DNA from: Natranaerobius thermophilus JW/NM-WN-LF | GTDB taxonomy: Bacteria > Bacillota > Natranaerobiia > Natranaerobiales > Natranaerobiaceae | NCBI RefSeq assembly: GCF_000020005.1 | Contig: NC_010718.1 | Location: 2,748,001 to 2,812,000 of the forward strand | Length of the DNA stretch: 64,000 nt | Direction of reading: 5' to 3' | Shown here: piece by piece, positions 1-64,000 of the stretch | Position numbering within the stretch: the first letter of the stretch is position 1 | Layout: each line of letters opens with the position of its first letter | The notes under the pieces: model-generated | What the model saw: only the letters and a program-made list of their open reading frames with translations | What the model was told of the DNA's origin: nothing | Database searches by the model: none | Made by a program: the position numbers and the translations under genes

Positions 1-104
1 CATTTCTCATACCAATTATCCTGATAAATAAATCTTTCTCTTTATCATTGATATAACTATTATCATACAGGATGACTGGTATATCCCGATTCCCTATTCA
101 CCAT
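1..104 (-). pseudogene. HEPN (HepT-like) toxin, internally deleted copy
   Basis: This is the start and an internal part of the same HEPN gene that is intact at 5811-6227. The ATG lies at 104 and the first codons (MVNRE) match the intact copy. A 203-bp deletion then fuses codon 5 to downstream sequence and, not being a multiple of three, breaks the frame. The 3' end lies outside the window. The partner MNT gene (94-495) is still intact, so an antitoxin-like gene has apparently been kept after loss of its toxin. Decay is direct from comparison of the copies; the toxin role is inferred from the family. Confidence 0.85.
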
Positions 105-495
105 TCATAATCCTCTCCTTTAAATACTTCCTTTGAACTTCCAGATATGGTTTGAAGTCGAGATATTGGCGAATCACAAGGGAAAAGTAACTGTGTACAT
201 CGAAATCGTCATCTGCATAGAGAATTTTGTTATGTTTTATCACTTCATACCTACCTACAATTGACATGTCATTTAGTATTGCAAGATCGACATTGTCATA
301 GCCAAGTTCAACTAATCCTGCCAATAATTCTATCTTTTTGTCATGATTATTGGTACCATCTTTTAAAAGTACAGCAATGTCTATATCGCTCATACTATTA
401 TTTCTTCCTACCGCACAGGAACCAAATAGATATGCAGCTTTTATTTCACCGAATTGGGAAAAATAAGTACTCAGGTCATCAAAAAGTTTAGTCAT
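94..495 (-). CDS. MNT-domain nucleotidyltransferase (MntA-like antitoxin), copy A
   Basis: A 133-residue minimal nucleotidyltransferase. It carries GSCAVGRNNSMSDID, which fits the GSx10DxD signature of MntA antitoxins, which AMPylate a tyrosine of the partner HEPN toxin. The reading frame is open further upstream to 570, but I place the start at 495 because the copy at 6217-6618 starts there and the two are almost identical. The downstream HEPN partner overlaps its stop by a few bases but is destroyed by a deletion. The protein differs from the second copy by one residue (Phe for Ser near residue 105). Confidence 0.85.
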   Translation of the reverse strand: MTKLFDDLSTYFSQFGEIKAAYLFGSCAVGRNNSMSDIDIAVLLKDGTNNHDKKIELLAGLVELGYDNVDLAILNDMSIVGRYEVIKHNKILYADDDFDVHSYFSLVIRQYLDFKPYLEVQRKYLKERIMNGE

Positions 496-604
496 ACCAT
501 CACACCTTTGACTATTTCGTTTTATAACCTCTAGATTAAGTATACCAAAAATAATTCCAAATATCATCAAAGCGCATTTCGTGTTGAATTGTTTTATTAT
601 ACCT

Positions 605-859
605 TTATTTATTCAGTACAAATTGATTAAGATTAAACATTTATATTTTAATGCCATATACACATAAGTTGGATGTATATTTTGCATAGTTCTATGTTTA
701 ACTGAGAATTCCTTTCATCCCAGAATAAAGTAGCAATTTAGGAAAATTTAGTTATTGGAACTACTTTATAGGATTCTATTCGTCATAAAATTTTAAGAGT
801 ATTATTAGCTTAATTTTAGAGGTTAGACTATATATCAATAATCAGGAGGTGGCTTTAGA
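605..859. other. AT-rich intergenic region
   Basis: No convincing gene. The stretch 689-715 matches 8421-8447 at 25 of 27 positions; both lie 150-200 bp from the start of an MNT gene. The last 20 bases carry a strong AGGAGGTGG ribosome-binding site for the S-layer protein gene that follows. Confidence 0.5.
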
Positions 860-3081
860 TTGAAAGTCTTAGTACTTTTATTGGGTCTACTGTTGTCTGT
901 TACAGCCCTTGGCAGTCCATCAGCACTGGCCGAAGAGGTTTCAGAAGACCTCAATCTAACTGAAGAAGAAGCAATCGAAATAGCAGAAAATATTCACCCC
1001 CTAACCGAAGAACTTAACTTAGAACGAAGCGATTACCTTGAAAGACAGGGGATATGGTACTTAAACTATCAATCTGACCCGTATGAAGAAAAGCACTATA
1101 CCCTATCCTTTAATATTTGCGATGAAGATGAAGTAATAGATACTATATCATTTATACACGAGACTACCCAGAAGATGAGCTTGATTATATCAGCCGGGAT
1201 GAAGGTGAGGACATAGCAAAAGAATTTTTAAGAGATATGGGATACGACCTAGAAGAACAAGAAAATTTTGAATTACAGCCAGGAGAACTTCAAGTATCTG
1301 AAAGTCCAGAACATTATATCTCAGATATCAGCCACAGGTACGAATACAGTCAAACAGTTCATGGTTATGAAACAGACAATCACATTTCAGTAGGTGTTAG
1401 TGCCAGGACCGGTCATGTATCAGGACTCAACAATAATTATGATCCCGATCTAGAGTTTGAAGAACCTGAAAAAGTTCTAGATGAAGAGAGAGCAGAAGAG
1501 CTATTCATTGAAGCCGGAGGAACAATGGCTTATAGAACAGATGCCGATAATGAAGAATTTATCCTTACCTATTCCCCCATTGTAGGGCGTGAAGTAAAAG
1601 TTGACGGAAAAACCGGGGATTATCTAACTGAAGATGGTGAAGTCTTAGACCTTGATGAAGTTCAAGATAAAAGGACGGAAATAGATCTGGATATGGGTGC
1701 CCCTTCCCCTGACAAACTGGATGAGCCCATAGACAGGCGTGAAGATAGGGATAGAATCGAGGATAAAGTGAAAGAAGTGGTAGATTCCCTTTTCGAGGTT
1801 GAAGGTGAACTGTCTAATTCTGGAGGCAGTAGTACTAGATCCCGGGGGAATGTTACCTTTGAACATGTAAGACATGACTATGATGTAGATGATCCCAGGA
1901 TAGAGTTGAGTGTAGGTTTTGAAACAGAATACGGTTATCTGTATGAAATCCGGGTTAACTCTAGAGGGGATGATCCCCTGGTGGCCTTAGGTGGAGAAGA
2001 ATATACCAAGGAGATTTCCAAAGCCCTAGCTGAATTAGAAGAAGATGAATCAGAAGAGAACTTTGAACAAGTAGGAAGAATGTACTTAGAAAAGCTTGCC
2101 CCGGAATTTGTAGATTATCTGGATTATGATATTTCTTTAGAAAGTGATCAAGAAGATTTTGGTGACGCCTACAGGCTTCGCTTTCCCATGAAGGCCTATG
2201 GGATACCTCTATCATACAGTTCCTTGGAATTGATTATCTGTCAAGATAGTGGAAAACTTTCCAGGTTTAATGCCAGAACACCTATAACCGGAGACTATAT
2301 TGAAAAACCAGAAGATGTTGTGTCTGAAAAGGATGCCCTTGAAAGATACCTGGAAGAAACAAAGATCGAACCTAACTACGATAATAATGGAGATTTTGTA
2401 TTTGAATATGATAACAAGGAATACAATCGAGTAAATGCAGTGACAGGAGAACTAGTAGAAGGCTATACCGGGGAAGTATATGAATTTCCCGAAATTACAG
2501 CTGCCCAGGATGAACACCTGATAGAATGGATGAGTGTTCTTGGAATATTTATGCCCGATGAGGACCAGGTAATCGATGCCAAGGAAATGGTCAGCCGAGG
2601 TGAAGCTGCTCGTGTCATCAGCGCTTTGACAGATACTCCCTATCCTACTACACCAGGTCCGGGATATCAGGAAGAAGAGGAAGAAATGACATTTACCGAT
2701 GTAACTAAGGACCATCCTGATTATCACGCTATAAAAGAAATATATGATCTGGAGCTGATTCCTGAAAGTATGTTAGCTGGTGAGGACTCGGATGAATACA
2801 GACCGGAGCAAAATATAACCAGGGAAGAACTAGCCCAGATGATAGTCAAAACAATGAACATGGATGTCATCACCAGAAAAGATGACGAAATGGAAGTAGC
2901 CCTTGAAATCAAAGACCGAGATGAAATTGATGATAAGTTATGGAACGATGTGGCCTTGGTAGTGGGCTTGGATATCTTACCCCTAGAAGATAGTAAATTT
3001 AGGCCTAAAGAGTCTTTAACCAAAAATGAAATGGCTCAAGTTTTTGATAGATTGATTGATCTGGGGAGGTTTGTACAATGA
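860..3081 (+). pseudogene. S-layer homology / YcdB-like secreted protein, frameshifted
   Basis: Two reading frames together make one secreted acidic protein of about 740 residues. The first (860-1216) begins with TTG behind AGGAGGTGG and has a signal peptide ending near ALAEE. Between about 1150 and 1165 the coding frame shifts by one base: frame 2 reads up to ...DTISFI, then frame 1 continues TRDYPEDELDYISRDEGED into the long downstream ORF. The body resembles the PepSY/YcdB-YcdC repeat proteins of Firmicutes. The C-terminal 180 residues hold S-layer homology (SLH) units, expected to bind cell-wall polymers. The gene overlaps the next one by ATGA. A true pseudogene, a sequencing error or programmed shifting cannot be separated here. 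Confidence 0.75.
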
Positions 3082-5573
3082 TAGCTAATGGCGTTATAAA
3101 AAACTTAAAAACCATAATGTGTTTAGCTGCTTGTTTGATATCTTGTTTAATATTAATTTCTACTGGAGCAATTACCCAGGTAAATGCAGCACACTACGGC
3201 GAAGAACAGGTGGTTGAAGAAGAAGTCGTTGAAACAGATTCCGATGATATAATAATCGAGGAAGAAATCGAAGAGCCAGATAAAAGCCATGAACTAGAAG
3301 GTAAACAACAAGAAATAGATAAAGAGATTAGGTCACAGCTGGAGTTATTGTCAGATTACAGGCTGGATGATGTAGAAAAACACCGCTTTGAAGAAGATAA
3401 ATTACACTACAGATACATGCTCGAAGATGTGGAAGTCAGAGTTGATTATGATAAGCAAGAAAATATAATCACAGAAGTCAATAAAACAATGTTTACAAGA
3501 GATGATCCGAAACTGGCCCAGGTAACTGCTGACGAAGCCGAGGACACTGCTCTGAAATATGTAGAAACACTGTATCCCGAACTATTGGATGATGAAAAGT
3601 TAAATGAAAATCCTTTAGTAGACAGAGAACTGGATGACAGCCAAAGAGGGGCTTCAAATTATGAATTTACATTCATGAGAATTCACGATGGGATACCCGT
3701 ACAAGATGAAGGAGTGACCGTAGAAATTAATGCAGTAACCGGTGAGCTGAGCCGAATTGAAAAAGACTTTTCTAAACCCGATAAATTCATTTCCCTTGAA
3801 GAAACCGTGTCAAAGGAGGAGGCAAAGGATAAAGCAAAAGATGAGGCCAAAGAAAAGTTAATGGAGGACTTACCCCTCAAGAAAGTATATCTCCCGGCCT
3901 TGGATGACAATGAATTCCAAGAACCCAATTTATTTTATACCCTCTTTGGTCAGTTGGGTGTTGAACACACAGGTATAATCCGTACTAACTATCTTGTAGA
4001 TGCCAATAGCGGAGATATGATAAGCCGTGGTTTTTATGAAATTGATGGGGACAAATTAGATGAAGTATTAGCTGAGGATGGAAGCTTAAGTGACGAATTC
4101 TTATCAGATAAAGGTGTCACTATAGATGGTAGTGAAAGAACCGAGGAAATCACAGAAGAAAAGGCCGTAGAACTGGCAGAAGACTTTGTAAACGCCCTTG
4201 GATTTGAAGGATTTGAAGTAGAAGATGTTGATGAAACAGAAGGTGTCAGGCGCTCTCCTCTAGGGAGCGAAGATGATAGACTGTTATATGAAGTGAATTT
4301 AGAACATGAAGATGTTGATGAATTTAGGCAGTTAAGTGTGAAAATCTGCCAGGAACAAGGGGATATTTACTATTATGACATAGACCGTAATACCATGGTT
4401 CAGGTGATAGACGATATAATAGAAGACCGACCCGAAAAAATCAATATTGATGAAGAGTCAGAAAAAACCTTGAATAAATTGTCACCCGCTTCTGATGCGA
4501 AGCTTATAAATAGCCTGGAACTAAATGCAGTAGAAGTTGATGAAGAGGAAACAATGCATTTTATTATAGAAAATCCTGAAGACTATGATCCCGGATCAAC
4601 TTCCAGGGGCGCAGAGTATAGCAAGGTGGTAAATAATATCCCCGTGAAAACAGCAGGTTACAACTTGCAGATCGATATGGCTACGGGATTAGCAAATAGG
4701 ATGATCTATATTCCACTAATAGAAAATGAACTTCCAGACCCTCAAGAAACAGACATTACATTAGAAGAAGCCAGGGAAAAACTAGTTTCAGAACTAGATT
4801 TAGAACTGGTATATATCCCTCACCGGTCAGAAACCGGGGAAGAATTAATGAAAATCCATGAAGATCCAGACCGAGAGCCAACAGTTAAAATGCGCCCTGC
4901 TTTTAAACTTTCACCTTATGCCTTTACAGCCAGTTATGATGAAGGTGCCCCCTATGTTCATGCAGATTCTGGTGAGCTTTATAATTTCGAAGGAACTTCT
5001 TTTATAGATAAGGAAATTTTCGAACTGGTTGAGGATGGGCACTGGGCAGCTTCCTATCTGGAACTGGCACTGGCCCAGGGTCTACTTCCCTTAAGACAGG
5101 GAGAGCTATTACCCGATGAAGATATAACTAAAGAGGAAGTTAGTGTACTACTTGCTCAAATAATTTATATGAGAGACAGGAGTCCAGAGGTTCCGGAAGA
5201 GCCCTATTTTGATAATGTGGGCGAAGATCATCCCCACTTTGAAGCAATTCAGTTACTTACCAAAAAAGATATCTTTGACAAAGGGCAGGAAACATTTCCT
5301 TTAGACGAAACAATCAACAGAGAACAAATGGCAGAGCTCATTGTCAAAAGCCTGGACCTGGATATTTTAATGGTCGATAATCTGGAATTTCCCCTTAAAT
5401 TTGAAGATGTAGATGAAATCTCTTTAAACAAGAAGGACTGTGTAGGTCTAGTAACGTGGCTAGATATTATGAATGGAGATGGAGATAAGTTTTCACCAAA
5501 AGATAAACTAAGTAGAGCAGAAGCTGTAACGATGCTCTATAGGATTGATGAGATTGAAGAGTTGAAAAATTAA
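3078..5573 (+). CDS. S-layer homology domain protein with YcdB/PepSY-like repeats
   Basis: An 831-residue secreted, strongly acidic protein. Residues 1-40 form a signal peptide (hydrophobic stretch MCLAACLISCLILISTGA). The middle contains several YcdB/PepSY-like units, seen as recurring 'VTGELSRI'- and 'EEAxxKA'-type segments. The last ~190 residues form three SLH units (near DGHWAASYLELALAQGLL, DHPHFEAIQLLTKKDIF, NKKDCVGLVTWLDIM). SLH domains attach proteins non-covalently to secondary wall polymers, so it is probably displayed on the cell surface. It is translationally coupled to the upstream paralogue (ATGA overlap). The exact role is unknown; a peptidase-inhibitor or envelope-maintenance role is only a guess from PepSY. 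Confidence 0.85.
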   Translation: MIANGVIKNLKTIMCLAACLISCLILISTGAITQVNAAHYGEEQVVEEEVVETDSDDIIIEEEIEEPDKSHELEGKQQEIDKEIRSQLELLSDYRLDDVEKHRFEEDKLHYRYMLEDVEVRVDYDKQENIITEVNKTMFTRDDPKLAQVTADEAEDTALKYVETLYPELLDDEKLNENPLVDRELDDSQRGASNYEFTFMRIHDGIPVQDEGVTVEINAVTGELSRIEKDFSKPDKFISLEETVSKEEAKDKAKDEAKEKLMEDLPLKKVYLPALDDNEFQEPNLFYTLFGQLGVEHTGIIRTNYLVDANSGDMISRGFYEIDGDKLDEVLAEDGSLSDEFLSDKGVTIDGSERTEEITEEKAVELAEDFVNALGFEGFEVEDVDETEGVRRSPLGSEDDRLLYEVNLEHEDVDEFRQLSVKICQEQGDIYYYDIDRNTMVQVIDDIIEDRPEKINIDEESEKTLNKLSPASDAKLINSLELNAVEVDEEETMHFIIENPEDYDPGSTSRGAEYSKVVNNIPVKTAGYNLQIDMATGLANRMIYIPLIENELPDPQETDITLEEAREKLVSELDLELVYIPHRSETGEELMKIHEDPDREPTVKMRPAFKLSPYAFTASYDEGAPYVHADSGELYNFEGTSFIDKEIFELVEDGHWAASYLELALAQGLLPLRQGELLPDEDITKEEVSVLLAQIIYMRDRSPEVPEEPYFDNVGEDHPHFEAIQLLTKKDIFDKGQETFPLDETINREQMAELIVKSLDLDILMVDNLEFPLKFEDVDEISLNKKDCVGLVTWLDIMNGDGDKFSPKDKLSRAEAVTMLYRIDEIEELKN

Positions 5574-5627
5574 TGAACTGACATCGAAATGTATCCGAGA
5601 TCCGAGATGTATCAAGGAATTAATTAA

Positions 5628-5661
5628 CCCCGGGACGACAGGGATAAACCTGTTCCCGGGG
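5628..5661 (+). terminator. GC-rich stem-loop after the SLH genes
   Basis: CCCCGGGA at 5628-5635 pairs perfectly with TCCCGGGG at 5654-5661, with an inner CAGG/CCTG pair around a GATAAA loop. It lies 55 bp after the stop. There is no clear T-run behind it, so termination is likely but not certain. Confidence 0.6.
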
Positions 5662-5757
5662 TAAATATTTGGTTACGATGTATTTTGTTAGGATTTTTTT
5701 GTTATGGTTTTATTAACAGCGCTTATCAGTTAAATCAATTCCCTTTACACTAGTTTT

Positions 5758-5794
5758 TACGGCTAGTCATGGCCAAACCGTGACCGAGTAGTCT
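5758..5794 (+). repeat. 37-bp direct repeat, left flank of HEPN/MNT module
   Basis: Identical at 36 of 37 positions to 6736-6772. The pair encloses the intact HEPN/MNT operon and little else. Inside is an inverted repeat, GTCATGG/CCGTGAC around a 5-base loop. Confidence 0.85.
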
Positions 5795-5810
5795 CTGAAA
5801 CAATATAAAA

Positions 5811-6227
5811 TCATAATAATTCCATGTATTTCTTTAGCAAACTTTTTAAATCCGAAAGGTTTTCTGTTAAAATCCGATAAACCGTTTCTTTTTCTATGTC
5901 TAAATAATCGTGAACTAATACATTTCTCATACCAATTATCCTGATAAATAAGTCTTTCTCTTTATCATTGATATAATTATTATCATACAGGATGACTGGT
6001 ATATCCCGATATACATTAACAGTACCCAAATTATCAGCACTTATTATGTGATTTCCGATGTCTATTAAAGCTTCAATTGTTAGATGGAGAAACCTTTCTA
6101 CACTGCCAAATACCATTTTATTATTTTTATACTCTTCTAAACTGTATTTGACATTTATTTCTTCCAAAAAGTCAATATATTCTTTGGCTTTTTCTATTCT
6201 TTTTTGCAACGATTCCCTATTCACCAT
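5811..6227 (-). CDS. HEPN-domain (HepT-like, DUF86) toxin
   Basis: A 138-residue all-helical HEPN protein. The C-terminal half holds RNVLVHDY, matching the Rx4HxY motif of HepT ribonuclease toxins; Arg and His are catalytic and the Tyr is the residue AMPylated by the partner antitoxin. The ATG start overlaps the end of the MNT gene (6217-6227), so the two form a tightly coupled operon read leftward. This is the intact version of the broken gene at 1-104. Function is inferred from motif and gene pairing. Confidence 0.85.
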   Translation of the reverse strand: MVNRESLQKRIEKAKEYIDFLEEINVKYSLEEYKNNKMVFGSVERFLHLTIEALIDIGNHIISADNLGTVNVYRDIPVILYDNNYINDKEKDLFIRIIGMRNVLVHDYLDIEKETVYRILTENLSDLKSLLKKYMELL

Positions 6228-6727
6228 TCATAATCCTCTCCTTTAAATATTTCCTTTGAACTTCCAGATATGGTTTGAAGTCGAGATATTGGCGAATCAC
6301 AAGGGAAGAGTAACTGTGTACATCGAAATCGTCATCTGCATAGAGAATTTTGTTATGTTTTATCACTTCATACCTACCTACAATTGACATGTCATTTAGT
6401 ATTGCAAGATCGACATTGTCATAGCCAAGTTCAACTAATCCTGCCAATAATTCTATCTTTTTGTCATGATTATTGGTACCATCTTTTAAAAGTACAGCAA
6501 TGTCTATATCGCTCATACTATTATTTCTTCCTACCGCACAGGAACCAAATAGATATGCAGCTTTTATTTCACCGAATTGGGAAAAATAAGTACTCAGGTC
6601 ATCAAAAAGTTTAGTCATACCATCACACCTTTGACTATTTCATTTTATAACCTCTAGATCAAGTATACCAAAAATAATTCCAAATATCATCAAAGCGCAT
6701 TTCGTGTTGAATTGTTTTATTATACCT
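5921..6727. repeat. Duplicated HEPN/MNT module, copy B (intact copy)
   Basis: Counterpart of 1-604. Contains the 203 bp (about 6011-6213) that copy A lacks. Unlike copy A, this one is enclosed by 37-bp direct repeats at 5758 and 6736. Confidence 0.95.
6217..6618 (-). CDS. MNT-domain nucleotidyltransferase (MntA-like antitoxin), copy B
   Basis: 133 residues, with the GSx10DxD motif (GS at the start of GSCAVGRNN, then DID) of minimal nucleotidyltransferases. Family knowledge: MntA transfers AMP to the Tyr of the HepT Rx4HxY motif and so silences the ribonuclease. Its last codons overlap the start of the HEPN gene, placing antitoxin before toxin in one transcript. Nearly identical to the gene at 94-495. 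Confidence 0.88.
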   Translation of the reverse strand: MTKLFDDLSTYFSQFGEIKAAYLFGSCAVGRNNSMSDIDIAVLLKDGTNNHDKKIELLAGLVELGYDNVDLAILNDMSIVGRYEVIKHNKILYADDDFDVHSYSSLVIRQYLDFKPYLEVQRKYLKERIMNGE

Positions 6728-6735
6728 ATTTTACA

Positions 6736-6772
6736 TACGGCTAGTCATGGCCAAACAGTGACCGAGTAGTCT
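6736..6772 (+). repeat. 37-bp direct repeat, right flank of HEPN/MNT module
   Basis: Second copy of the 5758-5794 repeat, one mismatch (A for C) that breaks the inner stem. It sits 4 bp beyond the stop of the leftward Fic gene. Confidence 0.85.
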
Positions 6773-6776
6773 GGAA

Positions 6777-7508
6777 TTAACATATATAAAAATAAGTCTC
6801 AAAACTGTCATTAACAGCTTTTTCCATCATTTCAAGTAGTTTAGAGTAGTCCATTTTTGTACTAGCAAGCTCTAGTGCCTCCATGTAACTTTCTCTATCT
6901 TCTGCCTTAATCACTGTTAGAGGATAACCGTCTTGCACTAATATGAAGTTCATTAAAAGCCTTGCAAGTCTGCCGTTACCGTCAACAAAAGGGTGAATAG
7001 AGGTTAAATGGTGATGAAAATATGTGGCTAATTCTATAGTATGGAGTTTGTTCTGCTTATTTTTGTACCAGGACACCAACTTTTCCATTTTTTCTGGCAC
7101 TAAATAGTGCTCTGGTGGCTTATGGTCACTTCCACTAATCAAGACGTTGGTGGTCCGATATTTACCGGCATTATCATCATCAATTCCTTTAAGTACCAGG
7201 TAATGCACTTCTTTGATAATTTTCTCCGAAATATCGGCTTTTTCTTTAATTAGGTTTTCAATATAGTCTATTGCTTCCTTATGGTTAATCACTTCAAGAT
7301 GTTCCCTCATACTCTTTCCTTTACCTACAGTGATCCCATCTTCAAGAATAACTTTAGTTTCTCTTAAAGATAGAGTGTTACCCTCAATTGCATTAGAATT
7401 GTAGGTAAATTCAACATCGAAGTATTGTTTAAGCTGCTTTACTTGTTCTTTGGAGAGTGGCCTTTTTTCGTCCAGTTTCTGTTTCTTTTCTTCAAGCTCT
7501 TTAAACAT
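6777..7508 (-). CDS. Fic family protein (AMP transferase-like)
   Basis: 243 residues. The Fic core motif is HPFVDGNGRLAR near residue 172, matching HPFxDGNGRxxR, so the catalytic His and the phosphate-binding loop are complete. Fic enzymes usually transfer AMP from ATP to a protein hydroxyl. N-terminally, SNAIEGN (near residue 38) fits the (S/T)xxxE(G/N) inhibitory helix, so this is a self-inhibited type that does not need a separate antitoxin. The ATG follows a GGTGG ribosome-binding site. It lies among TA modules, which fits a stress or defence role, but the target is unknown. Confidence 0.88.
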   Translation of the reverse strand: MFKELEEKKQKLDEKRPLSKEQVKQLKQYFDVEFTYNSNAIEGNTLSLRETKVILEDGITVGKGKSMREHLEVINHKEAIDYIENLIKEKADISEKIIKEVHYLVLKGIDDDNAGKYRTTNVLISGSDHKPPEHYLVPEKMEKLVSWYKNKQNKLHTIELATYFHHHLTSIHPFVDGNGRLARLLMNFILVQDGYPLTVIKAEDRESYMEALELASTKMDYSKLLEMMEKAVNDSFETYFYIC

Positions 7509-7610
7509 AAAACCACCGACCTTAGATTTGATTTCGATTCAGGAATTCACTCAGAATAAGTTCACCTTCGATTTCTATTAGTCTTTAGCGATACTATATT
7601 AATTCTGTGT

Positions 7611-8332
7611 TTAATCCAAACAACATTTTTTGTACTTTTTACCGCTCCCACATGGACAGGGTTCATTTCTACCTATCTTTTTGCCAACCCTTCTTGGCTT
7701 ATTTTTTTGGTTGGGAATATGCTTTTTCTGGAATTTATCTTTCTTTTGATGCAACTCACTTGGGGTGTGTCCGTTATGTTCCCACAACCTAGTGTTATTA
7801 GAGAGATCTATCACAAGCTGCATGACTTCTTGCGCTTGTTCTTCACTGTCAAATTCCACCCCTCTATTGTTGAATTGATCAAAGACCCTGTTTAATGAAA
7901 ATCCGAACTGGCAAATACCTTGAATATCTTCACACAAACCTTCAGCTGCAGCCTTGTCCCCATCAAAAATATTTTTCTTTAAATAGTTTAATAGGGCTTT
8001 ATATTCTTTATTAACTTCAAAGTAGGTATCATTTTTATACTTTAACAGCTCTTTCCTCGGAGGAATGTAGAACGGTTTACCTATGCGTTGATTCAATTGG
8101 TATTCAAACTCATCAAATTCTATAATAGACTCGGCGACGAAATATTCTTCGTGTATTTCAACAAAGCTGTTATTATCAAGCTCTTCAGGGGGGGTTCCAT
8201 TATTGAGTCAATTATCTCTGTGTTTATTTGATCATTGTTTTGCATATTATAAATTTCTATCACTTTATCCTTATGAACAAGACCGTATAAATTGGTCAGA
8301 GATATAATGTAGTCTAAAACTAGTTGATTCAT
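7611..8332 (-). pseudogene. SEC-C motif protein, split by a frameshift at a C7 tract
   Basis: Two leftward frames make one protein of about 240 residues. The N-terminal part starts with ATG at 8332 behind AGAGGTG and runs to ...DSIMEPP. A run of seven Gs on the plus strand (8188-8194) is where the frame changes. Beyond it the other frame reads EELDNNSFVEIHEEYF...NQRIGKPFYIPP and continues to the end. The C-terminus is a clear SEC-C zinc motif (NEPCPCGSGKKYKKCC). SEC-C proteins vary in function (SecA tails, YecA, uncharacterised proteins). Slippage in the homopolymer, true decay, or a base-call error are all possible. Confidence 0.8.
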
Positions 8333-8420
8333 ATTTTCACCTCTTTTATCGGTATAATTTATTGTTCTAAACAATTATATACATAACAATTATATACATT
8401 ATTGGCTATGCTTTTACAAG

Positions 8421-8447
8421 GTTCTATATTTAACTGATAATTCCTTT
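8421..8447. repeat. 27-bp sequence shared with 689-715
   Basis: 25 of 27 bases match 689-715. It lies 156 bp before the MNT gene at 8603. Function unknown. Confidence 0.6.
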
Positions 8448-8602
8448 AAGATAATTATTTAAGTTAATTAGACAATTTGGCTCTCCCGTTTATATAAAAA
8501 TATGTTAAAATATAATTAACGGAACGTTTGTTTGATTTAGCTGAAGTTTTTGTAATTTTATGATAATATTTAAACAGTAAAATACTTATAAGGATGGTTT
8601 TT

Positions 8603-9028
8603 ATGGAAGTTAAAAAAATATGTGAAATATTATCAGACTATTTTTCAAAAGAAGAGAAAGTAGCCTGTGTGTACCTTTTTGGCTCTACAGTTAATGATGA
8701 TGTGAAAAAAAACAATGATATCGATGTTGCTATTTTATTTGAAGAAAATTGTTCTAGTTTTAATCGATTTGATAAGCGACTAGAATATGCCTCTAAGTTA
8801 GAAGATATTTTTCAAAAAGAGGTAGATGTGGTTAATTTAGAATCTTGTGACTTATATTTCATACGACAGGTTATGTTAAACAATATTTTAGTTTTAGAAA
8901 AAAACAGAGACAGAAGAGTTAGTTTTGAGGTGAAGCAAAGAAAACTATTCTTTGACATGAAGCATTTATATGATAGATATTATGATCAAATGTTAAAACG
9001 ATTAGAAAGGGGTGAAGAAGATGGTTAA
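8603..9028 (+). CDS. MNT-domain nucleotidyltransferase (MntA-like antitoxin)
   Basis: 141 residues from the ATG at 8603, which has AAGGATG at a good distance; the upstream in-frame ATG at 8594 overlaps that site. GSTVNDDVKKNNDID matches GSx10DxD. It overlaps the following HEPN gene by 8 bp. Together they form another HepT/MntA-type pair in this window, diverged in sequence from the duplicated pair and on the opposite strand. Confidence 0.85.
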   Translation: MEVKKICEILSDYFSKEEKVACVYLFGSTVNDDVKKNNDIDVAILFEENCSSFNRFDKRLEYASKLEDIFQKEVDVVNLESCDLYFIRQVMLNNILVLEKNRDRRVSFEVKQRKLFFDMKHLYDRYYDQMLKRLERGEEDG

Positions 9029-9443
9029 TAAAGACGTGATAACCAGACGACTATCTAATCTTGAAGAATATTATCATGATTTAGCCAATATACAGAATGA
9101 TATAACATCTGATCAATTATTTAATGATAAAATTAAGAGAAGGTACATAGAAAGAACCTTACAGATGGCGATAGAAAGCTGTCTTGACATTGCCGGACAT
9201 ATTATATCTTACTCAGGATTTCGGGAACCAATCAGTAATCAGGATACCTTTCAGATTTTAATTGAAGAAAATATTGTTGACAGTCACTTAGGAGAGCGCC
9301 TTAAAAAAATGGCTAAGTTTAGGAATATTATTGTACATGATTACGCTATTATAGACCCTGAAATCGTTCATTCAATTGTGAAAAATAATATTAGTGATCT
9401 AAGAGAGTTTTCTATTATTATAAAGAAGACATATTTGGATTAA
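9021..9443 (+). CDS. HEPN-domain (HepT-like) toxin
   Basis: 140 residues; ATG at 9021 preceded by AAAGGGGTG. The motif RNIIVHDY matches Rx4HxY of HepT toxins, which cleave RNA when not AMPylated. It follows and overlaps its MNT partner. The sequence is only distantly similar to the HEPN protein at 5811-6227. TA function is inferred from the motif and the pairing. Confidence 0.85.
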   Translation: MVNKDVITRRLSNLEEYYHDLANIQNDITSDQLFNDKIKRRYIERTLQMAIESCLDIAGHIISYSGFREPISNQDTFQILIEENIVDSHLGERLKKMAKFRNIIVHDYAIIDPEIVHSIVKNNISDLREFSIIIKKTYLD

Positions 9444-9481
9444 GATAATTATATTATTTTAAAAAGTTCTGTACTCAAAAA

Positions 9482-9517
9482 AAACTACCAATTTATTCTA
9501 GAATAAATTGGTAGTTT
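9482..9517 (-). terminator. Intrinsic terminator of the creatininase operon
   Basis: A perfect 17-bp stem (9482-9498 with 9501-9517) with a 2-base tip. On the minus strand it runs into a T-rich tract. It lies downstream of the leftward gene ending at 9636. Confidence 0.85.
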
Positions 9518-9543
9518 ACGAACAAAAAAGCAAAAATAATATA

Positions 9544-9577
9544 AAATTCCCCCCGGGAATTTCGGGGTTTTGTTTTT
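9544..9577 (+). terminator. Intrinsic terminator of the MNT/HEPN pair
   Basis: AAATTCCC at 9544 pairs with GGGAATTT ending at 9562, with an alternative CCCC/GGGG pairing; then TTTTGTTTTTAATTTT. Oriented to stop rightward transcription from the TA pair. Confidence 0.65.
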
Positions 9578-9635
9578 AATTTTTTTTTTATTAATTAATT
9601 CTCAATTAATTCTTCATGCTTTAATTTTTCATGCT

Positions 9636-10496
9636 TTAGTTCTTCATGTTTTCCATAACTTTCGGTGACTGCACTACTTCCAATTTTTTAAGAGCTTTTG
9701 CTATTACAATCTGTAGAAGTTTTTCACCTGTTTCTCTGGAAGCCGGTTTGTTGTTTCCAATTACACCCGATGCACTAACTTGCTCAATACTCGGTAAATT
9801 GCCGCATGGCTCAGAGAATAGATTGTATTTACTAAGTTCAGGATTTTGCGACAGGGCATCAATCAGTTCATCCCGCAGTACCCTCTGATCAAGAGCTTCT
9901 GCAAATGATGTTTCTCCTTCACAGGCGTGGCAGAAGAACTGAGTTTCTAGTAAGTGCCCTCCTTGTTCTTTAATTGCATTCCAGTAGTTAAAAATATCGA
10001 GTAAATTAGTTTTTTCATTACTTGGAACATTATTTGGGAGTTTATTTGGAACTTTATTGGAGACATTATTTGGACTATTATTTGGACCATTGGAGTTTTC
10101 TTTAATCTCTGTTAAGGTTTCTTTTATGATTTCACCATTTCCACCATGTCCGTTTATCAATAAAATGTCAGTAATACCGTGATGATAGTACGAATGTATA
10201 ATATCCTTTAAGACCATTTTATAGGTTTCTTTTCTGAAACTGACAGTTCCAGGAAACTCCATGTGATGCTGTGAATAGCCAACGGGCATGGATGCTCCAA
10301 TTCCTATGGAGATATTCATAGATTGCTTTGCTTCCTCGGCAATTTTCTTTGCTAACGCTCTGGCAATATATATGTCATTATCAATGGGAAGATGGGGGCC
10401 GTGTTGTTCTATAGATCCTACAGGAAGTAACAATACATCCAGGTCCGGCAGTTTATCTTGAATTTCTTGCCAAGTCAGTCTGCTTAGCTCAAGCAA
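9636..10496 (-). CDS. Creatininase-family amidohydrolase
   Basis: 286 residues. The N-terminus has GSIEQHGPHLPIDND and later HGGNGE, the metal-binding signatures of the creatininase/creatinine amidohydrolase family (also MftE- and FAPy-deamidase-like enzymes). These hydrolyse small cyclic or formamide C-N bonds with a divalent metal pair. Odd feature: residues ~137-165 are a low-complexity Asn/Pro-rich insert (repeats of PNN, PNK), encoded by a degenerate ~12-bp repeat at about 10020-10095. The start is immediately after the symporter stop, so the two are co-transcribed. The substrate is unknown; it is probably what the symporter brings in. Confidence 0.85.
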   Translation of the reverse strand: MLELSRLTWQEIQDKLPDLDVLLLPVGSIEQHGPHLPIDNDIYIARALAKKIAEEAKQSMNISIGIGASMPVGYSQHHMEFPGTVSFRKETYKMVLKDIIHSYYHHGITDILLINGHGGNGEIIKETLTEIKENSNGPNNSPNNVSNKVPNKLPNNVPSNEKTNLLDIFNYWNAIKEQGGHLLETQFFCHACEGETSFAEALDQRVLRDELIDALSQNPELSKYNLFSEPCGNLPSIEQVSASGVIGNNKPASRETGEKLLQIVIAKALKKLEVVQSPKVMENMKN

Positions 10497-11891
10497 TTAT
10501 ACATCAAACACCTTTAACTGTTCTTTAGACGGCCCCTCTGTCATGTAACTAGAAGCTACAAAAACTATTAAAGATAATATTACTGCCGGCACCATAGGGG
10601 GAAGTCCCATAGGTTCATTAAGTAAATGCCAAATAACAGCTGTTCCACCGCCAAATATTATCCCTAAAAATCCGGCAGTAGAGTTGGCCTTTTTCCATAG
10701 ATAGCCACCATAAAGTGGTATTAACAGAGCTGCGCTGTACATTGTATATGCAAACACTATGGCTGTTACGATATCGGGCATGGCTACAGCTAATGAAAAT
10801 GCCAGTGCTGCCACAATCACAAGAGATACTCTGCCCACCTTGAGTAAACTCTTGTCACTGCTGTCTTTTCCAATGAAATTTTGATAAAGATCCCTTGTGA
10901 TATTGATGCTGATACTTAGAAGGAATGAATTAGTGGAAGTAATGATGGCACCTACAATCACTGCCAGTAATATAGCAGCTACGGCAGGATTCATAACCTC
11001 AGAAAGTAAAGTCGCAAAAACTTCGTCAGGCACTACATCCGGACCCAAAATACTTCTAGCACTATAACCTAACATAGCTACTAAAAAGTAACCTATTAAT
11101 GATGTAGGAATCAACCATAGTATCCCCATTTTAGCTGTTCTGCTGTCTTTGGCGGCAAAAGCCCTGGAGAAAATTATGGCCTGCCACACGGCAGTAGTTC
11201 CGAATACGGCGATGGCATTGTTAAAGGCCTCACCGGGAGAAGTAGTCCCTAGTGGAGTTAGGAAATTATCAGGTAAGTCCGAGAAAACAGCACCTATACC
11301 TCCACCATAACTAAATGCAGATATCACTCCTACGATTAGACCTAAAGCGATAATTATGGCCTGTATACTGTCGGTCAAAGCTACACCGACCATACCGCCA
11401 AATAGTGCAATTAAAGTAAAGACTATTATACTAAGTATCATAGCTGGCATAGTTTCAAGTCCAACAAAAGCTGTTAATATTCCGCTTAAGGCGATAATTT
11501 GGACGGCTACCAAACCTATATCGCCTAAAATGATCATGATGGAGCCTACAACTTTAGTTTTGTTATCGTATCTTAACTCAAGAAGGTCAGGGACTGTGTA
11601 CTGTTCTAGTTTCCTACTTTTTTCGGCCATTACAGTAGCAGCCACTGCTACACCTAATAGTGAACCGATACCGGCAAACCACCAGTCAAAGCCCAATTGA
11701 TAGAAACTGCCTGTCCAACCTGTAACGGTTGCACCACCCACAAATGAAGCGAAAAGGGTTCCAACCAACATGGGAAGTCCTAAATTTCTTCCGGCCAAGG
11801 CGAAGTCATCCATGTTTTTGATGTAGCGCGATGTGTAAAACCCAATTCCCAAGATTATCAAAACATAAACGGCCAGTATTGCACCATACAT
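10497..11891 (-). CDS. Sodium:solute symporter (SSS family)
   Basis: 464 residues with about 13 hydrophobic membrane segments and the family's N-terminal pattern (GxGFYTSRYIKNMDDFALAGR). SSS proteins use the sodium gradient to import sugars, amino acids, vitamins or ureides. Start at the ATG at 11891 behind AGGGGGT; a TTG just upstream is in frame. Middle gene of regulator-symporter-creatininase. The pairing suggests the symporter imports the amide or cyclic compound cleaved by the creatininase. Sodium coupling would suit a salt-loving host, but the substrate cannot be read from sequence. Confidence 0.88.
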   Translation of the reverse strand: MYGAILAVYVLIILGIGFYTSRYIKNMDDFALAGRNLGLPMLVGTLFASFVGGATVTGWTGSFYQLGFDWWFAGIGSLLGVAVAATVMAEKSRKLEQYTVPDLLELRYDNKTKVVGSIMIILGDIGLVAVQIIALSGILTAFVGLETMPAMILSIIVFTLIALFGGMVGVALTDSIQAIIIALGLIVGVISAFSYGGGIGAVFSDLPDNFLTPLGTTSPGEAFNNAIAVFGTTAVWQAIIFSRAFAAKDSRTAKMGILWLIPTSLIGYFLVAMLGYSARSILGPDVVPDEVFATLLSEVMNPAVAAILLAVIVGAIITSTNSFLLSISINITRDLYQNFIGKDSSDKSLLKVGRVSLVIVAALAFSLAVAMPDIVTAIVFAYTMYSAALLIPLYGGYLWKKANSTAGFLGIIFGGGTAVIWHLLNEPMGLPPMVPAVILSLIVFVASSYMTEGPSKEQLKVFDV

Positions 11892-11927
11892 CAATTTTTA
11901 CCCCCTATGTAAAATTTGGTTAATTTA

Positions 11928-12506
11928 TCAGAAAGAAGGCGGGGTCATGGCCCATACGCTGATGGACTCTTCATCTCCAGGGTTAAAAAACCTGTGGGGA
12001 ATAGTGGAATCAAAATAAGCACTATCTCCCTCTTCCAGGGTAATAGTTTCATCACCGACGGTGATACCAAGCTTTCCTTTAATCACTAAGCCACATTCTT
12101 CACCTTCATGGGTAACTTTTTCGTGTTCTTCCACTTCTCCACTTTTTAAAGTGACTAGCAACATCTCAATTTTGCGATTCATATCCGGTGATAATAACTG
12201 ATAAATTACATTTGATCTGGGAATGTCTAGCTGTTTTCTGTCTTCTTTTCTAACCACACTAACTTTCTCGCGGTTCAACTCTTCAAAAAAACTGCCCAAG
12301 GGCACTTCCAAAGCTTTGGAGATTTTCCACAGACTACCCAGAGATGCCTGAACCTGCCCTCTTTCAATCTGGCTTAATAGACCTGTACTAATCCCTGTCT
12401 CTTCCGATACATCTTTTAGTTTTAGGTCTTTAGTTTGTCTTAATTTTTTTATTGTCTCACCAATTTCACTTAAATTAATTTCAGTGTCACTATAATTTTT
12501 TGACAT
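11928..12506 (-). CDS. XRE-family regulator with cupin domain
   Basis: 192 residues. Residues ~12-66 form a Cro/CI helix-turn-helix (LKDVSEETGISTGLLSQIERG). Residues ~110-190 form a cupin sensing domain (EHEKVTHEGEECGLVIKG; YFDSTIPHRFFNPG). The architecture is that of repressors or activators of amine and amino-acid catabolism (PuuR-like). It is the first gene of the leftward set, with GGGAGG before the ATG, and probably controls the symporter/creatininase genes in response to their substrate. Confidence 0.88.
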   Translation of the reverse strand: MSKNYSDTEINLSEIGETIKKLRQTKDLKLKDVSEETGISTGLLSQIERGQVQASLGSLWKISKALEVPLGSFFEELNREKVSVVRKEDRKQLDIPRSNVIYQLLSPDMNRKIEMLLVTLKSGEVEEHEKVTHEGEECGLVIKGKLGITVGDETITLEEGDSAYFDSTIPHRFFNPGDEESISVWAMTPPSF

Positions 12507-12726
12507 AGCTAAACAAAATCCTCCCTTCTTAACAAAATTTTTTGATAAAAATTAATTTTTTTAATATGGCTAAACTTTTCTTTTCTATATTTTGACATGT
12601 TCTGAGTATAATATCAAACAAAAAAGATTGCGGATAGTTGAACTCTTCGATTTCAAATCATGTTTCGGGCTGGTACATCTAAAACTCCCCAACAGTAGAA
12701 TTAAAGCTTCCTGATCAACTGCATCT

Positions 12727-12857
12727 ATCCCGAGACCTATACCCCAAAGGGTCATAACAATAAATAAATTTGATAAGTTACTCAAAATATCGATTCCAAG
12801 CTGCGGGAATATGCCTATAGTTCTAAGGGCTACCATGACCAAAAAACCGACAAGTCT
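12727..12857 (-). pseudogene. Fragment of a YeiH-type permease gene
   Basis: About 130 bp closely resembling 17910-18030 inside the intact YeiH-type gene (protein segment VMVALRT.GIFPQLGIDILS). Only this piece is present, so it is a leftover of a duplication or rearrangement. The rest of the 12507-12900 gap shows no further gene. Confidence 0.8.
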
Positions 12858-12909
12858 AAACTACTAGCTTTTACACAAATCTCATAGCCGCTACAGTAGA
12901 GCTTTTAGA

Positions 12910-12965
12910 TTGACAAACATACCGGGGTATGTTACTCTAGTCACATAAGACATACCTCGGTATGT
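12910..12965 (+). promoter_or_regulatory. Promoter and twin palindromic operators of the reductase gene
   Basis: TTGACA at 12910-12915, 17-bp spacer, weak -10 near 12933. Two palindromes with the same arms: AACATACC-GG-GGTATGTT at 12916-12933 (exactly between -35 and -10) and ACATACC-TC-GGTATGT at 12950-12965. Their placement means a bound repressor would block RNA polymerase. The TetR protein encoded at 16108 is the obvious candidate binder. Confidence 0.85.
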
Positions 12966-12990
12966 TAAATTTCATTAGGAGGCGTTTATA

Positions 12991-14949
12991 ATGGATAAAA
13001 AGTATTCAAAGATTTTTGAACCTATTAACATAGGTGGTGTTGAGGTTAGGAATAGAATTAATATGGCACCAATGACTACACTTTACGCCGGACATAATGG
13101 AGAGGTTACAGAACAAATTGTACAGTATTACGGAGCCAGGGCAAGAGGTGGCACCGGTATGGTAACTGTAGAAGGTGCATATGTAAATGAGATGGGAATT
13201 CAAATACCAGGTTCAATCAATGTAAGCGATGACAAATATATCCCTGGATTATCTAGGGTTGCAGATGCCATCAAGGGTAATGGCGGTGTAGCAGTTTTAC
13301 AGCTCATACATTCCGGGATACAAGCTTGGGTGGAACAAGCAGTCGGCCCAAGTGAAATTGGCCGAATCGATGGCAAACCAATTTCTACAGAAAAGACACC
13401 AAGGGCCCTGACTACAAAAGAAGTTAACCAATATGTCCAAGATTTTGCAGATGCCGCCCTTAGAGCAAAGATAGCAGGTTTTGATATTGTCCAAGTTCAT
13501 GGAACACATGGATACCTTATTATGCAATTTTTGTCTCCATTAACCAATAAAAGAACAGACAACTATGGAGCCGACAGAGACCTTTTTCCAGTTGAAATTG
13601 TCAAAGCCATTAAAGAAAAATGTGGACAAGACTTCCCGGTGATGTATAGATTATGTGCCGATGAGTCCTTGGGAGATGAACTAATCAATGGTGGTATAAC
13701 TTTAGAAGATGCTAAAAAGACTGCTGAGAAACTTGAAAATGTTGGAGTAGATGCTTTCGACGTAACTGGAGGATCTGATGATGTGATCCACCTCTATGTA
13801 CCATCTTCATACGTATTAGAAGAAAATGAAGGTTGTTTTATAGATTTAGCTGCAGAAATTAAAAAAACAGTAAATGTGCCTGTAATGAGTGGCGGAGGAG
13901 TAGAAAGCCCTGATGCAGCAGAACAATTGTTAGAATCAGGTCAGGTTGACATGATATTTATGGGAAGGCAACTAATTGCTGATCCAGAGTGGGTATCGAA
14001 AATAGAAAAAGAAAATATAGAAGGAATCAAACAATGTGTTAAATGTGTTGAATGTGGCAAAAGAATAGCCTTTCTTAGGGACATGAGATGTGCCGTCAAT
14101 CCTATAGTAGGTAATGAGTGGAAATATTTAACCGAAAAGGATCTGCCTAAGGCAGCAAATAAAAAGAAAATCCTTGTAATAGGAGCTGGGCCCGGTGGCT
14201 TAGAAGCTGCTAGGACATCGGCCATGAGAGGACATGATGTTACAATAGTGGATAAAGAATCAAAAGTAGGTGGAACATTAAATGTAGCTGCAGTCCCCAA
14301 TTTCAAAAGTAAATTTAAAAAATTAATTAATTGGTACAAGCAGCAGCTTGAAGAGTTAAAGATAAACCTTATATTAAATAAATCTGCAGATTTGGAATTT
14401 ATCCAAGAAGTTAATCCAGATGAAGTGATATTAGCTACAGGTTCCGAAGAAGTAGTGCCATCTATTCCGGGAGTAGAAAATACAGTTATATCGGATGAAG
14501 TATTACTCGGTAATAAAGAGGTAGGGGAAAATGTTGTTGTAATAGGATGTGGACTTGTAGGTGCTGAAACCGCCTACTATATCGCAAAGTCAGGTAAAAA
14601 AGTAAACGTTTTTGAAACACTACCACAAACAGATTTAGGCATAGGGGGGATCGCATTATTAAGACCCTCTGGACTATTTGAAAAGTACGGTGTAACAGTT
14701 AATTTCAATACACCAATAGTCGAAATATATGAAGATGGAGTTTTGACAGTTGATAAATTTGGCAAGAAAATAATCACAAAAGCAGATACTATTGTCTGCG
14801 CAGTAGGTAGGCAACCAGTACATGGCAGTGATTTTGTAAAGTCTATCCGAGAAAATGGCATGGTAGTAAAACCAGTTGGTGATGTTAAGTCTGCCAGAAC
14901 GGTTTATGAAGCTCTCCATGAAGCCTTTAATGCAGCCGTCAGTATATAA
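12991..14949 (+). CDS. NADH:flavin oxidoreductase, old yellow enzyme / 2-enoate reductase type
   Basis: 652 residues, the full length of the three-part 2,4-dienoyl-CoA reductase/BaiCD/enoate reductase family. Residues 1-340 form an FMN-binding TIM barrel (VHGTHGYLIMQFLSP). Then a cysteine cluster for one 4Fe-4S (CVKCVECG...CAVNP, ~350-372), then an FAD/NAD(P) domain with GAGPGGLEAARTSAMRG near 393 and a second GxGxxG near 515. Such enzymes reduce activated C=C bonds, often of unsaturated acids, acyl-CoAs or xenobiotics, in anaerobes. GGAGG ribosome-binding site. Expressed from a promoter bearing twin operators, so inducible, possibly by its own substrate through the nearby TetR. Confidence 0.9.
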   Translation: MDKKYSKIFEPINIGGVEVRNRINMAPMTTLYAGHNGEVTEQIVQYYGARARGGTGMVTVEGAYVNEMGIQIPGSINVSDDKYIPGLSRVADAIKGNGGVAVLQLIHSGIQAWVEQAVGPSEIGRIDGKPISTEKTPRALTTKEVNQYVQDFADAALRAKIAGFDIVQVHGTHGYLIMQFLSPLTNKRTDNYGADRDLFPVEIVKAIKEKCGQDFPVMYRLCADESLGDELINGGITLEDAKKTAEKLENVGVDAFDVTGGSDDVIHLYVPSSYVLEENEGCFIDLAAEIKKTVNVPVMSGGGVESPDAAEQLLESGQVDMIFMGRQLIADPEWVSKIEKENIEGIKQCVKCVECGKRIAFLRDMRCAVNPIVGNEWKYLTEKDLPKAANKKKILVIGAGPGGLEAARTSAMRGHDVTIVDKESKVGGTLNVAAVPNFKSKFKKLINWYKQQLEELKINLILNKSADLEFIQEVNPDEVILATGSEEVVPSIPGVENTVISDEVLLGNKEVGENVVVIGCGLVGAETAYYIAKSGKKVNVFETLPQTDLGIGGIALLRPSGLFEKYGVTVNFNTPIVEIYEDGVLTVDKFGKKIITKADTIVCAVGRQPVHGSDFVKSIRENGMVVKPVGDVKSARTVYEALHEAFNAAVSI

Positions 14950-14963
14950 TGATAGTCTAAGGA

Positions 14964-14993
14964 ATGACAGTCTGGGAAATGGTAATGCTATGG
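14964..14993 (+). repeat. 30-bp direct repeat, left flank of a HEPN/MNT module
   Basis: Matches 15926-15956 except for one substitution and one extra G. Lies 15 bp beyond the reductase stop. With its partner it encloses the MNT/HI0074 pair. Confidence 0.8.
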
Positions 14994-15043
14994 AAATGAT
15001 AGCCTAGAGTCTATGAAAATTGATTTTAATGGAGTAATCACTT

Positions 15044-15076
15044 AGAAAAGGCCCAATTCATGGGTCTTTTCTTTTT
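15044..15076 (+). terminator. Intrinsic terminator after the reductase
   Basis: AGAAAAG-G-CCCA pairs with TGGG-T-CTTTTCT around a short loop, then a T-rich tract (CTTTTTAT). It is oriented for rightward genes and lies between the reductase and the convergent TA pair. Confidence 0.75.
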
Positions 15077-15117
15077 ATACCATATTTCCTTTTCCTCCGT
15101 AGGAATATAAAAGTTTC

Positions 15118-15411
15118 TCATGCCCTATACACTTCTACACCATCTCTTTCAATATTTTGCCTAAGTTGATCATTATTTAGTTCGTCCATTACTATTAAAT
15201 TAATTTTATAGATCCCGGCAGCTTCTTCCAGATCAGTCTGAAGTCCTGTTACAGATTGTCCATTTGTATAAACTGCAATATCAATATCCGAATTGTACGC
15301 AAAATCACCTCTAGCTCTAGAGCCAAAAATTACTGCTTTTTCTACCGCTTCATACTTACTGAACAATGAAACAATTTTTTGGATTTTCTTATCTTCTAAA
15401 CCAATGTTCAT
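15118..15411 (-). CDS. MNT-domain nucleotidyltransferase (antitoxin-like)
   Basis: 97 residues. GSRARGDFAYNSDID fits GSx10DxD of minimal nucleotidyltransferases. It is the second gene of a leftward pair, its ATG overlapping the stop of the HI0074-type HEPN gene. In this pair the HEPN gene comes first, the reverse of the other modules. Likely a TA-type pair that AMPylates its partner; inferred from family. Confidence 0.85.
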   Translation of the reverse strand: MNIGLEDKKIQKIVSLFSKYEAVEKAVIFGSRARGDFAYNSDIDIAVYTNGQSVTGLQTDLEEAAGIYKINLIVMDELNNDQLRQNIERDGVEVYRA

Positions 15412-15809
15412 GATTTGATCTCCCTGCCAAGTTTGTCTTTAAGCTCTTTTAATATTTTGTAGTGTTTACTTTTAATTCTCTGATAAATTTTTTTGGCTTG
15501 GTCTTCATCATAAGTATGGGCTGTTAGATTTCTGTCCTCTAACATATCTATCCATGCATCACCTTCAGTTATCAATCCAGCTGCAAAAGCTTCTTTGAAA
15601 GCCTCTCGAGGTGACCTGACCTCTGCTATTCCATTATAAGACAAGTAGGTTTTAACTAACTTCCAGGAAAGTTCATAGCTGAACTCAAACCTTTGGATTA
15701 CCGCATCTAAAACTATATCATCTGTTTCATCCCTATCTAATGATTCTTCCAGTCTAGTTAAAGCTTTTGAATAATTAAGAAATTTTTCTCTGAGCCTTTC
15801 CATACTCAT
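15408..15809 (-). CDS. HEPN protein, HI0074 / nucleotidyltransferase substrate-binding family
   Basis: 133 residues; ATG at 15809 behind AGGTGAT (an in-frame GTG nine bases earlier is less well placed). Helical, with RFEFSYELSWKLVKTYL typical of the HI0074 family and RNLTAHTY near the end, again Rx4HxY. Partner of the MNT gene it overlaps. HI0074-type proteins were first named substrate-binding partners of nucleotidyltransferases and are now grouped with HEPN toxins. Confidence 0.85.
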   Translation of the reverse strand: MSMERLREKFLNYSKALTRLEESLDRDETDDIVLDAVIQRFEFSYELSWKLVKTYLSYNGIAEVRSPREAFKEAFAAGLITEGDAWIDMLEDRNLTAHTYDEDQAKKIYQRIKSKHYKILKELKDKLGREIKS

Positions 15810-15925
15810 ATTTATCACCTACTTCAATAAGTATAGTTCCACTTACTCTCATGCTTTTTTTATTATAACATATTTTAACTTTTCAAGATATTTTGCAAAT
15901 TCATTGTATTCTTCCCAAATAAAAG

Positions 15926-15956
15926 ATGACAGTTTGGGGAAATGGTAATGCTATGG
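15926..15956 (+). repeat. 31-bp direct repeat, right flank of a HEPN/MNT module
   Basis: Second copy of 14964-14993. The module between the repeats is about 930 bp, nearly the same size as the repeat-bounded module at 5.8-6.7 kb. Confidence 0.8.
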
Positions 15957-15977
15957 GATTGGAATTATTTTAATTAG

Positions 15978-16040
15978 ATTGACATACTCCCACGGTAATC
16001 CAGTAGGCTTTATGCTGATGTTTATCGCAATCTGCCTGAA
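15978..16040 (+). mobile_element. IS200/IS605-like end remnant
   Basis: TTGACATACTCCCAC near 15979-15993 is the typical outer sequence of IS200/IS605 (TnpB-type) ends, and matches the start of the element end at 61008. The hairpin that normally follows is not well kept. No transposase gene nearby. Confidence 0.4.
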
Positions 16041-16041
16041 A

Positions 16042-16070
16042 TTGACAATATAAACTAATCAAAATATAAT
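16042..16070 (+). promoter_or_regulatory. Consensus sigma-A promoter of the TetR gene
   Basis: TTGACA at 16042-16047, exactly 17 bp, TATAAT at 16065-16070: full consensus at both boxes. 37 bp before the TetR start. No copy of the ACATACC operator is present here, so autoregulation through that sequence is not evident. Confidence 0.9.
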
Positions 16071-16107
16071 TAAAATAACTGTAAATAAGAAAGGATGCAA
16101 TTATAAA

Positions 16108-16698
16108 ATGAGATATACTAGTAGAGAACTAAAAGCCAAAAAAAATAAGAAAAAAATTTTCGTTACTGCAATTGATTTAATAAGAAAAAAAGGTTATGAC
16201 AATGTATCAATAAATGAAATTTGCTCCTTGTCAGGATTTACTAAAGGGGCTTTTTATCATTACTTTAACTCAAAAGAAGACTTATTAATCCAATTGCTCA
16301 GAGATGTAGATGACTACTATACTGTGGAGGTATTACCTAAACTCGATGGAATGTCATCTACTGAAAAGTTAACTTATTTTATGCAACAATTTGCGTATTG
16401 TGGTTATGGAGTAGGTGTTGATATAATAAATAACCTGTTTAAGAGCCAAACAAAGGTTTTGAATGATTTTATGAACGATTATGATAGACCTTTTTTCAAA
16501 ATCCTTTTAGAGATAATAGATGAAGGTCAGAAAAAGGGTGAATTTACAGATAAATTGTCCTGCAAAGAGCTAGCCCAATATTGTATGTCTTTTACATGGG
16601 GTGTTTTGCATAATTGGACATTGGAAAACGGCGAATACGATATTGAAGAAAAAATGAAGAGTTATTTAAAGGTATTTATTTTGTCGATACTATATTAA
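16108..16698 (+). CDS. TetR-family transcriptional regulator
   Basis: 196 residues. Residues ~10-57 form the TetR DNA-binding domain (INEICSLSGFTKGAFYHYFNSKEDLL). The rest is a helical ligand-binding domain without recognisable specificity. It has its own consensus promoter. It is the only TetR gene in the window and lies 1.2 kb from the reductase whose promoter carries two palindromic operators, with a TA module inserted between; it is the likely repressor of that reductase. That regulatory link is inference. Confidence 0.9.
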   Translation: MRYTSRELKAKKNKKKIFVTAIDLIRKKGYDNVSINEICSLSGFTKGAFYHYFNSKEDLLIQLLRDVDDYYTVEVLPKLDGMSSTEKLTYFMQQFAYCGYGVGVDIINNLFKSQTKVLNDFMNDYDRPFFKILLEIIDEGQKKGEFTDKLSCKELAQYCMSFTWGVLHNWTLENGEYDIEEKMKSYLKVFILSILY

Positions 16699-16699
16699 T

Positions 16700-16719
16700 C
16701 CAAGTCAGTCTGCTTAGCT
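16700..16719. repeat. 20-bp fragment identical to the 5' end of the creatininase gene
   Basis: All 20 bases equal 10470-10489 in the creatininase N-terminal codons, in the same orientation. It sits between the TetR stop and the radical SAM remnant. Perhaps the last trace of a duplication that also produced the YeiH fragment at 12727. Confidence 0.5.
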
Positions 16720-16720
16720 T

Positions 16721-17831
16721 TTAGAAATGTTTTTTGAAATCCTCATTGTATCCCAAGCGACTACATGCACCACATTGGGTTTGAATATTAGTTATCAATT
16801 TTGGATTTTCTTGATATATCATTTGAAAAACTTTACCTATAGCCATATTTTCAATTACCATATACCTTGATAGTACTAATAAGGAGTTATAAACTTTTCT
16901 CGTTAATCCAAAGCGCCCATCCGGCCGTGGATTATTAATACCGTCTATTATTGAAGCTAAAGATTCTTCATAGACATCCCCTACAGGAAAAGCATGATTC
17001 CCACATGTATATACTATTCCATCACAATCTATGAACAAATCCCCATGATGTTTTCCACCATCGTATGCTTTTTCCCTTGGAATGAAATGTGGACATTCAA
17101 TATCAAATAATCCTTTACCCTTTCTATTCTCTAAAATGTCATCATCTAATTTTTCTGCATCTCCAAGGCTAGCTACATTTAACTCTCTTAAAAAAACTTT
17201 TCCTTTTTCATTTTCGTAAATATTACCATTCTTTAATTCTTCTCTTAAGTTCATTCCTAATTTACTCATTACGTTCTTCTACAATTTGATTTGTAGGTTC
17301 ATCTAGTGAACCACTAGAACTTGCCGTTATTCTTAGCTGATGACCAATTGCATCTAATGTATGTTTTTTACCATAGCCCTCGTTCAAAAATTCATTTATT
17401 GCTCTAGATACAGCTTCAGTAGGAACAGCATTGTAAGCATCTGAATAAACACTTTTAAGGGTTGTATGACTACTATCCACACTGAAGTAAACTCTTATAA
17501 CACCGGCATCCTTTAATGATTTTACTATTTCTGCAGTATTTAAATCGAATAATCCAGCTCTATCAAGTATTTCCTGATTTTGCTTTTTATAGTTACCATA
17601 AGCGCCTATAAGACCACCATTTGTTATAACAGTTGGACGTAAACTTCTTCTAGATGAGTAGTCAGATAATTTTAATAAATCATTATACTCCATTAGTGGT
17701 TCACCACCAGTCCAATAAACACCAACCATCCCAATATCAGATGCTTCATCAATTAGTTGCTTTATTTTATCTACAGAAAGTTGTTTATTTATAGTTAAAT
17801 CATCCATAATACCAAAATAAGACTGGTTCAA
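16721..17831 (-). pseudogene. Radical SAM/SPASM protein, truncated and frameshifted
   Basis: Two leftward frames overlap at 17262-17269. The first (17262-17831) holds the middle of a radical SAM barrel (VGVYWTGGEPLMEYNDLL) but lacks the N-terminal CxxxCxxC that binds the catalytic cluster. The second (16721-17269) holds a C-terminal cysteine-rich part (IDCDGIVYTCGNHAFPVG; QTQCGACSRLG) like a SPASM-type auxiliary-cluster domain. The 5' end is fused directly to the end of the YeiH gene, sharing bases with its stop. Missing catalytic motif plus a broken frame make it a relic. Parents of this type modify peptides or act as anaerobic maturases. Confidence 0.75.
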
Positions 17832-18961
17832 CCCATAATCACAGATGCAAGTAGACCTGTCAAAAATGCTTTAATTCCAAGTTCTTTTAAAGATGATAAA
17901 TTTATCCCCAGCCCTATACCGGCAAGGGCCATAACAATCAATAAATTGGATAGATTACTCAAAATATCGATTCCAAGCTGAGGAAATATATCTACAGTCC
18001 TGAGGGCTACCATGACCAAAAAACCGATAACAAACCAGGGAAAGACTTTTATAAAGCTAACCCGCTTACTGGCTTGCTCATTCCCATGATTTTCTCCTTC
18101 CCCAACTCCCTCACATTTACTTTCACTTTCTTTTTTACATTCACTTTCTTTTTTACATTCACTTTCACCTACCCTCTCACTTTCTCTTTCACCGTCTCTT
18201 TCACATTCTCTTTCACCGTCTCTGATATCTCTGCTGCTTATATAAGACAGATATAATAACAAGGGAGCAATAAATATATTCCTGGTCAACTTGATAACTG
18301 TGGCGACTTCTCCAGCAGACTCACTAAATGAGAAGGCAGCAGCCACCACTTGGCCCGTGTCATTTATGGCCGTTCCTGCCCAGGTTCCGAACTCCAAAGA
18401 GCTCATCCCTAGCATCATCCCAATGAGAGGATAGATAACTATAGCACTCAAGCCAAAAGTCGTAATAGTGGCAACAGAAAAAGCTACTTCCTCATCCTTG
18501 GCCTTAATAATTGGTGAGCTAGCCACAATGGCACTATTTCCGCAGATGGCCGTTCCTATTGCTATTAAGATGGCCAGATTATATGGTACGCCAAATTTTT
18601 TAGATAGTTGTGTAACTAATGTAAGTGCAAGTAATATACATACTATGATTATAAGTAGAGATAAACTTCCGAGCTCAATTATCTCAAAAAAACTGAGCCT
18701 AACCCCCATTAAAATTATCCCCAGTTTTAAAAGCTTTTTAGCAGCAAAATCACTTCCTGGATTAATGCTTTCTGGGATAGAACACAGATTGCTCAAAAGA
18801 AGTCCAATTAAAAGTGCAACTATCACCGAACTTACTGGATCATATAAAAAATTAACAAATAGCGAAAACAAAGCAATTATAAATACAAATCCTAAACCTG
18901 GACCTAAGCTTTGAAGTAAACTTTGATCTAAACGTGATGTTAATCCTGGTTTTTTTGTCAT
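17828..18961 (-). CDS. YeiH/UPF0324-family membrane protein (putative sulfate exporter type), 3' end truncated
   Basis: 377 residues with about 10 membrane segments, recognised as YeiH family by GTAICGNSAIVASSPIIKAK and NDTGQVVAAAF. Function in the family is poorly known (putative anion or sulfate exporter). Two oddities. First, a loop of about 55 residues near 240-295 is replaced by a charged low-complexity stretch (repeats of GERE, ESECKK), encoded by a CT-rich tandem repeat at ~18105-18230. Second, the protein stops abruptly after ...LASVIMG in the last helix, where the sequence runs into the radical SAM relic, so the C-terminus was probably lost by recombination. It may be non-functional. 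Confidence 0.8.
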   Translation of the reverse strand: MTKKPGLTSRLDQSLLQSLGPGLGFVFIIALFSLFVNFLYDPVSSVIVALLIGLLLSNLCSIPESINPGSDFAAKKLLKLGIILMGVRLSFFEIIELGSLSLLIIIVCILLALTLVTQLSKKFGVPYNLAILIAIGTAICGNSAIVASSPIIKAKDEEVAFSVATITTFGLSAIVIYPLIGMMLGMSSLEFGTWAGTAINDTGQVVAAAFSFSESAGEVATVIKLTRNIFIAPLLLYLSYISSRDIRDGERECERDGERESERVGESECKKESECKKESESKCEGVGEGENHGNEQASKRVSFIKVFPWFVIGFLVMVALRTVDIFPQLGIDILSNLSNLLIVMALAGIGLGINLSSLKELGIKAFLTGLLASVIMG

Positions 18962-19014
18962 AGCTAAAAGAATACGACACTCCCTTTGGTAAAAGTTAAA
19001 TTCCCAATTGATAA

Positions 19015-21051
19015 TTAAATCTTAAACTGATTCACTATATCATTTAGTTTTTCCGCCATTTCTGCAAGTTCAGATGTTGCTTCAACGATTTCATTTGTGG
19101 AATGACCTTGTTCTTTAGTAGCTGTAGCAACATTTTCTGCATATTGTGCTGCTTCTTGGCTTACTTGAGAAATTTCATTAACTGCATTAATAACAAATTC
19201 ACTATTTTCATTCATAGTATTTACTCCTAATGAAATTTCTTTAATATATTGACTTAAGTTCTCCATTTCCTGATTGGTTTTATAAAAATTGTCTGCAGTG
19301 GATTCAATCACAGAAACACTATTATCAACGGAATTATTGGTATCGTCAACTTCAGCAACTGTCTTTTGAACTCCTTCTTGTATCTCATTAATCAAGCTGG
19401 TAATTTGTTCTGTAGAATTGGATGTTTCTTCAGCTAACTTCCTTATTTCCTCAGCTACTACACTAAACCCTTGGCCAGCTTCTCCCGCACGGGCGGCTTC
19501 AATTGCAGCATTTAAGGCCAATAAATTTGTTTGAGATGAGATGTCGTTTATTATATCAGTTATCTCTCCTATTTTTTTTGAAAGTTCGCCTAATTTGTTA
19601 ATTTGCTCTGTAACTCCAAGAGTTCTATTTTTTACATCTTTAACCTGATTAATAGAGTTATTTATCGACTCATTTCCCAATTCTATGTTTTCAATCACGT
19701 TATTAGCTTGTTTATTCATTTTTGTGGATTTGTATCCTATATCATCTATTTCATTTTTTAGACTATCTACATTGCTTTTAGTTTCCTCCACTTGAGCAGA
19801 CTGTTCTTCAGCACCAGAAGCAATTTCTTGTACAGATTTACCCATATCCTCTGTGGAAGTAGAAATTTCTTCACTAGAAGCCGATAACTCTTCACTAGAA
19901 GTAGCAAGGTTATCTGCAACACTCATTATATTGGTAATAATATCTTTTAGATTCTTCTGCATAGAATCAAAATTACTAGCTAAATCTCCAATTTCATCTT
20001 TTCTATTGATATATTTTTGAGAAATCTCTTTAGTAAAATCGCCTTCGGCAATCACTGCAGTAAAGTCTTTAGTCTCGTTAATAGGATTGATTACTAAATT
20101 TTTAATCATAAAATATAAAATTAGCAAAAAAGCAAAAATGCTAATAACAGATATAATAATTAGATAGTATACTTGATTTTGAATGCCTAATTCTTCAGTT
20201 GGAAGAGTCAAAATCAATTTTAAACCTGTATCTCCTATATCTGCATGAGAAACGAAATGTTCGCTTTCATTAATCATAGCAGTATTTAACTGATCACCTT
20301 CAGCTGACAATATATCTGAAGCAACATCAGTTAGACTACTCATTTCCTGATCTTCAATGTTAATTCCGGGCTCGTCTATATGAGGGTTTACTATAAAATT
20401 GCCATTATCAGCTATTAAATAGGCTTCTCCATTATCTCCGATACTAATATTTTCAACGTAACTTTGTAAACCTTCTAAATTAATGTCAATAGAAGTAACA
20501 CCTATTATTTCATCATCTGAAAAAATTGGTGTTGAATAGGTCATCATTGTAATATCTGAAACTTCATCATAATAAGGTTCAGTCCAAACTGATTCTCCAC
20601 TATCTCTTCCAGCTTCATACCAATCATGAGTGAAATAATCATATTCTTCATTACTATATTCCCAAGTTACTAAAACTTCACTTTCTTCTTGATGAACATA
20701 TGGACCATAGAATTCTTCGTCTTCTTCATATTGATAAGGCTCCATCCAAAAACCAGAACCCATGACAAGGTCAATTTCAGTAATAAAATCTTTTATATAA
20801 TCTAAATTCATATCAGTATCACGACTTTTTGCAATTAAAGAACTCAAGCCTTTAGCACTTTGGTCTATTCTCAAAAAGTCAGAGTTCATGTTTTCTGTTT
20901 CTTGTTCGATCCTGGATATTAAGTGCGATTCTGCTTCACTACTTAAATCTTCTCGATAAGATCCAATAATAAAATAAATTTGTAGAGAAAAAACGACCAC
21001 TGATATTAATAACATAAGCATTAAAATTTTCTTATTTAAAGAATTTCCCAT
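19015..21051 (-). CDS. Methyl-accepting chemotaxis protein
   Basis: 678 residues. Residues 7-30 are a membrane segment. About 35-285 is an extracellular dCache-type ligand domain ([38 protein letters not shown]). A second membrane segment lies near 292-315, then HAMP (~315-370) and the long signalling coiled coil with the conserved tip [20 protein letters not shown]. Such receptors control the CheA kinase; the ligand is unknown. No C-terminal CheR-binding pentapeptide is seen. ATG behind AAAGGGGA. It stands alone, with no other chemotaxis genes here. Confidence 0.92.
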
Positions 21052-21067
21052 ATATAATCCCCTTTCT

Positions 21068-21431
21068 CTATGTTTAGTTCTGTTAAGTTATATGATATTT
21101 AATCAGTCTCCGTCCCGGAGTTAAGATAGTTTTAGACAGAAATCAAAACCCTCCGGGAGAAAGGAGACTGATTCATGACTAAAGTTGTATGCCCTAGATG
21201 CAATAACAACTGCTCTGACAAGTTTAATAAGTTTGGTTTTGATAATCATGGTCACCAAGCAATGTTTTGAATCAGTCTACTCCTGCTCAAGTTGCTGGGA
21301 TTAATTACTCTAATCGTAATAGGACTTTTTGTCTTTTACATAGTAATAATGCCGCTTGAATGCCAAATCTTTTGAAATCTTGCGAGCAAGTGAGCTTATT
21401 TTTCATAACAACTTAACAGACTCCTATGTTT
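21068..21431. mobile_element. Internally deleted IS (IS6-like) with 8-bp target duplication
   Basis: Target duplication CTATGTTT at 21068-21075 and 21424-21431. Inside, the ends share TCTGTTAAGTT (21079-21089 and, inverted, 21410-21420), reminiscent of IS6/IS26-family ends. An ATG at 21175 behind AAAGGAG starts MTKVVCPRCNNNCSDK, a zinc-ribbon transposase N-terminus that stops after 31 residues. About 350 bp remain of an element normally >700 bp. A long inverted repeat (AATCAGTCTCC with GGAGACTGATT, 21101-21174) sits before the ATG. The family assignment is tentative. Confidence 0.7.
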
Positions 21432-21631
21432 TAAACCTGCTAGTTCAAATCGCTAATAAATATTATCTGTCATTTGTTGTTATTGTCTGTCGAATAAGTA
21501 TTTTCTTTATATTGTCTTAATATTCCTTCTAATCATTCCTACATTTTATACTTTTTTCGACTAATAAGATTTCTCAATTTGCCATAGAGGTTTAATTCTG
21601 ATTATAAAATTATCTCTAAACAAGTATAAAT

Positions 21632-21978
21632 ATGGTTGCAGAAGTGCTAAATCTCGTATCAGATAGCTACAATGATCTGGATCAAGAGATAACAGAAAGC
21701 GATAATACTTTAAAAAATATTATTAGTAATCCAAAATTTTTAAAGCCATAGAAAAACTAACGCCAAGACAACAACAAGCAATTCAAATGCTTTATCTTGA
21801 AAACTAAACCAAAAAAGAAATCGCCGAAGATTTAAAAACAAGTGTGCAAGCTGTCAATAAAAATAAAAAGAAAGCCTTAAATCAATTGCGAGAGGAACTA
21901 GAGAAAGGGGATTTTAGAAATATGCTAAAAATATTATTGACTCTATACTCTTTAATGGTATTACTAAATAATGTATAA
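21632..21978 (+). pseudogene. Sigma-70 region 4-like gene relic
   Basis: The frame starting at the ATG at 21632 reads MVAEVLNLVSDSYNDL... A one-base loss near 21748 then shifts the frame to AIEKLTPRQQQAIQMLYLEN, followed by a stop, then KKEIAEDLKTSVQAVNKNKKKALNQL. This is a helix-turn-helix of sigma region 4 type with one frameshift and one nonsense codon. Possibly a small phage-like or alternative sigma factor, no longer functional. Confidence 0.65.
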
Positions 21979-22027
21979 TTATATCGATACTTGATATCTT
22001 TAGATATCCGGCGGGAGGGAGAAAAAT

Positions 22028-22186
22028 TTGCTTTTAATTTTAATTTCATTAATAACAGGTTTTATAGGTATGATGTTCGGAAGTTATGTCGGTGGAGAAG
22101 CTTCTATGTTTTTCTGGGGATTCTTTGGGATTATAAGCCCTGCTTTATTTGTGCTAGAGAAAATATATATGAAGTTCGGAGGTTAG
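22028..22186 (+). CDS. Small membrane protein (52 residues)
   Basis: TTG start at 22028 behind GGGAGGGAG. It reads MLLILISLITGFIGMMFGSY... and ends KIYMKFGG. Two hydrophobic segments are separated by a Gly/Ser-rich turn. No family recognised. A very strong ribosome-binding site and an unbroken frame in a decayed neighbourhood support it as a real gene. Confidence 0.5.
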   Translation: MLLILISLITGFIGMMFGSYVGGEASMFFWGFFGIISPALFVLEKIYMKFGG

Positions 22187-22194
22187 AAAAAACT

Positions 22195-22806
22195 TTAGTT
22201 AGCAATTCTTATCAAATATACATGGTTGTATTCTTCTATAACTTTTTCTCTGGTTTCTTTATCGTTGATATCTTTAATATCTGAATACTTATCTACTCCC
22301 TCGGCATTAGCAATAACCGCTCCTGCTATGATATTTTTGTCATCACTTATCTCTATTCCCTCTTCTAGTCCTATAAAGTTTGTTGAAGGGTTTTGGTGTT
22401 CAGGTAGTTCGATTTCAATTGTTTTTCCATTCCACGTAACTTCTTCTGATGTTTGTCCATGAATGGCCGCAAATTTCCATTCTTCACCTTTTCTATTGAT
22501 AGTGATATTACCTGTATCTTCTGAACTGACATTTAAAACAGTTTGACTATCTTCCAAGTTCCCATCCTTGTAATGCTCAAGCTCAATTCCAAAATTCTCG
22601 CCTTCTACGAAATTATAATCATATATCCAGGTATGATCACCAAGGGGAACAATTGCACGCTCGGCTTCAAAGGATAGTTCCGCCGGCTCTATAGTAAGAT
22701 TTTCTTCAGGTTCTCCTATCCCAGAACTCTGCTGGTTGCAACCACTAACAAAATACAGAGACAAAACAGATACTATCACAACCAACAAACCTTTTTTAAA
22801 ATTCAA
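22195..22806 (-). CDS. Lipoprotein of unknown function
   Basis: 203 residues from a TTG start behind GGAGGTGG. Signal peptide with lipobox VSGC (Cys 23), so lipid-anchored outside the membrane. The mature part is acidic, with predicted beta-strand pattern and no domain I recognise. It converges with the small ORF at 22028, ending 9 bp from it. No functional clue from neighbours. Confidence 0.7.
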   Translation of the reverse strand: MNFKKGLLVVIVSVLSLYFVSGCNQQSSGIGEPEENLTIEPAELSFEAERAIVPLGDHTWIYDYNFVEGENFGIELEHYKDGNLEDSQTVLNVSSEDTGNITINRKGEEWKFAAIHGQTSEEVTWNGKTIEIELPEHQNPSTNFIGLEEGIEISDDKNIIAGAVIANAEGVDKYSDIKDINDKETREKVIEEYNHVYLIRIAN

Positions 22807-23131
22807 TTTAAGCCACCTCCAGTTTTCTATAAGACAAAAAACCCTTTAAACTTTATTATATTTGATTTTAACACAAGGTGACCATTTGACAAAATTTGAC
22901 ATGTGCTATAAATCATTATTGTTAAGAATTAAAATATGCATCATTTAGGTTTTACAATATCCTTTTCATGTTTGTATAGCGGCTATTTGTGAATCGAAGA
23001 AGGTTAAGGAAAATTTTTCTATAATTAGTTATTCAAAACATATTAGGAGGCCCAATACTTTATTTATCCAGGATTTTCAATCCGTTTCAAGGGTATCACA
23101 CTATAGTCACTTATGGATCACTGACACTATT
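22807..23131. other. Intergenic region before the decayed kinase
   Basis: AT-rich. A good ribosome-binding site (AGGAGG near 23045) is followed by a frame with CTT, not a start codon, reading hydrophobic residues up to a stop near 23172; probably the decayed membrane part of the kinase gene that follows. Nothing else seen. Confidence 0.4.
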
Positions 23132-24040
23132 GTGTACTTTTATAGGGCTGCGGGGTTTTACATCGTTTTAAATAAAACTAATTTTTATATATCAGATTTG
23201 CAATTACCAAATTGGGAAACAAATGAAAAAAGAAAAATAATATTATTCATTACTCTAAACACAGCTTTAATCACAGATGTTATTCTGCATTTTATTTTAT
23301 CAATAAACATCCAGTCCTATAATCTTTTTCCGACAATAACCACTATTTTAATTACTGGCCTAACAATAATGAGTTTGTTCGTAATAAAATTTTTGATGAA
23401 AAATAAAAAAACTATAGAGGTGAAAAATTTACATAACTATGTAGATAAAACTAAAAAAATTATAGACATGCTCAATACTAAATCACACGAACACAAGCGA
23501 AATTCAGAAACTGTTAAAGCTATGATCGGATTAGGTGAACATCAAGAAGCAAGTAAATACATAAATCAAATTCCAAATCAAGAAAAAAACAAAGAATGTA
23601 TTCATATGTTAAAGATCCTGCTTTAAATATCACGTTAAATACTCAAAAAAAATTAGCGGATGAAAAAAATATCGATTTTGACTTTGCTATTAAAGACGAT
23701 ATTTCACAATGGAATATTAAATCATGGGATTTAAATACATTAGTTGGCAACCTTATAAATAACTCGTTTGAGGCAGTTATCAACAATGAGGAAAAAAATA
23801 TGTTGGGCTTGAATTTATAAGTGATTCTAGAGGAAAATGATTATTGTTTCTAATAATGGCTCGAAAATATCAAGGAATAATCTAGGTAAAATTTTTGAAC
23901 AGGGATATTCAACTAAGGGGAATGCCAGGGGATATGGTTTACACATAGTTAAGAATATTACGCAAAATTACAATGCTGAAATAGAAGTTAGTTCAACCAA
24001 ATATAAAACCGAGTTTTTTATTATTTTTCCCCAGATTTAG
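23132..24040 (+). pseudogene. GHKL-type sensor histidine kinase, frameshifted
   Basis: Three successive frames (23132-23626, 23596-23820, 23837-24040) read in order as one kinase. First, membrane segments and a dimerisation helix with a candidate phospho-His (KSHEHKRNSETVKAMIGLG). Then the N-box region (NTLVGNLINNSFEAVINN), then the G-box region (GKIFEQGYSTKGNARGYGLHIVKN). The HATPase and helix types match Spo0B/CitA/AgrC-like kinases. At least two frameshifts, near 23615 and 23820, inactivate it. The response regulator gene that follows is also broken. Confidence 0.8.
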
Positions 24041-24053
24041 GAGGAAGTTCAGC

Positions 24054-24161
24054 ATGATAAAACGATTGTCTAATTTAATCGCCTTTAAAATTGGAAGTGA
24101 ACTAAAGTCTTATTATAGGGGGGTAGGCTACCCCTATAATCTTTTAACAGAGGTGAAATGA
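24054..24161 (+). CDS. Short ORF between kinase and regulator relics
   Basis: 35 codons from an ATG behind AGGAGG: MIKRLSNLIAFKIGSELK, then residues encoded by a hairpin (TTATAGGGG with CCCCTATAA, near 24112-24140). The first 18 residues resemble the start of AgrB-type proteases, which would fit a quorum-sensing locus with a GHKL kinase and LytTR regulator. It could be an AgrB stub or a leader peptide; weak evidence. Confidence 0.35.
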   Translation: MIKRLSNLIAFKIGSELKSYYRGVGYPYNLLTEVK

Positions 24162-24165
24162 AGTT

Positions 24166-24907
24166 ATGGAAGCATTAATTTTAGAAGACGAAAAATTCAC
24201 AAGGAAATATTATAAAACTATTATCGAAAAAAATCCCGATATAAGTACCGTACACACCACTTTTAACCCAGAAAAAGCAAGTTCAATTAATAACCGATAA
24301 GAAGATAGAACTTGGTATAATAGATATAGAACTAACAGGACAAAACAGAAACGGTTTAGAAACTGCTAAAGTGATTAGACAAATAAGTGAGGATATAGAA
24401 CTTATTTTTTTAACAGGGTATTCAGAGTATGCTTTAAATTCATTTGAAGTTTATCCCTTCAATTATTTAGTTAAACCTATTGATGAAGAGCGTTTACTTG
24501 AAGTTATCGGCCAAGCTACGAAAAAAATTAAAAGCTTTACAGAACATGAAGAAATCAAAAAAATAGCTTTTAATGAACAAGGGAAAATCATTCAAATTCC
24601 TCTACAAAGTATAATATTCATAGAAAAAATTAAAAAAACAAGAAAGTCGCAAATATATTGCGACAATAGTTATAGTTGTATTGTATCACTGAACTTGAAT
24701 GAACTTGAAGAACAACTTACCAATGAGTTTGTAAGATGTCATAAATCTTTTATAGTGAATACAAATAAAATATTGGAAGTAAAAAATACGTGTTCCCGCA
24801 ATTATGAAGTGATTTTTAAAAAAATTAATAAAACTGCCCTGTCCAGTGTTCGTGGATATAAAAGATTGAGGAAAATAATTATTGGAGTCTGTCAAGGGTC
24901 AGTGTAA
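24166..24907 (+). pseudogene. LytTR-family response regulator, frameshifted
   Basis: ATG at 24166: MEALILEDEKFTRKYYKTII (receiver start with the acidic pair). The frame breaks near 24290 and resumes one base over as QLITDKKIELGIIDIELTG (phospho-acceptor Asp in IIDIEL), then FLTGYSEYALNSFEVYPFNY and a C-terminal LytTR DNA-binding domain (RCHKSFIVNTNKILEV, ~residues 140-240). Without the frameshift it would be a normal AgrA/LytR-type regulator of about 245 residues. Paired with the broken kinase upstream. Confidence 0.8.
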
Positions 24908-25004
24908 GAGTCTATCAAATAATTGGTATAAACAATCGTATTATTACCTATAGGAAGAACTTAAATACAGTGAAGAAATCGAGAGCGAGGAGGGTTTCCC
25001 GAGT

Positions 25005-25023
25005 GAGGGAGCATAGCTCCCTC
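25005..25023. terminator. Perfect stem-loop
   Basis: GAGGGAGC-ATA-GCTCCCTC, 8-bp perfect stem. An outer AATCGAG/CTCGATT pairing is also possible. It lies between the LytTR relic and the convergent small membrane gene. T-rich sequence follows on the plus strand after a few bases. Likely a terminator for either side. Confidence 0.55.
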
Positions 25024-25103
25024 GATTGTTAATTTTTGAGATTTTATGGTGATTATAAATTCTCATAATAATAGTTATCTTACTCAAAATCAGAAAGTAT
25101 TTC

Positions 25104-25280
25104 TTACTTTTTGCTAAAGTCAGATTCATCTTCGTTTTCATTTTTAGTATCAATTTTCTCTTGGGCCTCTAACTTTCCTTTTTTCACAGCATTCTTCACT
25201 AAATAATATCCTCCCGTTACAATAATAGCTAAAACAATCAAGATTAAAATTGATTCAAAAATGCCAATTCTTCCGAGCAT
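25104..25280 (-). CDS. Small single-pass membrane protein (58 residues)
   Basis: ATG at 25280 behind AGGGGGA. One hydrophobic helix (SILILIVLAIIVTGGYYLV region), then a charged tail rich in Lys, Glu and Asp. No family recognised. The good ribosome-binding site and composition support it as a real gene. Confidence 0.55.
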   Translation of the reverse strand: MLGRIGIFESILILIVLAIIVTGGYYLVKNAVKKGKLEAQEKIDTKNENEDESDFSKK

Positions 25281-25855
25281 CTAATTCCCCCTAATTTAGT
25301 ATTGCTGATCCTATAATACTACTCCCTTTACTTTCCTGTGTTGAAGGCTGTTAGTCTATATGAAATTAGAAATTAACGATATTGTTTAATTAAAAAAAAG
25401 GAGGTACTAACGTTTTTAAAATTTAATTAATTTTTACTCTGTTTCTAAATATTTTTCTTCTGCAGGTGTCTTTTCATTTTCTTCTGAAGTTATTGGAGAT
25501 GCTTGACAATATACTCACTCATTCTCAAGATTTCACTACCATCCATTTTAAGGACTAGGAAGAAAATTTCATATAATGCAATTTTTGTAAAACAGGAGTA
25601 CCTTTAAATAAGGGTTGTTCCTGGCAAAATATGGTGGCACATTTAATGGATCTCCACTTGTTCCTTGGTGGTTTTACCTCCCATATCTCACTGGGTCCAT
25701 TATGGCCCTTATAAATTCCTTCGTTCTACCTAGCCAAGGGTGGAGGCCAGTTTTGCTCCTTAGCAGGGTCAATGCCCGAATGGATTATTATGACTGGCTT
25801 CTCCGTGCTCCTTTTGTGGATGTAGTATAAATTCTTAAGACTCCAATTTGGCTGC
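25281..25855. other. Non-coding region beside the IS110 element
   Basis: 25281-25590 is AT-rich; a possible protein tail on the minus strand near 25430-25505 has no start. 25590-25830 is more GC-rich and full of short inverted repeats (for example GGG-CCAT-ATGG-CCC near 25696-25711, and CCAC/GGTGG nearby). This is the downstream non-coding end of the IS110 element and could encode a structured RNA. The 71-codon open frame across it looks accidental. Confidence 0.4.
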
Positions 25856-27139
25856 TTATGCAGCATCCTGCAATAAATTTAATGAACTGTTCTTTAACAT
25901 CATCCTGCCATTATAAGGTGTCTTTTTGGTACCTAGGGCAAACAAAACTCTGATCAATCTACACGCTAATGCTACAAGCGATTGTTTCTTTTTTAAGGGA
26001 TTTTCTGGCCTTGTGGTATAATAATCGTGTAATAACTTAAATTCAGGGTTTTTGGCTACTAATGGAATCACGCAGCGATATAAGAGTCCTCTCAAACGAG
26101 GTCGACCTCGTTTGGTTATCTTGGTTTCACCTTTGTGCTTACCTGAACTGTTCTCTTTTAGATTTAAGCCTGCCAGCTTCTTAATTTGATTTGGATGTTG
26201 ATAATTAGAAAGATCACCCACTTCAGCCAAAAATCCTGCCACTGTTACCATCCCTACTCCAGGAATACTCATCATTTCTTCTGCTCCTGGAATTTCTTTT
26301 AAAATATTTTCTATCTGAACAAGTACTTGTTCTAACTCTTCTATTAAAGCGTCATACTGCGACAATAGGGTTTTCAATTCTTGTCTTGCCATTATCTCGC
26401 CTTCTGTTAGCCCAGTACTGTTTTGGGCTGCTTCTTTCAGCTTTTTTGCTCTTTTTTTACCTACTGCTCGATTTACTTCTTGTTTCCAGCAACTTACTAT
26501 CTCTTCTTCACTATGACCTAATATTTCTTTTGGTAGGGGAAATTTTTTTAAAGTTAATAGTGCTGCTTTTCCATCCCAGTTCTTAAACACTGTGCTGAAT
26601 TCTGGGAAGTAGCGATCTAACCAATTGTCTACCCTACCTTTTACACGCCTTAAGTCATCTGTTAGCCGATCTCGCAAATTCATCCCATTCCGTAGTTCTG
26701 CATATATTCCTGTAGGGATATTGGGTACTGAGTAACGGCCATCTTTTACTAACTGTGCTATCACTTTTGCATCTTTAATATCATTTTTAGTTGGTGAGTT
26801 GTCGTCTAGTTCTTTGCTTTTCTTTACGTGATTTGGATTTACTAAAATAGTTTGGATACCTGTTTGCTTTAAAAATTGAGCTAGAGTCAGCCAGTATTGG
26901 CCAGTAGGTTCCATACCTACTAAGACTTCTTCTTTTGCTTGTTCTTGTTTGATTACCTCTAGCCAACTTAAAAACTTCTTAAAACCTTTCCTGGTGTTTT
27001 CAAAGGTGATTGGTTTCGAAAACTCCACACCCCGAAAATCCTGAGCTCTTGCTACGTGTTCTGCTTTTGCAATGTCTACTCCGATAATCAAACTTGACTC
27101 TTTTACTTGATTAATTCTCTCATTTTGGGTATACTTCAT
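25856..27139 (-). CDS. IS110-family transposase (DEDD recombinase)
   Basis: 427 residues. The N-terminal DEDD RuvC-like domain has GVDIAKAEHV near 20, MEPTGQYW near 79 and DAKVIAQLVKDGRYS near 127. The C-terminal Tnp_20 domain has IPGVGMVTVAGFLAEVGDLSNY, in which a catalytic Ser lies in this family. Complete, so the element may be active. IS110 enzymes recombine donor and target guided by a bridge RNA from the element's non-coding end. Different subgroup from the IS110 gene at 52912. Confidence 0.92.
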   Translation of the reverse strand: MKYTQNERINQVKESSLIIGVDIAKAEHVARAQDFRGVEFSKPITFENTRKGFKKFLSWLEVIKQEQAKEEVLVGMEPTGQYWLTLAQFLKQTGIQTILVNPNHVKKSKELDDNSPTKNDIKDAKVIAQLVKDGRYSVPNIPTGIYAELRNGMNLRDRLTDDLRRVKGRVDNWLDRYFPEFSTVFKNWDGKAALLTLKKFPLPKEILGHSEEEIVSCWKQEVNRAVGKKRAKKLKEAAQNSTGLTEGEIMARQELKTLLSQYDALIEELEQVLVQIENILKEIPGAEEMMSIPGVGMVTVAGFLAEVGDLSNYQHPNQIKKLAGLNLKENSSGKHKGETKITKRGRPRLRGLLYRCVIPLVAKNPEFKLLHDYYTTRPENPLKKKQSLVALACRLIRVLFALGTKKTPYNGRMMLKNSSLNLLQDAA

Positions 27140-27142
27140 GGT

Positions 27143-27224
27143 AAGTACCTCCTCTGCTTAAATTAAGGGTCGTCATTTCTAGGTGTAGCGACACCTCGTA
27201 TATTAGCAGGAGGTACTTTTTTTA
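27143..27224. promoter_or_regulatory. IS110 leader hairpin hiding the ribosome-binding site
   Basis: AAGTACCTCCT (27143-27153) pairs perfectly with AGGAGGTACTT (27208-27218), with an inner AGGTGT-AGCG-ACACCT hairpin. On the transposase strand the paired arm contains the AGGAGG ribosome-binding site; on the plus strand the structure ends in seven Ts and would terminate. Such a leader blocks translation of the transposase from outside transcripts. Confidence 0.75.
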
Positions 27225-27417
27225 TCAATCTTCATTTTAATTCATTACAGGAATGCTCCTTATAAATTAGTTAATGTTAGTACCTCCTTTCACCTAAATT
27301 GTAAGTCCTTAATAGCTTGCCATCAATAAAATATCATAATCGCGCGCCATATTAGCATAAATAATGTATAAGCTGACATAAACGAAACAATTTTGCACAG
27401 CTCTCAAGTTATTCGAC

Positions 27418-29994
27418 TTATTCTATATCCACGACAGTAGGCAAATCAGCATTAACAGGTAGTAGTTTTCCCCAGAAATATTCACCGTCTATTTCAGACA
27501 CAGCGGCTTCAACTTCTCCCGAGGAAGTCTCCAGTATTACACTATCGACATCTTCTTCAAATATCCATGAGTAATGAAAATAATATTCTGAGACACTTTG
27601 GTACTTAGAACCAACTCTTCCGGAAAAAGTCTTCTCAGGATCTACCTCTTCATGATGAGTTAATTCGTGTCGAGATAATTGAAAACCTCCATTTTCCAGT
27701 TCTATCATAGCTACTTTAAGATTATCATTTGACTGATACACAAATAAATCACCTTCATCGTAGGATTTTGTCAATTCTATATTCATATCATCGTCGTCAA
27801 GAAAATCAATAATTTCTAAGGTACTTCCTTCCTCGACACCAATTGGGTTATCTGCCAAATTCAGGTCCTCTAAATTATCCATCTCTTCTAAAGCTTGATA
27901 GTCACTGATACGGTTATCACTTAAATGTAGAACATTTAGATCGTCTAAGTTTTCAAGAGGTGTGAAGTCATGGATTTCATTTTCGTTAGCATGAAGTGAA
28001 CCTAAATTTGTCAGTCCTTCTATATAAGATAAATCTTCAATTTGAAGATTATCTATCGCTAGTGTGCTTAACTCTTCTAGTTCAGCCAAAGCAGATAGAT
28101 CGTCAATGGGATTGGAATTTAAAATAAGGGTATTTAAACCATCTAAACTCTCTATACTAGATATATCTTGAATCCCATTTTGAGCTATTGATAACAGGCT
28201 TAAGTTCTCCAGGTTTTGAAGTGGAGATATATCTGTGATGTGATTTTTGTTCATAATCAACCAGGTCAATTTGGGAAAATTACTGGCTATCTGCTCCACA
28301 TTTTCATCATCCAAATTAGTTTCAGTTAAGAACAACATCGATAAATTTTCATTTCCAAACAAGGGAGAAAGATCGTCTATTTCAGCCCCATAAAAGCCTA
28401 CTGAAGATAAGTTTTCCAGATCTTCTAATGGTGATAAGTCAGTGATTTGATCGCCATGCAGGTGAAGCACCTCTAGATTTGAAGCATATTCAAGGCCCGT
28501 AAGGTCTTCTGGATACTCATCTTCCTTTGGGGAATCATCTTCTGGGGAATCATCTTCCTCTAGATTCTCATCTTTCTCTACATTCTCATCTTCCCCTAGG
28601 GAGTCATCCACCCGCGGGGGCTCATCCTTCTTTAGATTCTCATCTTCATATGATTCTGGAATATTTAATCGTGTCAGCTCTTTCATATCTGCTTTGGTGA
28701 TATCTTCCCCATCTTCAATCTCAAGTTCTTCTCGAATTTGCTTTTCTAGCACTTCATCGGGTATTGGTACAGTATCATCGGCATCTAAACCATCTGATGG
28801 TCCCGATAATCCTATACAACCTGTCAGAACAATTAAGCTTATGGCAATGACAGAAAGCTTAACTGTAGGCCTTTTAAAGTTTGAAATCATTTTAACTCTC
28901 CTCACTAAATCAGATTTGTTATTTGCTATTCCCGTAGTACCAGGTAAAGTTTTCTGGTTGGCAATACCATTTAATACATTAAGAATGGTATGACCGTACT
29001 GCTTTCTCTCTTGGGAGTTCAAATAATACATGACATATTCATCACAGGCGAATTCGCAGTCTCTTCTCATTTTAGAAAAAGCATACCAAATCACCGGGTT
29101 AAACCAATGTAAAATTTGTAGGATAGTGCTCACCCATATAATAGCCACATCTTTTTGTTTAATATGGGATAGTTCGTGCAAAATAATATATTCAATCTCT
29201 TCGTTTGAAAGATATTCAGTTAAATTTTCAGGTAATACGAGTTTAGGTTTTGATACACCCAAAACAAAAGGAGTTTTGATTGAATTAGTAGATATAACTT
29301 TTATCTCACCCTGAAAACCCAATTTTGTTTTACTTTTATTTACAATCTCCATAATATTTTTATCAGTGGCAACTTCATGCTTTTTAATATTGTATTTAAG
29401 CTTGTAGTAAGAAAATACAAAAATACCACTGAACACTAGAACACCTAACAGCCAAATGCGGCTGATTTCTTCAAATCCTAAGCTAAAAATCCTTGTGATA
29501 CTGTTGCTGTTTATGCTAATACTGCTGCTACTGCTGTCACTACCTCTATGTACTTCATCTTGGTGAACGCCTGGAGATGAGTCCTTCTCGCCCTGTTCTT
29601 TACTGCTTAAATCACTGCCACTGGCCAGATCTCTGCCACTACTCAGATCTTCATCTGTACTCTCGGTTTCAGGTGATTGTTCTTGCACATCTACTCCCGG
29701 GGCCTGGGAAGAGTCAGAATCAGCTTGTTCAAGAAGTTCATTTAGTGAAAGTGTTTCTATATTTTCTGTATGATAATGTTCTTGAACAAAGGGTAGATAA
29801 TTATATATACTGACAGATGCTTCAGGGGCAACGGGAATTAACAATCTTATAATCAGTAGCATCCAAATAAAATAATGCCAGCGAGGGGTCAGTACCCTAC
29901 CAAAGAAAAATTTGATCAATAAAATTAGACCTGTAACCACAATTCCCATAAGTGACAGTGTGATAATGATAGAAAATATATCAACTGCATTCAT
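27418..29994 (-). CDS. BlaR1/MecR1-type M56 peptidase fused to leucine-rich repeats
   Basis: 858 residues. Residues ~1-400 form a BlaR1-like antirepressor: membrane helices at 10-30, 37-55, ~190-208 and ~385, and zinc peptidase motif HELSH near 273 with the distal CEFACDEYVMYY. A hydrophilic segment at ~95-160 is Ser/Asp-rich. After the last helix, instead of a penicillin-binding sensor, comes an acidic repeat linker (EDENVEKDENLEEDDSPED) and then about eight internalin-like LRR units (~500-730; LEVLHLHGDQITDLSPLEDL), with a beta-rich tail. Start 1 bp after the blaI stop: same operon. Family knowledge: BlaR1 peptidases cleave BlaI on signal. Here the LRR ectodomain is the inferred sensor. Confidence 0.85.
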   Translation of the reverse strand: MNAVDIFSIIITLSLMGIVVTGLILLIKFFFGRVLTPRWHYFIWMLLIIRLLIPVAPEASVSIYNYLPFVQEHYHTENIETLSLNELLEQADSDSSQAPGVDVQEQSPETESTDEDLSSGRDLASGSDLSSKEQGEKDSSPGVHQDEVHRGSDSSSSSISINSNSITRIFSLGFEEISRIWLLGVLVFSGIFVFSYYKLKYNIKKHEVATDKNIMEIVNKSKTKLGFQGEIKVISTNSIKTPFVLGVSKPKLVLPENLTEYLSNEEIEYIILHELSHIKQKDVAIIWVSTILQILHWFNPVIWYAFSKMRRDCEFACDEYVMYYLNSQERKQYGHTILNVLNGIANQKTLPGTTGIANNKSDLVRRVKMISNFKRPTVKLSVIAISLIVLTGCIGLSGPSDGLDADDTVPIPDEVLEKQIREELEIEDGEDITKADMKELTRLNIPESYEDENLKKDEPPRVDDSLGEDENVEKDENLEEDDSPEDDSPKEDEYPEDLTGLEYASNLEVLHLHGDQITDLSPLEDLENLSSVGFYGAEIDDLSPLFGNENLSMLFLTETNLDDENVEQIASNFPKLTWLIMNKNHITDISPLQNLENLSLLSIAQNGIQDISSIESLDGLNTLILNSNPIDDLSALAELEELSTLAIDNLQIEDLSYIEGLTNLGSLHANENEIHDFTPLENLDDLNVLHLSDNRISDYQALEEMDNLEDLNLADNPIGVEEGSTLEIIDFLDDDDMNIELTKSYDEGDLFVYQSNDNLKVAMIELENGGFQLSRHELTHHEEVDPEKTFSGRVGSKYQSVSEYYFHYSWIFEEDVDSVILETSSGEVEAAVSEIDGEYFWGKLLPVNADLPTVVDIE

Positions 29995-29995
29995 A

Positions 29996-30505
29996 TCAAT
30001 TTCCCCCTAGCTCATCATGGCCTTTATGCCCTTCACACTCATCATGGCGGTCAGCACCTTTACAATCATCATGTCCTTCATACACAACATGACCATTTTG
30101 GTCTTTACTGTTATCCTCTCGGGCTTCACCCTCTGTATCGTCATCCAAAAGTTTTTTAAGTTCATTTATCTCTTGTTGTGATAATCTGTCCTGTTTAATA
30201 AAGTTTGCCACTAACATAGAAACTGATCCATTATATACTTTTTCTAAAAAAGTTTCTGTTTCCGTAAGCCTACACTCCTCTTTCGACAGCAAAGGATAGT
30301 ACAAGTAACGTGTAGTATTTTTCTCTACCCCAACAACACCTTTTTTTACTAATCTACTAATCAAGGTGTGAATAGTCTTGGGTTTCCAGTCTGTTTGAGG
30401 TTGTAATCTTTCTATAATAGCACTAGAAGGGATTGGGGAATCATCCCACAAAACCTCCATGACTTCCCATTCGGAATCGGATATTTTATTAGTTTTTTTA
30501 ACCAC
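29996..30505 (-). CDS. BlaI/MecI-family repressor with His/Asp-rich tail
   Basis: 169 residues from a GTG behind AGGAGGGG. Residues 8-120 form the Penicillinase_R winged helix (ISDSEWEVMEVLWDDSPIPS; KTIHTLISRLVKKGVVG). BlaI dimers bind TACA/TGTA dyads and are cleaved by the BlaR1 peptidase encoded next. Oddity: the last ~45 residues are an added hydrophilic tail rich in His, Asp, Gly and Cys (EGHDDCKGADRHDECEGHKG), encoded by a short DNA repeat. Such a tail could bind metal, but may only be a repeat expansion. Confidence 0.88.
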   Translation of the reverse strand: MVKKTNKISDSEWEVMEVLWDDSPIPSSAIIERLQPQTDWKPKTIHTLISRLVKKGVVGVEKNTTRYLYYPLLSKEECRLTETETFLEKVYNGSVSMLVANFIKQDRLSQQEINELKKLLDDDTEGEAREDNSKDQNGHVVYEGHDDCKGADRHDECEGHKGHDELGGN

Positions 30506-30516
30506 AAAAACCCCTC

Positions 30517-30557
30517 CTACATATGTAATCCTTGTAGTTACATCTTACATTTGTAGG
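30517..30557. promoter_or_regulatory. BlaI-type operator
   Basis: Two TACA-N2-TGTA dyads: TACATATGTA at 30518-30527 and TACATTTGTA at 30546-30555, centres 28 bp apart, with TGTAGTTACA between. Just upstream of the blaI ribosome-binding site. Fits autorepression by BlaI. Confidence 0.8.
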
Positions 30558-30597
30558 AAAGGTTTGTCAACCGAATGTATAGAGATAGGCACTTTAA

Positions 30598-30640
30598 CTT
30601 ACTCCCACAGCTAAAGCAGTGGACTTTCTGCTATTGTTCG
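30598..30640. mobile_element. Solo IS200/IS605-type end (hairpin repeat)
   Basis: 32 bases (30601-30632) are identical to 61015-61046. The core CCACAGC-TAAA-GCAGTGG forms a hairpin with one mismatch, the shape of IS200/IS605-TnpB element ends. No transposase or TnpB gene is attached. The remainder of the 30559-30965 gap is AT-rich with no gene seen. Confidence 0.6.
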
Positions 30641-30965
30641 TAATATTTATCTCGAATATTTAGTTGATGACACTGTAAAATTTCTAATTGAATGGATTAT
30701 GGTCATAAAAAATTTTTAAATGATACAAATATTTTTTTGGAGGATAGTTTGTGTAATCACGGAATAAGAATAATAAGAGAATTAGTTAAGTCAATATAAA
30801 ACCAATTAAATTCATATTGAACTAAACAGTGATGAATATTATTATTAATAATATTCTTAATTTTCCTAATTTTTTAAACACTAGTTTTAAAAATACTACA
30901 TTTATTGAAATTTTACATTTTTTTGTACATCTGATTTTAATAAGCACAAACAAAGGGGGGAGAAA

Positions 30966-31814
30966 ATGTCACAAGATCAGCTGGAATACGAACTAGAAAA
31001 TTGCCAGAAGTACTACTTTGATTTTGAAAATTTGAAATGGCTTATTAAGCTACTGTATAAATTCCGCCAAGATTTAAAAATAGAACACAATTGCAAAGAA
31101 ACACCAGCCAAACTAAACAATATACAAATTTCTCTAACAGACCTAATAAGTACTGTAGAGCAAATTGTAAAACAGATTAAAGCAGAACAAAAAAATCGGT
31201 TACTAACCAAAGATATCAATATCTGGTTAACAGATTTGAAAACTGTATTATCTTCCTATCAGGAACACGTAAAACTCAATGAGATTGGAGAACTGATAAG
31301 CAAAGTCAATCAACAATTTCCAGCTAAAAGGGATTTCACCAATTTAATCCTAATTTTTTCTTTTTCTACTCTATTGGAATTAAAAAATATAAGAAATATC
31401 ATAGCTGGTTTTAGTACAGCAGATTGGCAAAATGGTCACGGTTACTGCCCTATCTGTCTTAATAAGCCACACTACGGATTACTCAGGTCCAAAGACGGCA
31501 AAAAGATGTTGGAATGTTGGTTGTGTAGTATGCAATGGGAATTCCCGAGACTTAAGTGCCCTTATTGCAAAAACGAAAACCAAAATCAACTAGGATTATT
31601 TACTTTTGTTAGAGATGACTTGTGTCGAGTTCAGTTTTGCGAAAATTGTTTTAGTTATCACAAAGTCTTCGATTTGCGCAAATCGGGATCTGTATTTTTG
31701 TTGGAAATGCACAATTTCGCCAGTTTAACTCACGATTTGTATGCTGAAAAGGAAGGTTTTCAACCGGGTTCAGGACTTAGCTGGGTCAATGAAGGAGATT
31801 TAATTAACACCTAA
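30966..31814 (+). CDS. fdhE: Formate dehydrogenase accessory protein FdhE
   Basis: 282 residues. The C-terminal half has paired CxxC zinc/iron motifs: CPICLNKPHYG, then CWLCSMQW, CPYCKNEN and CENCFSYH. This is the FdhE pattern (rubredoxin-like sites); the N-terminal 160 residues are helical. FdhE is a maturation factor needed for Tat-exported, respiratory-type formate dehydrogenases. It is the first gene of the operon, with AAGGGGGGAG before the ATG, 23 bp before fdhA. The family match is clear; the N-terminal half is divergent. Confidence 0.85.
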   Translation: MSQDQLEYELENCQKYYFDFENLKWLIKLLYKFRQDLKIEHNCKETPAKLNNIQISLTDLISTVEQIVKQIKAEQKNRLLTKDINIWLTDLKTVLSSYQEHVKLNEIGELISKVNQQFPAKRDFTNLILIFSFSTLLELKNIRNIIAGFSTADWQNGHGYCPICLNKPHYGLLRSKDGKKMLECWLCSMQWEFPRLKCPYCKNENQNQLGLFTFVRDDLCRVQFCENCFSYHKVFDLRKSGSVFLLEMHNFASLTHDLYAEKEGFQPGSGLSWVNEGDLINT

Positions 31815-31837
31815 TTTTCTAAGGAGGTGACCGAAAT

Positions 31838-34819
31838 TTGGGCTTAACCCGTCGTGATTTTTTCAAAGTTACTGGAGTCTCCGTCACCGCTGCCTCTTTA
31901 ACGTCCATGGGAGTCAAAAAAGTTCATGGTTCATACCAACCAGTTAGAATAAATTACGCTAAGGAGATCACTACTATCTGTCCATTTTGCTCAGTTGGTT
32001 GTGGAATCATTTGCCATGTACAAGACGGCAAACTTTTAAATACCGAAGGAGATCCTGACCATCCCATTAATGAAGGCACACTATGCAGTAAAGGTGCAGC
32101 ACTTTTCAATATGGTAAACACTTATGATGAAAAAGGTAGCATTGTGCCAAATCCTGAAAGACTCACGAAAGTAAAATACAGACCTCCCAACAGCGGAGAA
32201 TGGAAGGAACTCAGTTGGGAAGAAGCTCTTGATAAAATTGCAGACAGAATCAAACAAACCAGAGACAATACTTTTGAGCAACAAGATGAAAACGGTGTGA
32301 CAGTAAACAGAACTAAAGCTATAGCACATTTGGGAAGTGCAATGTGTAATAATGAAGAAAATTATCTCTACCACAAGTTAATCAGGGCTTTGGGGGTAAT
32401 TAATATCGATCACTGCGCCCGCCTTTGACACTCTTCTACGGTCGCCGGACTCGGCGCCACGTTTGGAAGAGGTGCTATGACTAATCACTGGATTGATTAT
32501 CAGCACTCAGATGTCTTTATGAATATCGGGCTCAACACAGCCGAAAATCATCCTGTATCCATGAAATGGATCGATAAAGCTAGGCAGGAAAAAGGAGCTA
32601 AATTAATCTGTGTAGACCCTAGAATCACCAGAACAGCAGCCGTCGCTGACATCTATGCTCCTATTCGTCCTGGTACCAATACTGCTTTTTTAGCAGGGCT
32701 TATTAATTACGCCCTAGCAAATGAATATTATCACGAAGAATACGTGAAACATTACACTAATGCCTCTTATCTAATTAAAGAAGAGTTTAGTTTTGAAGAC
32801 GGTATGTTTACTTCCCCAGAAGAGGTAAATGGCGACTATTACCAGCGAAATGAAAACGGAGAGATTATAACAGATCCTGATTTAGAAGATCCCAATTGTG
32901 TCTTTCAATTACTAAAGGATCATTATCAAAGATACGATTTAGACACTGTCAGCGAGATCACAGGTTGTCCGAAAGATAGTTTGAAGGAAGTGGCTAAAAC
33001 ATTTTGCAGCACTGGTGAACCTGCTAAAGCTGGTAATATCATGTACGCCATGGGTATCACCCAGTTTACTCACGGAGCTCAAAATGTACGCAGTATAGCT
33101 ATACTGCAGCTATTACTTGGCAATATGGGAATTGCCGGAGGTGGAGTGAACGCCCAGAGAGGTCAGTCTAATGTGCAGGGCTCTACTGATATGGCCATGC
33201 TATATCACATCATCCCTGGTTATATGGGAACTCCCTCGGCACAGCTCCATCCTACTTTTGAAGATTATAAGGAACAGGAAACTCCGGATTCTGGTTACTG
33301 GGAAAACACTCCCAAATTCATTACAAGTATGTTAAAAGCTTTTTGGGGTGATTACGCCACAGCAGGAAACGACTATTGTTATGATTTCATGCCGAAGTTA
33401 GATGAAAAAGACAGATCTCATATCGGTATGTTCAGAGAAATGGCCGAAGGTAATGTAGAAGGGATGATATGTTGGGCCGATAACCCCGCCGTAAGTGGCC
33501 CTTCTACAGCTCACAAACGGGATTACATGGGTAAGCTTAAATGGATGGTATCTATCGATATTTTTGAAAATGAAACTGCCGCCTTCTGGAAGGCTCCAGG
33601 AGTTGATCCCGAAGAAATCGATACAGAAGTTTTCTTACTGCCCGCGGCATTACACGTAGAAAGGGAAGGTTCTATAAGTAATAGCGGTCGATGGATTCAA
33701 TGGCGCAATAAGGCAGTAAATCCACCGGGAGAAGCGAAATCCGACTTGGAAATAGTAGATCTAATCTACAAAAATATCAAATCAAAATACGAAGCTGAAA
33801 ATGGAGTGTTTCCAGAGCCCATATTGAATTTAAATTGGGACTACGGCGAACCCGCAGATCCTGAAACAGTAGCGAAAGAGATCAATGGCTTTAATACTAT
33901 AACTGGTGAACTGATAGAAAACTTCACCCACTTACAAAGTAATGGCAGCACTGCTTCGGGGAATTGGTTATACTGCGGATATTATAATGATCACAACGCT
34001 CCTCCTACAAAGAGAAGACATAGAGAAGTTCAGGGAATTGGACTTCATCCCGACTGGTCTTTTGCATGGCCTCTTAATAGGAGAGTGATTTACAATCGTT
34101 GTGCTGCCGATCCAAAAGGTAAACCTTGGAATCCAGAAACACCTTTAGTATGGTACGAAAATGGTCAGTGGAAAACCAATGATGTCCCCGATTTCAATAC
34201 CGATGTTCCGCCGGAAGATACAGCCAATACACCTTTTATCATGCTCCCCGAAGGTCAAGGTAGACTTTTTGGTAATGTAGCTTTAGTTGATGGACCTTTC
34301 CCTGAACATTATGAACCTTGGGAAAGTCCAGTGGAAAATATTATGTCGTCAACACAGTTTAATCCCCATGTCACAGAATGGTATCCCGATCAGAGAGCAG
34401 AGATAGATAGTGAAGAATATCCCTACATTGCCACAAGTTACAGAATTACTGAGCACTATCAAACCGGCATGATGACTAGGAATATGCCATGGCTTTACGA
34501 AACTATGCCTGATATATTCGTTGAAATTAGTAAAAGTTTAGCAGATAAACTTGGTATAACAAAAGGTGAATCAGTGGAAGTGATTACCCCCAGGGGCAAA
34601 TATCAAGCCGGAACGTGTATAACTAATAGAATCAGGCCAATTCAAGTTAATGGTAGGAAATTAGAGATGGTGGGATTATTGTGGCACTGGGGTTATCAGG
34701 GAGCGGCAAAAGGAGCTGTGGCCAACGATGTTTCACCTTCAATCGGAGATGCAAACACCACCATCCCTGAATACAAAGCTTTTCTGTGTAATATAAGGAA
34801 GGTGAATAACTATGACTAA
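31838..34819 (+). CDS. fdhA: Selenocysteine formate dehydrogenase, catalytic subunit (Tat-exported)
   Basis: 993 residues read through an in-frame UGA at 32426-32428 (residue 197, ...HCARL-Sec-HSSTVAG), exactly where formate dehydrogenases carry selenocysteine. Start TTG behind AAGGAGGTG. The N-terminus is a twin-arginine signal (TRRDFFK), so it acts outside the membrane. A 4Fe-4S site is formed by Cys 48, 51, 55 and 83. The rest is the molybdopterin (bis-MGD) oxidoreductase fold, with the dinucleotide-binding C-terminal domain (GESVEVITPRGKY; WHWGYQG). Reaction: formate to CO2 plus two electrons. It overlaps fdhB by 8 bp. The UGA is not a pseudogene sign: both sides are highly conserved and stay in frame. 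Confidence 0.95.
32429..32462 (+). promoter_or_regulatory. Putative SECIS hairpin
   Basis: Immediately after the UGA. CGCCG (32443-32447) pairs with CGGCG (32452-32456) around a GACT tip; ACG (32438) pairs with CGT (32460) below an internal loop. The position 10-35 bases downstream of the UGA is right for a bacterial SECIS bound by SelB. Confidence 0.75.
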
Positions 34820-35639
34820 AAGCATGTTGATAGATACATCTAAATGTACTGCTTGCAGAGCCTGTCAAATTGCTTGTAAACAATGGAATCAACTTCCTGC
34901 AGAAAAGACCAGTTTCACCGGTAGTTATGAAAACCCTACCAGTATCTCACCTGTAACTTGGACCAGAATTGTCTTCCAGGAGCAGGAAAACCCCAATAAT
35001 TCAGCTGGGATTAGCTGGTACTTCTCAAAACAAGGGTGCATGCACTGTACAGATGCCGGTTGTTTGACAGTATGTCCAACTGGTGCAATTTATCGAACTG
35101 AATCGGGTACTGTTAATGTTGATTTTGACAGATGTATAGGTTGTAATTACTGTGCTGCCAATTGCCCCTTTAATGTTATAAGTTTCGACCGCAGGACTAA
35201 TGTTCCTCCTAAATGTACTTTCTGCCACGACAGAATGGTCAATGGATATCAACCTGCATGTGCCAGCGTCTGTCCATCCAATGCAATTATTTACGGTGAA
35301 CGACGTGATGTTATCAATACCGCCTTTAATAGAGTTAATCATTTAATAGAAAATGGCAATCCTAAAGCCAGGGTTTATGGAGTAGATGAACTAGATGGCA
35401 TGGGCATGATCTATGTATTAGAAAATGAGCCCGAATACTACGGTTTCCCGAAAGAACCGGCTGTATCTACTTCGGCTAAAATTTGGGGCGCTATTTTCAG
35501 TCCTTTTAGATTATTAATTGCAATACTAGTTAGTTTAGGGGTTCTAGCAAATAAATCAGAATATAACAAAGTAAATAGAGCTAAACAGCAAAAAGAAAAG
35601 CGCAATTCTGACAAAGAAGATCAGGGGGTGACAAAATGA
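34812..35639 (+). CDS. fdhB: Formate dehydrogenase iron-sulfur subunit with C-terminal membrane helix
   Basis: 275 residues. Four 4Fe-4S motifs: Cys 12/15/18/22 (CTACRACQIAC), then CMHCTDAGCLTVCP, CIGCNYCAANCP and CTFCHDRMVNGYQPAC. This is the FdnH/FdhB four-cluster electron wire. A hydrophobic helix near 228-248 (FRLLIAILVSLGVLA) anchors the C-terminus, with a charged tail after it. Overlaps fdhA upstream and rnfC downstream (ATGA). It should carry electrons from the catalytic subunit to the membrane; in place of a cytochrome b subunit the next genes are RnfC- and RnfD-like. Confidence 0.93.
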   Translation: MTKSMLIDTSKCTACRACQIACKQWNQLPAEKTSFTGSYENPTSISPVTWTRIVFQEQENPNNSAGISWYFSKQGCMHCTDAGCLTVCPTGAIYRTESGTVNVDFDRCIGCNYCAANCPFNVISFDRRTNVPPKCTFCHDRMVNGYQPACASVCPSNAIIYGERRDVINTAFNRVNHLIENGNPKARVYGVDELDGMGMIYVLENEPEYYGFPKEPAVSTSAKIWGAIFSPFRLLIAILVSLGVLANKSEYNKVNRAKQQKEKRNSDKEDQGVTK

Positions 35640-36958
35640 ATGTAAAATCCATAATTGGCGGAGCCTACCTTCCCCATTGTAAAGAATACACTGAAGAGCA
35701 CAACATAAAAGACATCTCACTTCCAAAAGAAGTAGTAGTACCCCTCATTCAACACGTAGGTGCTCCCTGTAAACCTTTAGTGAGCGTAGGAGACAAAGTA
35801 ACCATGGGACAAAAGATAGGTGATAGTGAAGAATACATTAGTGCCCCCGTCCACGCCAGTGTAAATGGCACTGTCAAGGCCATAGAAAAACGTCCCGGTG
35901 TGGAAGGATATGATGAAGACAGTATAGTGATATCCACTGATTTCGATAAAGAAGAACCTGAGTTTTACACTAAGAATGATCCCGATAAATTATCAGACGA
36001 AGAATTAAAAGAACTGCTAAAAGATTCAGGCATAGCTGGTATGGGAGGAGCTGCTTTCCCAACCTATGTTAATGTAAATCAGTCACAGCCCATTGAATAT
36101 CTGCTTTTAAATGGGGCTGAATGTGAACCCTACTTAACTTGTGATCATCGTCAAATGATTGAAATGCCTGAAAAACTAATCAAAGGTGCAGAGATACTAA
36201 TGCGCATCATAGGTGCTAAAAAATGTTATATCGGAATAGAAACTAATAAACCCGATGCCATAGAAGTTCTATCTGAACAAACTAAAGAATTAGAAAATAT
36301 GGAAGTGGTCCCCCTAGCCTCCAAGTATCCACAGGGCTACAAATCTCATTTAATAAATGCTATTACTGACCGCAAAGTACCTCGAGGGGCTAGATCAGCG
36401 GAACTCGGATGCATTGTTAGAAATGTAGGCACTACAATCGCTGTGTACGAAGCTGTGGTGTACGAAAAGCCACTAATTGAGCGAGTAGTAACTGTATCGG
36501 GGCCAAAAATACCTCAACCGGGCAATTTTTCAATTCGCATCGGCACCCCAATATCTCATATCCTAGAACAGTGTGAAATTGAAGACATAAGCACTTTGGA
36601 AGGATGTAAAGTTATTTTAGGGGGACCCATGACGGGAATGAGCCAGTACTCTGTTCAAGCGCCCATTGTCAAAAATAGCACTGGCTTATTGGTTTTTCCG
36701 CCGGAAATGTTACCGGAATGGGATTATCACAATTGTGTGAAATGCGGTGATTGTGTAGCTCATTGCCCTATGTATCTGTATCCCAATAAATTGAGTATTT
36801 TTGCAGAGGCCGAAATGTACCGAGAAGCAGAAGATTGGGATATTATGGACTGTATTGAATGCGGATTATGTGTGTATCAATGTCCGTCTAACAGGCCCAT
36901 TGTCCAATTTATTAAGCAAGTGAAACCAGTTATCAAAAAAATGCAGAGAAGTAGATAA
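35636..36958 (+). CDS. rnfC: RnfC-like NADH/quinone-oxidoreductase-type subunit
   Basis: 440 residues, the core length of clostridial RnfC. The N-terminus has a biotinyl-lipoyl-like fold (GDKVTMGQKIGDSEEYISAP). GMGGAAFPTYVN near residue 134 is the Gly-rich NADH/FMN-binding loop shared with the 51-kDa complex I subunit. Two 4Fe-4S motifs lie near 367 and 405 (CVKCGDCVAHCP; CIECGLCVYQCP). RnfC is the cytoplasmic peripheral subunit that exchanges electrons with NAD. It is coupled to fdhB by an ATGA overlap. No rnfA, B, E or G follows, unlike normal Rnf loci. Confidence 0.9.
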   Translation: MNVKSIIGGAYLPHCKEYTEEHNIKDISLPKEVVVPLIQHVGAPCKPLVSVGDKVTMGQKIGDSEEYISAPVHASVNGTVKAIEKRPGVEGYDEDSIVISTDFDKEEPEFYTKNDPDKLSDEELKELLKDSGIAGMGGAAFPTYVNVNQSQPIEYLLLNGAECEPYLTCDHRQMIEMPEKLIKGAEILMRIIGAKKCYIGIETNKPDAIEVLSEQTKELENMEVVPLASKYPQGYKSHLINAITDRKVPRGARSAELGCIVRNVGTTIAVYEAVVYEKPLIERVVTVSGPKIPQPGNFSIRIGTPISHILEQCEIEDISTLEGCKVILGGPMTGMSQYSVQAPIVKNSTGLLVFPPEMLPEWDYHNCVKCGDCVAHCPMYLYPNKLSIFAEAEMYREAEDWDIMDCIECGLCVYQCPSNRPIVQFIKQVKPVIKKMQRSR

Positions 36959-36992
36959 TTGAAAATATTGCATACGAAAGGGGGAAATGATT

Positions 36993-37985
36993 TTGGCTGA
37001 ACCTCGGCTTGTGGTAGACTCTTCGCCACACCTTAGAAGTAAAAAAACTGTTTCTGTTGCTATGTTTGATGTGATGATCGCTTTAATACCCATAGTTTTG
37101 GTTTCGATATATTTCTATCAACAGCATGCCATATTTACCATAGCTGTCTGTATGATAACTGCAGTTTTAACAGAACTGATCGTACGTAAACTGACAAACC
37201 GCCAGCCCACTCTTAATGATGGAAGTGCCTTGTTAACGGGATTATTCGTAGCACTTTTATTTTCTGGAACTGTTGCTGTTTGGACCGCAATCTTGGCAAC
37301 TGTGCTAGCCATTGGCGTGGCCAAAGAATTTGTGGGAGGTTTAGGATGGAATTTATTTAATCCCGCAATTTTCGGTAGAAGTATGATTATTATCTTGTCA
37401 CCGCTATTTCTATGGTTAAATGATTTGTTCGCAGATATATATGTAGATCTAGGACCAGTAGATGTAATGACTCAAGCAACTCCCCTGGCAATGTTGCAAG
37501 GGGGTATGGAGATGCCTTCTTATTGGGAAATGCTTGTGGCGTTTCCAGGAGGGGCATTGTCGGAAACTTCGCCTTTAGCGCTATTAATCGGTGGGATTTA
37601 CCTACTTTATCGTGGGCACATAAATTGGAGAATTCCTGTATCGGTTATCGGTACAGTTGTAGTACTCTCACTAATCGCTGGTGCAGATCCTATGTACCAA
37701 GTGCTTAGTGGCGGAATAATGATCGGAGCATTCTTCATGGCTACCGACTGGGTGACTAGTCCCATTAACAACAAGGGAAAAATTATATTTGGAATTGCCA
37801 TCGGTGCATTAACGATTCTATTTAGATTAGGACTTGGAGCTACAGAAGGTGTCGCATTTTCCATTTTAATCATGAACGCCTTTGTGCCATTAATTGATAA
37901 GAAAACTAAACATCCATCCTTTAGTGAACCAGAACCTATAAAACAAACCACTAAAGAACACGGAAAAACAGTAGCTGAATCCTAA
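36993..37985 (+). CDS. rnfD: RnfD-like membrane subunit
   Basis: 330 residues from the TTG at 36993, which is 8 bases from GGGGG; an ATG at 36987 is too close to that site. About nine to ten membrane helices. The sequence TQATPLA near residue 163 corresponds to the Thr that carries covalent FMN in RnfD/NqrB. RnfD forms part of the ion-translocating channel with RnfA/E/G in full complexes. It is the last gene of the fdhE-fdhA-fdhB-rnfC-rnfD operon and is followed by a strong terminator, so the other Rnf subunits are genuinely absent here. They could be elsewhere in the genome. Confidence 0.88.
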   Translation: MAEPRLVVDSSPHLRSKKTVSVAMFDVMIALIPIVLVSIYFYQQHAIFTIAVCMITAVLTELIVRKLTNRQPTLNDGSALLTGLFVALLFSGTVAVWTAILATVLAIGVAKEFVGGLGWNLFNPAIFGRSMIIILSPLFLWLNDLFADIYVDLGPVDVMTQATPLAMLQGGMEMPSYWEMLVAFPGGALSETSPLALLIGGIYLLYRGHINWRIPVSVIGTVVVLSLIAGADPMYQVLSGGIMIGAFFMATDWVTSPINNKGKIIFGIAIGALTILFRLGLGATEGVAFSILIMNAFVPLIDKKTKHPSFSEPEPIKQTTKEHGKTVAES

Positions 37986-38015
37986 ATATATATTTTCCAA
38001 TTTCTCATTTGATAA

Positions 38016-38061
38016 GGGGCTGCCCCAAAAGTGATAATTTTTGGGGTGCTGCCCTTTTTTT
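38016..38061 (+). terminator. Terminator of the formate dehydrogenase/Rnf operon
   Basis: GCCCCAAAA pairs with TTTTGGGG, and the outer GGG(C) with GCCC; then seven Ts. It ends the operon that begins at 30966 and stops just before the convergent WG-repeat gene. Confidence 0.9.
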
Positions 38062-38070
38062 AAATATTTT

Positions 38071-39285
38071 CTATTTGTTTATTTCAATAAACCCAATCTT
38101 TTCATCTATAAAAACGCTTGCTTTACCTTCCGAAATTCGTCCTAACGCTACTTCGGAGTCTAATTTAAATTTTATATCGCCATCTAGATCATATACAATC
38201 CACTGTTCGTCTGTTGTTCTTACCTGAATTAATTCTTCACCTTCTTTATAGGGCCATGCCATTTCGTAGTCGGGCTCTATAATAAATTCACCTTTTTTGT
38301 TTATAAAACCCCATTTTCCTTCTGTTGATTTATTTCTTGCAACTCCGTCCTTAAAATGATCTGATGAATCCGACTCAAGTTTGAATATATATTCACCGCT
38401 TTCATCAATAAATCCGTATTCGCCTTTCATGTTTGTAGCAGGAGCTATACCACCTTTAAAATTACTAATGGATTTAAACTCGGGTTCTATCACATATTCT
38501 CCGGATTTATCTATAACTCCCCACAATTCAACTTCTTCTTTTACATTTTCTTCTTTCTCCACTAAATTTTTAATACCAACTGGTACAATTCCATCAGAGA
38601 ATGACCTAGCACTATCAAATTTAGGCTCTATAACATACTCTCCCTCTTTATTAATAAAACCATACTTCCCTTCTTCTTTACATTGAACTTTAGCTAGTCC
38701 CTCAGAAAACAGAGAAACAGAATCGAATTTAAGATCTATAACAATATCACCATCTCGGTTAGTAAATCCTGCGCCTTTATCAAAGTCAGAAACACCTATC
38801 ATATCACCTGAACCAACCCAGATAAAATCATATGTGGGCTCTATAACATAATCACCTTGCTTATTAATAACTCCTTTTTTGCCATCAAGTTCAATCTTTG
38901 CTAAACCATTTTTAAAATCATGGGCATTATCGTATTTTGGTTCAACTAAATACTCCCCTTCTTCATTTATATAACCCCATTTATCATCTAATTTAACTGC
39001 ACCAAATCCCTCTGAAAAGGAACTCGCGTCATCAAATTTTAGTTCAACTATTTCTTTCCCTTCTCCATCAATATAACCATAAGTATTATCAATACCTACC
39101 ATAGCATAACCATCTGAAAACCAATCGGCTTCATCGTATTTTGGTTCAACTACAAAGTTTAAATCTTCTTTTTGTTTTACTAAATCATCACCGTTTTCTT
39201 CTATAGGTTTTTCTTCTACTTCTTCCGTACCACAACCCATAGAAAGCAAAGTTGTTAATATAACCAAAATAAATAAACGTTTCAT
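38071..39285 (-). CDS. WG-repeat lipoprotein
   Basis: 404 residues. Signal peptide with lipobox SMGC (Cys 18). The mature part is about ten repeats of the WG/KWG type (KWGYINEEGEYLVEPKYDNA and variants: GFINKEGEYVIEP, FSDGIVPV). WG repeats form beta-propeller-like surface domains with a presumed binding role. Lipid-anchored outside the cell, acidic, single gene with its own CAAGGAG ribosome-binding site. Partner unknown. Confidence 0.88.
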   Translation of the reverse strand: MKRLFILVILTTLLSMGCGTEEVEEKPIEENGDDLVKQKEDLNFVVEPKYDEADWFSDGYAMVGIDNTYGYIDGEGKEIVELKFDDASSFSEGFGAVKLDDKWGYINEEGEYLVEPKYDNAHDFKNGLAKIELDGKKGVINKQGDYVIEPTYDFIWVGSGDMIGVSDFDKGAGFTNRDGDIVIDLKFDSVSLFSEGLAKVQCKEEGKYGFINKEGEYVIEPKFDSARSFSDGIVPVGIKNLVEKEENVKEEVELWGVIDKSGEYVIEPEFKSISNFKGGIAPATNMKGEYGFIDESGEYIFKLESDSSDHFKDGVARNKSTEGKWGFINKKGEFIIEPDYEMAWPYKEGEELIQVRTTDEQWIVYDLDGDIKFKLDSEVALGRISEGKASVFIDEKIGFIEINK

Positions 39286-39420
39286 CTAATACTCCTTGTA
39301 TAATGGATTTAGGTTTTAAGGTTACCTATAAACCTTATTTTCCACCTTTACAGTTATCCTTTTTATAAGGATAATTACCTTATCGGATAGAGGTTGGCCG
39401 TCAAAGAATTGATAGATCAA

Positions 39421-39466
39421 CCGGATTAGCATTCCGGTGCTTTATCCAATTGAGCTATGGATTCGT
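39421..39466 (-). pseudogene. tRNA 5'-half remnant
   Basis: On the minus strand: a D-arm-like TAGCTCAATTGGATAAAGCA, then a perfect 5-bp anticodon-type stem CCGGA/TCCGG around a 7-base loop with GCT at the anticodon place. The T-arm and 3' acceptor are not recognisable afterwards, and the D-stem has a mismatch. Looks like a truncated tRNA, perhaps left by a recombination event at a tRNA gene. Confidence 0.6.
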
Positions 39467-39633
39467 CCATAATATACTATATTTGTAAATATTATGCAAT
39501 AAACATAATAAAATATGATGACGGGTGACGATAGAGTATAGATTTAATACCGTTATTCCACGATCAAAGACAAGAAACTTTCAGAAGTTCTCACAACAAC
39601 TGCGCTTGAAGTTGGCTTTGCTAGCTGATTTTA

Positions 39634-39680
39634 CATAAAAATGGCCGTTTTCACGATCATGAAAACGGCCATTTTTTATG
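39634..39680 (-). terminator. Strong terminator hairpin, both strands
   Basis: AAAATGGCCGTTTTCA pairs with TGAAAACGGCCATTTT around CGATCA, with A- and T-rich flanks on both sides. Placed to end the leftward Yip1-type gene. Confidence 0.85.
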
Positions 39681-39759
39681 TAATATGTGATTTTCCATGT
39701 CATTTTAACTAAATTCTGAGATAATTGCCAAAACCATAAACAAACCCATTACTTTTAAA

Positions 39760-40437
39760 TTATATCCATGCCACTGCAAATAAAATTTTAACAAACCCAT
39801 AAATACCCATAGCAATTAAGGACAACATATTAGAATAGTACACAGGACTAACACTGAATTCATCATCAAAAGCCTTCACATTGTAGGCAAAGAATCTAGT
39901 TAGTAAGTACATATTCAATAAAAAAGGAACAAGAAGTGAACACAGCATATTAAATAATGAAATTTTAATAACAAAAGTAGAGAGTAAAGAATTAACAGCT
40001 AGAAAGACCATGCCAAATGCCGTTGCTGCTGTTAAAACAGGCAGATATTTTTGAAGTACATCAAAAGAAAGATTAACTCCAACGGTTTTTCCGATAATGA
40101 AATAAACTCCACCCATAAATATTAACCAAAATAATAGCAAAACAATAGAATATACAATGGCTCCAACAACAAAATCTCCGAATTGGAAGCTTGTGTCTAG
40201 CATACCAGTTACCATGTTGCCACCTAATAAATTACCTAAGAAAATATCCAAGGCTGAGGCCTTTAAATACTCAATTGTAAAAGATATTAATACTCCCTGA
40301 ATTAAAATAAAAATTAAAGATAAAATATGAGCTTGTTGGACTGGTCTGGTTAAAATGTGATTTTCCATAAAGATTTCATCATCTGTTACTGTAAAACTGG
40401 CATGAGAATCTTGTAAAAAAGCTTTCAGATTGGGCAT
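39760..40437 (-). CDS. Yip1-type membrane protein
   Basis: 225 residues from the ATG at 40437, which has GGAGGTC at a good distance; the longer frame to 40494 has no such site. Five membrane segments; the pattern (FGDFVVGAIVYSIVLLLFWLIFMGG...) resembles YIP1/DUF1282 proteins. Function in bacteria unknown. Stands alone between two terminators. Confidence 0.6.
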   Translation of the reverse strand: MPNLKAFLQDSHASFTVTDDEIFMENHILTRPVQQAHILSLIFILIQGVLISFTIEYLKASALDIFLGNLLGGNMVTGMLDTSFQFGDFVVGAIVYSIVLLLFWLIFMGGVYFIIGKTVGVNLSFDVLQKYLPVLTAATAFGMVFLAVNSLLSTFVIKISLFNMLCSLLVPFLLNMYLLTRFFAYNVKAFDDEFSVSPVYYSNMLSLIAMGIYGFVKILFAVAWI

Positions 40438-40587
40438 TTTTTTAAGACCTCCTTTAATTTTGTTAAATATTAGTATTAAGGGAAAATAGGTCACATTTAA
40501 TTCCGTTTCAACAAATAGTTAAATTCTCCTGCATAATTTTGTTAAATAAGTAATTTGCTATAAGGTATCCCAAACGCTACTAATGAA

Positions 40588-40623
40588 AATAAAAAATAGC
40601 CGCTCTCATTTTTAGAGAACGGC
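40588..40623 (-). terminator. Terminator of the amidohydrolase operon
   Basis: GCCG-C-TCTC pairs with GAGA-A-CGGC (40599-40623). On the minus strand it is followed by TATTTTTTATTTTC. It lies 45 bp after the amidohydrolase stop. Confidence 0.8.
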
Positions 40624-40667
40624 CAACGACCTTTTCTTAATGTGAAAAGACCGGATAATAAAATTGG

Positions 40668-42275
40668 TTATTTCTCATAAACTTCTTTCCCGTTCAATAC
40701 GGTCTTATATACCTCAATCTGGTCATAAGCGTCTTTGTCCAATTCAAAAATGTTTTGGTCAAAAATGGCTATATCAGCTTTAAAGCCAGGTTTTAATTTA
40801 CCTAGAATATTTTCTTTACCCATGGTTTTTGCCGGATTGGCTGTTAGAGCAATCAAGGTTTCAGCAGGTGAAAAGGACTCCTGCATTCCCAGGCCAACAT
40901 TTGCATAGGGGCTTTGGGGTTCATCGGCCAAGCGATTGACGGAATAGCGGAATACAGTACTGATATCACCGAATGCGTTAGGACAGTCCGATGAGAAACA
41001 AACTGTGGCACCAGATTCTTGCAAAGATTTGTGAGGCCATATTTTTTCTGCACGTTCTTTTCCTAAAAACATCTCACTGATTTTGGAAACGGAGTCAATA
41101 CCCAATAGTTCTGGTTGAGAATTCACCCCTAGAGTTTTTGTCTTTGTGTACTCTTGAATTAAGTCTTTGGACTTCTCTGAAATCATCATGCCGTGTTCAA
41201 TACAATTGACAGGATATGTGTTGTCAGATTGCATAAATGCTCTTACCATCTCGTTGAAGCTTCGGTCTCCCGTGCAGTGAGCTCGGACGCCAATGCCCAT
41301 GTCATTAGCTTCTTTTACCATTTTACGTAGATAATCCATATCAATACAGGGTTCACCATACCAGTCAGAGCGGGAAGCATATGGTTCTTCAAGCCATGCA
41401 GATTCGCTACCCTGGGGAACCCCATCTACAAAAACCTTGAGCCCAACATGGAATGCGAAGTCCCACTGCCAGTCGTCTCGGAACTTGAGCCACTGGGAGG
41501 GGCCATCTTCCAGGGCAGTGTTTATGGCGATACGAAGGGGAAGAGATTTTTCTTTAGCTCTTTCTCTGTATTTACGTTCATTCCACAGCTCAATACCACC
41601 TAGTGGTAGGACTTCAATGGTACTCGTATAACCGTTTTTATTCATATGAGCACCCAGTTCATCGATTGCCATGTCGATCTCTTCGTCGGTTGCCTCATTA
41701 ACCAGTACTGCCAAAAATTTAAGGAAAAGTGTCTCTCCTATATAGGAGACGCTACCGTCATCTTCATACTCTACCACAGATCCTTCAGGGATATCGTTTG
41801 GATCCCAGCCGGCAAGTTCCAATGCCTTGGAGGAAAAACCCCCTGCGTGACCTGTTAGATCAATGGCAACTGTGGCAGTATCTTTACCAAAATACTCGTC
41901 AAGCTTTTTAGTCGTTATCTTTCCTGCAGTTCCAGGATCATAGCCCCACACGAAGTAGAAAGGTTTACCCGGGCGTTCTTTAATGAGCTCCTTCATCTCT
42001 TTAACAATGCGTTCTTCTGTGTAGGAGGGATCGGCAAAGATACTGAATGTAAGCATGCGCCCTGTAAGGAAAAAATGTGTATGAGAATCAATCAAGCCGG
42101 GAGCAATGGTCTTATCCCCTAGATCTTCAACTTCTGCACCTTCCAGGTATTTTTCCGCTCCGGCTTTGTCTCCTACATAAAGGATATTTTCCCCTTCCAC
42201 TACAACAGCACCGGAAATTGTGTTCAAACTGTCTGCAGTAAAAATGCTCGTACTGTAATAAACTTTTCTACTCAT
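40668..42275 (-). CDS. Amidohydrolase, YtcJ/NfdA-type
   Basis: 535 residues from the ATG at 42275 behind AAGGGTGA (a GTG nine bases earlier is in frame). The metal-binding HxH is in GLIDSHTHFFLTG near residue 65. Later ligands include VRAHCTGDRS, IEHGMMIS and a distal Asp in SSDCPNAFGD. This is the YtcJ-like branch that hydrolyses N-acyl or formamide bonds with zinc. Last gene of the CoA-transferase/SDR/amidohydrolase set, so it probably acts on the same unknown compound. Confidence 0.88.
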   Translation of the reverse strand: MSRKVYYSTSIFTADSLNTISGAVVVEGENILYVGDKAGAEKYLEGAEVEDLGDKTIAPGLIDSHTHFFLTGRMLTFSIFADPSYTEERIVKEMKELIKERPGKPFYFVWGYDPGTAGKITTKKLDEYFGKDTATVAIDLTGHAGGFSSKALELAGWDPNDIPEGSVVEYEDDGSVSYIGETLFLKFLAVLVNEATDEEIDMAIDELGAHMNKNGYTSTIEVLPLGGIELWNERKYRERAKEKSLPLRIAINTALEDGPSQWLKFRDDWQWDFAFHVGLKVFVDGVPQGSESAWLEEPYASRSDWYGEPCIDMDYLRKMVKEANDMGIGVRAHCTGDRSFNEMVRAFMQSDNTYPVNCIEHGMMISEKSKDLIQEYTKTKTLGVNSQPELLGIDSVSKISEMFLGKERAEKIWPHKSLQESGATVCFSSDCPNAFGDISTVFRYSVNRLADEPQSPYANVGLGMQESFSPAETLIALTANPAKTMGKENILGKLKPGFKADIAIFDQNIFELDKDAYDQIEVYKTVLNGKEVYEK

Positions 42276-42318
42276 AGTTATCACCCTTTCAATAATTTTA
42301 GTTTACATAACTTTCTGT

Positions 42319-43101
42319 CTATAAAGTTAGTCCACCTCCTACCTCGATGACAGTGCCACTTATATAGTCAGACTCACTGGATGCCAAGAATAAGTAGGCA
42401 TAAGCCACATCCAGAGGTTCACCTAGCTGCTTTAGGGGAGTTTTATTTTCCATGGAAGACAATATCTTCTCAGGTACCTTCTCAGTCATAGGTGTTTTAA
42501 TAAAACCTGGCGCGACGGCATTTACCCTAACACCTTTTTTGCCGAATTCCTTAGCCCATGATTTTGTCATGCCAATTACACCTGATTTGGTGGCAGCATA
42601 ATTGGTTTGTCCTATATTTCCGTAAATACCAACTACAGATGATGCATTGATTATTTTTCCATAACCCTTTTCAGTCATGTACTGGGAAATTACCTGGGTA
42701 CAGTTAAAAACTCCGGTTAGATTGACATCAATAACCTGCTGCCAATCGCTTTCTGATATGTCTCGAAGCAGTGCGTCTTTAGTTATTCCAGCATTGTTGA
42801 CTAAGATATCTATTTGTCCAAATGTATTTATCACTTCTTTGGTCATTTTTTCTACACTTGATTTGTCTTTTACATTGACTTCCACAAAGAGTGCTTTTTG
42901 TTCTTGAAGCTCCTTTTGTCCCTCATTTAGTGCCTCATTTTGTAGCTCATTCTCGATCTTATTTACAACTTCCTCTCCTTCCTGTTTGTTAATATCTGCA
43001 ACAACTACCTTGGCTCCTTCCCGGGCAAAGAGAAGTGCCGTTTCCCTTCCTATTCCACTGCCACCTCCGGTTATAATGGCCACCTTATCTTTTAAGCGCA
43101 T
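42319..43101 (-). CDS. Short-chain dehydrogenase/reductase (FabG-like)
   Basis: 260 residues from the ATG at 43101 behind GGGGGT. The Rossmann motif is TGGGSGIGRETALLFAREG; the catalytic set is NNAG, Ser in INASSVVG and YAATKSG. Most like 3-oxoacyl-ACP or acetoacetyl-CoA reductases. An insert of ~15 residues (ENELQNEALNEGQKELQEQ) after the third strand is unusual and looks like a repeat expansion. Placed between a CoA-transferase and an amidohydrolase, it is more likely a catabolic 3-hydroxyacyl-CoA dehydrogenase than a fatty-acid synthesis gene. Confidence 0.88.
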   Translation of the reverse strand: MRLKDKVAIITGGGSGIGRETALLFAREGAKVVVADINKQEGEEVVNKIENELQNEALNEGQKELQEQKALFVEVNVKDKSSVEKMTKEVINTFGQIDILVNNAGITKDALLRDISESDWQQVIDVNLTGVFNCTQVISQYMTEKGYGKIINASSVVGIYGNIGQTNYAATKSGVIGMTKSWAKEFGKKGVRVNAVAPGFIKTPMTEKVPEKILSSMENKTPLKQLGEPLDVAYAYLFLASSESDYISGTVIEVGGGLTL

Positions 43102-43152
43102 ACGATTTACCCCCTTAACTTTTATTGATTTCACGACTTTTAATTTAATAAC

Positions 43153-44727
43153 TTAAATTTTATATTTTAATCCCATTTTCATATCTTTAAAAATACTTTC
43201 ATCCATGGTCTGTAAGTTGTTAGATATTTTCGGTCTGAACTCCATCTTGTCCAACACATCCCGTTCCAGGTCGATCCCCGGGGCTATCTCGATGAGTTCA
43301 AGCCCTTCGTCGACCAGGGAAAAGACAGCCCTTTCCGTAACATACAGAACCTTTTGCCCTGTTTTTCTAGCGTAATTGCCACTGAAAGTGATTTGCTCCA
43401 CATTGTTGACAAATTTAATATTTTTGCCTTCCTTGATAATGTTTAGCTTCCCATCTTTAACCTCAACCTCCAGGCCTCCTGCTGTAAATGTGCCGCAATA
43501 GATGACTTCTTGTGAATTTTGTGTGATATTTATAAATCCTCCTGCTCCTGCCAGCTTGGGTCCAAATTTGCTGACATTGACATTCCCTGTTTGGTCTATC
43601 TGGGCAGCTCCTAGGAAAGCCAAGTCGAGCCCACCACCATCGTAAAAGTCAAACTGACTGGGCTGGTCGATAATTGCTTCGGGATTTTTGGAAGCCCCAA
43701 AATTCAAGCCTCCTACCGGTACACCTCCTATGGGTCCGGACTCTACGGTCAAGTCCATATAATGATAAATTTCCTCTTCTGCTGCTACCTGGGCTACTCC
43801 CTCGGGCATTCCTATTCCCAGGTTAACTGTAGAATCTGGCTTTAGCTCCATGACACTTCTTCTGGATATAATTTTTCTCTCATCTAATTTAGCCTGAGCC
43901 TGGGTTGAGCCGCAGCCATTTCCTAAATTTCCTAGTTCTCTAATTTCTCCTGAATAGGCAGGATTGTAATTTTCGGCAAAGGTCTGCTGATGGTTATTCT
44001 CAGAGGCCACAACGACTGCATCAACTAGAATCCCAGGTATTTCAACCTTTTGCGGATCGAGAGTACTTTTCTGTACAATCCTTTCCACCTGGCAGATCAC
44101 TTTACCCCCTGAATTTTTGACAGCTTGGGCTATTGCCCTCATTTCCAGAGTGACTGCTTCTTTTTCCATTGAGATATTGCCTTTTTCATCAGCTGAGGTC
44201 CCTCTTAGAAATGCTGCATTAATGGGAAAGGCCTTGTAGAATAACCATTCCTGACCTCCAATTTCCATAAGCTCAATAATATCTTCTTTGGTCACATCAT
44301 TTACTTTTCCGCCCTGGTTTCTGGGATCTACAAAGGTTTCTAAACCGACATGAGTGAGTGTCCCCGGCTTGTTTGCTGCGATGTCCCTGAATAAATGGGC
44401 CACAACTCCTTGGGGGAGATTGTATCCTTCAATTTTGTTTTCCAAAGCTAGTTTGCCCAATCCCGGACACAAACCCCAGTGCCCTCCAATGATTCTTTTA
44501 ACAAGACCTTCATGAGCTAAATGGTTCAGGCCTTTGTCCCGGCTATTACCTTGTCCTGCTGCATAGACCAAAGTCAAATTTTTGGGTTTTCCTTCTGTTT
44601 TGAATTGTTGTTCTAAGGCAACTGTTAATTCTTCCGGGTGTCCACAGCCTACAAATCCGCCTACTGCTAATGTGCTATCGTTTTCAATGAATTTTATAGC
44701 TTCTTGAGCACTAAAAAGTTTTTTCAT
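43153..44727 (-). CDS. Acyl-CoA:acetate/3-ketoacid CoA-transferase (fused alpha-beta)
   Basis: 524 residues: alpha and beta halves of a family I CoA-transferase in one chain (YdiF/AtoDA-type). The N-terminus has [19 protein letters not shown]. In the beta half, [11 protein letters not shown] and then [12 protein letters not shown] near residue 330, whose Glu forms the covalent CoA thioester. It moves CoA between short acyl-CoAs and acetate or 3-keto acids. First gene of the operon and directly behind a sigma-54 promoter. Confidence 0.9.
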
Positions 44728-44841
44728 GGCAAATCGCTCCTCTTTCTAATACTTTTATTCTTCTTAACTTTCTTCCGGGGATACATCATTTCTTTTTATA
44801 TCTCTTTTATATCTCTTTTATCCATTTACTAATGATTATTT

Positions 44842-44859
44842 TGCAATATCCGTGCCAAG
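44842..44859 (-). promoter_or_regulatory. Sigma-54 (-24/-12) promoter
   Basis: On the minus strand: TTGGCACG-GATA-TTGCA, a perfect TGGCACG-N4-TTGC. About 115 bp before the CoA-transferase start. A sigma-54 activator gene lies just upstream. Confidence 0.92.
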
Positions 44860-44868
44860 GAATAATAA

Positions 44869-44896
44869 ACAAAAAACCTCCCTTGTAGGGGAGGTT
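44869..44896 (-). terminator. Terminator of the sigma-54 activator gene
   Basis: AACCTCCC/GGGAGGTT stem with a short loop (44875-44896), then TTTTTTGTTT on the minus strand. It separates the activator transcript from the sigma-54 promoter immediately downstream. Confidence 0.85.
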
Positions 44897-44952
44897 GAGC
44901 CGTATCTTGGATATTATGAAATTGCATGTTTTTTGTGACAATTTGATAAAGT

Positions 44953-45015
44953 TGTCTACTGTGATAGACAGTTTGGGTTTTAAGGGGTAGAGATAAATGT
45001 CTACCGAAATAGACA
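44953..45015. promoter_or_regulatory. Two upstream activator dyads
   Basis: TGTCTA-CTGTGA-TAGACA at 44953-44970 and TGTCTA-CCGAAA-TAGACA at 44998-45015, centres 45 bp apart, about 95-155 bp upstream of the -24 box. Likely binding sites for the Fis-type activator encoded at 45258. Confidence 0.85.
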
Positions 45016-45029
45016 TGTCTAACTATGGG

Positions 45030-45077
45030 GACAGTTGGGATAGTTAGGACAGTTAGAGATAGTTAGGACAGTTAGGG
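45030..45077. repeat. Short tandem repeat (about 10-bp unit)
   Basis: Four to five imperfect units of GATAGTTAGG / GACAGTTAGG. Confidence 0.75.
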
Positions 45078-45139
45078 CAACTTCAAAGATTTTTAACTAA
45101 AATATATCGCCGCTAACTCATGACTAAAGTCACGAAAGT

Positions 45140-45253
45140 GCGTGATGAGAATGCGTGATGGAATGCGTGATGGAACGCGTGATAAGAATGCGCGATAAGA
45201 ATGCGTGATGAGAATGCGCGTGATGGAATGCGTAGACGAGATTGCGTGACGAA
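45140..45253. repeat. Tandem repeat of GCGTGATGAGAAT
   Basis: About nine imperfect 12-14-bp units (GCGTGATGAGAAT, GCGTGATGGAAT, GCGCGATAAGAAT and so on) just after the activator stop. More GC-rich than the surroundings. Confidence 0.85.
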
Positions 45254-45257
45254 TTTT

Positions 45258-47015
45258 TCAAGTAGTTTGGTCTGAAATATTATATTCTTCGAGTTTTTTG
45301 TATAAGCCCGATCTGTGAATATTTAAGAGTTCGGCTGCTTTTTTCTTGTTATTATTAGTCTGTTTTAGGGCGGTTTCAATGGCCAGTTTTTCGGCTTCTT
45401 TGACTACTGATCTGAGCTCTAAATTATGCAAATTTATTTCATGGGATTTACTATTACTGTTATTTTGCTGTTCTTCTGCCCCAGCCCATGTTAATAAATA
45501 CTGGGGAATGCAGTCTTTTGTAATAATATTGCCTTTTGCCACATTCATTGACCTTTCCAACACATTTTTCAGTTCCCGGATATTGCCGGGCCAGTGATAG
45601 GAATTTAATATTTTATTTGCTTCCGAAGAAACGCCATTGACATTTAGACCCATTTCGTCATTCAAGTCTTTGATTATAAAATTGATCAGCTTTTCTAAAT
45701 CATCTTTCATCTCCCTCAATGGCGGAACATTAATATTAAATACATTCAAGCGATAATAAAGGTCTTCTCGAAATTTGTCCTGAGCAATCAACTGTTCTAA
45801 ATTTCTGTTCGTAGAGGCTATAATTCTGACATCTAAATCAATTACCCGCTCACTTCCTATTCTTTGCACTTCCCGTTCTTGTAGGGCTCGCAGTAGTTTC
45901 ACCTGCATATCAAAGGGCATATCGCCGATTTCGTCTAAAAATATGGTTCCTCCATTGGCAAGTTCAAATTTTCCAGGTTTCCCTTCTTTGTTAGCACCCG
46001 TAAAGGCACCTTTTTCATAACCAAAGAGTTCCGCTTCCAATAGATTTTCTGGAATAGCTGCACAGTTAACCCTGATAAAGGCCCCGTATCTTCTTAAGCT
46101 CCCATCGTGAATGGCATGGGCGAATAATTCCTTCCCGGTACCGCTTTCACCTCGGATAAGGACGGTGGAATCACTTTGAGAAGCTATTTTAGCCATTTCT
46201 TTGGCTTCTATGATTTTTTTACTTGAACCCACTATATTCTCAAAATTATATTTACTACCCTTGAGCTTTCTGACTTCACCTTTATAATAATCGAGTTCGT
46301 TAGTAGCAGCGTCTAACCTTTCAGCCAGGGCTTTTACTTCTTTGATATCTCTAAACAACACTTTTCCTAAAACCCCAACTATCTCCCCTTCTTCATAAAT
46401 GGGGACTCTGGTAGCCACCATTTCGCAGCCTTTGATTTTTTGAATTTCTCCTATTTCCGGCTTCCCCGTCTCCAGAACTTTATGCATTCTGGTATTTTCA
46501 ATAACTTCTGTCACATGTTTTCCCAGTGCTTCTTGTTCCGAAATCCCGGTAAACTGTTGATAAGCACTATTGAACTTAGTAATTATTCCATTGTGATCTA
46601 TCATAACTATGCCATCATAGGCTTTTTCCAGCACATTTTCCATGGCATTAGCAGATGATCTGGCATTAGAAAGTTCTCTTTTAAGTTTGACGGAGTCCGA
46701 TATATCTTCAAATATATAGTAATTACCGAGATGGCATTGATTTTCAATAGTAGGTTCAATAATAGGTGTTTTTATAACGGATAATGTTTTCCCGTAATAA
46801 TTTATCCTTCTTTGTGATTCCTTTTTACCTTCGGTTATAGTATCACTCTTCTTTAAGTCATCGGGTATAAAAATAATCCCTTCAATTTTTTCCCCTAAGT
46901 GATTGTGACTAATGTTAAAAGTTTCTTCTGCTTTATAATTAAAACACTCTATTTTGTTGTGCTCATCGGTAACTATTAGAGCATCATTTATAGCATTCAT
47001 TAAGCTATCAAACAA
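45258..47015 (-). CDS. PAS-domain sigma-54-dependent activator, Fis family
   Basis: 585 residues; TTG start behind AAGGA. Residues ~5-100 and ~125-230 form two PAS sensor domains. Residues ~260-500 form the AAA+ domain with GESGTGKE (Walker A) and GAFTGA (sigma-54 contact). The last ~45 residues are a Fis helix-turn-helix ([19 protein letters not shown]). It hydrolyses ATP to open sigma-54 promoters. A -24/-12 promoter and paired dyads lie directly downstream, so its target is almost certainly the CoA-transferase/SDR/amidohydrolase operon. The PAS ligand is unknown. Confidence 0.93.
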
Positions 47016-47032
47016 AGTTTCCTTGTTAATTT

Positions 47033-48472
47033 TTAGACACCTCCGTTTTGTTTCTTGTATTTTAAAGCTTGATCTTCGGACATATTGTTAATTGTATATT
47101 CTTCTCCGGTTTCTGCATTAATTAAAACAAATCGATATCCATCCTTAACTCGGACAGGGAATCTCCATAATAGCTCGTCAGAGAGAGCGTAGAGTTGCCC
47201 TTCGGCTAGTACTTCATTTCTGGGGTTGAGTTGTTCTTTTGCTTCGTCTACGTCAACCTTTATTTCGTGACTTGCCAGATTTTCTTTCATATATTCTAGT
47301 TTTTCTTTAAGAAAATCTCTTCTTCTAAATTCTTCAATGGTGCCATCATCAAGGGTGACTGTCATATCAATAGTGCGCCTTCTAGTCAGTATATCATCCC
47401 ACTTTTCGAGAAATGTCAATTCCACCTTCCCGTCTTCTTTTTTAAGACCGTCAAGGAAAAATTCATCTTCCTGTAACCCAACATTTTCTGTCAAAAAGTC
47501 TTTTGCCTTTGTAACAGCTTCTCTTTTATCTAAATTAATTTCGTCGACCACGATATATTCTGCCATGTTAGTATCATTATAGCTGTTTCTGTCCCCACAC
47601 ACAATTTTGTGCTCGATAACTTCATCGTACTTATTAATCTCAAGCTCAGCCCGATCATGTTCTCTAAACTCAACAGTATAACGAGCAGGAGTATCTGCAC
47701 CTTGACCCGTCCTAGTTATTTCATGATCAAGTCCATGAAGATCCAATTGTCCTTGCAAATGTTCTTTTGCAATAGCCTTTGACTCATCTTGTTTTTCCTC
47801 AACTAGCTCCTCTGTGTCCATTCGATCATCAAGGTCTATCTGGAACCGTTCCTCTTCATCGGAATCCTTCCCATCATCCTTGAGCGAATCCACATAACCA
47901 TATTGATAAAAATCATTGTTTTCCGTGTATTTATCTATCTCAGTAAGGTGAGATTCTATTTTGTCGTAATCATCATCCTTTAAGTTAATGTGGATATCAT
48001 TGAGTTTTTCATGAAGTCTTTGATATTCATCCATCATAGATATAAGCAAATCCTCTGTTTCTTCGGTGAAGCCTTCTTCTTGTATCCAACCGACCAGGCT
48101 CATTGTATTATCATTTAATGATGAAAAATCAGTATATAGCTGAGATAGATTTGTAAAAGAATCGTATCTCCTTAATTTTCTAATGGCAGATTCAAAATCA
48201 CTGGAGTTATTTCGTATCTTCTCTAAATTATCTTGTTTTGTCTGTTCATTTCCCGTTGCCAGGGCATTATAGCCCCAATGAACTATCATATTTGATTTGT
48301 ATATACTATCTATCAATTGTTCATTTTTTGTCTCATTTACAATTGATTCGGCTTCGGTTTTCTGTTGATAAAGAAAGTAATTGGCGGATAAGCTGATAAA
48401 TAGTATTAATCCTATTGCAATGAAAAAGCTTCTTTTTTTCTTATCAGTCCAGTGCAATATATTCACTCCCAT
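47033..48472 (-). CDS. Membrane-anchored PepSY-like protein (YpeB-like architecture)
   Basis: 479 residues. One N-terminal membrane helix ([21 protein letters not shown]), a helical region to ~190, an acidic linker with [10 protein letters not shown], then PepSY-like repeats to the end ([28 protein letters not shown]). The layout resembles the spore germination protein YpeB, but similarity is loose. The start is uncertain: the ATG at 48472 lacks a ribosome-binding site, and a GTG or TTG a few codons in may be used. It lies 17 bp before the sigma-54 activator on the same strand. Confidence 0.6.
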
Positions 48473-48532
48473 CTTTTATGGTGCGTCAAAACCCACATAC
48501 AAACCATCTAAATCCATGTAGTTAAAATCAAA

Positions 48533-49444
48533 TTAATAATTTATCTGATCAATCATTTTCAAATCCATGTGAGGTAATTCAGATCCGTCTCTTGGCCCAA
48601 GAGGTACATTAATCTCTCCAATACTAATCATTAATTCCCCGTCCCAAAATTCATCATCTTCTATCTCAAACTTGTGTTCATACTGATAGGTAGAATCAGA
48701 TAAAGTGTTTCTATTATTATAAGTTCTTCTTGCTGATAGTGTTTCGTCTTCTCCTACTTTGCTAATTAAATTCACTTGTGTTGTAAAACCATGCTCAAAT
48801 TGATCCGAATTGGTCTCACCTTTAAAGTTAATTTTATCTAAGCCTTCATCATTTCGTTCGGGTTCAGCAAGTTCTCCTTTATAGGTCCCTATTCCAGGTA
48901 TATCTATGGTGAATTTTTCACCAGGAGTTGTGGGCACTTCTTTTTGAACCCGTTTCGTTAACTCAGCATTGTACAGATAAAAGGTTAAGTCTTGCTCTAA
49001 GTCCAAACCATTAGAGAGGTCCCGGTATCGGTATTCATACCTGAAATAATCTTCAGCCAAGTTTTTCCTAGCTCTGCTATATAGGTCCGCTTCAACTAAT
49101 AAGGGCTTTGAATTTTCGCTTGTAGTATTATCTTGTTGCTTTATCAATAGCCACGGAGGATATTGTAGTTTCAGATCTAAGTCATCAAGGTCAGGATTTA
49201 GTTCATAATCAACCAGCATAATGAGTCTATAATGATATAAAATCATTTCCCTGGGCTTTAAAACTAAGTTCCCATCAAGGGTTTCTATTTCCATTTCTCC
49301 TTCTAGGTCGATGACTTGTTCATCGAAAAAGAGGTTAAAATTCCAATTATTCCTGTACCCGGCACACCCTACTATAAGTAGAATCAGTAATACAATAACA
49401 CCAAATATACTAACAACTTTTTTTAAACTTATTTTTGAGAACAT
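48533..49444 (-). CDS. Lipoprotein of unknown function
   Basis: 303 residues. Hydrophobic N-terminus and lipobox LIVGC (Cys 27). The mature part is beta-rich and acidic, with no recognised domain. It is read with the DUF4179 and ECF sigma genes upstream (98 bp gap) and may belong to the same envelope-stress unit. Confidence 0.7.
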   Translation of the reverse strand: MFSKISLKKVVSIFGVIVLLILLIVGCAGYRNNWNFNLFFDEQVIDLEGEMEIETLDGNLVLKPREMILYHYRLIMLVDYELNPDLDDLDLKLQYPPWLLIKQQDNTTSENSKPLLVEADLYSRARKNLAEDYFRYEYRYRDLSNGLDLEQDLTFYLYNAELTKRVQKEVPTTPGEKFTIDIPGIGTYKGELAEPERNDEGLDKINFKGETNSDQFEHGFTTQVNLISKVGEDETLSARRTYNNRNTLSDSTYQYEHKFEIEDDEFWDGELMISIGEINVPLGPRDGSELPHMDLKMIDQINY

Positions 49445-49542
49445 ATAAATTACTCTCCATTTTTGATATTAAAATACACGCGGTTTGCCTCACTCCGTCT
49501 TCTTTAACGGCTACTGGCGGTCTGGGATTACGTCAGTCAAGA

Positions 49543-50961
49543 TTATTCAGATGGATATTCTAATGGTAGTTCTATTTTATCATGAAATTCTAGATTGAGT
49601 CCTACCCTGGATAAATTAATGTCCATTTCATCTTCGATATTAGTATCATAATGGAAGGTCTTAATGGTATAGTCTTTATCTTGGAAATGTTTGGTTGAGG
49701 TTTCCCCGGTACGTTCACCATTAACTCTAATCGAACTTACAGCCAAAGTATCAGGAATTTTAAATGTAACCTCACCATTTTGAGTGATATCTTTGATCTG
49801 TAGTTCTTCATCCATATACTCTATGCTTTTTGGGATTTCTTCTGTTCGCACAGTATGATGTTTTTCTGTATCATCACCTACTTGGACATAATCAAAGCCT
49901 AAGTATAATTCATCTATATCTTCAAGTTCAAAGTAAAGTGAAGGAACGAAATAAAAGGTTTTTTTGTGTCGTTTATCTGCTGAAGCCGTCGATAATAAGG
50001 TTCCTTCTTGGACGTAGCGATTTCCTTCATTGTCCATCAAGTACATATTATCATATCCGACTATTGAGTAACTATCACTCATATTAGTCTCAGTATCTAT
50101 TTTCATCCTGGTAGGATTAACCGTCAAGTCTTTTATATGAAACTCTCCATGGGGAATTTCTGCTTTATTATCTATACTATATGTTTCCGAGTGCATAATA
50201 TCTTCTGGTTCAAAGTCTATATCTAAGTTCTCTATCTCAGTTAAGACTTCTTCTTGGTCATCACTGTGTCGTTCTACAGAAACTGATAAATTTAGTTCAG
50301 AAGGATCTTCCTCTAGAAATTCCTGTAATTCTCCTTGGCTAAAATTCTTTTCTGCCCTAGCTTTAATGTACTGATGTGATTCAGTATCATAATCATAAGA
50401 AATTCTTGGACCACCATGTTCGAAATCTAAAAAATCAACTGCAACTACTATATGGGGGGATCTGTCCTCATCCTCTGTTCTCTCACCAGGTAAAGTTGTG
50501 TCATTGGAATACTGTTCTTCTAAAAGTTCAGTTATTTTGTCTCCAGAAACCAGTAATGATAAAGTCATTCTTCCTTCATCAATCATTATATTTTCGAATG
50601 TAAACTTAATATCATCTTGTTCTATAGTAAATCCATCTATTTCGTCATATCCCATTTCCTGAGCGTGTTCAGTACCCCTGTCACCTTTAAACCAATCAGC
50701 GGCAGCCCCTATTATCGGTATCTCGGAAGCATAAGCGTAAAATCCGGGAAATATATTAACCGAACCAGCAAATATGAATATGATAAATAATGCAGCTGTT
50801 AGAGATTTTGTCATTAACTTCTTAAGCTTGAGGGGTCTTTTACGCTTATAAGTGGATTCAACCGTGTCAATAATTTTCTTGTCAAGGTTTTCTGGGACTG
50901 ACACTTTATCTTGTTCCTCTTTGATCTGCTTTTTGATAACATCTTCGAAATCTTTAACCAC
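49543..50961 (-). CDS. DUF4179-domain protein (anti-sigma-factor-like)
   Basis: 472 residues from a GTG at 50961 behind AAGGAGGTG, overlapping the sigma gene by 8 bp. A short cytoplasmic N-terminus (~45 residues) is followed by a membrane helix (TAALFIIFIFAGSVNIFPG) and the DUF4179 segment (YAYASEIPIIGAAADWFKGD), then a long extracellular domain. In Firmicutes, DUF4179 proteins next to ECF sigma factors are usually membrane anti-sigma factors; that function is inferred from position. Confidence 0.85.
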   Translation of the reverse strand: MVKDFEDVIKKQIKEEQDKVSVPENLDKKIIDTVESTYKRKRPLKLKKLMTKSLTAALFIIFIFAGSVNIFPGFYAYASEIPIIGAAADWFKGDRGTEHAQEMGYDEIDGFTIEQDDIKFTFENIMIDEGRMTLSLLVSGDKITELLEEQYSNDTTLPGERTEDEDRSPHIVVAVDFLDFEHGGPRISYDYDTESHQYIKARAEKNFSQGELQEFLEEDPSELNLSVSVERHSDDQEEVLTEIENLDIDFEPEDIMHSETYSIDNKAEIPHGEFHIKDLTVNPTRMKIDTETNMSDSYSIVGYDNMYLMDNEGNRYVQEGTLLSTASADKRHKKTFYFVPSLYFELEDIDELYLGFDYVQVGDDTEKHHTVRTEEIPKSIEYMDEELQIKDITQNGEVTFKIPDTLAVSSIRVNGERTGETSTKHFQDKDYTIKTFHYDTNIEDEMDINLSRVGLNLEFHDKIELPLEYPSE

Positions 50962-51490
50962 TATTATACACCTCCTTAATCTCAAGCTTTTTCCTAAGTA
51001 TTTTCAGGTTTTTATATAAGCGTGTCCTGACTGTGCCTTCTGGCAAGTTCACCAAGCCGGCAATTTCGTCCAGAGTATAACCCATATAGTACTTCAGATG
51101 GATAATTAACCTATCTTGAGGATGTAAGTCTTTAAGTGAATTATTGAGATCAATATTGTCTTCTCGATCGAGTTGTTTTTCTGTATGAGTTTCTGTAACT
51201 GCTCCCTGCATTTCTTCATCCATATTAATGACCTTATTATTTTTTCTAAGGATTTTTTGTGATTCATTAATTGTTATCCTGATGAACCACGTTTTGAAGT
51301 ATTGAGGTTTCTTTAATTGTTCAATATTTAATAGAGCTTTTTCTACTGCGCTGCACACCGCATCCATACTATCTTGTTCATTTTGTAGGTAGCAGTAAGC
51401 TACTTTATAAGCTTCATCTTTTATTTTAAGAACAATCTCTGTAAAACTATTTTTGTCACCCTGTTTTGCCTGTTTAACTAGCTGCTCCAT
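50954..51490 (-). CDS. ECF-type RNA polymerase sigma factor
   Basis: 178 residues from the ATG at 51490 behind AAAGGAGG; the frame open further upstream has no such site. Region 2 lies at ~15-85 (DSMDAVCSAVEKALLNIEQL; FKTWFIRITINESQKILRK), region 4 at ~115-168 (LDEIAGLVNLPEGTVRTRLYKNLK). It is co-transcribed with its likely anti-sigma partner, and together they probably sense envelope change. Confidence 0.92.
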   Translation of the reverse strand: MEQLVKQAKQGDKNSFTEIVLKIKDEAYKVAYCYLQNEQDSMDAVCSAVEKALLNIEQLKKPQYFKTWFIRITINESQKILRKNNKVINMDEEMQGAVTETHTEKQLDREDNIDLNNSLKDLHPQDRLIIHLKYYMGYTLDEIAGLVNLPEGTVRTRLYKNLKILRKKLEIKEVYNSG

Positions 51491-51994
51491 TGCTAACCTC
51501 CTTTCATTAGTTAGATCCATGGAAAGGCCAAATAGTTTTAGTAAATTATAAAAAAAAGATTGTATTAAGGTTGTATTGATGTTTAATGTTGATAACTATA
51601 AGTTTCATACTCACACTTTTTGAGGGCCCCAGTACCGCTCCCTCTGGACCGCTCCCTCTGCATATTATCAACCGGAATTTTCATTGTTGCTGTTTGCAAC
51701 TGGTAGGAATGTGTTTCATCGAGCTTATCGGTGTCTTCTTTAATAATTAGATATTTCCTCCACAAAATCAGATATAATTTTCAATTTTTCAAAGTTAAAT
51801 ACAGACTAGTAAGGGCACGAGTTGTACTATTCGAGATTATAGACAGGAAGAATCAGCCCTACAACAGAAAAAATAAACCAAATCAAATCGAGATACAGGA
51901 TTATATAAAGGAGGTGAATGGATTTCTTATAAGCTATAAATGAATTTTAAAGAAATGTTTCAAGTACTTACTAAATTGAAAGGAGATTTCTAAA
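51491..51994. other. Intergenic region
   Basis: AT-rich. A 60-codon minus-strand frame (51583-51765) contains a 12-base direct duplication (CCGCTCCCTCTG twice near 51635-51660) and lacks a convincing start. No gene I can support. Confidence 0.4.
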
Positions 51995-52699
51995 GTGAAA
52001 AAATATGTTAGTGTAGTTTTAACTTTCTTGTTGGTTTTTAGCAGTTTCTCTATGGCTAGTGTTGAAGCTTCACAATACCAGGAACTGACCAAAGAGTTGG
52101 CAGAAGAGTTAGAGAAATATATTTATCCAAAACGCGATGGTACAATGTACTTTGATATAGAAAGAGCTAAAAAAGAAGGGTATAATGAGCAACAACTAAA
52201 CGAGGTACAAGAAGTAATTGACAGAATGAATGAAAGTATCGAAAAAGGATATATTACTGTAGGTGAAACTGAAAATGATAAGAGAATTAGTAAAATGGAA
52301 GATGAAGACTTCGACCCTGAGCATTGGAGCCCTTCACCAGTAAAATCACAAGCTAGAAAAGCATTTTGTTTAAGCCATAGTCAAGCGGAAGATTTGGAAA
52401 AACATCTTAGAGAAGAAGGTCTATCTGATTTTGCAACTTTTCTAGGTGGAGCTGCAATATCTGGGGCAGGTTTATATAAAGTTTTTGGAGCATATTCTTT
52501 TGTCGGAAGTACTTTATGGGGTGCTGTTACTATGGGAGGTCAATATGATGATTTAAGAAATGGTTTGGTAGATGCAGCCTGGGAAATGGATGATGATCAA
52601 TACGTTGTGATAACCTCCAGGGTAGAACATGTTTGGCATAGATTCGGGGATTGGACTGATGAAGAACCACCAGATGAACAAAATTCAGAGAATATTTAG
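51995..52699 (+). CDS. Secreted protein with glycine-rich hydrophobic segment
   Basis: 234 residues; GTG start behind AAAGGAG. Signal peptide to about residue 26 (ASVEASQ). Helical acidic region, then DFATFLGGAAISGAGLYKVFGAYSFVGSTLWG near 150-180, a Gly-rich membrane-active-looking stretch like those of bacteriocins or pore formers. An acidic C-terminus follows. No family recognised and no immunity or export genes beside it, so a bacteriocin role is only a possibility. Confidence 0.65.
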   Translation: MKKYVSVVLTFLLVFSSFSMASVEASQYQELTKELAEELEKYIYPKRDGTMYFDIERAKKEGYNEQQLNEVQEVIDRMNESIEKGYITVGETENDKRISKMEDEDFDPEHWSPSPVKSQARKAFCLSHSQAEDLEKHLREEGLSDFATFLGGAAISGAGLYKVFGAYSFVGSTLWGAVTMGGQYDDLRNGLVDAAWEMDDDQYVVITSRVEHVWHRFGDWTDEEPPDEQNSENI

Positions 52700-52911
52700 G
52701 AAAAGATATAGAAAATCATCGAGTAGATAGTGATGCACTAGAAAATTATATTGACTAAACAAATCTTTGTTCAGATGCATATTATCTATTAACTTTAAAA
52801 CACACCCTTCTTAATTTAAGATTCTCTATGTAAAGGGTAAACTGATGTAAAATTTTGGAAATCAGGGATGTAGTAATCCAAAGCTAAAATTTTGCTCTTT
52901 TAAAAACTAAA

Positions 52912-54111
52912 TTAAGCAGCGTGTTTTTCTCTAGCTTTTAAGAATTTGTTTTCATTGTAGGGTTCTTTGTTCAGCCACATAGCATAGAGTATCCTGACCC
53001 AAATATTAGCTAGAGCCCTTGCAGCCTCATGATGCTGTTTGCCTTCTTTTCGCTTTCTGAGGTAATAATCTCTGGCCCAGGGGACCCACCTCGCAGTTTG
53101 AAGAGCAAATTGATGCAAAGCGTTTCTAAAAGGTTTAATACAAGAATGCCGCCTTTTCACAATACGCATTTTGCCACTTTGATGTAGTACTGGTGAAGTT
53201 CCCGCAAGGGCTTGGACTACCGAGGCGTCAGCATAACGGCTTCTATCATCTCCCCACTCTGCCAGCAGCCTCGGTGCTATACGCTTACCGGCACCTGGCA
53301 AGCTTTCAAAAAGTTTACTGTCAGAGTGGGACTTAAAAAGTTTTTCAATTTCCCTGTCATACTCTTTAATGTGCTCTAATAAAGGCTCTAGCTGATCAAG
53401 GATAGTAAATAAAAACTTAGACTTGGCAGAACAAATAGCCCTGTTACCTTCTAAATTACGTCTTTGAAGCTTTGTGAATATTTCATTAGCTTTAGATAAA
53501 GGGTTAGGATGATTTTGCTTTTTCAAAAACTTGTAGATATCATCTCTGCTAGCTTTACGAGCCTGTTTTGGAGTAGGATATTTTCTTAAGAAAGCTAGAG
53601 AGATAGGTAGAGTTATTTTAGAAAATAATTCAAGAGCTACAGGATAGTATTCTTTCAGTGTTGAAATCAGCCTATTTGTTAGCCTAGTACTTTCTTGTAT
53701 AAGGGCGTCTTGATCTCTGGTGAGTACTTTAAGCTCTTGGATATGTTCCGAATCAGGCTCTAGCTTATGTAAGTCATGGAGCTCTGATCTGCCCATATTA
53801 GCTAGTATTTTAGCATCAATAAAGTCAGTTTTAGCCCCGGAAGCTTTTCGTCTAGCATCAACTAGCTTGGGGTTAACAGAATAAACAGTGAAGTTATTTT
53901 CTAAAAGATATTGAGTTAAAAGTCCATGTTTGGTTTCAATTAAGCAGCAGAAGTTTTCAGGATTATCGTCATGTTTCAAAAGTTTAGTTTCTAAAGTTTC
54001 AAATCCATCTTGAGAATGTTGAATAGTGAAGTTATCTAGTTCTCTACCATCGCCACTCATGACCAGGATATCATGTTTTGTATCAGCCCAATCAATCCCA
54101 ACAAAGTACAT
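52912..54111 (-). CDS. IS110-family transposase
   Basis: 399 residues. N-terminal DEDD domain: GIDWADTKHD at residue 5, ETKHGLLTQYLL near 60, KTDFIDAKILANMGRSE near 97. C-terminal Tnp_20 domain: LPGAGKRIAPRLLAEWGD with the serine-bearing segment ALAGTSPVLHQSG. Complete. Only distantly related to the IS110 protein at 25856, so a second, independent element. Its ATG is preceded by AGGAGGT and a structured non-coding leader of about 200 bp. Confidence 0.93.
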   Translation of the reverse strand: MYFVGIDWADTKHDILVMSGDGRELDNFTIQHSQDGFETLETKLLKHDDNPENFCCLIETKHGLLTQYLLENNFTVYSVNPKLVDARRKASGAKTDFIDAKILANMGRSELHDLHKLEPDSEHIQELKVLTRDQDALIQESTRLTNRLISTLKEYYPVALELFSKITLPISLAFLRKYPTPKQARKASRDDIYKFLKKQNHPNPLSKANEIFTKLQRRNLEGNRAICSAKSKFLFTILDQLEPLLEHIKEYDREIEKLFKSHSDSKLFESLPGAGKRIAPRLLAEWGDDRSRYADASVVQALAGTSPVLHQSGKMRIVKRRHSCIKPFRNALHQFALQTARWVPWARDYYLRKRKEGKQHHEAARALANIWVRILYAMWLNKEPYNENKFLKAREKHAA

Positions 54112-54129
54112 CTTAAGACCTCCTTTAGG

Positions 54130-54290
54130 TGATGGTATTTAGTAGCAGTGGTGATCCTCGTCTAGCATCGGTGCTCGAGGCACAACTTCTCTATAGTCCG
54201 TAACTGCTACTTATGGTATCCGGGGAAGACATTTCTTAAATAAGCAGTCACACTGGCTAGGAGGTGATGGTCTTTCCCCGGATGGCCACC
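54130..54290 (-). ncRNA. Candidate IS110 bridge RNA region
   Basis: Upstream of the transposase gene. Two stem-loops with large internal loops. Stem 1: GTAGCAGT (54142-54149) with ACTGCTAC (54203-54210), enclosing CCTCG/CGAGG. Stem 2: ATCCGGGGAAGAC (54218) with GTCTTTCCCCGGAT (54270), one bulge, enclosing ~40 unpaired bases. Two looped stems in the non-coding end of an IS110 element are what bridge RNAs look like. Confidence 0.6.
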
Positions 54291-54410
54291 TTTACTTTAT
54301 TATTACGTGATCCAAGAGGGACTTTCCTGCCCTTCTATAAATAACTATAACAGACGAGAGGGGTGTGTTATTATTTCAGTCAAAGAGGTTGACATGCAAG
54401 GAGGGTAACT

Positions 54411-54917
54411 TTGAAATTAACTGGTATATTACCAACTATTATTGAACGGAATAACAAGTATGTCGTATATCCGTTAGGCCCTTTGGGGAGGGGGTTCTTT
54501 ATTTCTAAAAATAAAAAGAATACTCTCAGGGAATTTATCAAACTTTACATTGGCTTTGTTGTATTTTATATACTGGTATTTTACAGCATTGATACAGGCC
54601 CGATATTTGAGCTACCAATAACTACTGCGTTTTTTCTAGGCGTTGTTGGCGGTTTTCTAATCACTAGATTACTGGTATTTAACGAAACAACCTGCCATGA
54701 AAGGCTCACTGCTTTAGAGCGATCAAGAAAATCAAAAGGAATTGATTTATTCATATATTTAATATCAGCTTTAATATTGTTATTTCTGTCCATATATTAT
54801 TTATTTCAAACAGAAAGTCTTGTTTGGTTTTTGGGAATCCTGGCCTTGTTTTATTATTTAGTAACATGCCTGGATTCCATTTTGATAATAAAAACTAAAT
54901 ATTTTAATTTTAATTGA
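54411..54917 (+). CDS. Small integral membrane protein
   Basis: 168 residues; TTG start behind AAGGAGGG. About four membrane segments (FVVFYILVFYSI; TAFFLGVVGGFLITRLLVF; LFIYLISALILLFLSIYYLF; VWFLGILALFYYLV). No known family recognised. 80 bp before the LRR gene on the same strand, possibly co-expressed. Confidence 0.65.
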   Translation: MKLTGILPTIIERNNKYVVYPLGPLGRGFFISKNKKNTLREFIKLYIGFVVFYILVFYSIDTGPIFELPITTAFFLGVVGGFLITRLLVFNETTCHERLTALERSRKSKGIDLFIYLISALILLFLSIYYLFQTESLVWFLGILALFYYLVTCLDSILIIKTKYFNFN

Positions 54918-54996
54918 CGCGCTAAAAGCATTAGATTTTTAATGGAAATATATGGTACAATAAAGAAAAGGCTCAACCCTCAAGGAGGTCACTTCT

Positions 54997-55590
54997 ATGG
55001 CAAGATATCAATTGCCAAGATATCAAAAGATTATAGCAGGGGTAATCGTATTATTTGTTTTAGCTATTGTCTTGGATTATTACTTTGACGATGATATAGT
55101 CCGCATTTCCGATCCAGAGCTTCGAGAACACATTCGTCGGGAGTTAAACAAAGAACCTTATATGACTGTATTAAGTATTGGAGATGATATTAAACCAAAA
55201 GATATGGAAGAGTTGACTACTATTGGTATAGCAGGGGTTGAGGCGGATAATATTAAAAATTTAGAAGGCATTGAATACGCTACAAATTTGGAAGAACTAT
55301 ATCTACCATGGAATAAAATTAAAGACCTCTCACCTTTAAGTGAACTGGAGGATTTAAAAGAACTAGATCTCCAAAATAATAATATAGAAGATATCACCCC
55401 GATAGGTGACTTGCAAAACCTAGAAAAGCTAAATCTATTTGGAAATGAAGTTAAAGATATCAAACCACTTCTTGAACTGGATAACTTAGAAAAAGTAGTT
55501 TTGGAAAATAATAATTTAGATCTTGATGATGAAGAAACAAAAAAAGTAATTAAAGAATTGGACGACAGAAATGTAGAAGTTAAGTATTAA
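54997..55590 (+). CDS. Membrane-anchored leucine-rich repeat protein
   Basis: 197 residues; ATG behind AAGGAGG. One N-terminal helix (IIAGVIVLFVLAIVLDYYF), then a cap (SDPELREHIRRELNKE...DMEELTTIGI) and four internalin-type LRRs (LEELYLPWNKIKDLSPLSEL). The cap plus LRR closely resembles the ectodomain of the BlaR1 fusion at 27418 (LEKQIREELEIEDGEDITKADMKEL). So a free and a peptidase-fused version of the same module exist in this window. Binding partner unknown. Confidence 0.85.
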   Translation: MARYQLPRYQKIIAGVIVLFVLAIVLDYYFDDDIVRISDPELREHIRRELNKEPYMTVLSIGDDIKPKDMEELTTIGIAGVEADNIKNLEGIEYATNLEELYLPWNKIKDLSPLSELEDLKELDLQNNNIEDITPIGDLQNLEKLNLFGNEVKDIKPLLELDNLEKVVLENNNLDLDDEETKKVIKELDDRNVEVKY

Positions 55591-55603
55591 ATAATTTTAA
55601 AAG

Positions 55604-56146
55604 TTAATTTAAGCCAATTTCAAAAATTGTATTTTCATGCTCATCTCTAAAGAAAACCTTTTGTAACTGGCGGTAAGCTTCCTCGGTTGGCGGTGTATAG
55701 GAAATTATTCTTATATTTTTATTTAGATCACTCTCGTTATGATAGCTCCTAGCAATTTTATGGGGTAAGTCTGTATCGTCTTGCCCATTTTCAAAGGATA
55801 TATGAATATCAGATAAATCTTCAGCTAAGCCCTCGTCATCCAACTTAAAAATCACAAAGTTTTGTTTTTCTCCCAATAAGTGATACATTTCCATCTGCTC
55901 TTTTTTAACTGATTCGCTAATTGTAAAGCCATCAAATAAATTATCAAAATTTATATCATCTTTATCTTTAATTCGGGATAATTTATCGTAAATTTCTTTT
56001 TCTTCAGAATACTCTTCTTCTAAATGTGAGTCTTTTGAATCTAAGTCTTGATTAGTAGTGAAATCATTGTCACAAGCAGCTAAGATAAATATGTTTAAAA
56101 CTACAAGCATGAATATGCTAAACCGCAATTTGGTAGTATTAAACAT
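55604..56146 (-). CDS. Lipoprotein of unknown function
   Basis: 180 residues from the ATG at 56146 behind AAGGTGG; the frame to 56170 starts with TTG inside the preceding hairpin and is less likely. Lipobox LAAC (Cys about 26). Acidic linker (DSKDSHLEEEYSEEKE), no known domain. Convergent with the LRR gene. Confidence 0.7.
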   Translation of the reverse strand: MFNTTKLRFSIFMLVVLNIFILAACDNDFTTNQDLDSKDSHLEEEYSEEKEIYDKLSRIKDKDDINFDNLFDGFTISESVKKEQMEMYHLLGEKQNFVIFKLDDEGLAEDLSDIHISFENGQDDTDLPHKIARSYHNESDLNKNIRIISYTPPTEEAYRQLQKVFFRDEHENTIFEIGLN

Positions 56147-56172
56147 GGTTTGTGCACCACCTTTTAACAAAA

Positions 56173-56205
56173 ATGTTTGCAGGGAAAGGCTATCCCTGCA
56201 AACAT
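56173..56205 (-). terminator. Terminator hairpin between two leftward genes
   Basis: ATGTTTGCAGGGA pairs perfectly with TCCCTGCAAACAT; T-rich on the minus strand afterwards. Ends the gene at 56230. Confidence 0.85.
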
Positions 56206-56229
56206 TTTATATTATAAACAACCTGATTT

Positions 56230-56850
56230 TCAATCCTTTAGAATTTCTTTATCTACTTTTTCACCATCAACTACTGTATATCTTTCAACTCTGTCGGGCT
56301 CCACATCAGAATCTGTCATTGCATTAGCACCATCATCGTAATACTCGATATCAATATTTACTCCCGTCGGTTCTTCTACATAAGCAGTAGCTGTGTTATC
56401 AGTAGGTATGTCTTGGCCATCGCTTCTTATATATTCCCTTTGAATCACTTCATGAACACTAGCAATAGGTCTAGCATAACCTTTAATATATTCGCCTTCA
56501 TCTAAAGGTGAAGAAGTAGTAGAACCTCCTACTGTATATGAACCTCCTTCTGTAACAGATACAGCAGCAGCTATACTACTTGAAGACACTTCAATTGTTC
56601 CTGTTACTTCAGCAGTTTCAGTAAGACTTGCTTCAGCAGTTTGTTTTTCCCCGTCTCTGTCTGCTGGTTCTCCTTCATATACTTGTTCCCATTCTCCTAT
56701 TGGAGTAGTACCAACATTTTTGTTAGTGTCGTCAATTTCCCAATAATGCCAATAATTATCTGGCTCTACCGAATCCTCTGCTGCCGAAACCACACCTGTT
56801 CCAAACATCAAAATTCCTGTTAATAGCAAGACTCCAAACAGCTTAAACAT
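56230..56850 (-). CDS. Secreted protein of unknown function
   Basis: 206 residues from the ATG at 56850, 7 bases from AGGAGGG; a TTG at 56856 is too close to it. Signal peptide ending near VVSAAED. The mature part has a Ser/Thr-rich centre (VSSSSIAAAVSVTEGG; GGSTTSSPLDEGEY) and many acidic residues. No family recognised. Flanked by a terminator, single gene. Confidence 0.7.
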   Translation of the reverse strand: MFKLFGVLLLTGILMFGTGVVSAAEDSVEPDNYWHYWEIDDTNKNVGTTPIGEWEQVYEGEPADRDGEKQTAEASLTETAEVTGTIEVSSSSIAAAVSVTEGGSYTVGGSTTSSPLDEGEYIKGYARPIASVHEVIQREYIRSDGQDIPTDNTATAYVEEPTGVNIDIEYYDDGANAMTDSDVEPDRVERYTVVDGEKVDKEILKD

Positions 56851-57038
56851 AAACAAGCCCTCCTTTTTATGATATTTTAATGAATGGTTCGGTTTAAATT
56901 TTACGCGATTTCATTATTTGTTCAATACTTTTACTTTATATAGTCTGTTAGAGGGCTTATTTAGTCTTTTATGAGTCGTGAATGGAATTACATTTAAATT
57001 CTAAAATTGCGAATGTACAATTCTTTCACAAAAAAGCT

Positions 57039-57725
57039 TTATAACTCTTCCTTCTCCTCTACCTTAATTTTTAAAAGGAGTACCATGGTATCTTCATTGA
57101 TCATTTTTTCTAGATCATCAGAGTCTTGATAATCATAAGTCGTTTTCAACTCGTCTTCTCCTTGGCGATAGACTGCCAGCAACTTTTCTTCTCCAGGTTT
57201 CAGTCCGATGGTTTCCTCCCCGATGGCATATCCCCAACTTGTCATAGTCGAATCAATAAATATATCTTTATCAATACTACTAGGACCTGTTCTGGCACCC
57301 TTTGAATATATTAGTATTTGTGAGTCGCTGTCATCAGAGTGTAAAATCCCAGCTCCTAGCTGTCCTTCAACTTCTTGTTCGGGATACAAACCATACGACA
57401 GTTCTGCCAGAGGGGAGGGTTTTACAGCTTCTCCCTGATTATATCCCTCCACCCAAATTTTGACCCAGCTTTCATCTGCTCGTAGTAATTCAAAATTAAA
57501 GTCAAATAGTGTACCAAGTGATAAGTCATTAAAGGTGTTTTCATATTCCGATTCGGGGTTAGACGAAATATAGGCAATTTTTTCATCAGATTCATCGGCA
57601 ACTTTATTTTCTTCACTGCAACCAATACTAAAAAGCATAAAGGACATGAATACAATCAAAAAGAAGGACAGTAATAATATATAAGACTTATTTAGAATAA
57701 AATCACCCCCGCTGAAATTTAGCAA
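57039..57725 (-). CDS. Lipoprotein, possibly with non-standard start
   Basis: Up to 228 residues. Lipobox FSIGC with the hydrophobic stretch SYILLLSFFLIVFMSFM before it. The frame opens with TTG at 57725 inside the MATE gene, which lacks a good ribosome-binding site. A strong GGGGGTGA site overlapping the MATE stop points to initiation near 57699, where only ATT is available. Either the TTG or a rare ATT start is used. The mature domain is beta-rich (DUF4352-like at a guess). Follows the MATE gene on the same strand. Confidence 0.65.
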   Translation of the reverse strand: MLNFSGGDFILNKSYILLLSFFLIVFMSFMLFSIGCSEENKVADESDEKIAYISSNPESEYENTFNDLSLGTLFDFNFELLRADESWVKIWVEGYNQGEAVKPSPLAELSYGLYPEQEVEGQLGAGILHSDDSDSQILIYSKGARTGPSSIDKDIFIDSTMTSWGYAIGEETIGLKPGEEKLLAVYRQGEDELKTTYDYQDSDDLEKMINEDTMVLLLKIKVEEKEEL

Positions 57726-59082
57726 ATATCAACTCTTTCTTCAAAGTGATATAAAGCCAGATGATCATAAAGATAAAGGATACAAATTCTGATATTGGAA
57801 AAGCAAACCAGACTAAATCTAAATTACCAGTTAATGATAAGAAATAAGCTATAGGTAAAAGTAAAATGATTTGTCGAAAAAAAGATAGTGTTAATGAGGG
57901 TATGCCTTTGCCAATAGCTTGAAAGGTGGTTGCACCTATTATGGCTGGTCCGATTATGGGAAAGGCAATACTTATTGTTTTAAATGCAGTTACCACAATA
58001 TCCATTAATTCCTGGCTTTCTACAAAAGGGCCAGCAATTATTTCAGGTATAAACTGGAACCCGATAAATCCTAGACTAGTAAATCCACATGCAATTAACG
58101 CTCCATAACCAATGACTTTTTTGACCCTCTCTGCATTGCCATTACTGAAATTATAGCCTACCAAGGGAATATAACCTTGATTTAGACCGAAAACCGGCAT
58201 AAAAACAAAAGATTGAATTCGGAAATATATACCGGTTGCAGACAAAGCTAAAGCATTCAAATTTCCTACAATAATGTTTAATCCGCTTATCATTATGGAA
58301 GCCAACATTTGCATTACTGCTGCAGGCAGTCCTACTGCATATATATTTTTAATTATCTCTTTATTGAATTTAAAGTTTTTTAAACCATCTCGGAATTTTG
58401 GTTTTACTTCATTTTCTCCTATCAACAGTTCATAGAAAACTACAGCAAAAGTGACCGTCTTGCTTATGACAGTTGCTATGGCAGCTCCTTGCACTTCAAG
58501 GCGAGGAATAGGTCCCATTCCATAGATCAAAATAGGGTCTAGCAAAATATTAGTAATGGCACCTGAGACCATACCTATCATGGGAATCAAAGTATTGCCC
58601 TGGCCCCTCAATGCATCACTTATTAAAAATCCAAAAAACAACGGTGATGCCCCCATTAAAATTACACGTCCATACTCGAAAGCATATTGGGCAATCAGAT
58701 GATCATCGGTGAAAATATAAATAAAACTTTCTGGCAATAGGAAACCAATTAAAAAAACAACAACACTATAAATTGCAGATATAACTAAGACATGCTCTAC
58801 CACACTTATAGCTCCGTTTCTGTCCCCTTTGCCTAACATTCTAGAAATCAGAGAACTGGTACCGACTCCTGTCCCCACAGAAAGTGCAATTAAAAAAAGC
58901 TGCATGGGAAAAGCCACCGAAAGTCCGGCGATGGCTTCTTCATTTACCTGTGCTACAAAAAAACTATCTATTACGTTGTAGAGAGCTTGTATTCCCATAG
59001 CTACTATTCCGGGAAGAGAAAGCTTTAATAATAGGGGTAATATAGGATCAGTACCTAGTCTATCGCTACTTGATACTTTCAA
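57703..59082 (-). CDS. MATE-family multidrug/Na+ antiporter
   Basis: 459 residues; TTG start behind GGAGGTC. Twelve membrane segments in two homologous halves (LLLKLSLPGIVAMGIQALYNVIDSFFVA is the usual start; GLPAAVMQMLASIMISGLNI begins the second half). NorM/DinF-like exporters use Na+ or H+ gradients to export cationic compounds. Overlaps the following lipoprotein frame; probably co-transcribed. Confidence 0.9.
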   Translation of the reverse strand: MKVSSSDRLGTDPILPLLLKLSLPGIVAMGIQALYNVIDSFFVAQVNEEAIAGLSVAFPMQLFLIALSVGTGVGTSSLISRMLGKGDRNGAISVVEHVLVISAIYSVVVFLIGFLLPESFIYIFTDDHLIAQYAFEYGRVILMGASPLFFGFLISDALRGQGNTLIPMIGMVSGAITNILLDPILIYGMGPIPRLEVQGAAIATVISKTVTFAVVFYELLIGENEVKPKFRDGLKNFKFNKEIIKNIYAVGLPAAVMQMLASIMISGLNIIVGNLNALALSATGIYFRIQSFVFMPVFGLNQGYIPLVGYNFSNGNAERVKKVIGYGALIACGFTSLGFIGFQFIPEIIAGPFVESQELMDIVVTAFKTISIAFPIIGPAIIGATTFQAIGKGIPSLTLSFFRQIILLLPIAYFLSLTGNLDLVWFAFPISEFVSFIFMIIWLYITLKKELIFAKFQRG

Positions 59083-59313
59083 GATTTTCGACCTCCATTT
59101 CGATATACTGCTCTACCTACTCTTTAAAAATCTTATCATTTTCATATTTAAATATCTATACATTCAGGTTTGAATCACAATTAAATGTTTTGAATTTCCG
59201 TTTCTTTTGTTGTTACAGACTTATTAAATTTCGAAATTTTTTCAACACCTGAAATTTTGGGTTTTTTATGATAAAATAATGAAAATAAGATTATCATAAT
59301 CGAGGTGTTGCTA

Positions 59314-59943
59314 ATGTCAAAGGGTGGCTTATATGGTTTTTTTGCAAGAGCTTTTTTAATAGCATTAATTGTAGTTTCCATGATAGTTTATTTTATAGTC
59401 CAAGATTTAACAACCTTGATTATAGTATTTCTTTCAGGGGCAGTCTTGTTCTTTTGTATTAGTTATTATTTGATGTTATGGAATCAAAGCCGGATTATTA
59501 GAAGTGGTGTTTTAGAAGTTGATATCATGAAAGATCAGGACTTTAAAAATTTGATGTTCAAGTATTTTGAAAAGCACGGATATAACTTAGATCTTGCGGA
59601 TGAAGATATAATTATAGAAAGAGATAATGAAACAAGTATTGTTAGGGCTAAAAAAGATATAGATATGGAAGAAGTTGAAAGTCTAATTGAAATTCTTGAG
59701 AGTGATAATCATATCAGTAAAGCCATTGTAGCTACTACTAAAGAGCTTGACTTCTGGTCTATTCATGATGCGTTAGAACTTTGGGATAGAGAGAAATTAA
59801 TAGATCGATTGAGTAAAGTAAATGGTAGAAAAATCATCCTAGATACCGTCCAATGTGTAGAGTGTGGTAGTGGCTTGATAGAAAGACAGAAAAAGTTCGA
59901 AACTGTACTGGGCTGCCCTAAGTGCAATTGGTATACTAATTAG
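59314..59943 (+). CDS. Membrane-anchored Mrr-like nuclease-fold protein with zinc ribbon
   Basis: 209 residues from the ATG at 59314 behind GAGGTG (in-frame GTG/TTG just upstream are inside that site). Two N-terminal membrane helices (~12-55). Then FKNLMFKYFEKHGYNLDLAD...SIVRAKKDI, resembling the Mrr_cat/restriction endonuclease-like fold, and a final CVECGSGLIERQKKF...LGCPKCNWY zinc ribbon. The usual catalytic D-x(n)-QxK is not clearly complete (RAKK in place of QAK), so nuclease activity is doubtful. Such proteins occur widely without known function. Confidence 0.7.
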   Translation: MSKGGLYGFFARAFLIALIVVSMIVYFIVQDLTTLIIVFLSGAVLFFCISYYLMLWNQSRIIRSGVLEVDIMKDQDFKNLMFKYFEKHGYNLDLADEDIIIERDNETSIVRAKKDIDMEEVESLIEILESDNHISKAIVATTKELDFWSIHDALELWDREKLIDRLSKVNGRKIILDTVQCVECGSGLIERQKKFETVLGCPKCNWYTN

Positions 59944-59989
59944 AGACTAAATTAATAGGATTAAATAGAGTTATTCTTTAATTTAATAA

Positions 59990-60027
59990 AAAGGCGACCA
60001 GCCGTTTAATCAGGGCCAGTCGCTTTA
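59990..60027 (-). terminator. Terminator of the J-domain gene
   Basis: GCGAC (59994) pairs with GTCGC (60019-60023), with an inner GCC/GGC; on the minus strand CCTTTTTATT follows. 75 bp after the J-domain protein stop. Confidence 0.7.
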
Positions 60028-60102
60028 GAAAATGCCTTACACTTAATGTATTCAACTATATTCAACTAAAAATCCTCAATCGAAACTATCAAAAATATGA
60101 AT

Positions 60103-60981
60103 TTAGTCCGCAGCTTGGCCTGTGTTGGTGCTTTCGTTTTTAATGCTCATAATATATTCCTCGGCTTCTTTGACTTTTGGAGCCTCTGTATATAACTTGT
60201 AAGCTGCCGGTATTATGTGGGTCAAAGCTCTGATCACACCAGGGATCCAGCCAAACATAAGTAACATAACCAAAGAAGTAAATATCCCTATGGGGCCAAA
60301 TGCAAATCCACTAAGAGCTCCATAAAAAATCCCTTCTTTAACCCAGTGCCATCCCCAATAAAGTCCAATAGCATATAACATGCCTAATATCGCCATCCCA
60401 AAATTTGAAGATAATCCCAAAATAAATCCAATAACTGCTGCTATCCCTGTTGAAATCAAGGGTTTTTTCAGTTCATTTAAATAACCTCGATTATATTCAA
60501 GCAAACAGTCAGGGCAAGAAACTATATTAAACCTATGATAACATTCCTGGCAAAGGGGGATATTACAGAAGCCGCAACCAGACACGGCAGGTCTGTCAGG
60601 GTGTTCATTGCAAGCGACAAAATTACCCTTTTGCCCTCTTTGACTTCCTTGACTTTGTTGACTTCCTTTAGCTCCTGAATTGCTTCCTGCATTCCCGTCG
60701 CTAAAGTTGCTACTACCTGAAGCCTGCTGTTTTCCGGTCCCTGAGGATCCTTGTCCTTGCTGATTTTTTATCCTCTCATCGTATTTTTGCCGTTTATTTG
60801 GATCGCTCAATACTTCATAAGCTTGATTGAACTGTTTCATCTTATCTTCTGCTAAGTGAGCCAGGGGGTTGTCCTTGTGCTTGTCAGGATGGTATTCCTT
60901 GGCAAGCTGCCTATAAGCCTTTTCAATCTGGTCTTTATCTGCGTCTCGACTAACTCCTAAAATTTCATAATAGTTCGCCAA
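60103..60981 (-). CDS. J-domain (DnaJ-like) membrane protein with zinc finger
   Basis: 292 residues from TTG at 60981 behind AAGGAGGTG; the open frame continues to 61092 but that part is an IS-end repeat. Residues 1-70 form the J domain with HPD (YHPDKHKDN). Then a Gly/Ser/Gln-rich linker, a B-box-like zinc finger ([24 protein letters not shown]...CPDC), and three or four membrane segments. J domains stimulate DnaK ATPase; a membrane form probably recruits DnaK to the membrane. Confidence 0.85.
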
Positions 60982-61007
60982 ACTAACACCTCCTTGTAAA
61001 ATTATTT

Positions 61008-61046
61008 TTGACATACTCCCACAGCTAAAGCAGTGGACTTTCTGCT
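61008..61046. mobile_element. Solo IS200/IS605-type end (hairpin repeat)
   Basis: Begins TTGACATACTCCCACAG; bases 61015-61046 equal 30601-30632 exactly. Hairpin CCACAGC-TAAA-GCAGTGG. It sits just upstream of the J-domain gene, where it may also supply promoter sequence. No transposase attached. Confidence 0.65.
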
Positions 61047-61071
61047 CCTTTATATCGTATATAAATTGTAA

Positions 61072-61104
61072 AAAGTAAAAAACTGCTCCCAAAAAAGGAG
61101 CAGC
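61072..61104 (-). terminator. Terminator of the ABC importer operon
   Basis: CTGCTCC (61083) pairs with GGAGCAG (61097); on the minus strand followed by TTTTTTACTTTTT. 150 bp after the ATPase stop. Confidence 0.85.
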
Positions 61105-61253
61105 TTATTGTCTAATTCTTATTATAGTTTAAGCTTTCTCATTTCCTGGACAACTCATTCACTGACAACCCGACTATTTCATATTTAATATATTTTAGTG
61201 ATACAAAGATACTATTCCTTGGGCCTTTAGTCTTATTTTTAGTTCTAATACTT

Positions 61254-62030
61254 CTATCCGCCGTTAATAGGTTCCACTGGCAATACGTATATCCCACTGT
61301 TTGTGTTTATTATGCTTGTTTTCACTTCATAGGTAACAGCTAAATTTTCTTCAGTTAAAACTTCCGTGGGAGTGCCAGTAGCATAGATTTCCCCCTCTTT
61401 TAATAAAATTACCTTGTCAGAAAACCTGGCAGCCATGTGTAGATCATGGATTGCCATAACAATTGTACTTGTATTTTCCTTTGCGATTTTATTCACCAAT
61501 TGTAAAACTTCCAATTGATTTTTTATATCCAGGTCACTAGTGGGTTCATCTAATAAGAAAATACCAGGTTCCTGAGCAAGGGCCCTGGCAAGTAGGACTT
61601 TTTGTTTTTGTCCACCACTGAGTTCATCTAAATATCTTTCAGAAAGGGATGTGAGTCCCAGCTGTGAAATTACCTGGCTTACAGTGTTCAAGTCTTTTGA
61701 GCTAACCTTCCAACCCATATGGGGTTTCCTTCCCATGAGTACAGTTTCGAATACAGTTAGTGGGAAAGCTTCTTTGGTAATTTGAGGCACATAACCCAGT
61801 ATTTTGGCCATATTTTTTCTGTTCATCTTAAGTAATTCCTGTCCATCCACCATGACAGAACCTTTTTTAGGGGGTAGTACTTTATTGATACATTTAATTA
61901 AGGTTGTTTTTCCTGAGCCGTTTGGGCCTATTATGCTAGTAACTTGTCCTTCTGGGACCTGAAAGGTTACATCATCCAAAACGCTTCTGCTTCCATACGA
62001 AAATGTGATTCCTTCTGCCGATAGTTTCAC
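61254..62030 (-). CDS. Iron-siderophore/cobalamin-type ABC transporter ATPase (FecE-like)
   Basis: 258 residues from the GTG at 62030, which overlaps the permease stop (GTGA); longer readings start within the permease. Walker A GPNGSGKTT near 38, Q-loop, signature LSGGQKQK near 139, Walker B IFLLDEPTSDLD. The FepC/BtuD family drives uptake of Fe3+-siderophores, haem or B12. Third gene of the importer operon. Confidence 0.9.
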   Translation of the reverse strand: MKLSAEGITFSYGSRSVLDDVTFQVPEGQVTSIIGPNGSGKTTLIKCINKVLPPKKGSVMVDGQELLKMNRKNMAKILGYVPQITKEAFPLTVFETVLMGRKPHMGWKVSSKDLNTVSQVISQLGLTSLSERYLDELSGGQKQKVLLARALAQEPGIFLLDEPTSDLDIKNQLEVLQLVNKIAKENTSTIVMAIHDLHMAARFSDKVILLKEGEIYATGTPTEVLTEENLAVTYEVKTSIINTNSGIYVLPVEPINGG

Positions 62031-63130
62031 TGCCACCAAACCTTTCTCTTTTTTAATAGTAGATATAAAAAGAAGGGAACCCCAAGTAATGAAGTAACTA
62101 TTCCCACAGGTATTTCTGACGGAGCAATCATAGTTCTCGCCAGGGTATCGGCTGATAAAAGTAACAAAGCTCCCATGAAACAAGAAGTTGGCAGTAAAAA
62201 TCGATAATCAGCTCCTACTATTATCCTGCTGATGTGAGGACCTACCAGACCCACAAAACCAATAATACCGGTAAAAGCTACAGCTACAGCAGCAATCAAA
62301 GATGAAAATATCAGACAAATTATCTTCATCCTTTTGACATCAACACCTAAACTTTTGGCTACTTCTTCTCCTCCACCTAAAACATTTAAATCCCAGGAAT
62401 AACGTAATAAAATCACTATTGAAATCACCATTGGGATAAAGATAATTATAATATTAGTCCAGTTAGCTCCAATAATACTTCCCATTAACCAGTAAACCAG
62501 TTCCGGTAATTCATCGGAATCACTGATATATTTTAAAGCTGAAACCAGGGCTGAAAAGAAATAACCTATGGCTACACCTGCCAAAATCAAGGTTTCGGAA
62601 GTAGCCCCTTTCATACTAGAAATGATATAAATAAAAAACATGGTCAACATAGCGAAGACAAAGGCATTAGCAGGTATAAATAATTCATGATAACTGGATA
62701 ACCCGCTTCCAAAAATTCCAACCTGCAGTACTATGGCTAAGGCAGCGCCAAAAGCAGCTCCACTGGAAAGCCCCAAGGTATAAGGACTTACCAGTGGATT
62801 TCTTAAAATCCCCTGCATCACTACGCCTGCTCCTGCCAAAGAAAATCCCGCCATCACTGCCAAAAGGACCCGAGGTAAACGCAGCTGTAATACTATGATT
62901 TTTTCTGTATTTGAAACTTCAGCTACTGCATCTGTACTTCTGATTGGTGAAGTTAAAATATTAAAAGCATCTACCGGGCCAACGGAAGAAGCTCCGTATG
63001 AAAGGGCTAATAGAGATACAATAAATAAAACAGTGATTAAACACAAAATTACCAAGATCTTTTTGTTTGTTGAAGATATGTAGGCCTGTTCAGGGTTTTG
63101 GATCTCTTGTTGCTGAATATTTCTACTCAT
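62027..63130 (-). CDS. Iron-siderophore/cobalamin-type ABC transporter permease (FecCD)
   Basis: 367 residues, about nine or ten membrane segments. Typical FecCD signatures: LQLRLPRVLLAVMAGFSLAGAG, GILRNPLVSPYTLGLSSGAAFGA, FTGIIGFVGLVGPHISR. Overlaps the binding-protein gene upstream by 8 bp and the ATPase downstream by 4 bp. Single permease gene, so it should act as a homodimer. Confidence 0.93.
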   Translation of the reverse strand: MSRNIQQQEIQNPEQAYISSTNKKILVILCLITVLFIVSLLALSYGASSVGPVDAFNILTSPIRSTDAVAEVSNTEKIIVLQLRLPRVLLAVMAGFSLAGAGVVMQGILRNPLVSPYTLGLSSGAAFGAALAIVLQVGIFGSGLSSYHELFIPANAFVFAMLTMFFIYIISSMKGATSETLILAGVAIGYFFSALVSALKYISDSDELPELVYWLMGSIIGANWTNIIIIFIPMVISIVILLRYSWDLNVLGGGEEVAKSLGVDVKRMKIICLIFSSLIAAVAVAFTGIIGFVGLVGPHISRIIVGADYRFLLPTSCFMGALLLLSADTLARTMIAPSEIPVGIVTSLLGVPFFLYLLLKKRKVWWQ

Positions 63131-64000
63131 GGGGATATACCCACACCCCTTGATATTCTAAACCGTAATATTCTTCTAGTAATTCCCTATGAATCTCTTT
63201 TGGTTCAACATCGTTAAATTGTTCTGGGTAAAACCACTTGGCCAAATAACTTAAACCGACTACACTTCGGGGGGATGTGTACAAATCAGTAGAAATACCA
63301 ACTACCCTATCTTCATTTACAGCAGTCAGCTCATCCCAGCCGGGCCTGTCCACCATGGCGGCAAGTTCTTCAGTAATCTCATCATGGCTATCCTCTTCAT
63401 ATCCAATGGCTACGTTTCGATCTGATAAGTTTTTGACAATTACATCAGGGTCTTGCTCCAAAATCCATTCATCGCTAATAGTGACAGATGAACCAGGTTC
63501 ATTGCCTGCCAAATTTACCCCTCCGGCTTTCAATAATGCCTGATGAGCACCGGAACCACTGGCATAAGCACTGTATTCTGCCTGGGTTTCCGAATAAACA
63601 GATACCTTGTCTTCATCTTCGATCTCGTCAATTCGATCTGTAATCAGTTGCATATGACCTTCAATAAAGTCTATATATTCTTCTGCTTGAGATTCTCGGT
63701 CCATAATCAAACCCATAGTTCTAATATCTTGTGTCAAAGTTTCAATTTTGTATCCATCTAGAAACACTACGGGTATGTCAGCAAGTTCAATCTGTTTTTT
63801 GATATCTTGATCCATGTATTGGCCAAAGCCAAATACTATGTCAGGATCTAGTTCAAGGATTTTTTCCGCATTTGGTGAAAAGACGCTTCCGACTTCGGGA
63901 TACTCTTGGGCTTCAGGTGGAAATGTTATAGAGTCTGCCACACCGACGGTTTTGTCTTCTGATTCTAAAATGTAGAGTAATTCATTGATATTGGAATTAG
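63123..64000 (-). CDS. ABC importer substrate-binding protein, 5' end beyond window
   Basis: At least 292 residues; the frame is open through base 64000 (NSNINELLYILESEDKTVGVADSITF...), so the start and signal peptide are outside. Class III binding-protein fold of the FepB/BtuF type: LELDPDIVFGFGQYMDQD, IPVVFLDGYKIETLTQDIRTMG, then the second lobe with DEWILEQDPDVIVKNLSD. First gene of the importer operon. The ligand (siderophore, haem, B12 or metal) cannot be told from this. Confidence 0.88.
   Translation of the reverse strand, partial: NSNINELLYILESEDKTVGVADSITFPPEAQEYPEVGSVFSPNAEKILELDPDIVFGFGQYMDQDIKKQIELADIPVVFLDGYKIETLTQDIRTMGLIMDRESQAEEYIDFIEGHMQLITDRIDEIEDEDKVSVYSETQAEYSAYASGSGAHQALLKAGGVNLAGNEPGSSVTISDEWILEQDPDVIVKNLSDRNVAIGYEEDSHDEITEELAAMVDRPGWDELTAVNEDRVVGISTDLYTSPRSVVGLSYLAKWFYPEQFNDVEPKEIHRELLEEYYGLEYQGVWVYPHE

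Follow-up and report, generated by a model that had tools for sequence, protein, structure and literature searches.

The locus described here raises the question of how a formate dehydrogenase (FDH) that works outside the cell could be connected to the cytoplasm when it is encoded without its customary membrane partner. Exported FDHs and their molybdoenzyme relatives are usually viewed as dependent on the quinone pool and on an anchor of the cytochrome b or NrfD type. The window, i.e. the whole stretch of 64,000 nt that was analysed, comes from Natranaerobius thermophilus JW/NM-WN-LF (NC_010718.1, forward-strand positions 2,748,001–2,812,000) and carries, at window positions 30966–38061, a single plus-strand operon composed of fdhE, fdhA, fdhB, rnfC, rnfD and a terminator. 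The five genes lie where a preliminary description had placed them and belong to the families named there. The first 8 nt of fdhB lie within fdhA and the first 4 nt of rnfC within fdhB, and 28 nt separate rnfC from rnfD. The terminator (38014–38061, plus strand), also part of that description, is called from its hairpin fold (−25.7 kcal/mol, z −4.4, 0 of 200 shuffles, followed by T7); the promoter/terminator scan as a whole was at chance level. Likewise in line with the earlier account, neither a cytochrome b gene nor rnfG, rnfE, rnfA or rnfB was found within the operon. A full Rnf operon with its remaining genes further downstream was rejected, since the gene after rnfD lies on the opposite strand. 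In our reading, FdhAB and RnfCD probably act together as a transmembrane formate:NAD+ oxidoreductase that would not require a quinone.

The first gene (30966–31814, plus strand, 282 aa) encodes an FdhE-like accessory protein, whose best family, TIGR01562, is matched weakly and below its cut-off (44.9 bits) and which falls just under the cut-off of PF24859; fdhE adjoins fdhA in many relatives. fdhA (31838–34819, plus strand, TTG start, 993 aa) encodes a catalytic subunit of the FdnG type (TIGR01553, 1152 bits versus a cut-off of 814) with the Tat signal RRDFFK. Of 48 relatives whose N-terminus was called, 45 show the motif, the remaining three being start-call or TGA-split artefacts. The in-frame TGA (codon 197; 32426–32428, plus strand), which is read as selenocysteine, occupies the FDH active-site position and recurs at the same place in ~35 related loci, and a tRNA-Sec was found over threshold in the N. 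thermophilus genome. Directly after the TGA, a bacterial SECIS-like hairpin can be folded (32426–32470, plus strand). On its own the fold is weak (−21.6 kcal/mol, z −1.7 for this single sequence), so that an alignment test was needed: an alignment of 24 sequences revealed compensatory changes, with three of five pairs altered on both sides and 0 of 500 shuffles scoring as high. The exported selenocysteine FDH of the preliminary description is thereby borne out. fdhB (34812–35639, plus strand) encodes a four-cluster iron-sulfur subunit without a signal peptide of its own. Sixteen Cys are invariant in 34 relatives, there are four 4Fe-4S sites, and the C-terminal helix comprises residues 220–271 of the AlphaFold model (19-residue hydropathy 2.2). 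The nearest fold is E. coli FdnH (1kqf_B), although the closest family, TIGR01582, is matched under its cut-off (210 versus 335 bits). The operon thus shares with FDH-N (FdnGHI) the Tat-exported, FdnG-type selenocysteine subunit and the FdnH-type four-cluster subunit with its C-terminal membrane helix. It differs in the third component: there is no FdnI gene in the operon, and cytochrome b subunit and quinone would be replaced here by RnfD–RnfC and NAD(H).

Both Rnf-type proteins are recognized by standard family models, RnfC (35636–36958, plus strand) by TIGR01945 with 494 bits (cut-off 246) and RnfD (36987–37985, plus strand), the multi-span flavin-carrying membrane subunit, by TIGR01946 with 269 bits (cut-off 207). 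These models assign the two genes to an RnfABCDGE complex, an annotation that invites wrong inferences on energy conservation. Across 69 unfused lone RnfC sequences, the FMN/NAD motif and ECEP show little or no variation and all eight iron-sulfur Cys are invariant, which predicts the FMN/NAD site and the two 4Fe-4S sites of the Rnf subunit. The FMN residue of RnfD, T165, is Thr in 77 and Ser in 4 of 81 sequences, suggesting a covalent FMN; an ApbE flavin transferase is encoded. The RnfD model matches RnfD of 9eri_D with a TM of 0.82, and the gate phenylalanine is retained. Lone RnfD proteins also have marks of their own: E114 is invariant, as is W255, which occurs in 7 of 25 full-Rnf RnfD as well, and the stretch from the NPA motif to the flavin threonine spans 38 residues in 59 of 81 lone sequences versus a median of 32 and a commonest value of 29 in full Rnf.

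In Rnf, electrons run from RnfB over RnfA–E and RnfG to the FMN and riboflavin of RnfD, the two 4Fe-4S clusters and FMN of RnfC, and NAD+ (PMC12174285). The order FdhB, RnfD, RnfC and NAD put forward in the preliminary description coincides with the second half of this path, i.e. the inward branch FMN–riboflavin–4Fe-4S–FMN–NAD, which is kept here in two full-length homologues. RnfC and RnfD would accordingly be this half, reused as a quinone-free membrane anchor. FdhA would reach the outer face via Tat, carrying FdhB with it, and FdhB would be anchored there by its C-terminal helix. Electrons would start at FdhA (Mo or W, selenocysteine, 4Fe-4S), proceed through the four 4Fe-4S clusters of FdhB, cross the membrane via the FMN and riboflavin of RnfD, and finally reach NAD(H) over the two 4Fe-4S clusters and FMN of RnfC. 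Published RnfD topology places the flavin threonine on the outer side, near the docking position of RnfG, and FdhB, which would take over from RnfG as RnfD's partner on the outer side, would be expected to dock at this point. We infer the FdhAB–RnfCD complex, NAD as its inner partner, its direction and the absence of ion pumping; it is conserved residues only that point to NAD.

A search of 398 genomes of the phylum for RnfC returned seven strong matches, six of which, including that of N. thermophilus, proved to be of the lone type on inspection. Scanning GTDB genomes with a profile of lone RnfD matched 370 relatives, and the 79 loci fetched comprised 5 full rnf operons and 74 lone rnfC-rnfD loci, a sample biased to the lone clade by the signature used to find it. 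An iron-sulfur and/or a catalytic exported subunit adjoins rnfC-rnfD in 66 of the 74 lone loci, which supports the new respiratory module that the preliminary description had envisaged. Among the other eight, contig ends truncate seven, and in the last (L134) rnfG is the sole neighbour of rnfC-rnfD. Partners of the FDH-N type, mostly selenocysteine enzymes and a few with unsplit frames, account for 42 loci, which answers the proposal to look in other genomes for fdhB with rnfC-rnfD in the absence of rnfABEG. Most lone loci belong to Bacillota, many of them from soda lakes, with some in Actinomycetota and Dehalococcoidia; one (L078) is from Anoxynatronum buryatiense. Many are MAG contigs, and the labels Thioalkalivibrio, Desulfovibrio and Hydrogenedentota inside Bacillota branches may be binning errors.

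The preliminary description had overlooked how general the module is. About 11 lone loci carry PhsA-like molybdoenzymes (those tested score below the PhsA family cut-off), and in two (L090 and L092) the partner is an exported [NiFe] hydrogenase. It may be asked whether the genes are merely co-transcribed, with FdhAB delivering electrons elsewhere and RnfCD serving another task. A few loci (L052 and L053) in which rnfC-rnfD and an iron-sulfur protein lack a nearby catalytic subunit would fit this idea, and so would an orphan set in N. thermophilus itself, a second lone rnfC-rnfD pair at 560.6–563.9 kb, ahead of which an iron-sulfur protein with Tat signal and C-terminal helix, but no catalytic subunit, is encoded. 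However, the genes occur in dozens of genomes either as fdhE-fdhA-fdhB-rnfC-rnfD or permuted as rnfC-rnfD-fdhA-fdhB, so the linkage survives rearrangement, and the recurrence of both orders is far beyond chance. Moreover, fdhB and rnfC overlap tightly, the catalytic subunit is replaced while iron-sulfur protein, RnfC and RnfD stay together, and no other anchor or quinone route was detected. Co-transcription without contact is therefore highly improbable.

A further partner swap concerns the cytosolic side. Natronincola peptidivorans (L131) and a relative (L128) have RnfC as the C-terminal part of a 1012–1027-residue fusion with an A6-like [FeFe] hydrogenase, encoded next to rnfD, an iron-sulfur subunit and a PhsA-like enzyme. 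The fused RnfC has lost the FMN motif (GMGGAAFPT changed to GIGISHLPA) and keeps both 4Fe-4S motifs, which fits electrons leaving RnfD via the RnfC clusters to whichever cytosolic site is attached. RnfC-type NADH modules are also reused outside Rnf, as in the methylene-THF reductase of A. woodii, a cytosolic enzyme that has RnfC2 and no RnfD. Its RnfC2 is postulated to be the NADH-binding subunit (as cited in PMC6895022). Such cases, with the NAD/FMN site eroded in the two fusions, would agree with the same FdhAB–RnfCD complex reducing ferredoxin or some further cytosolic partner, either in place of NAD or alongside it. This variant is nevertheless very unlikely for the operon studied here: the unfused lone RnfC proteins retain their FMN/NAD motif and ECEP, and established potentials would make it unfavourable for formate to reduce ferredoxin against the membrane potential.

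The N. thermophilus genome (3,191,453 bases; chromosome 3,165,557 bases) contains complete genes for RnfC and RnfD, four of each, as well as one degenerate or broken Rnf copy near 675 kb. Two complete rnfCDGEAB operons reside at 524 kb and 1,142 kb, so that the full rnf locus sought by the preliminary description does exist elsewhere, and only there are the RnfA/E 2Fe-2S pair, RnfG and RnfB encoded. Complete rnfCDGEAB operons are likewise found elsewhere in most carrier genomes, and RnfA/E was matched strongly in 47 of 50 carriers, nearly always as a pair. The absence of RnfA/E was thus rejected as proof of independence, the remaining carriers being possibly incomplete MAGs (one without RnfA/E, two with fragments only). 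With full Rnf present in nearly all carriers, hybrids are possible in which lone RnfC and RnfD join the housekeeping RnfG, RnfE, RnfA and RnfB to give a formate-fed, ion-pumping complex, and the retention of all known cofactor residues in RnfC and RnfD would suit them. In contrast, the three carriers with no RnfA/E or with fragments speak against hybrids, though as MAGs. As to the company of rnfG, rnfE, rnfA or rnfB in the operon, which the earlier account had named as evidence against its reading, rnfE, rnfA and rnfB adjoin 0 of the 74 lone loci and rnfG adjoins one.

Phylogeny also argues against hybrids. Lone RnfD proteins form one clade (81 rows, SH-aLRT 100) apart from 25 full-Rnf rows, and lone RnfC proteins another (69 rows, SH-aLRT 90) apart from 24 full-Rnf rows. 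The five full-Rnf loci carrying the scan pattern fall outside the lone clade; the remaining full-Rnf tree sequences came from separate searches. RnfC of the operon is 60–61% identical to the other lone copy of the genome and 42–44% to the two full-Rnf copies. Among ten pairs compared, RnfD and FdhB show the highest distance correlation (r=0.80), a value that also reflects shared inheritance. Besides these separate clades, RnfD tracks FdhB and has a longer stretch before the flavin threonine, and a ferredoxin:NAD core would be superfluous given the fused hydrogenase–RnfC and the exchange of FDH for PhsA-like enzymes or a hydrogenase. A hybrid Rnf is therefore unlikely, and we favour the quinone-free FdhAB–RnfCD unit, which we would take neither as a ferredoxin enzyme nor as an ion pump.

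A trait of the carriers that the preliminary description had overlooked is their lack of detectable quinone synthesis genes. MenD was found over its cut-off in 0 of 34 carrier genomes, N. thermophilus included. Sub-cut-off matches in 29 of the 34 genomes (22–101 bits versus 244) were not counted as MenD and are probably other thiamine-diphosphate enzymes. MqnA/D (PF02621) was detected in 1 of 34 carriers, weakly, and cytochrome b (PF01292) in 2 of 34, neither of them in N. thermophilus, and NrfD in 0 of 34. Since most carriers are MAGs, each single absence is weak; over the whole carrier set and the complete N. thermophilus genome, the absence is not weak. Quinones may be taken up from outside.

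Two charges would cross the membrane per formate, so that formate oxidation would build membrane potential. Run in reverse, the FdhAB–RnfCD unit would use NADH to reduce CO2 to formate outside and would spend membrane potential, the direction being set by the formate level and the membrane potential. N. thermophilus makes acetate and formate, has a potential of −99 to −138 mV and maintains a cytoplasmic pH ~1 unit below that of the medium (PMC2764116). For Natranaerobius-like conditions (1 M bicarbonate, NADH/NAD 0.1, −124 mV, textbook potentials), a rough, ratio-dependent estimate places the switch point at ~0.3 mM formate, with NAD+-linked formate oxidation favourable at higher levels and the reverse reaction at lower ones, compatible with the earlier suggestion that the module can operate either way. 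Assuming neutral pH, −150 mV and 50 mM bicarbonate, the balance lies on the outward side at every formate level tried, the highest being 100 mM. By these estimates, syntrophs could use the module to release NADH electrons as formate, and alkaliphiles could use it to conserve energy from formate that is in ample supply. The RnfA–E pair has been proposed as the Na+ carrier in A. woodii. Entry of Na+ or H+ coupled to NAD reduction, as considered in the preliminary description, appears unsupported and unneeded, since electrons moving inward would already build potential, RnfA–E is missing and there is no sign of ion movement; the gate phenylalanine of RnfD is kept, so some ion movement could still occur.

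Several known systems resemble parts of this arrangement. CISM enzymes with NrfD/PsrC anchors also have a catalytic A and a four-cluster B subunit at the outer face, but their quinone anchor would be replaced here by RnfCD. Nqr/Rnf-like flavinylated two-subunit systems likewise represent half of Nqr/Rnf and transfer electrons one way between NAD(P)H and the outside; in them, an NqrF-type domain (PF00175) is joined to an RnfD-like domain that has lost the flavin threonine, and an RnfG/NqrC-like flavoprotein serves as partner (PMC8238504, PMC10979944). Here, in contrast, RnfD is unfused, a separate RnfC is the putative NAD subunit, most sequences retain the threonine, and the outer partner is an iron-sulfur protein, with no RnfG-like gene or FMN-bind protein in the operon. 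The 2021 paper on these systems mentions neither RnfC nor formate in its main text, and the preprint does not mention formate (PMC8238504, PMC10979944). The syntrophic FDH of Thermacetogenium phaeum is similarly exported and is proposed to make formate for the partner by reverse electron transport; it differs in relying on menaquinone and a gamma subunit, and T. phaeum has no Rnf (PMC6895022). A soda-lake syntroph with rnfC, rnfD, two rnfG and an exported FDH, listed unlinked, was reported by Timmers 2018 (PMC6295475), and Haloacetibacter has a normal Rnf plus an RnfC beside methylene-THF reductase, which is not an RnfCD–FDH module (PMC12835891). Searches of the open-licence literature found no account of RnfC-RnfD paired with an exported FDH.

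Taken together, half an Rnf paired with exported redox enzymes looks like a widespread, undescribed and quinone-free link between chemistry outside the cell and NADH. We lean towards a general view in which RnfC-RnfD would be an interchangeable bridge from NAD(H), or a fused hydrogenase, to exported FDHs, sulfur-type molybdoenzymes and [NiFe] hydrogenases, forming a quinone-independent respiratory class that conserves or spends membrane potential by electron movement alone. If true, the FDH/molybdoenzyme superfamily would gain a new membrane anchor. The unit would also be a natural minimal Rnf that gives access to the inward branch free of RnfA–E and RnfG, as a test of where ions move in Rnf. 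Finally, fermenting and syntrophic anaerobes, many of them from soda lakes, would have a route for exchanging NADH with extracellular formate or H2, and in alkaliphilic and syntrophic anaerobes the RnfCD bridge could run outward, with NADH driving the formation of formate or H2 outside the cell.

Besides the pair in the fdh operon, the genome carries a further lone rnfC-rnfD pair (L007:6633-9883, corresponding to G000:C2:560632-563882 on the chromosome), which is preceded upstream by a four-cluster iron-sulfur protein with a Tat signal. No catalytic subunit accompanies this set at L007:6633-9883. At 665 kb, a Tat-exported molybdoenzyme is encoded together with a B subunit and a chaperone (L137:7168-11265), no membrane anchor being visible at this locus, and this enzyme might be the user of the L007 set. 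An rnf operon in decay (L010:7300-9677, about G000:C2:675.3-677.7 kb) comprises stop-interrupted rnfD pieces, an open frame resembling rnfG and an rnfA fragment. A second selenocysteine formate dehydrogenase (L140:3207-5888) is cytosolic and adjoins NuoE/NuoF-like subunits; it probably represents this organism's soluble formate dehydrogenase, linked to NAD/ferredoxin.

The minus strand at window 27418-30505 encodes a BlaI-type repressor (PF03965) and, adjacent to it, an M56 BlaR1-type sensor protease in which leucine-rich repeats in the C-terminal part replace the penicillin sensor. Also on the minus strand, and convergent with the fdh-rnfCD operon, is a gene for a lipoprotein-like WG-repeat protein (window 38071-39285; PF14903, six stretches).

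In a Dethiobacter contig (L134:7899-11008), the rnf genes are rnfG-rnfC-rnfD only, representing a further partial Rnf; the contig contains neither rnfE/A/B nor a molybdoenzyme. Elsewhere, rnfC-rnfD is followed by an iron-sulfur protein with a Tat signal and both the small and large subunits of an exported [NiFe] hydrogenase (L090:8597-14695; L092:8551-14709). In Natronincola peptidivorans (L131:6893-9976) and a relative (L128:4553-7591), RnfC is fused to an A6-like [FeFe] hydrogenase and has lost its FMN/NAD motif. Its neighbours are rnfD and the genes for a PhsA-like molybdoenzyme and an FeS subunit; together with the fusion protein, their products possibly constitute a system leading from an outer donor to H2.
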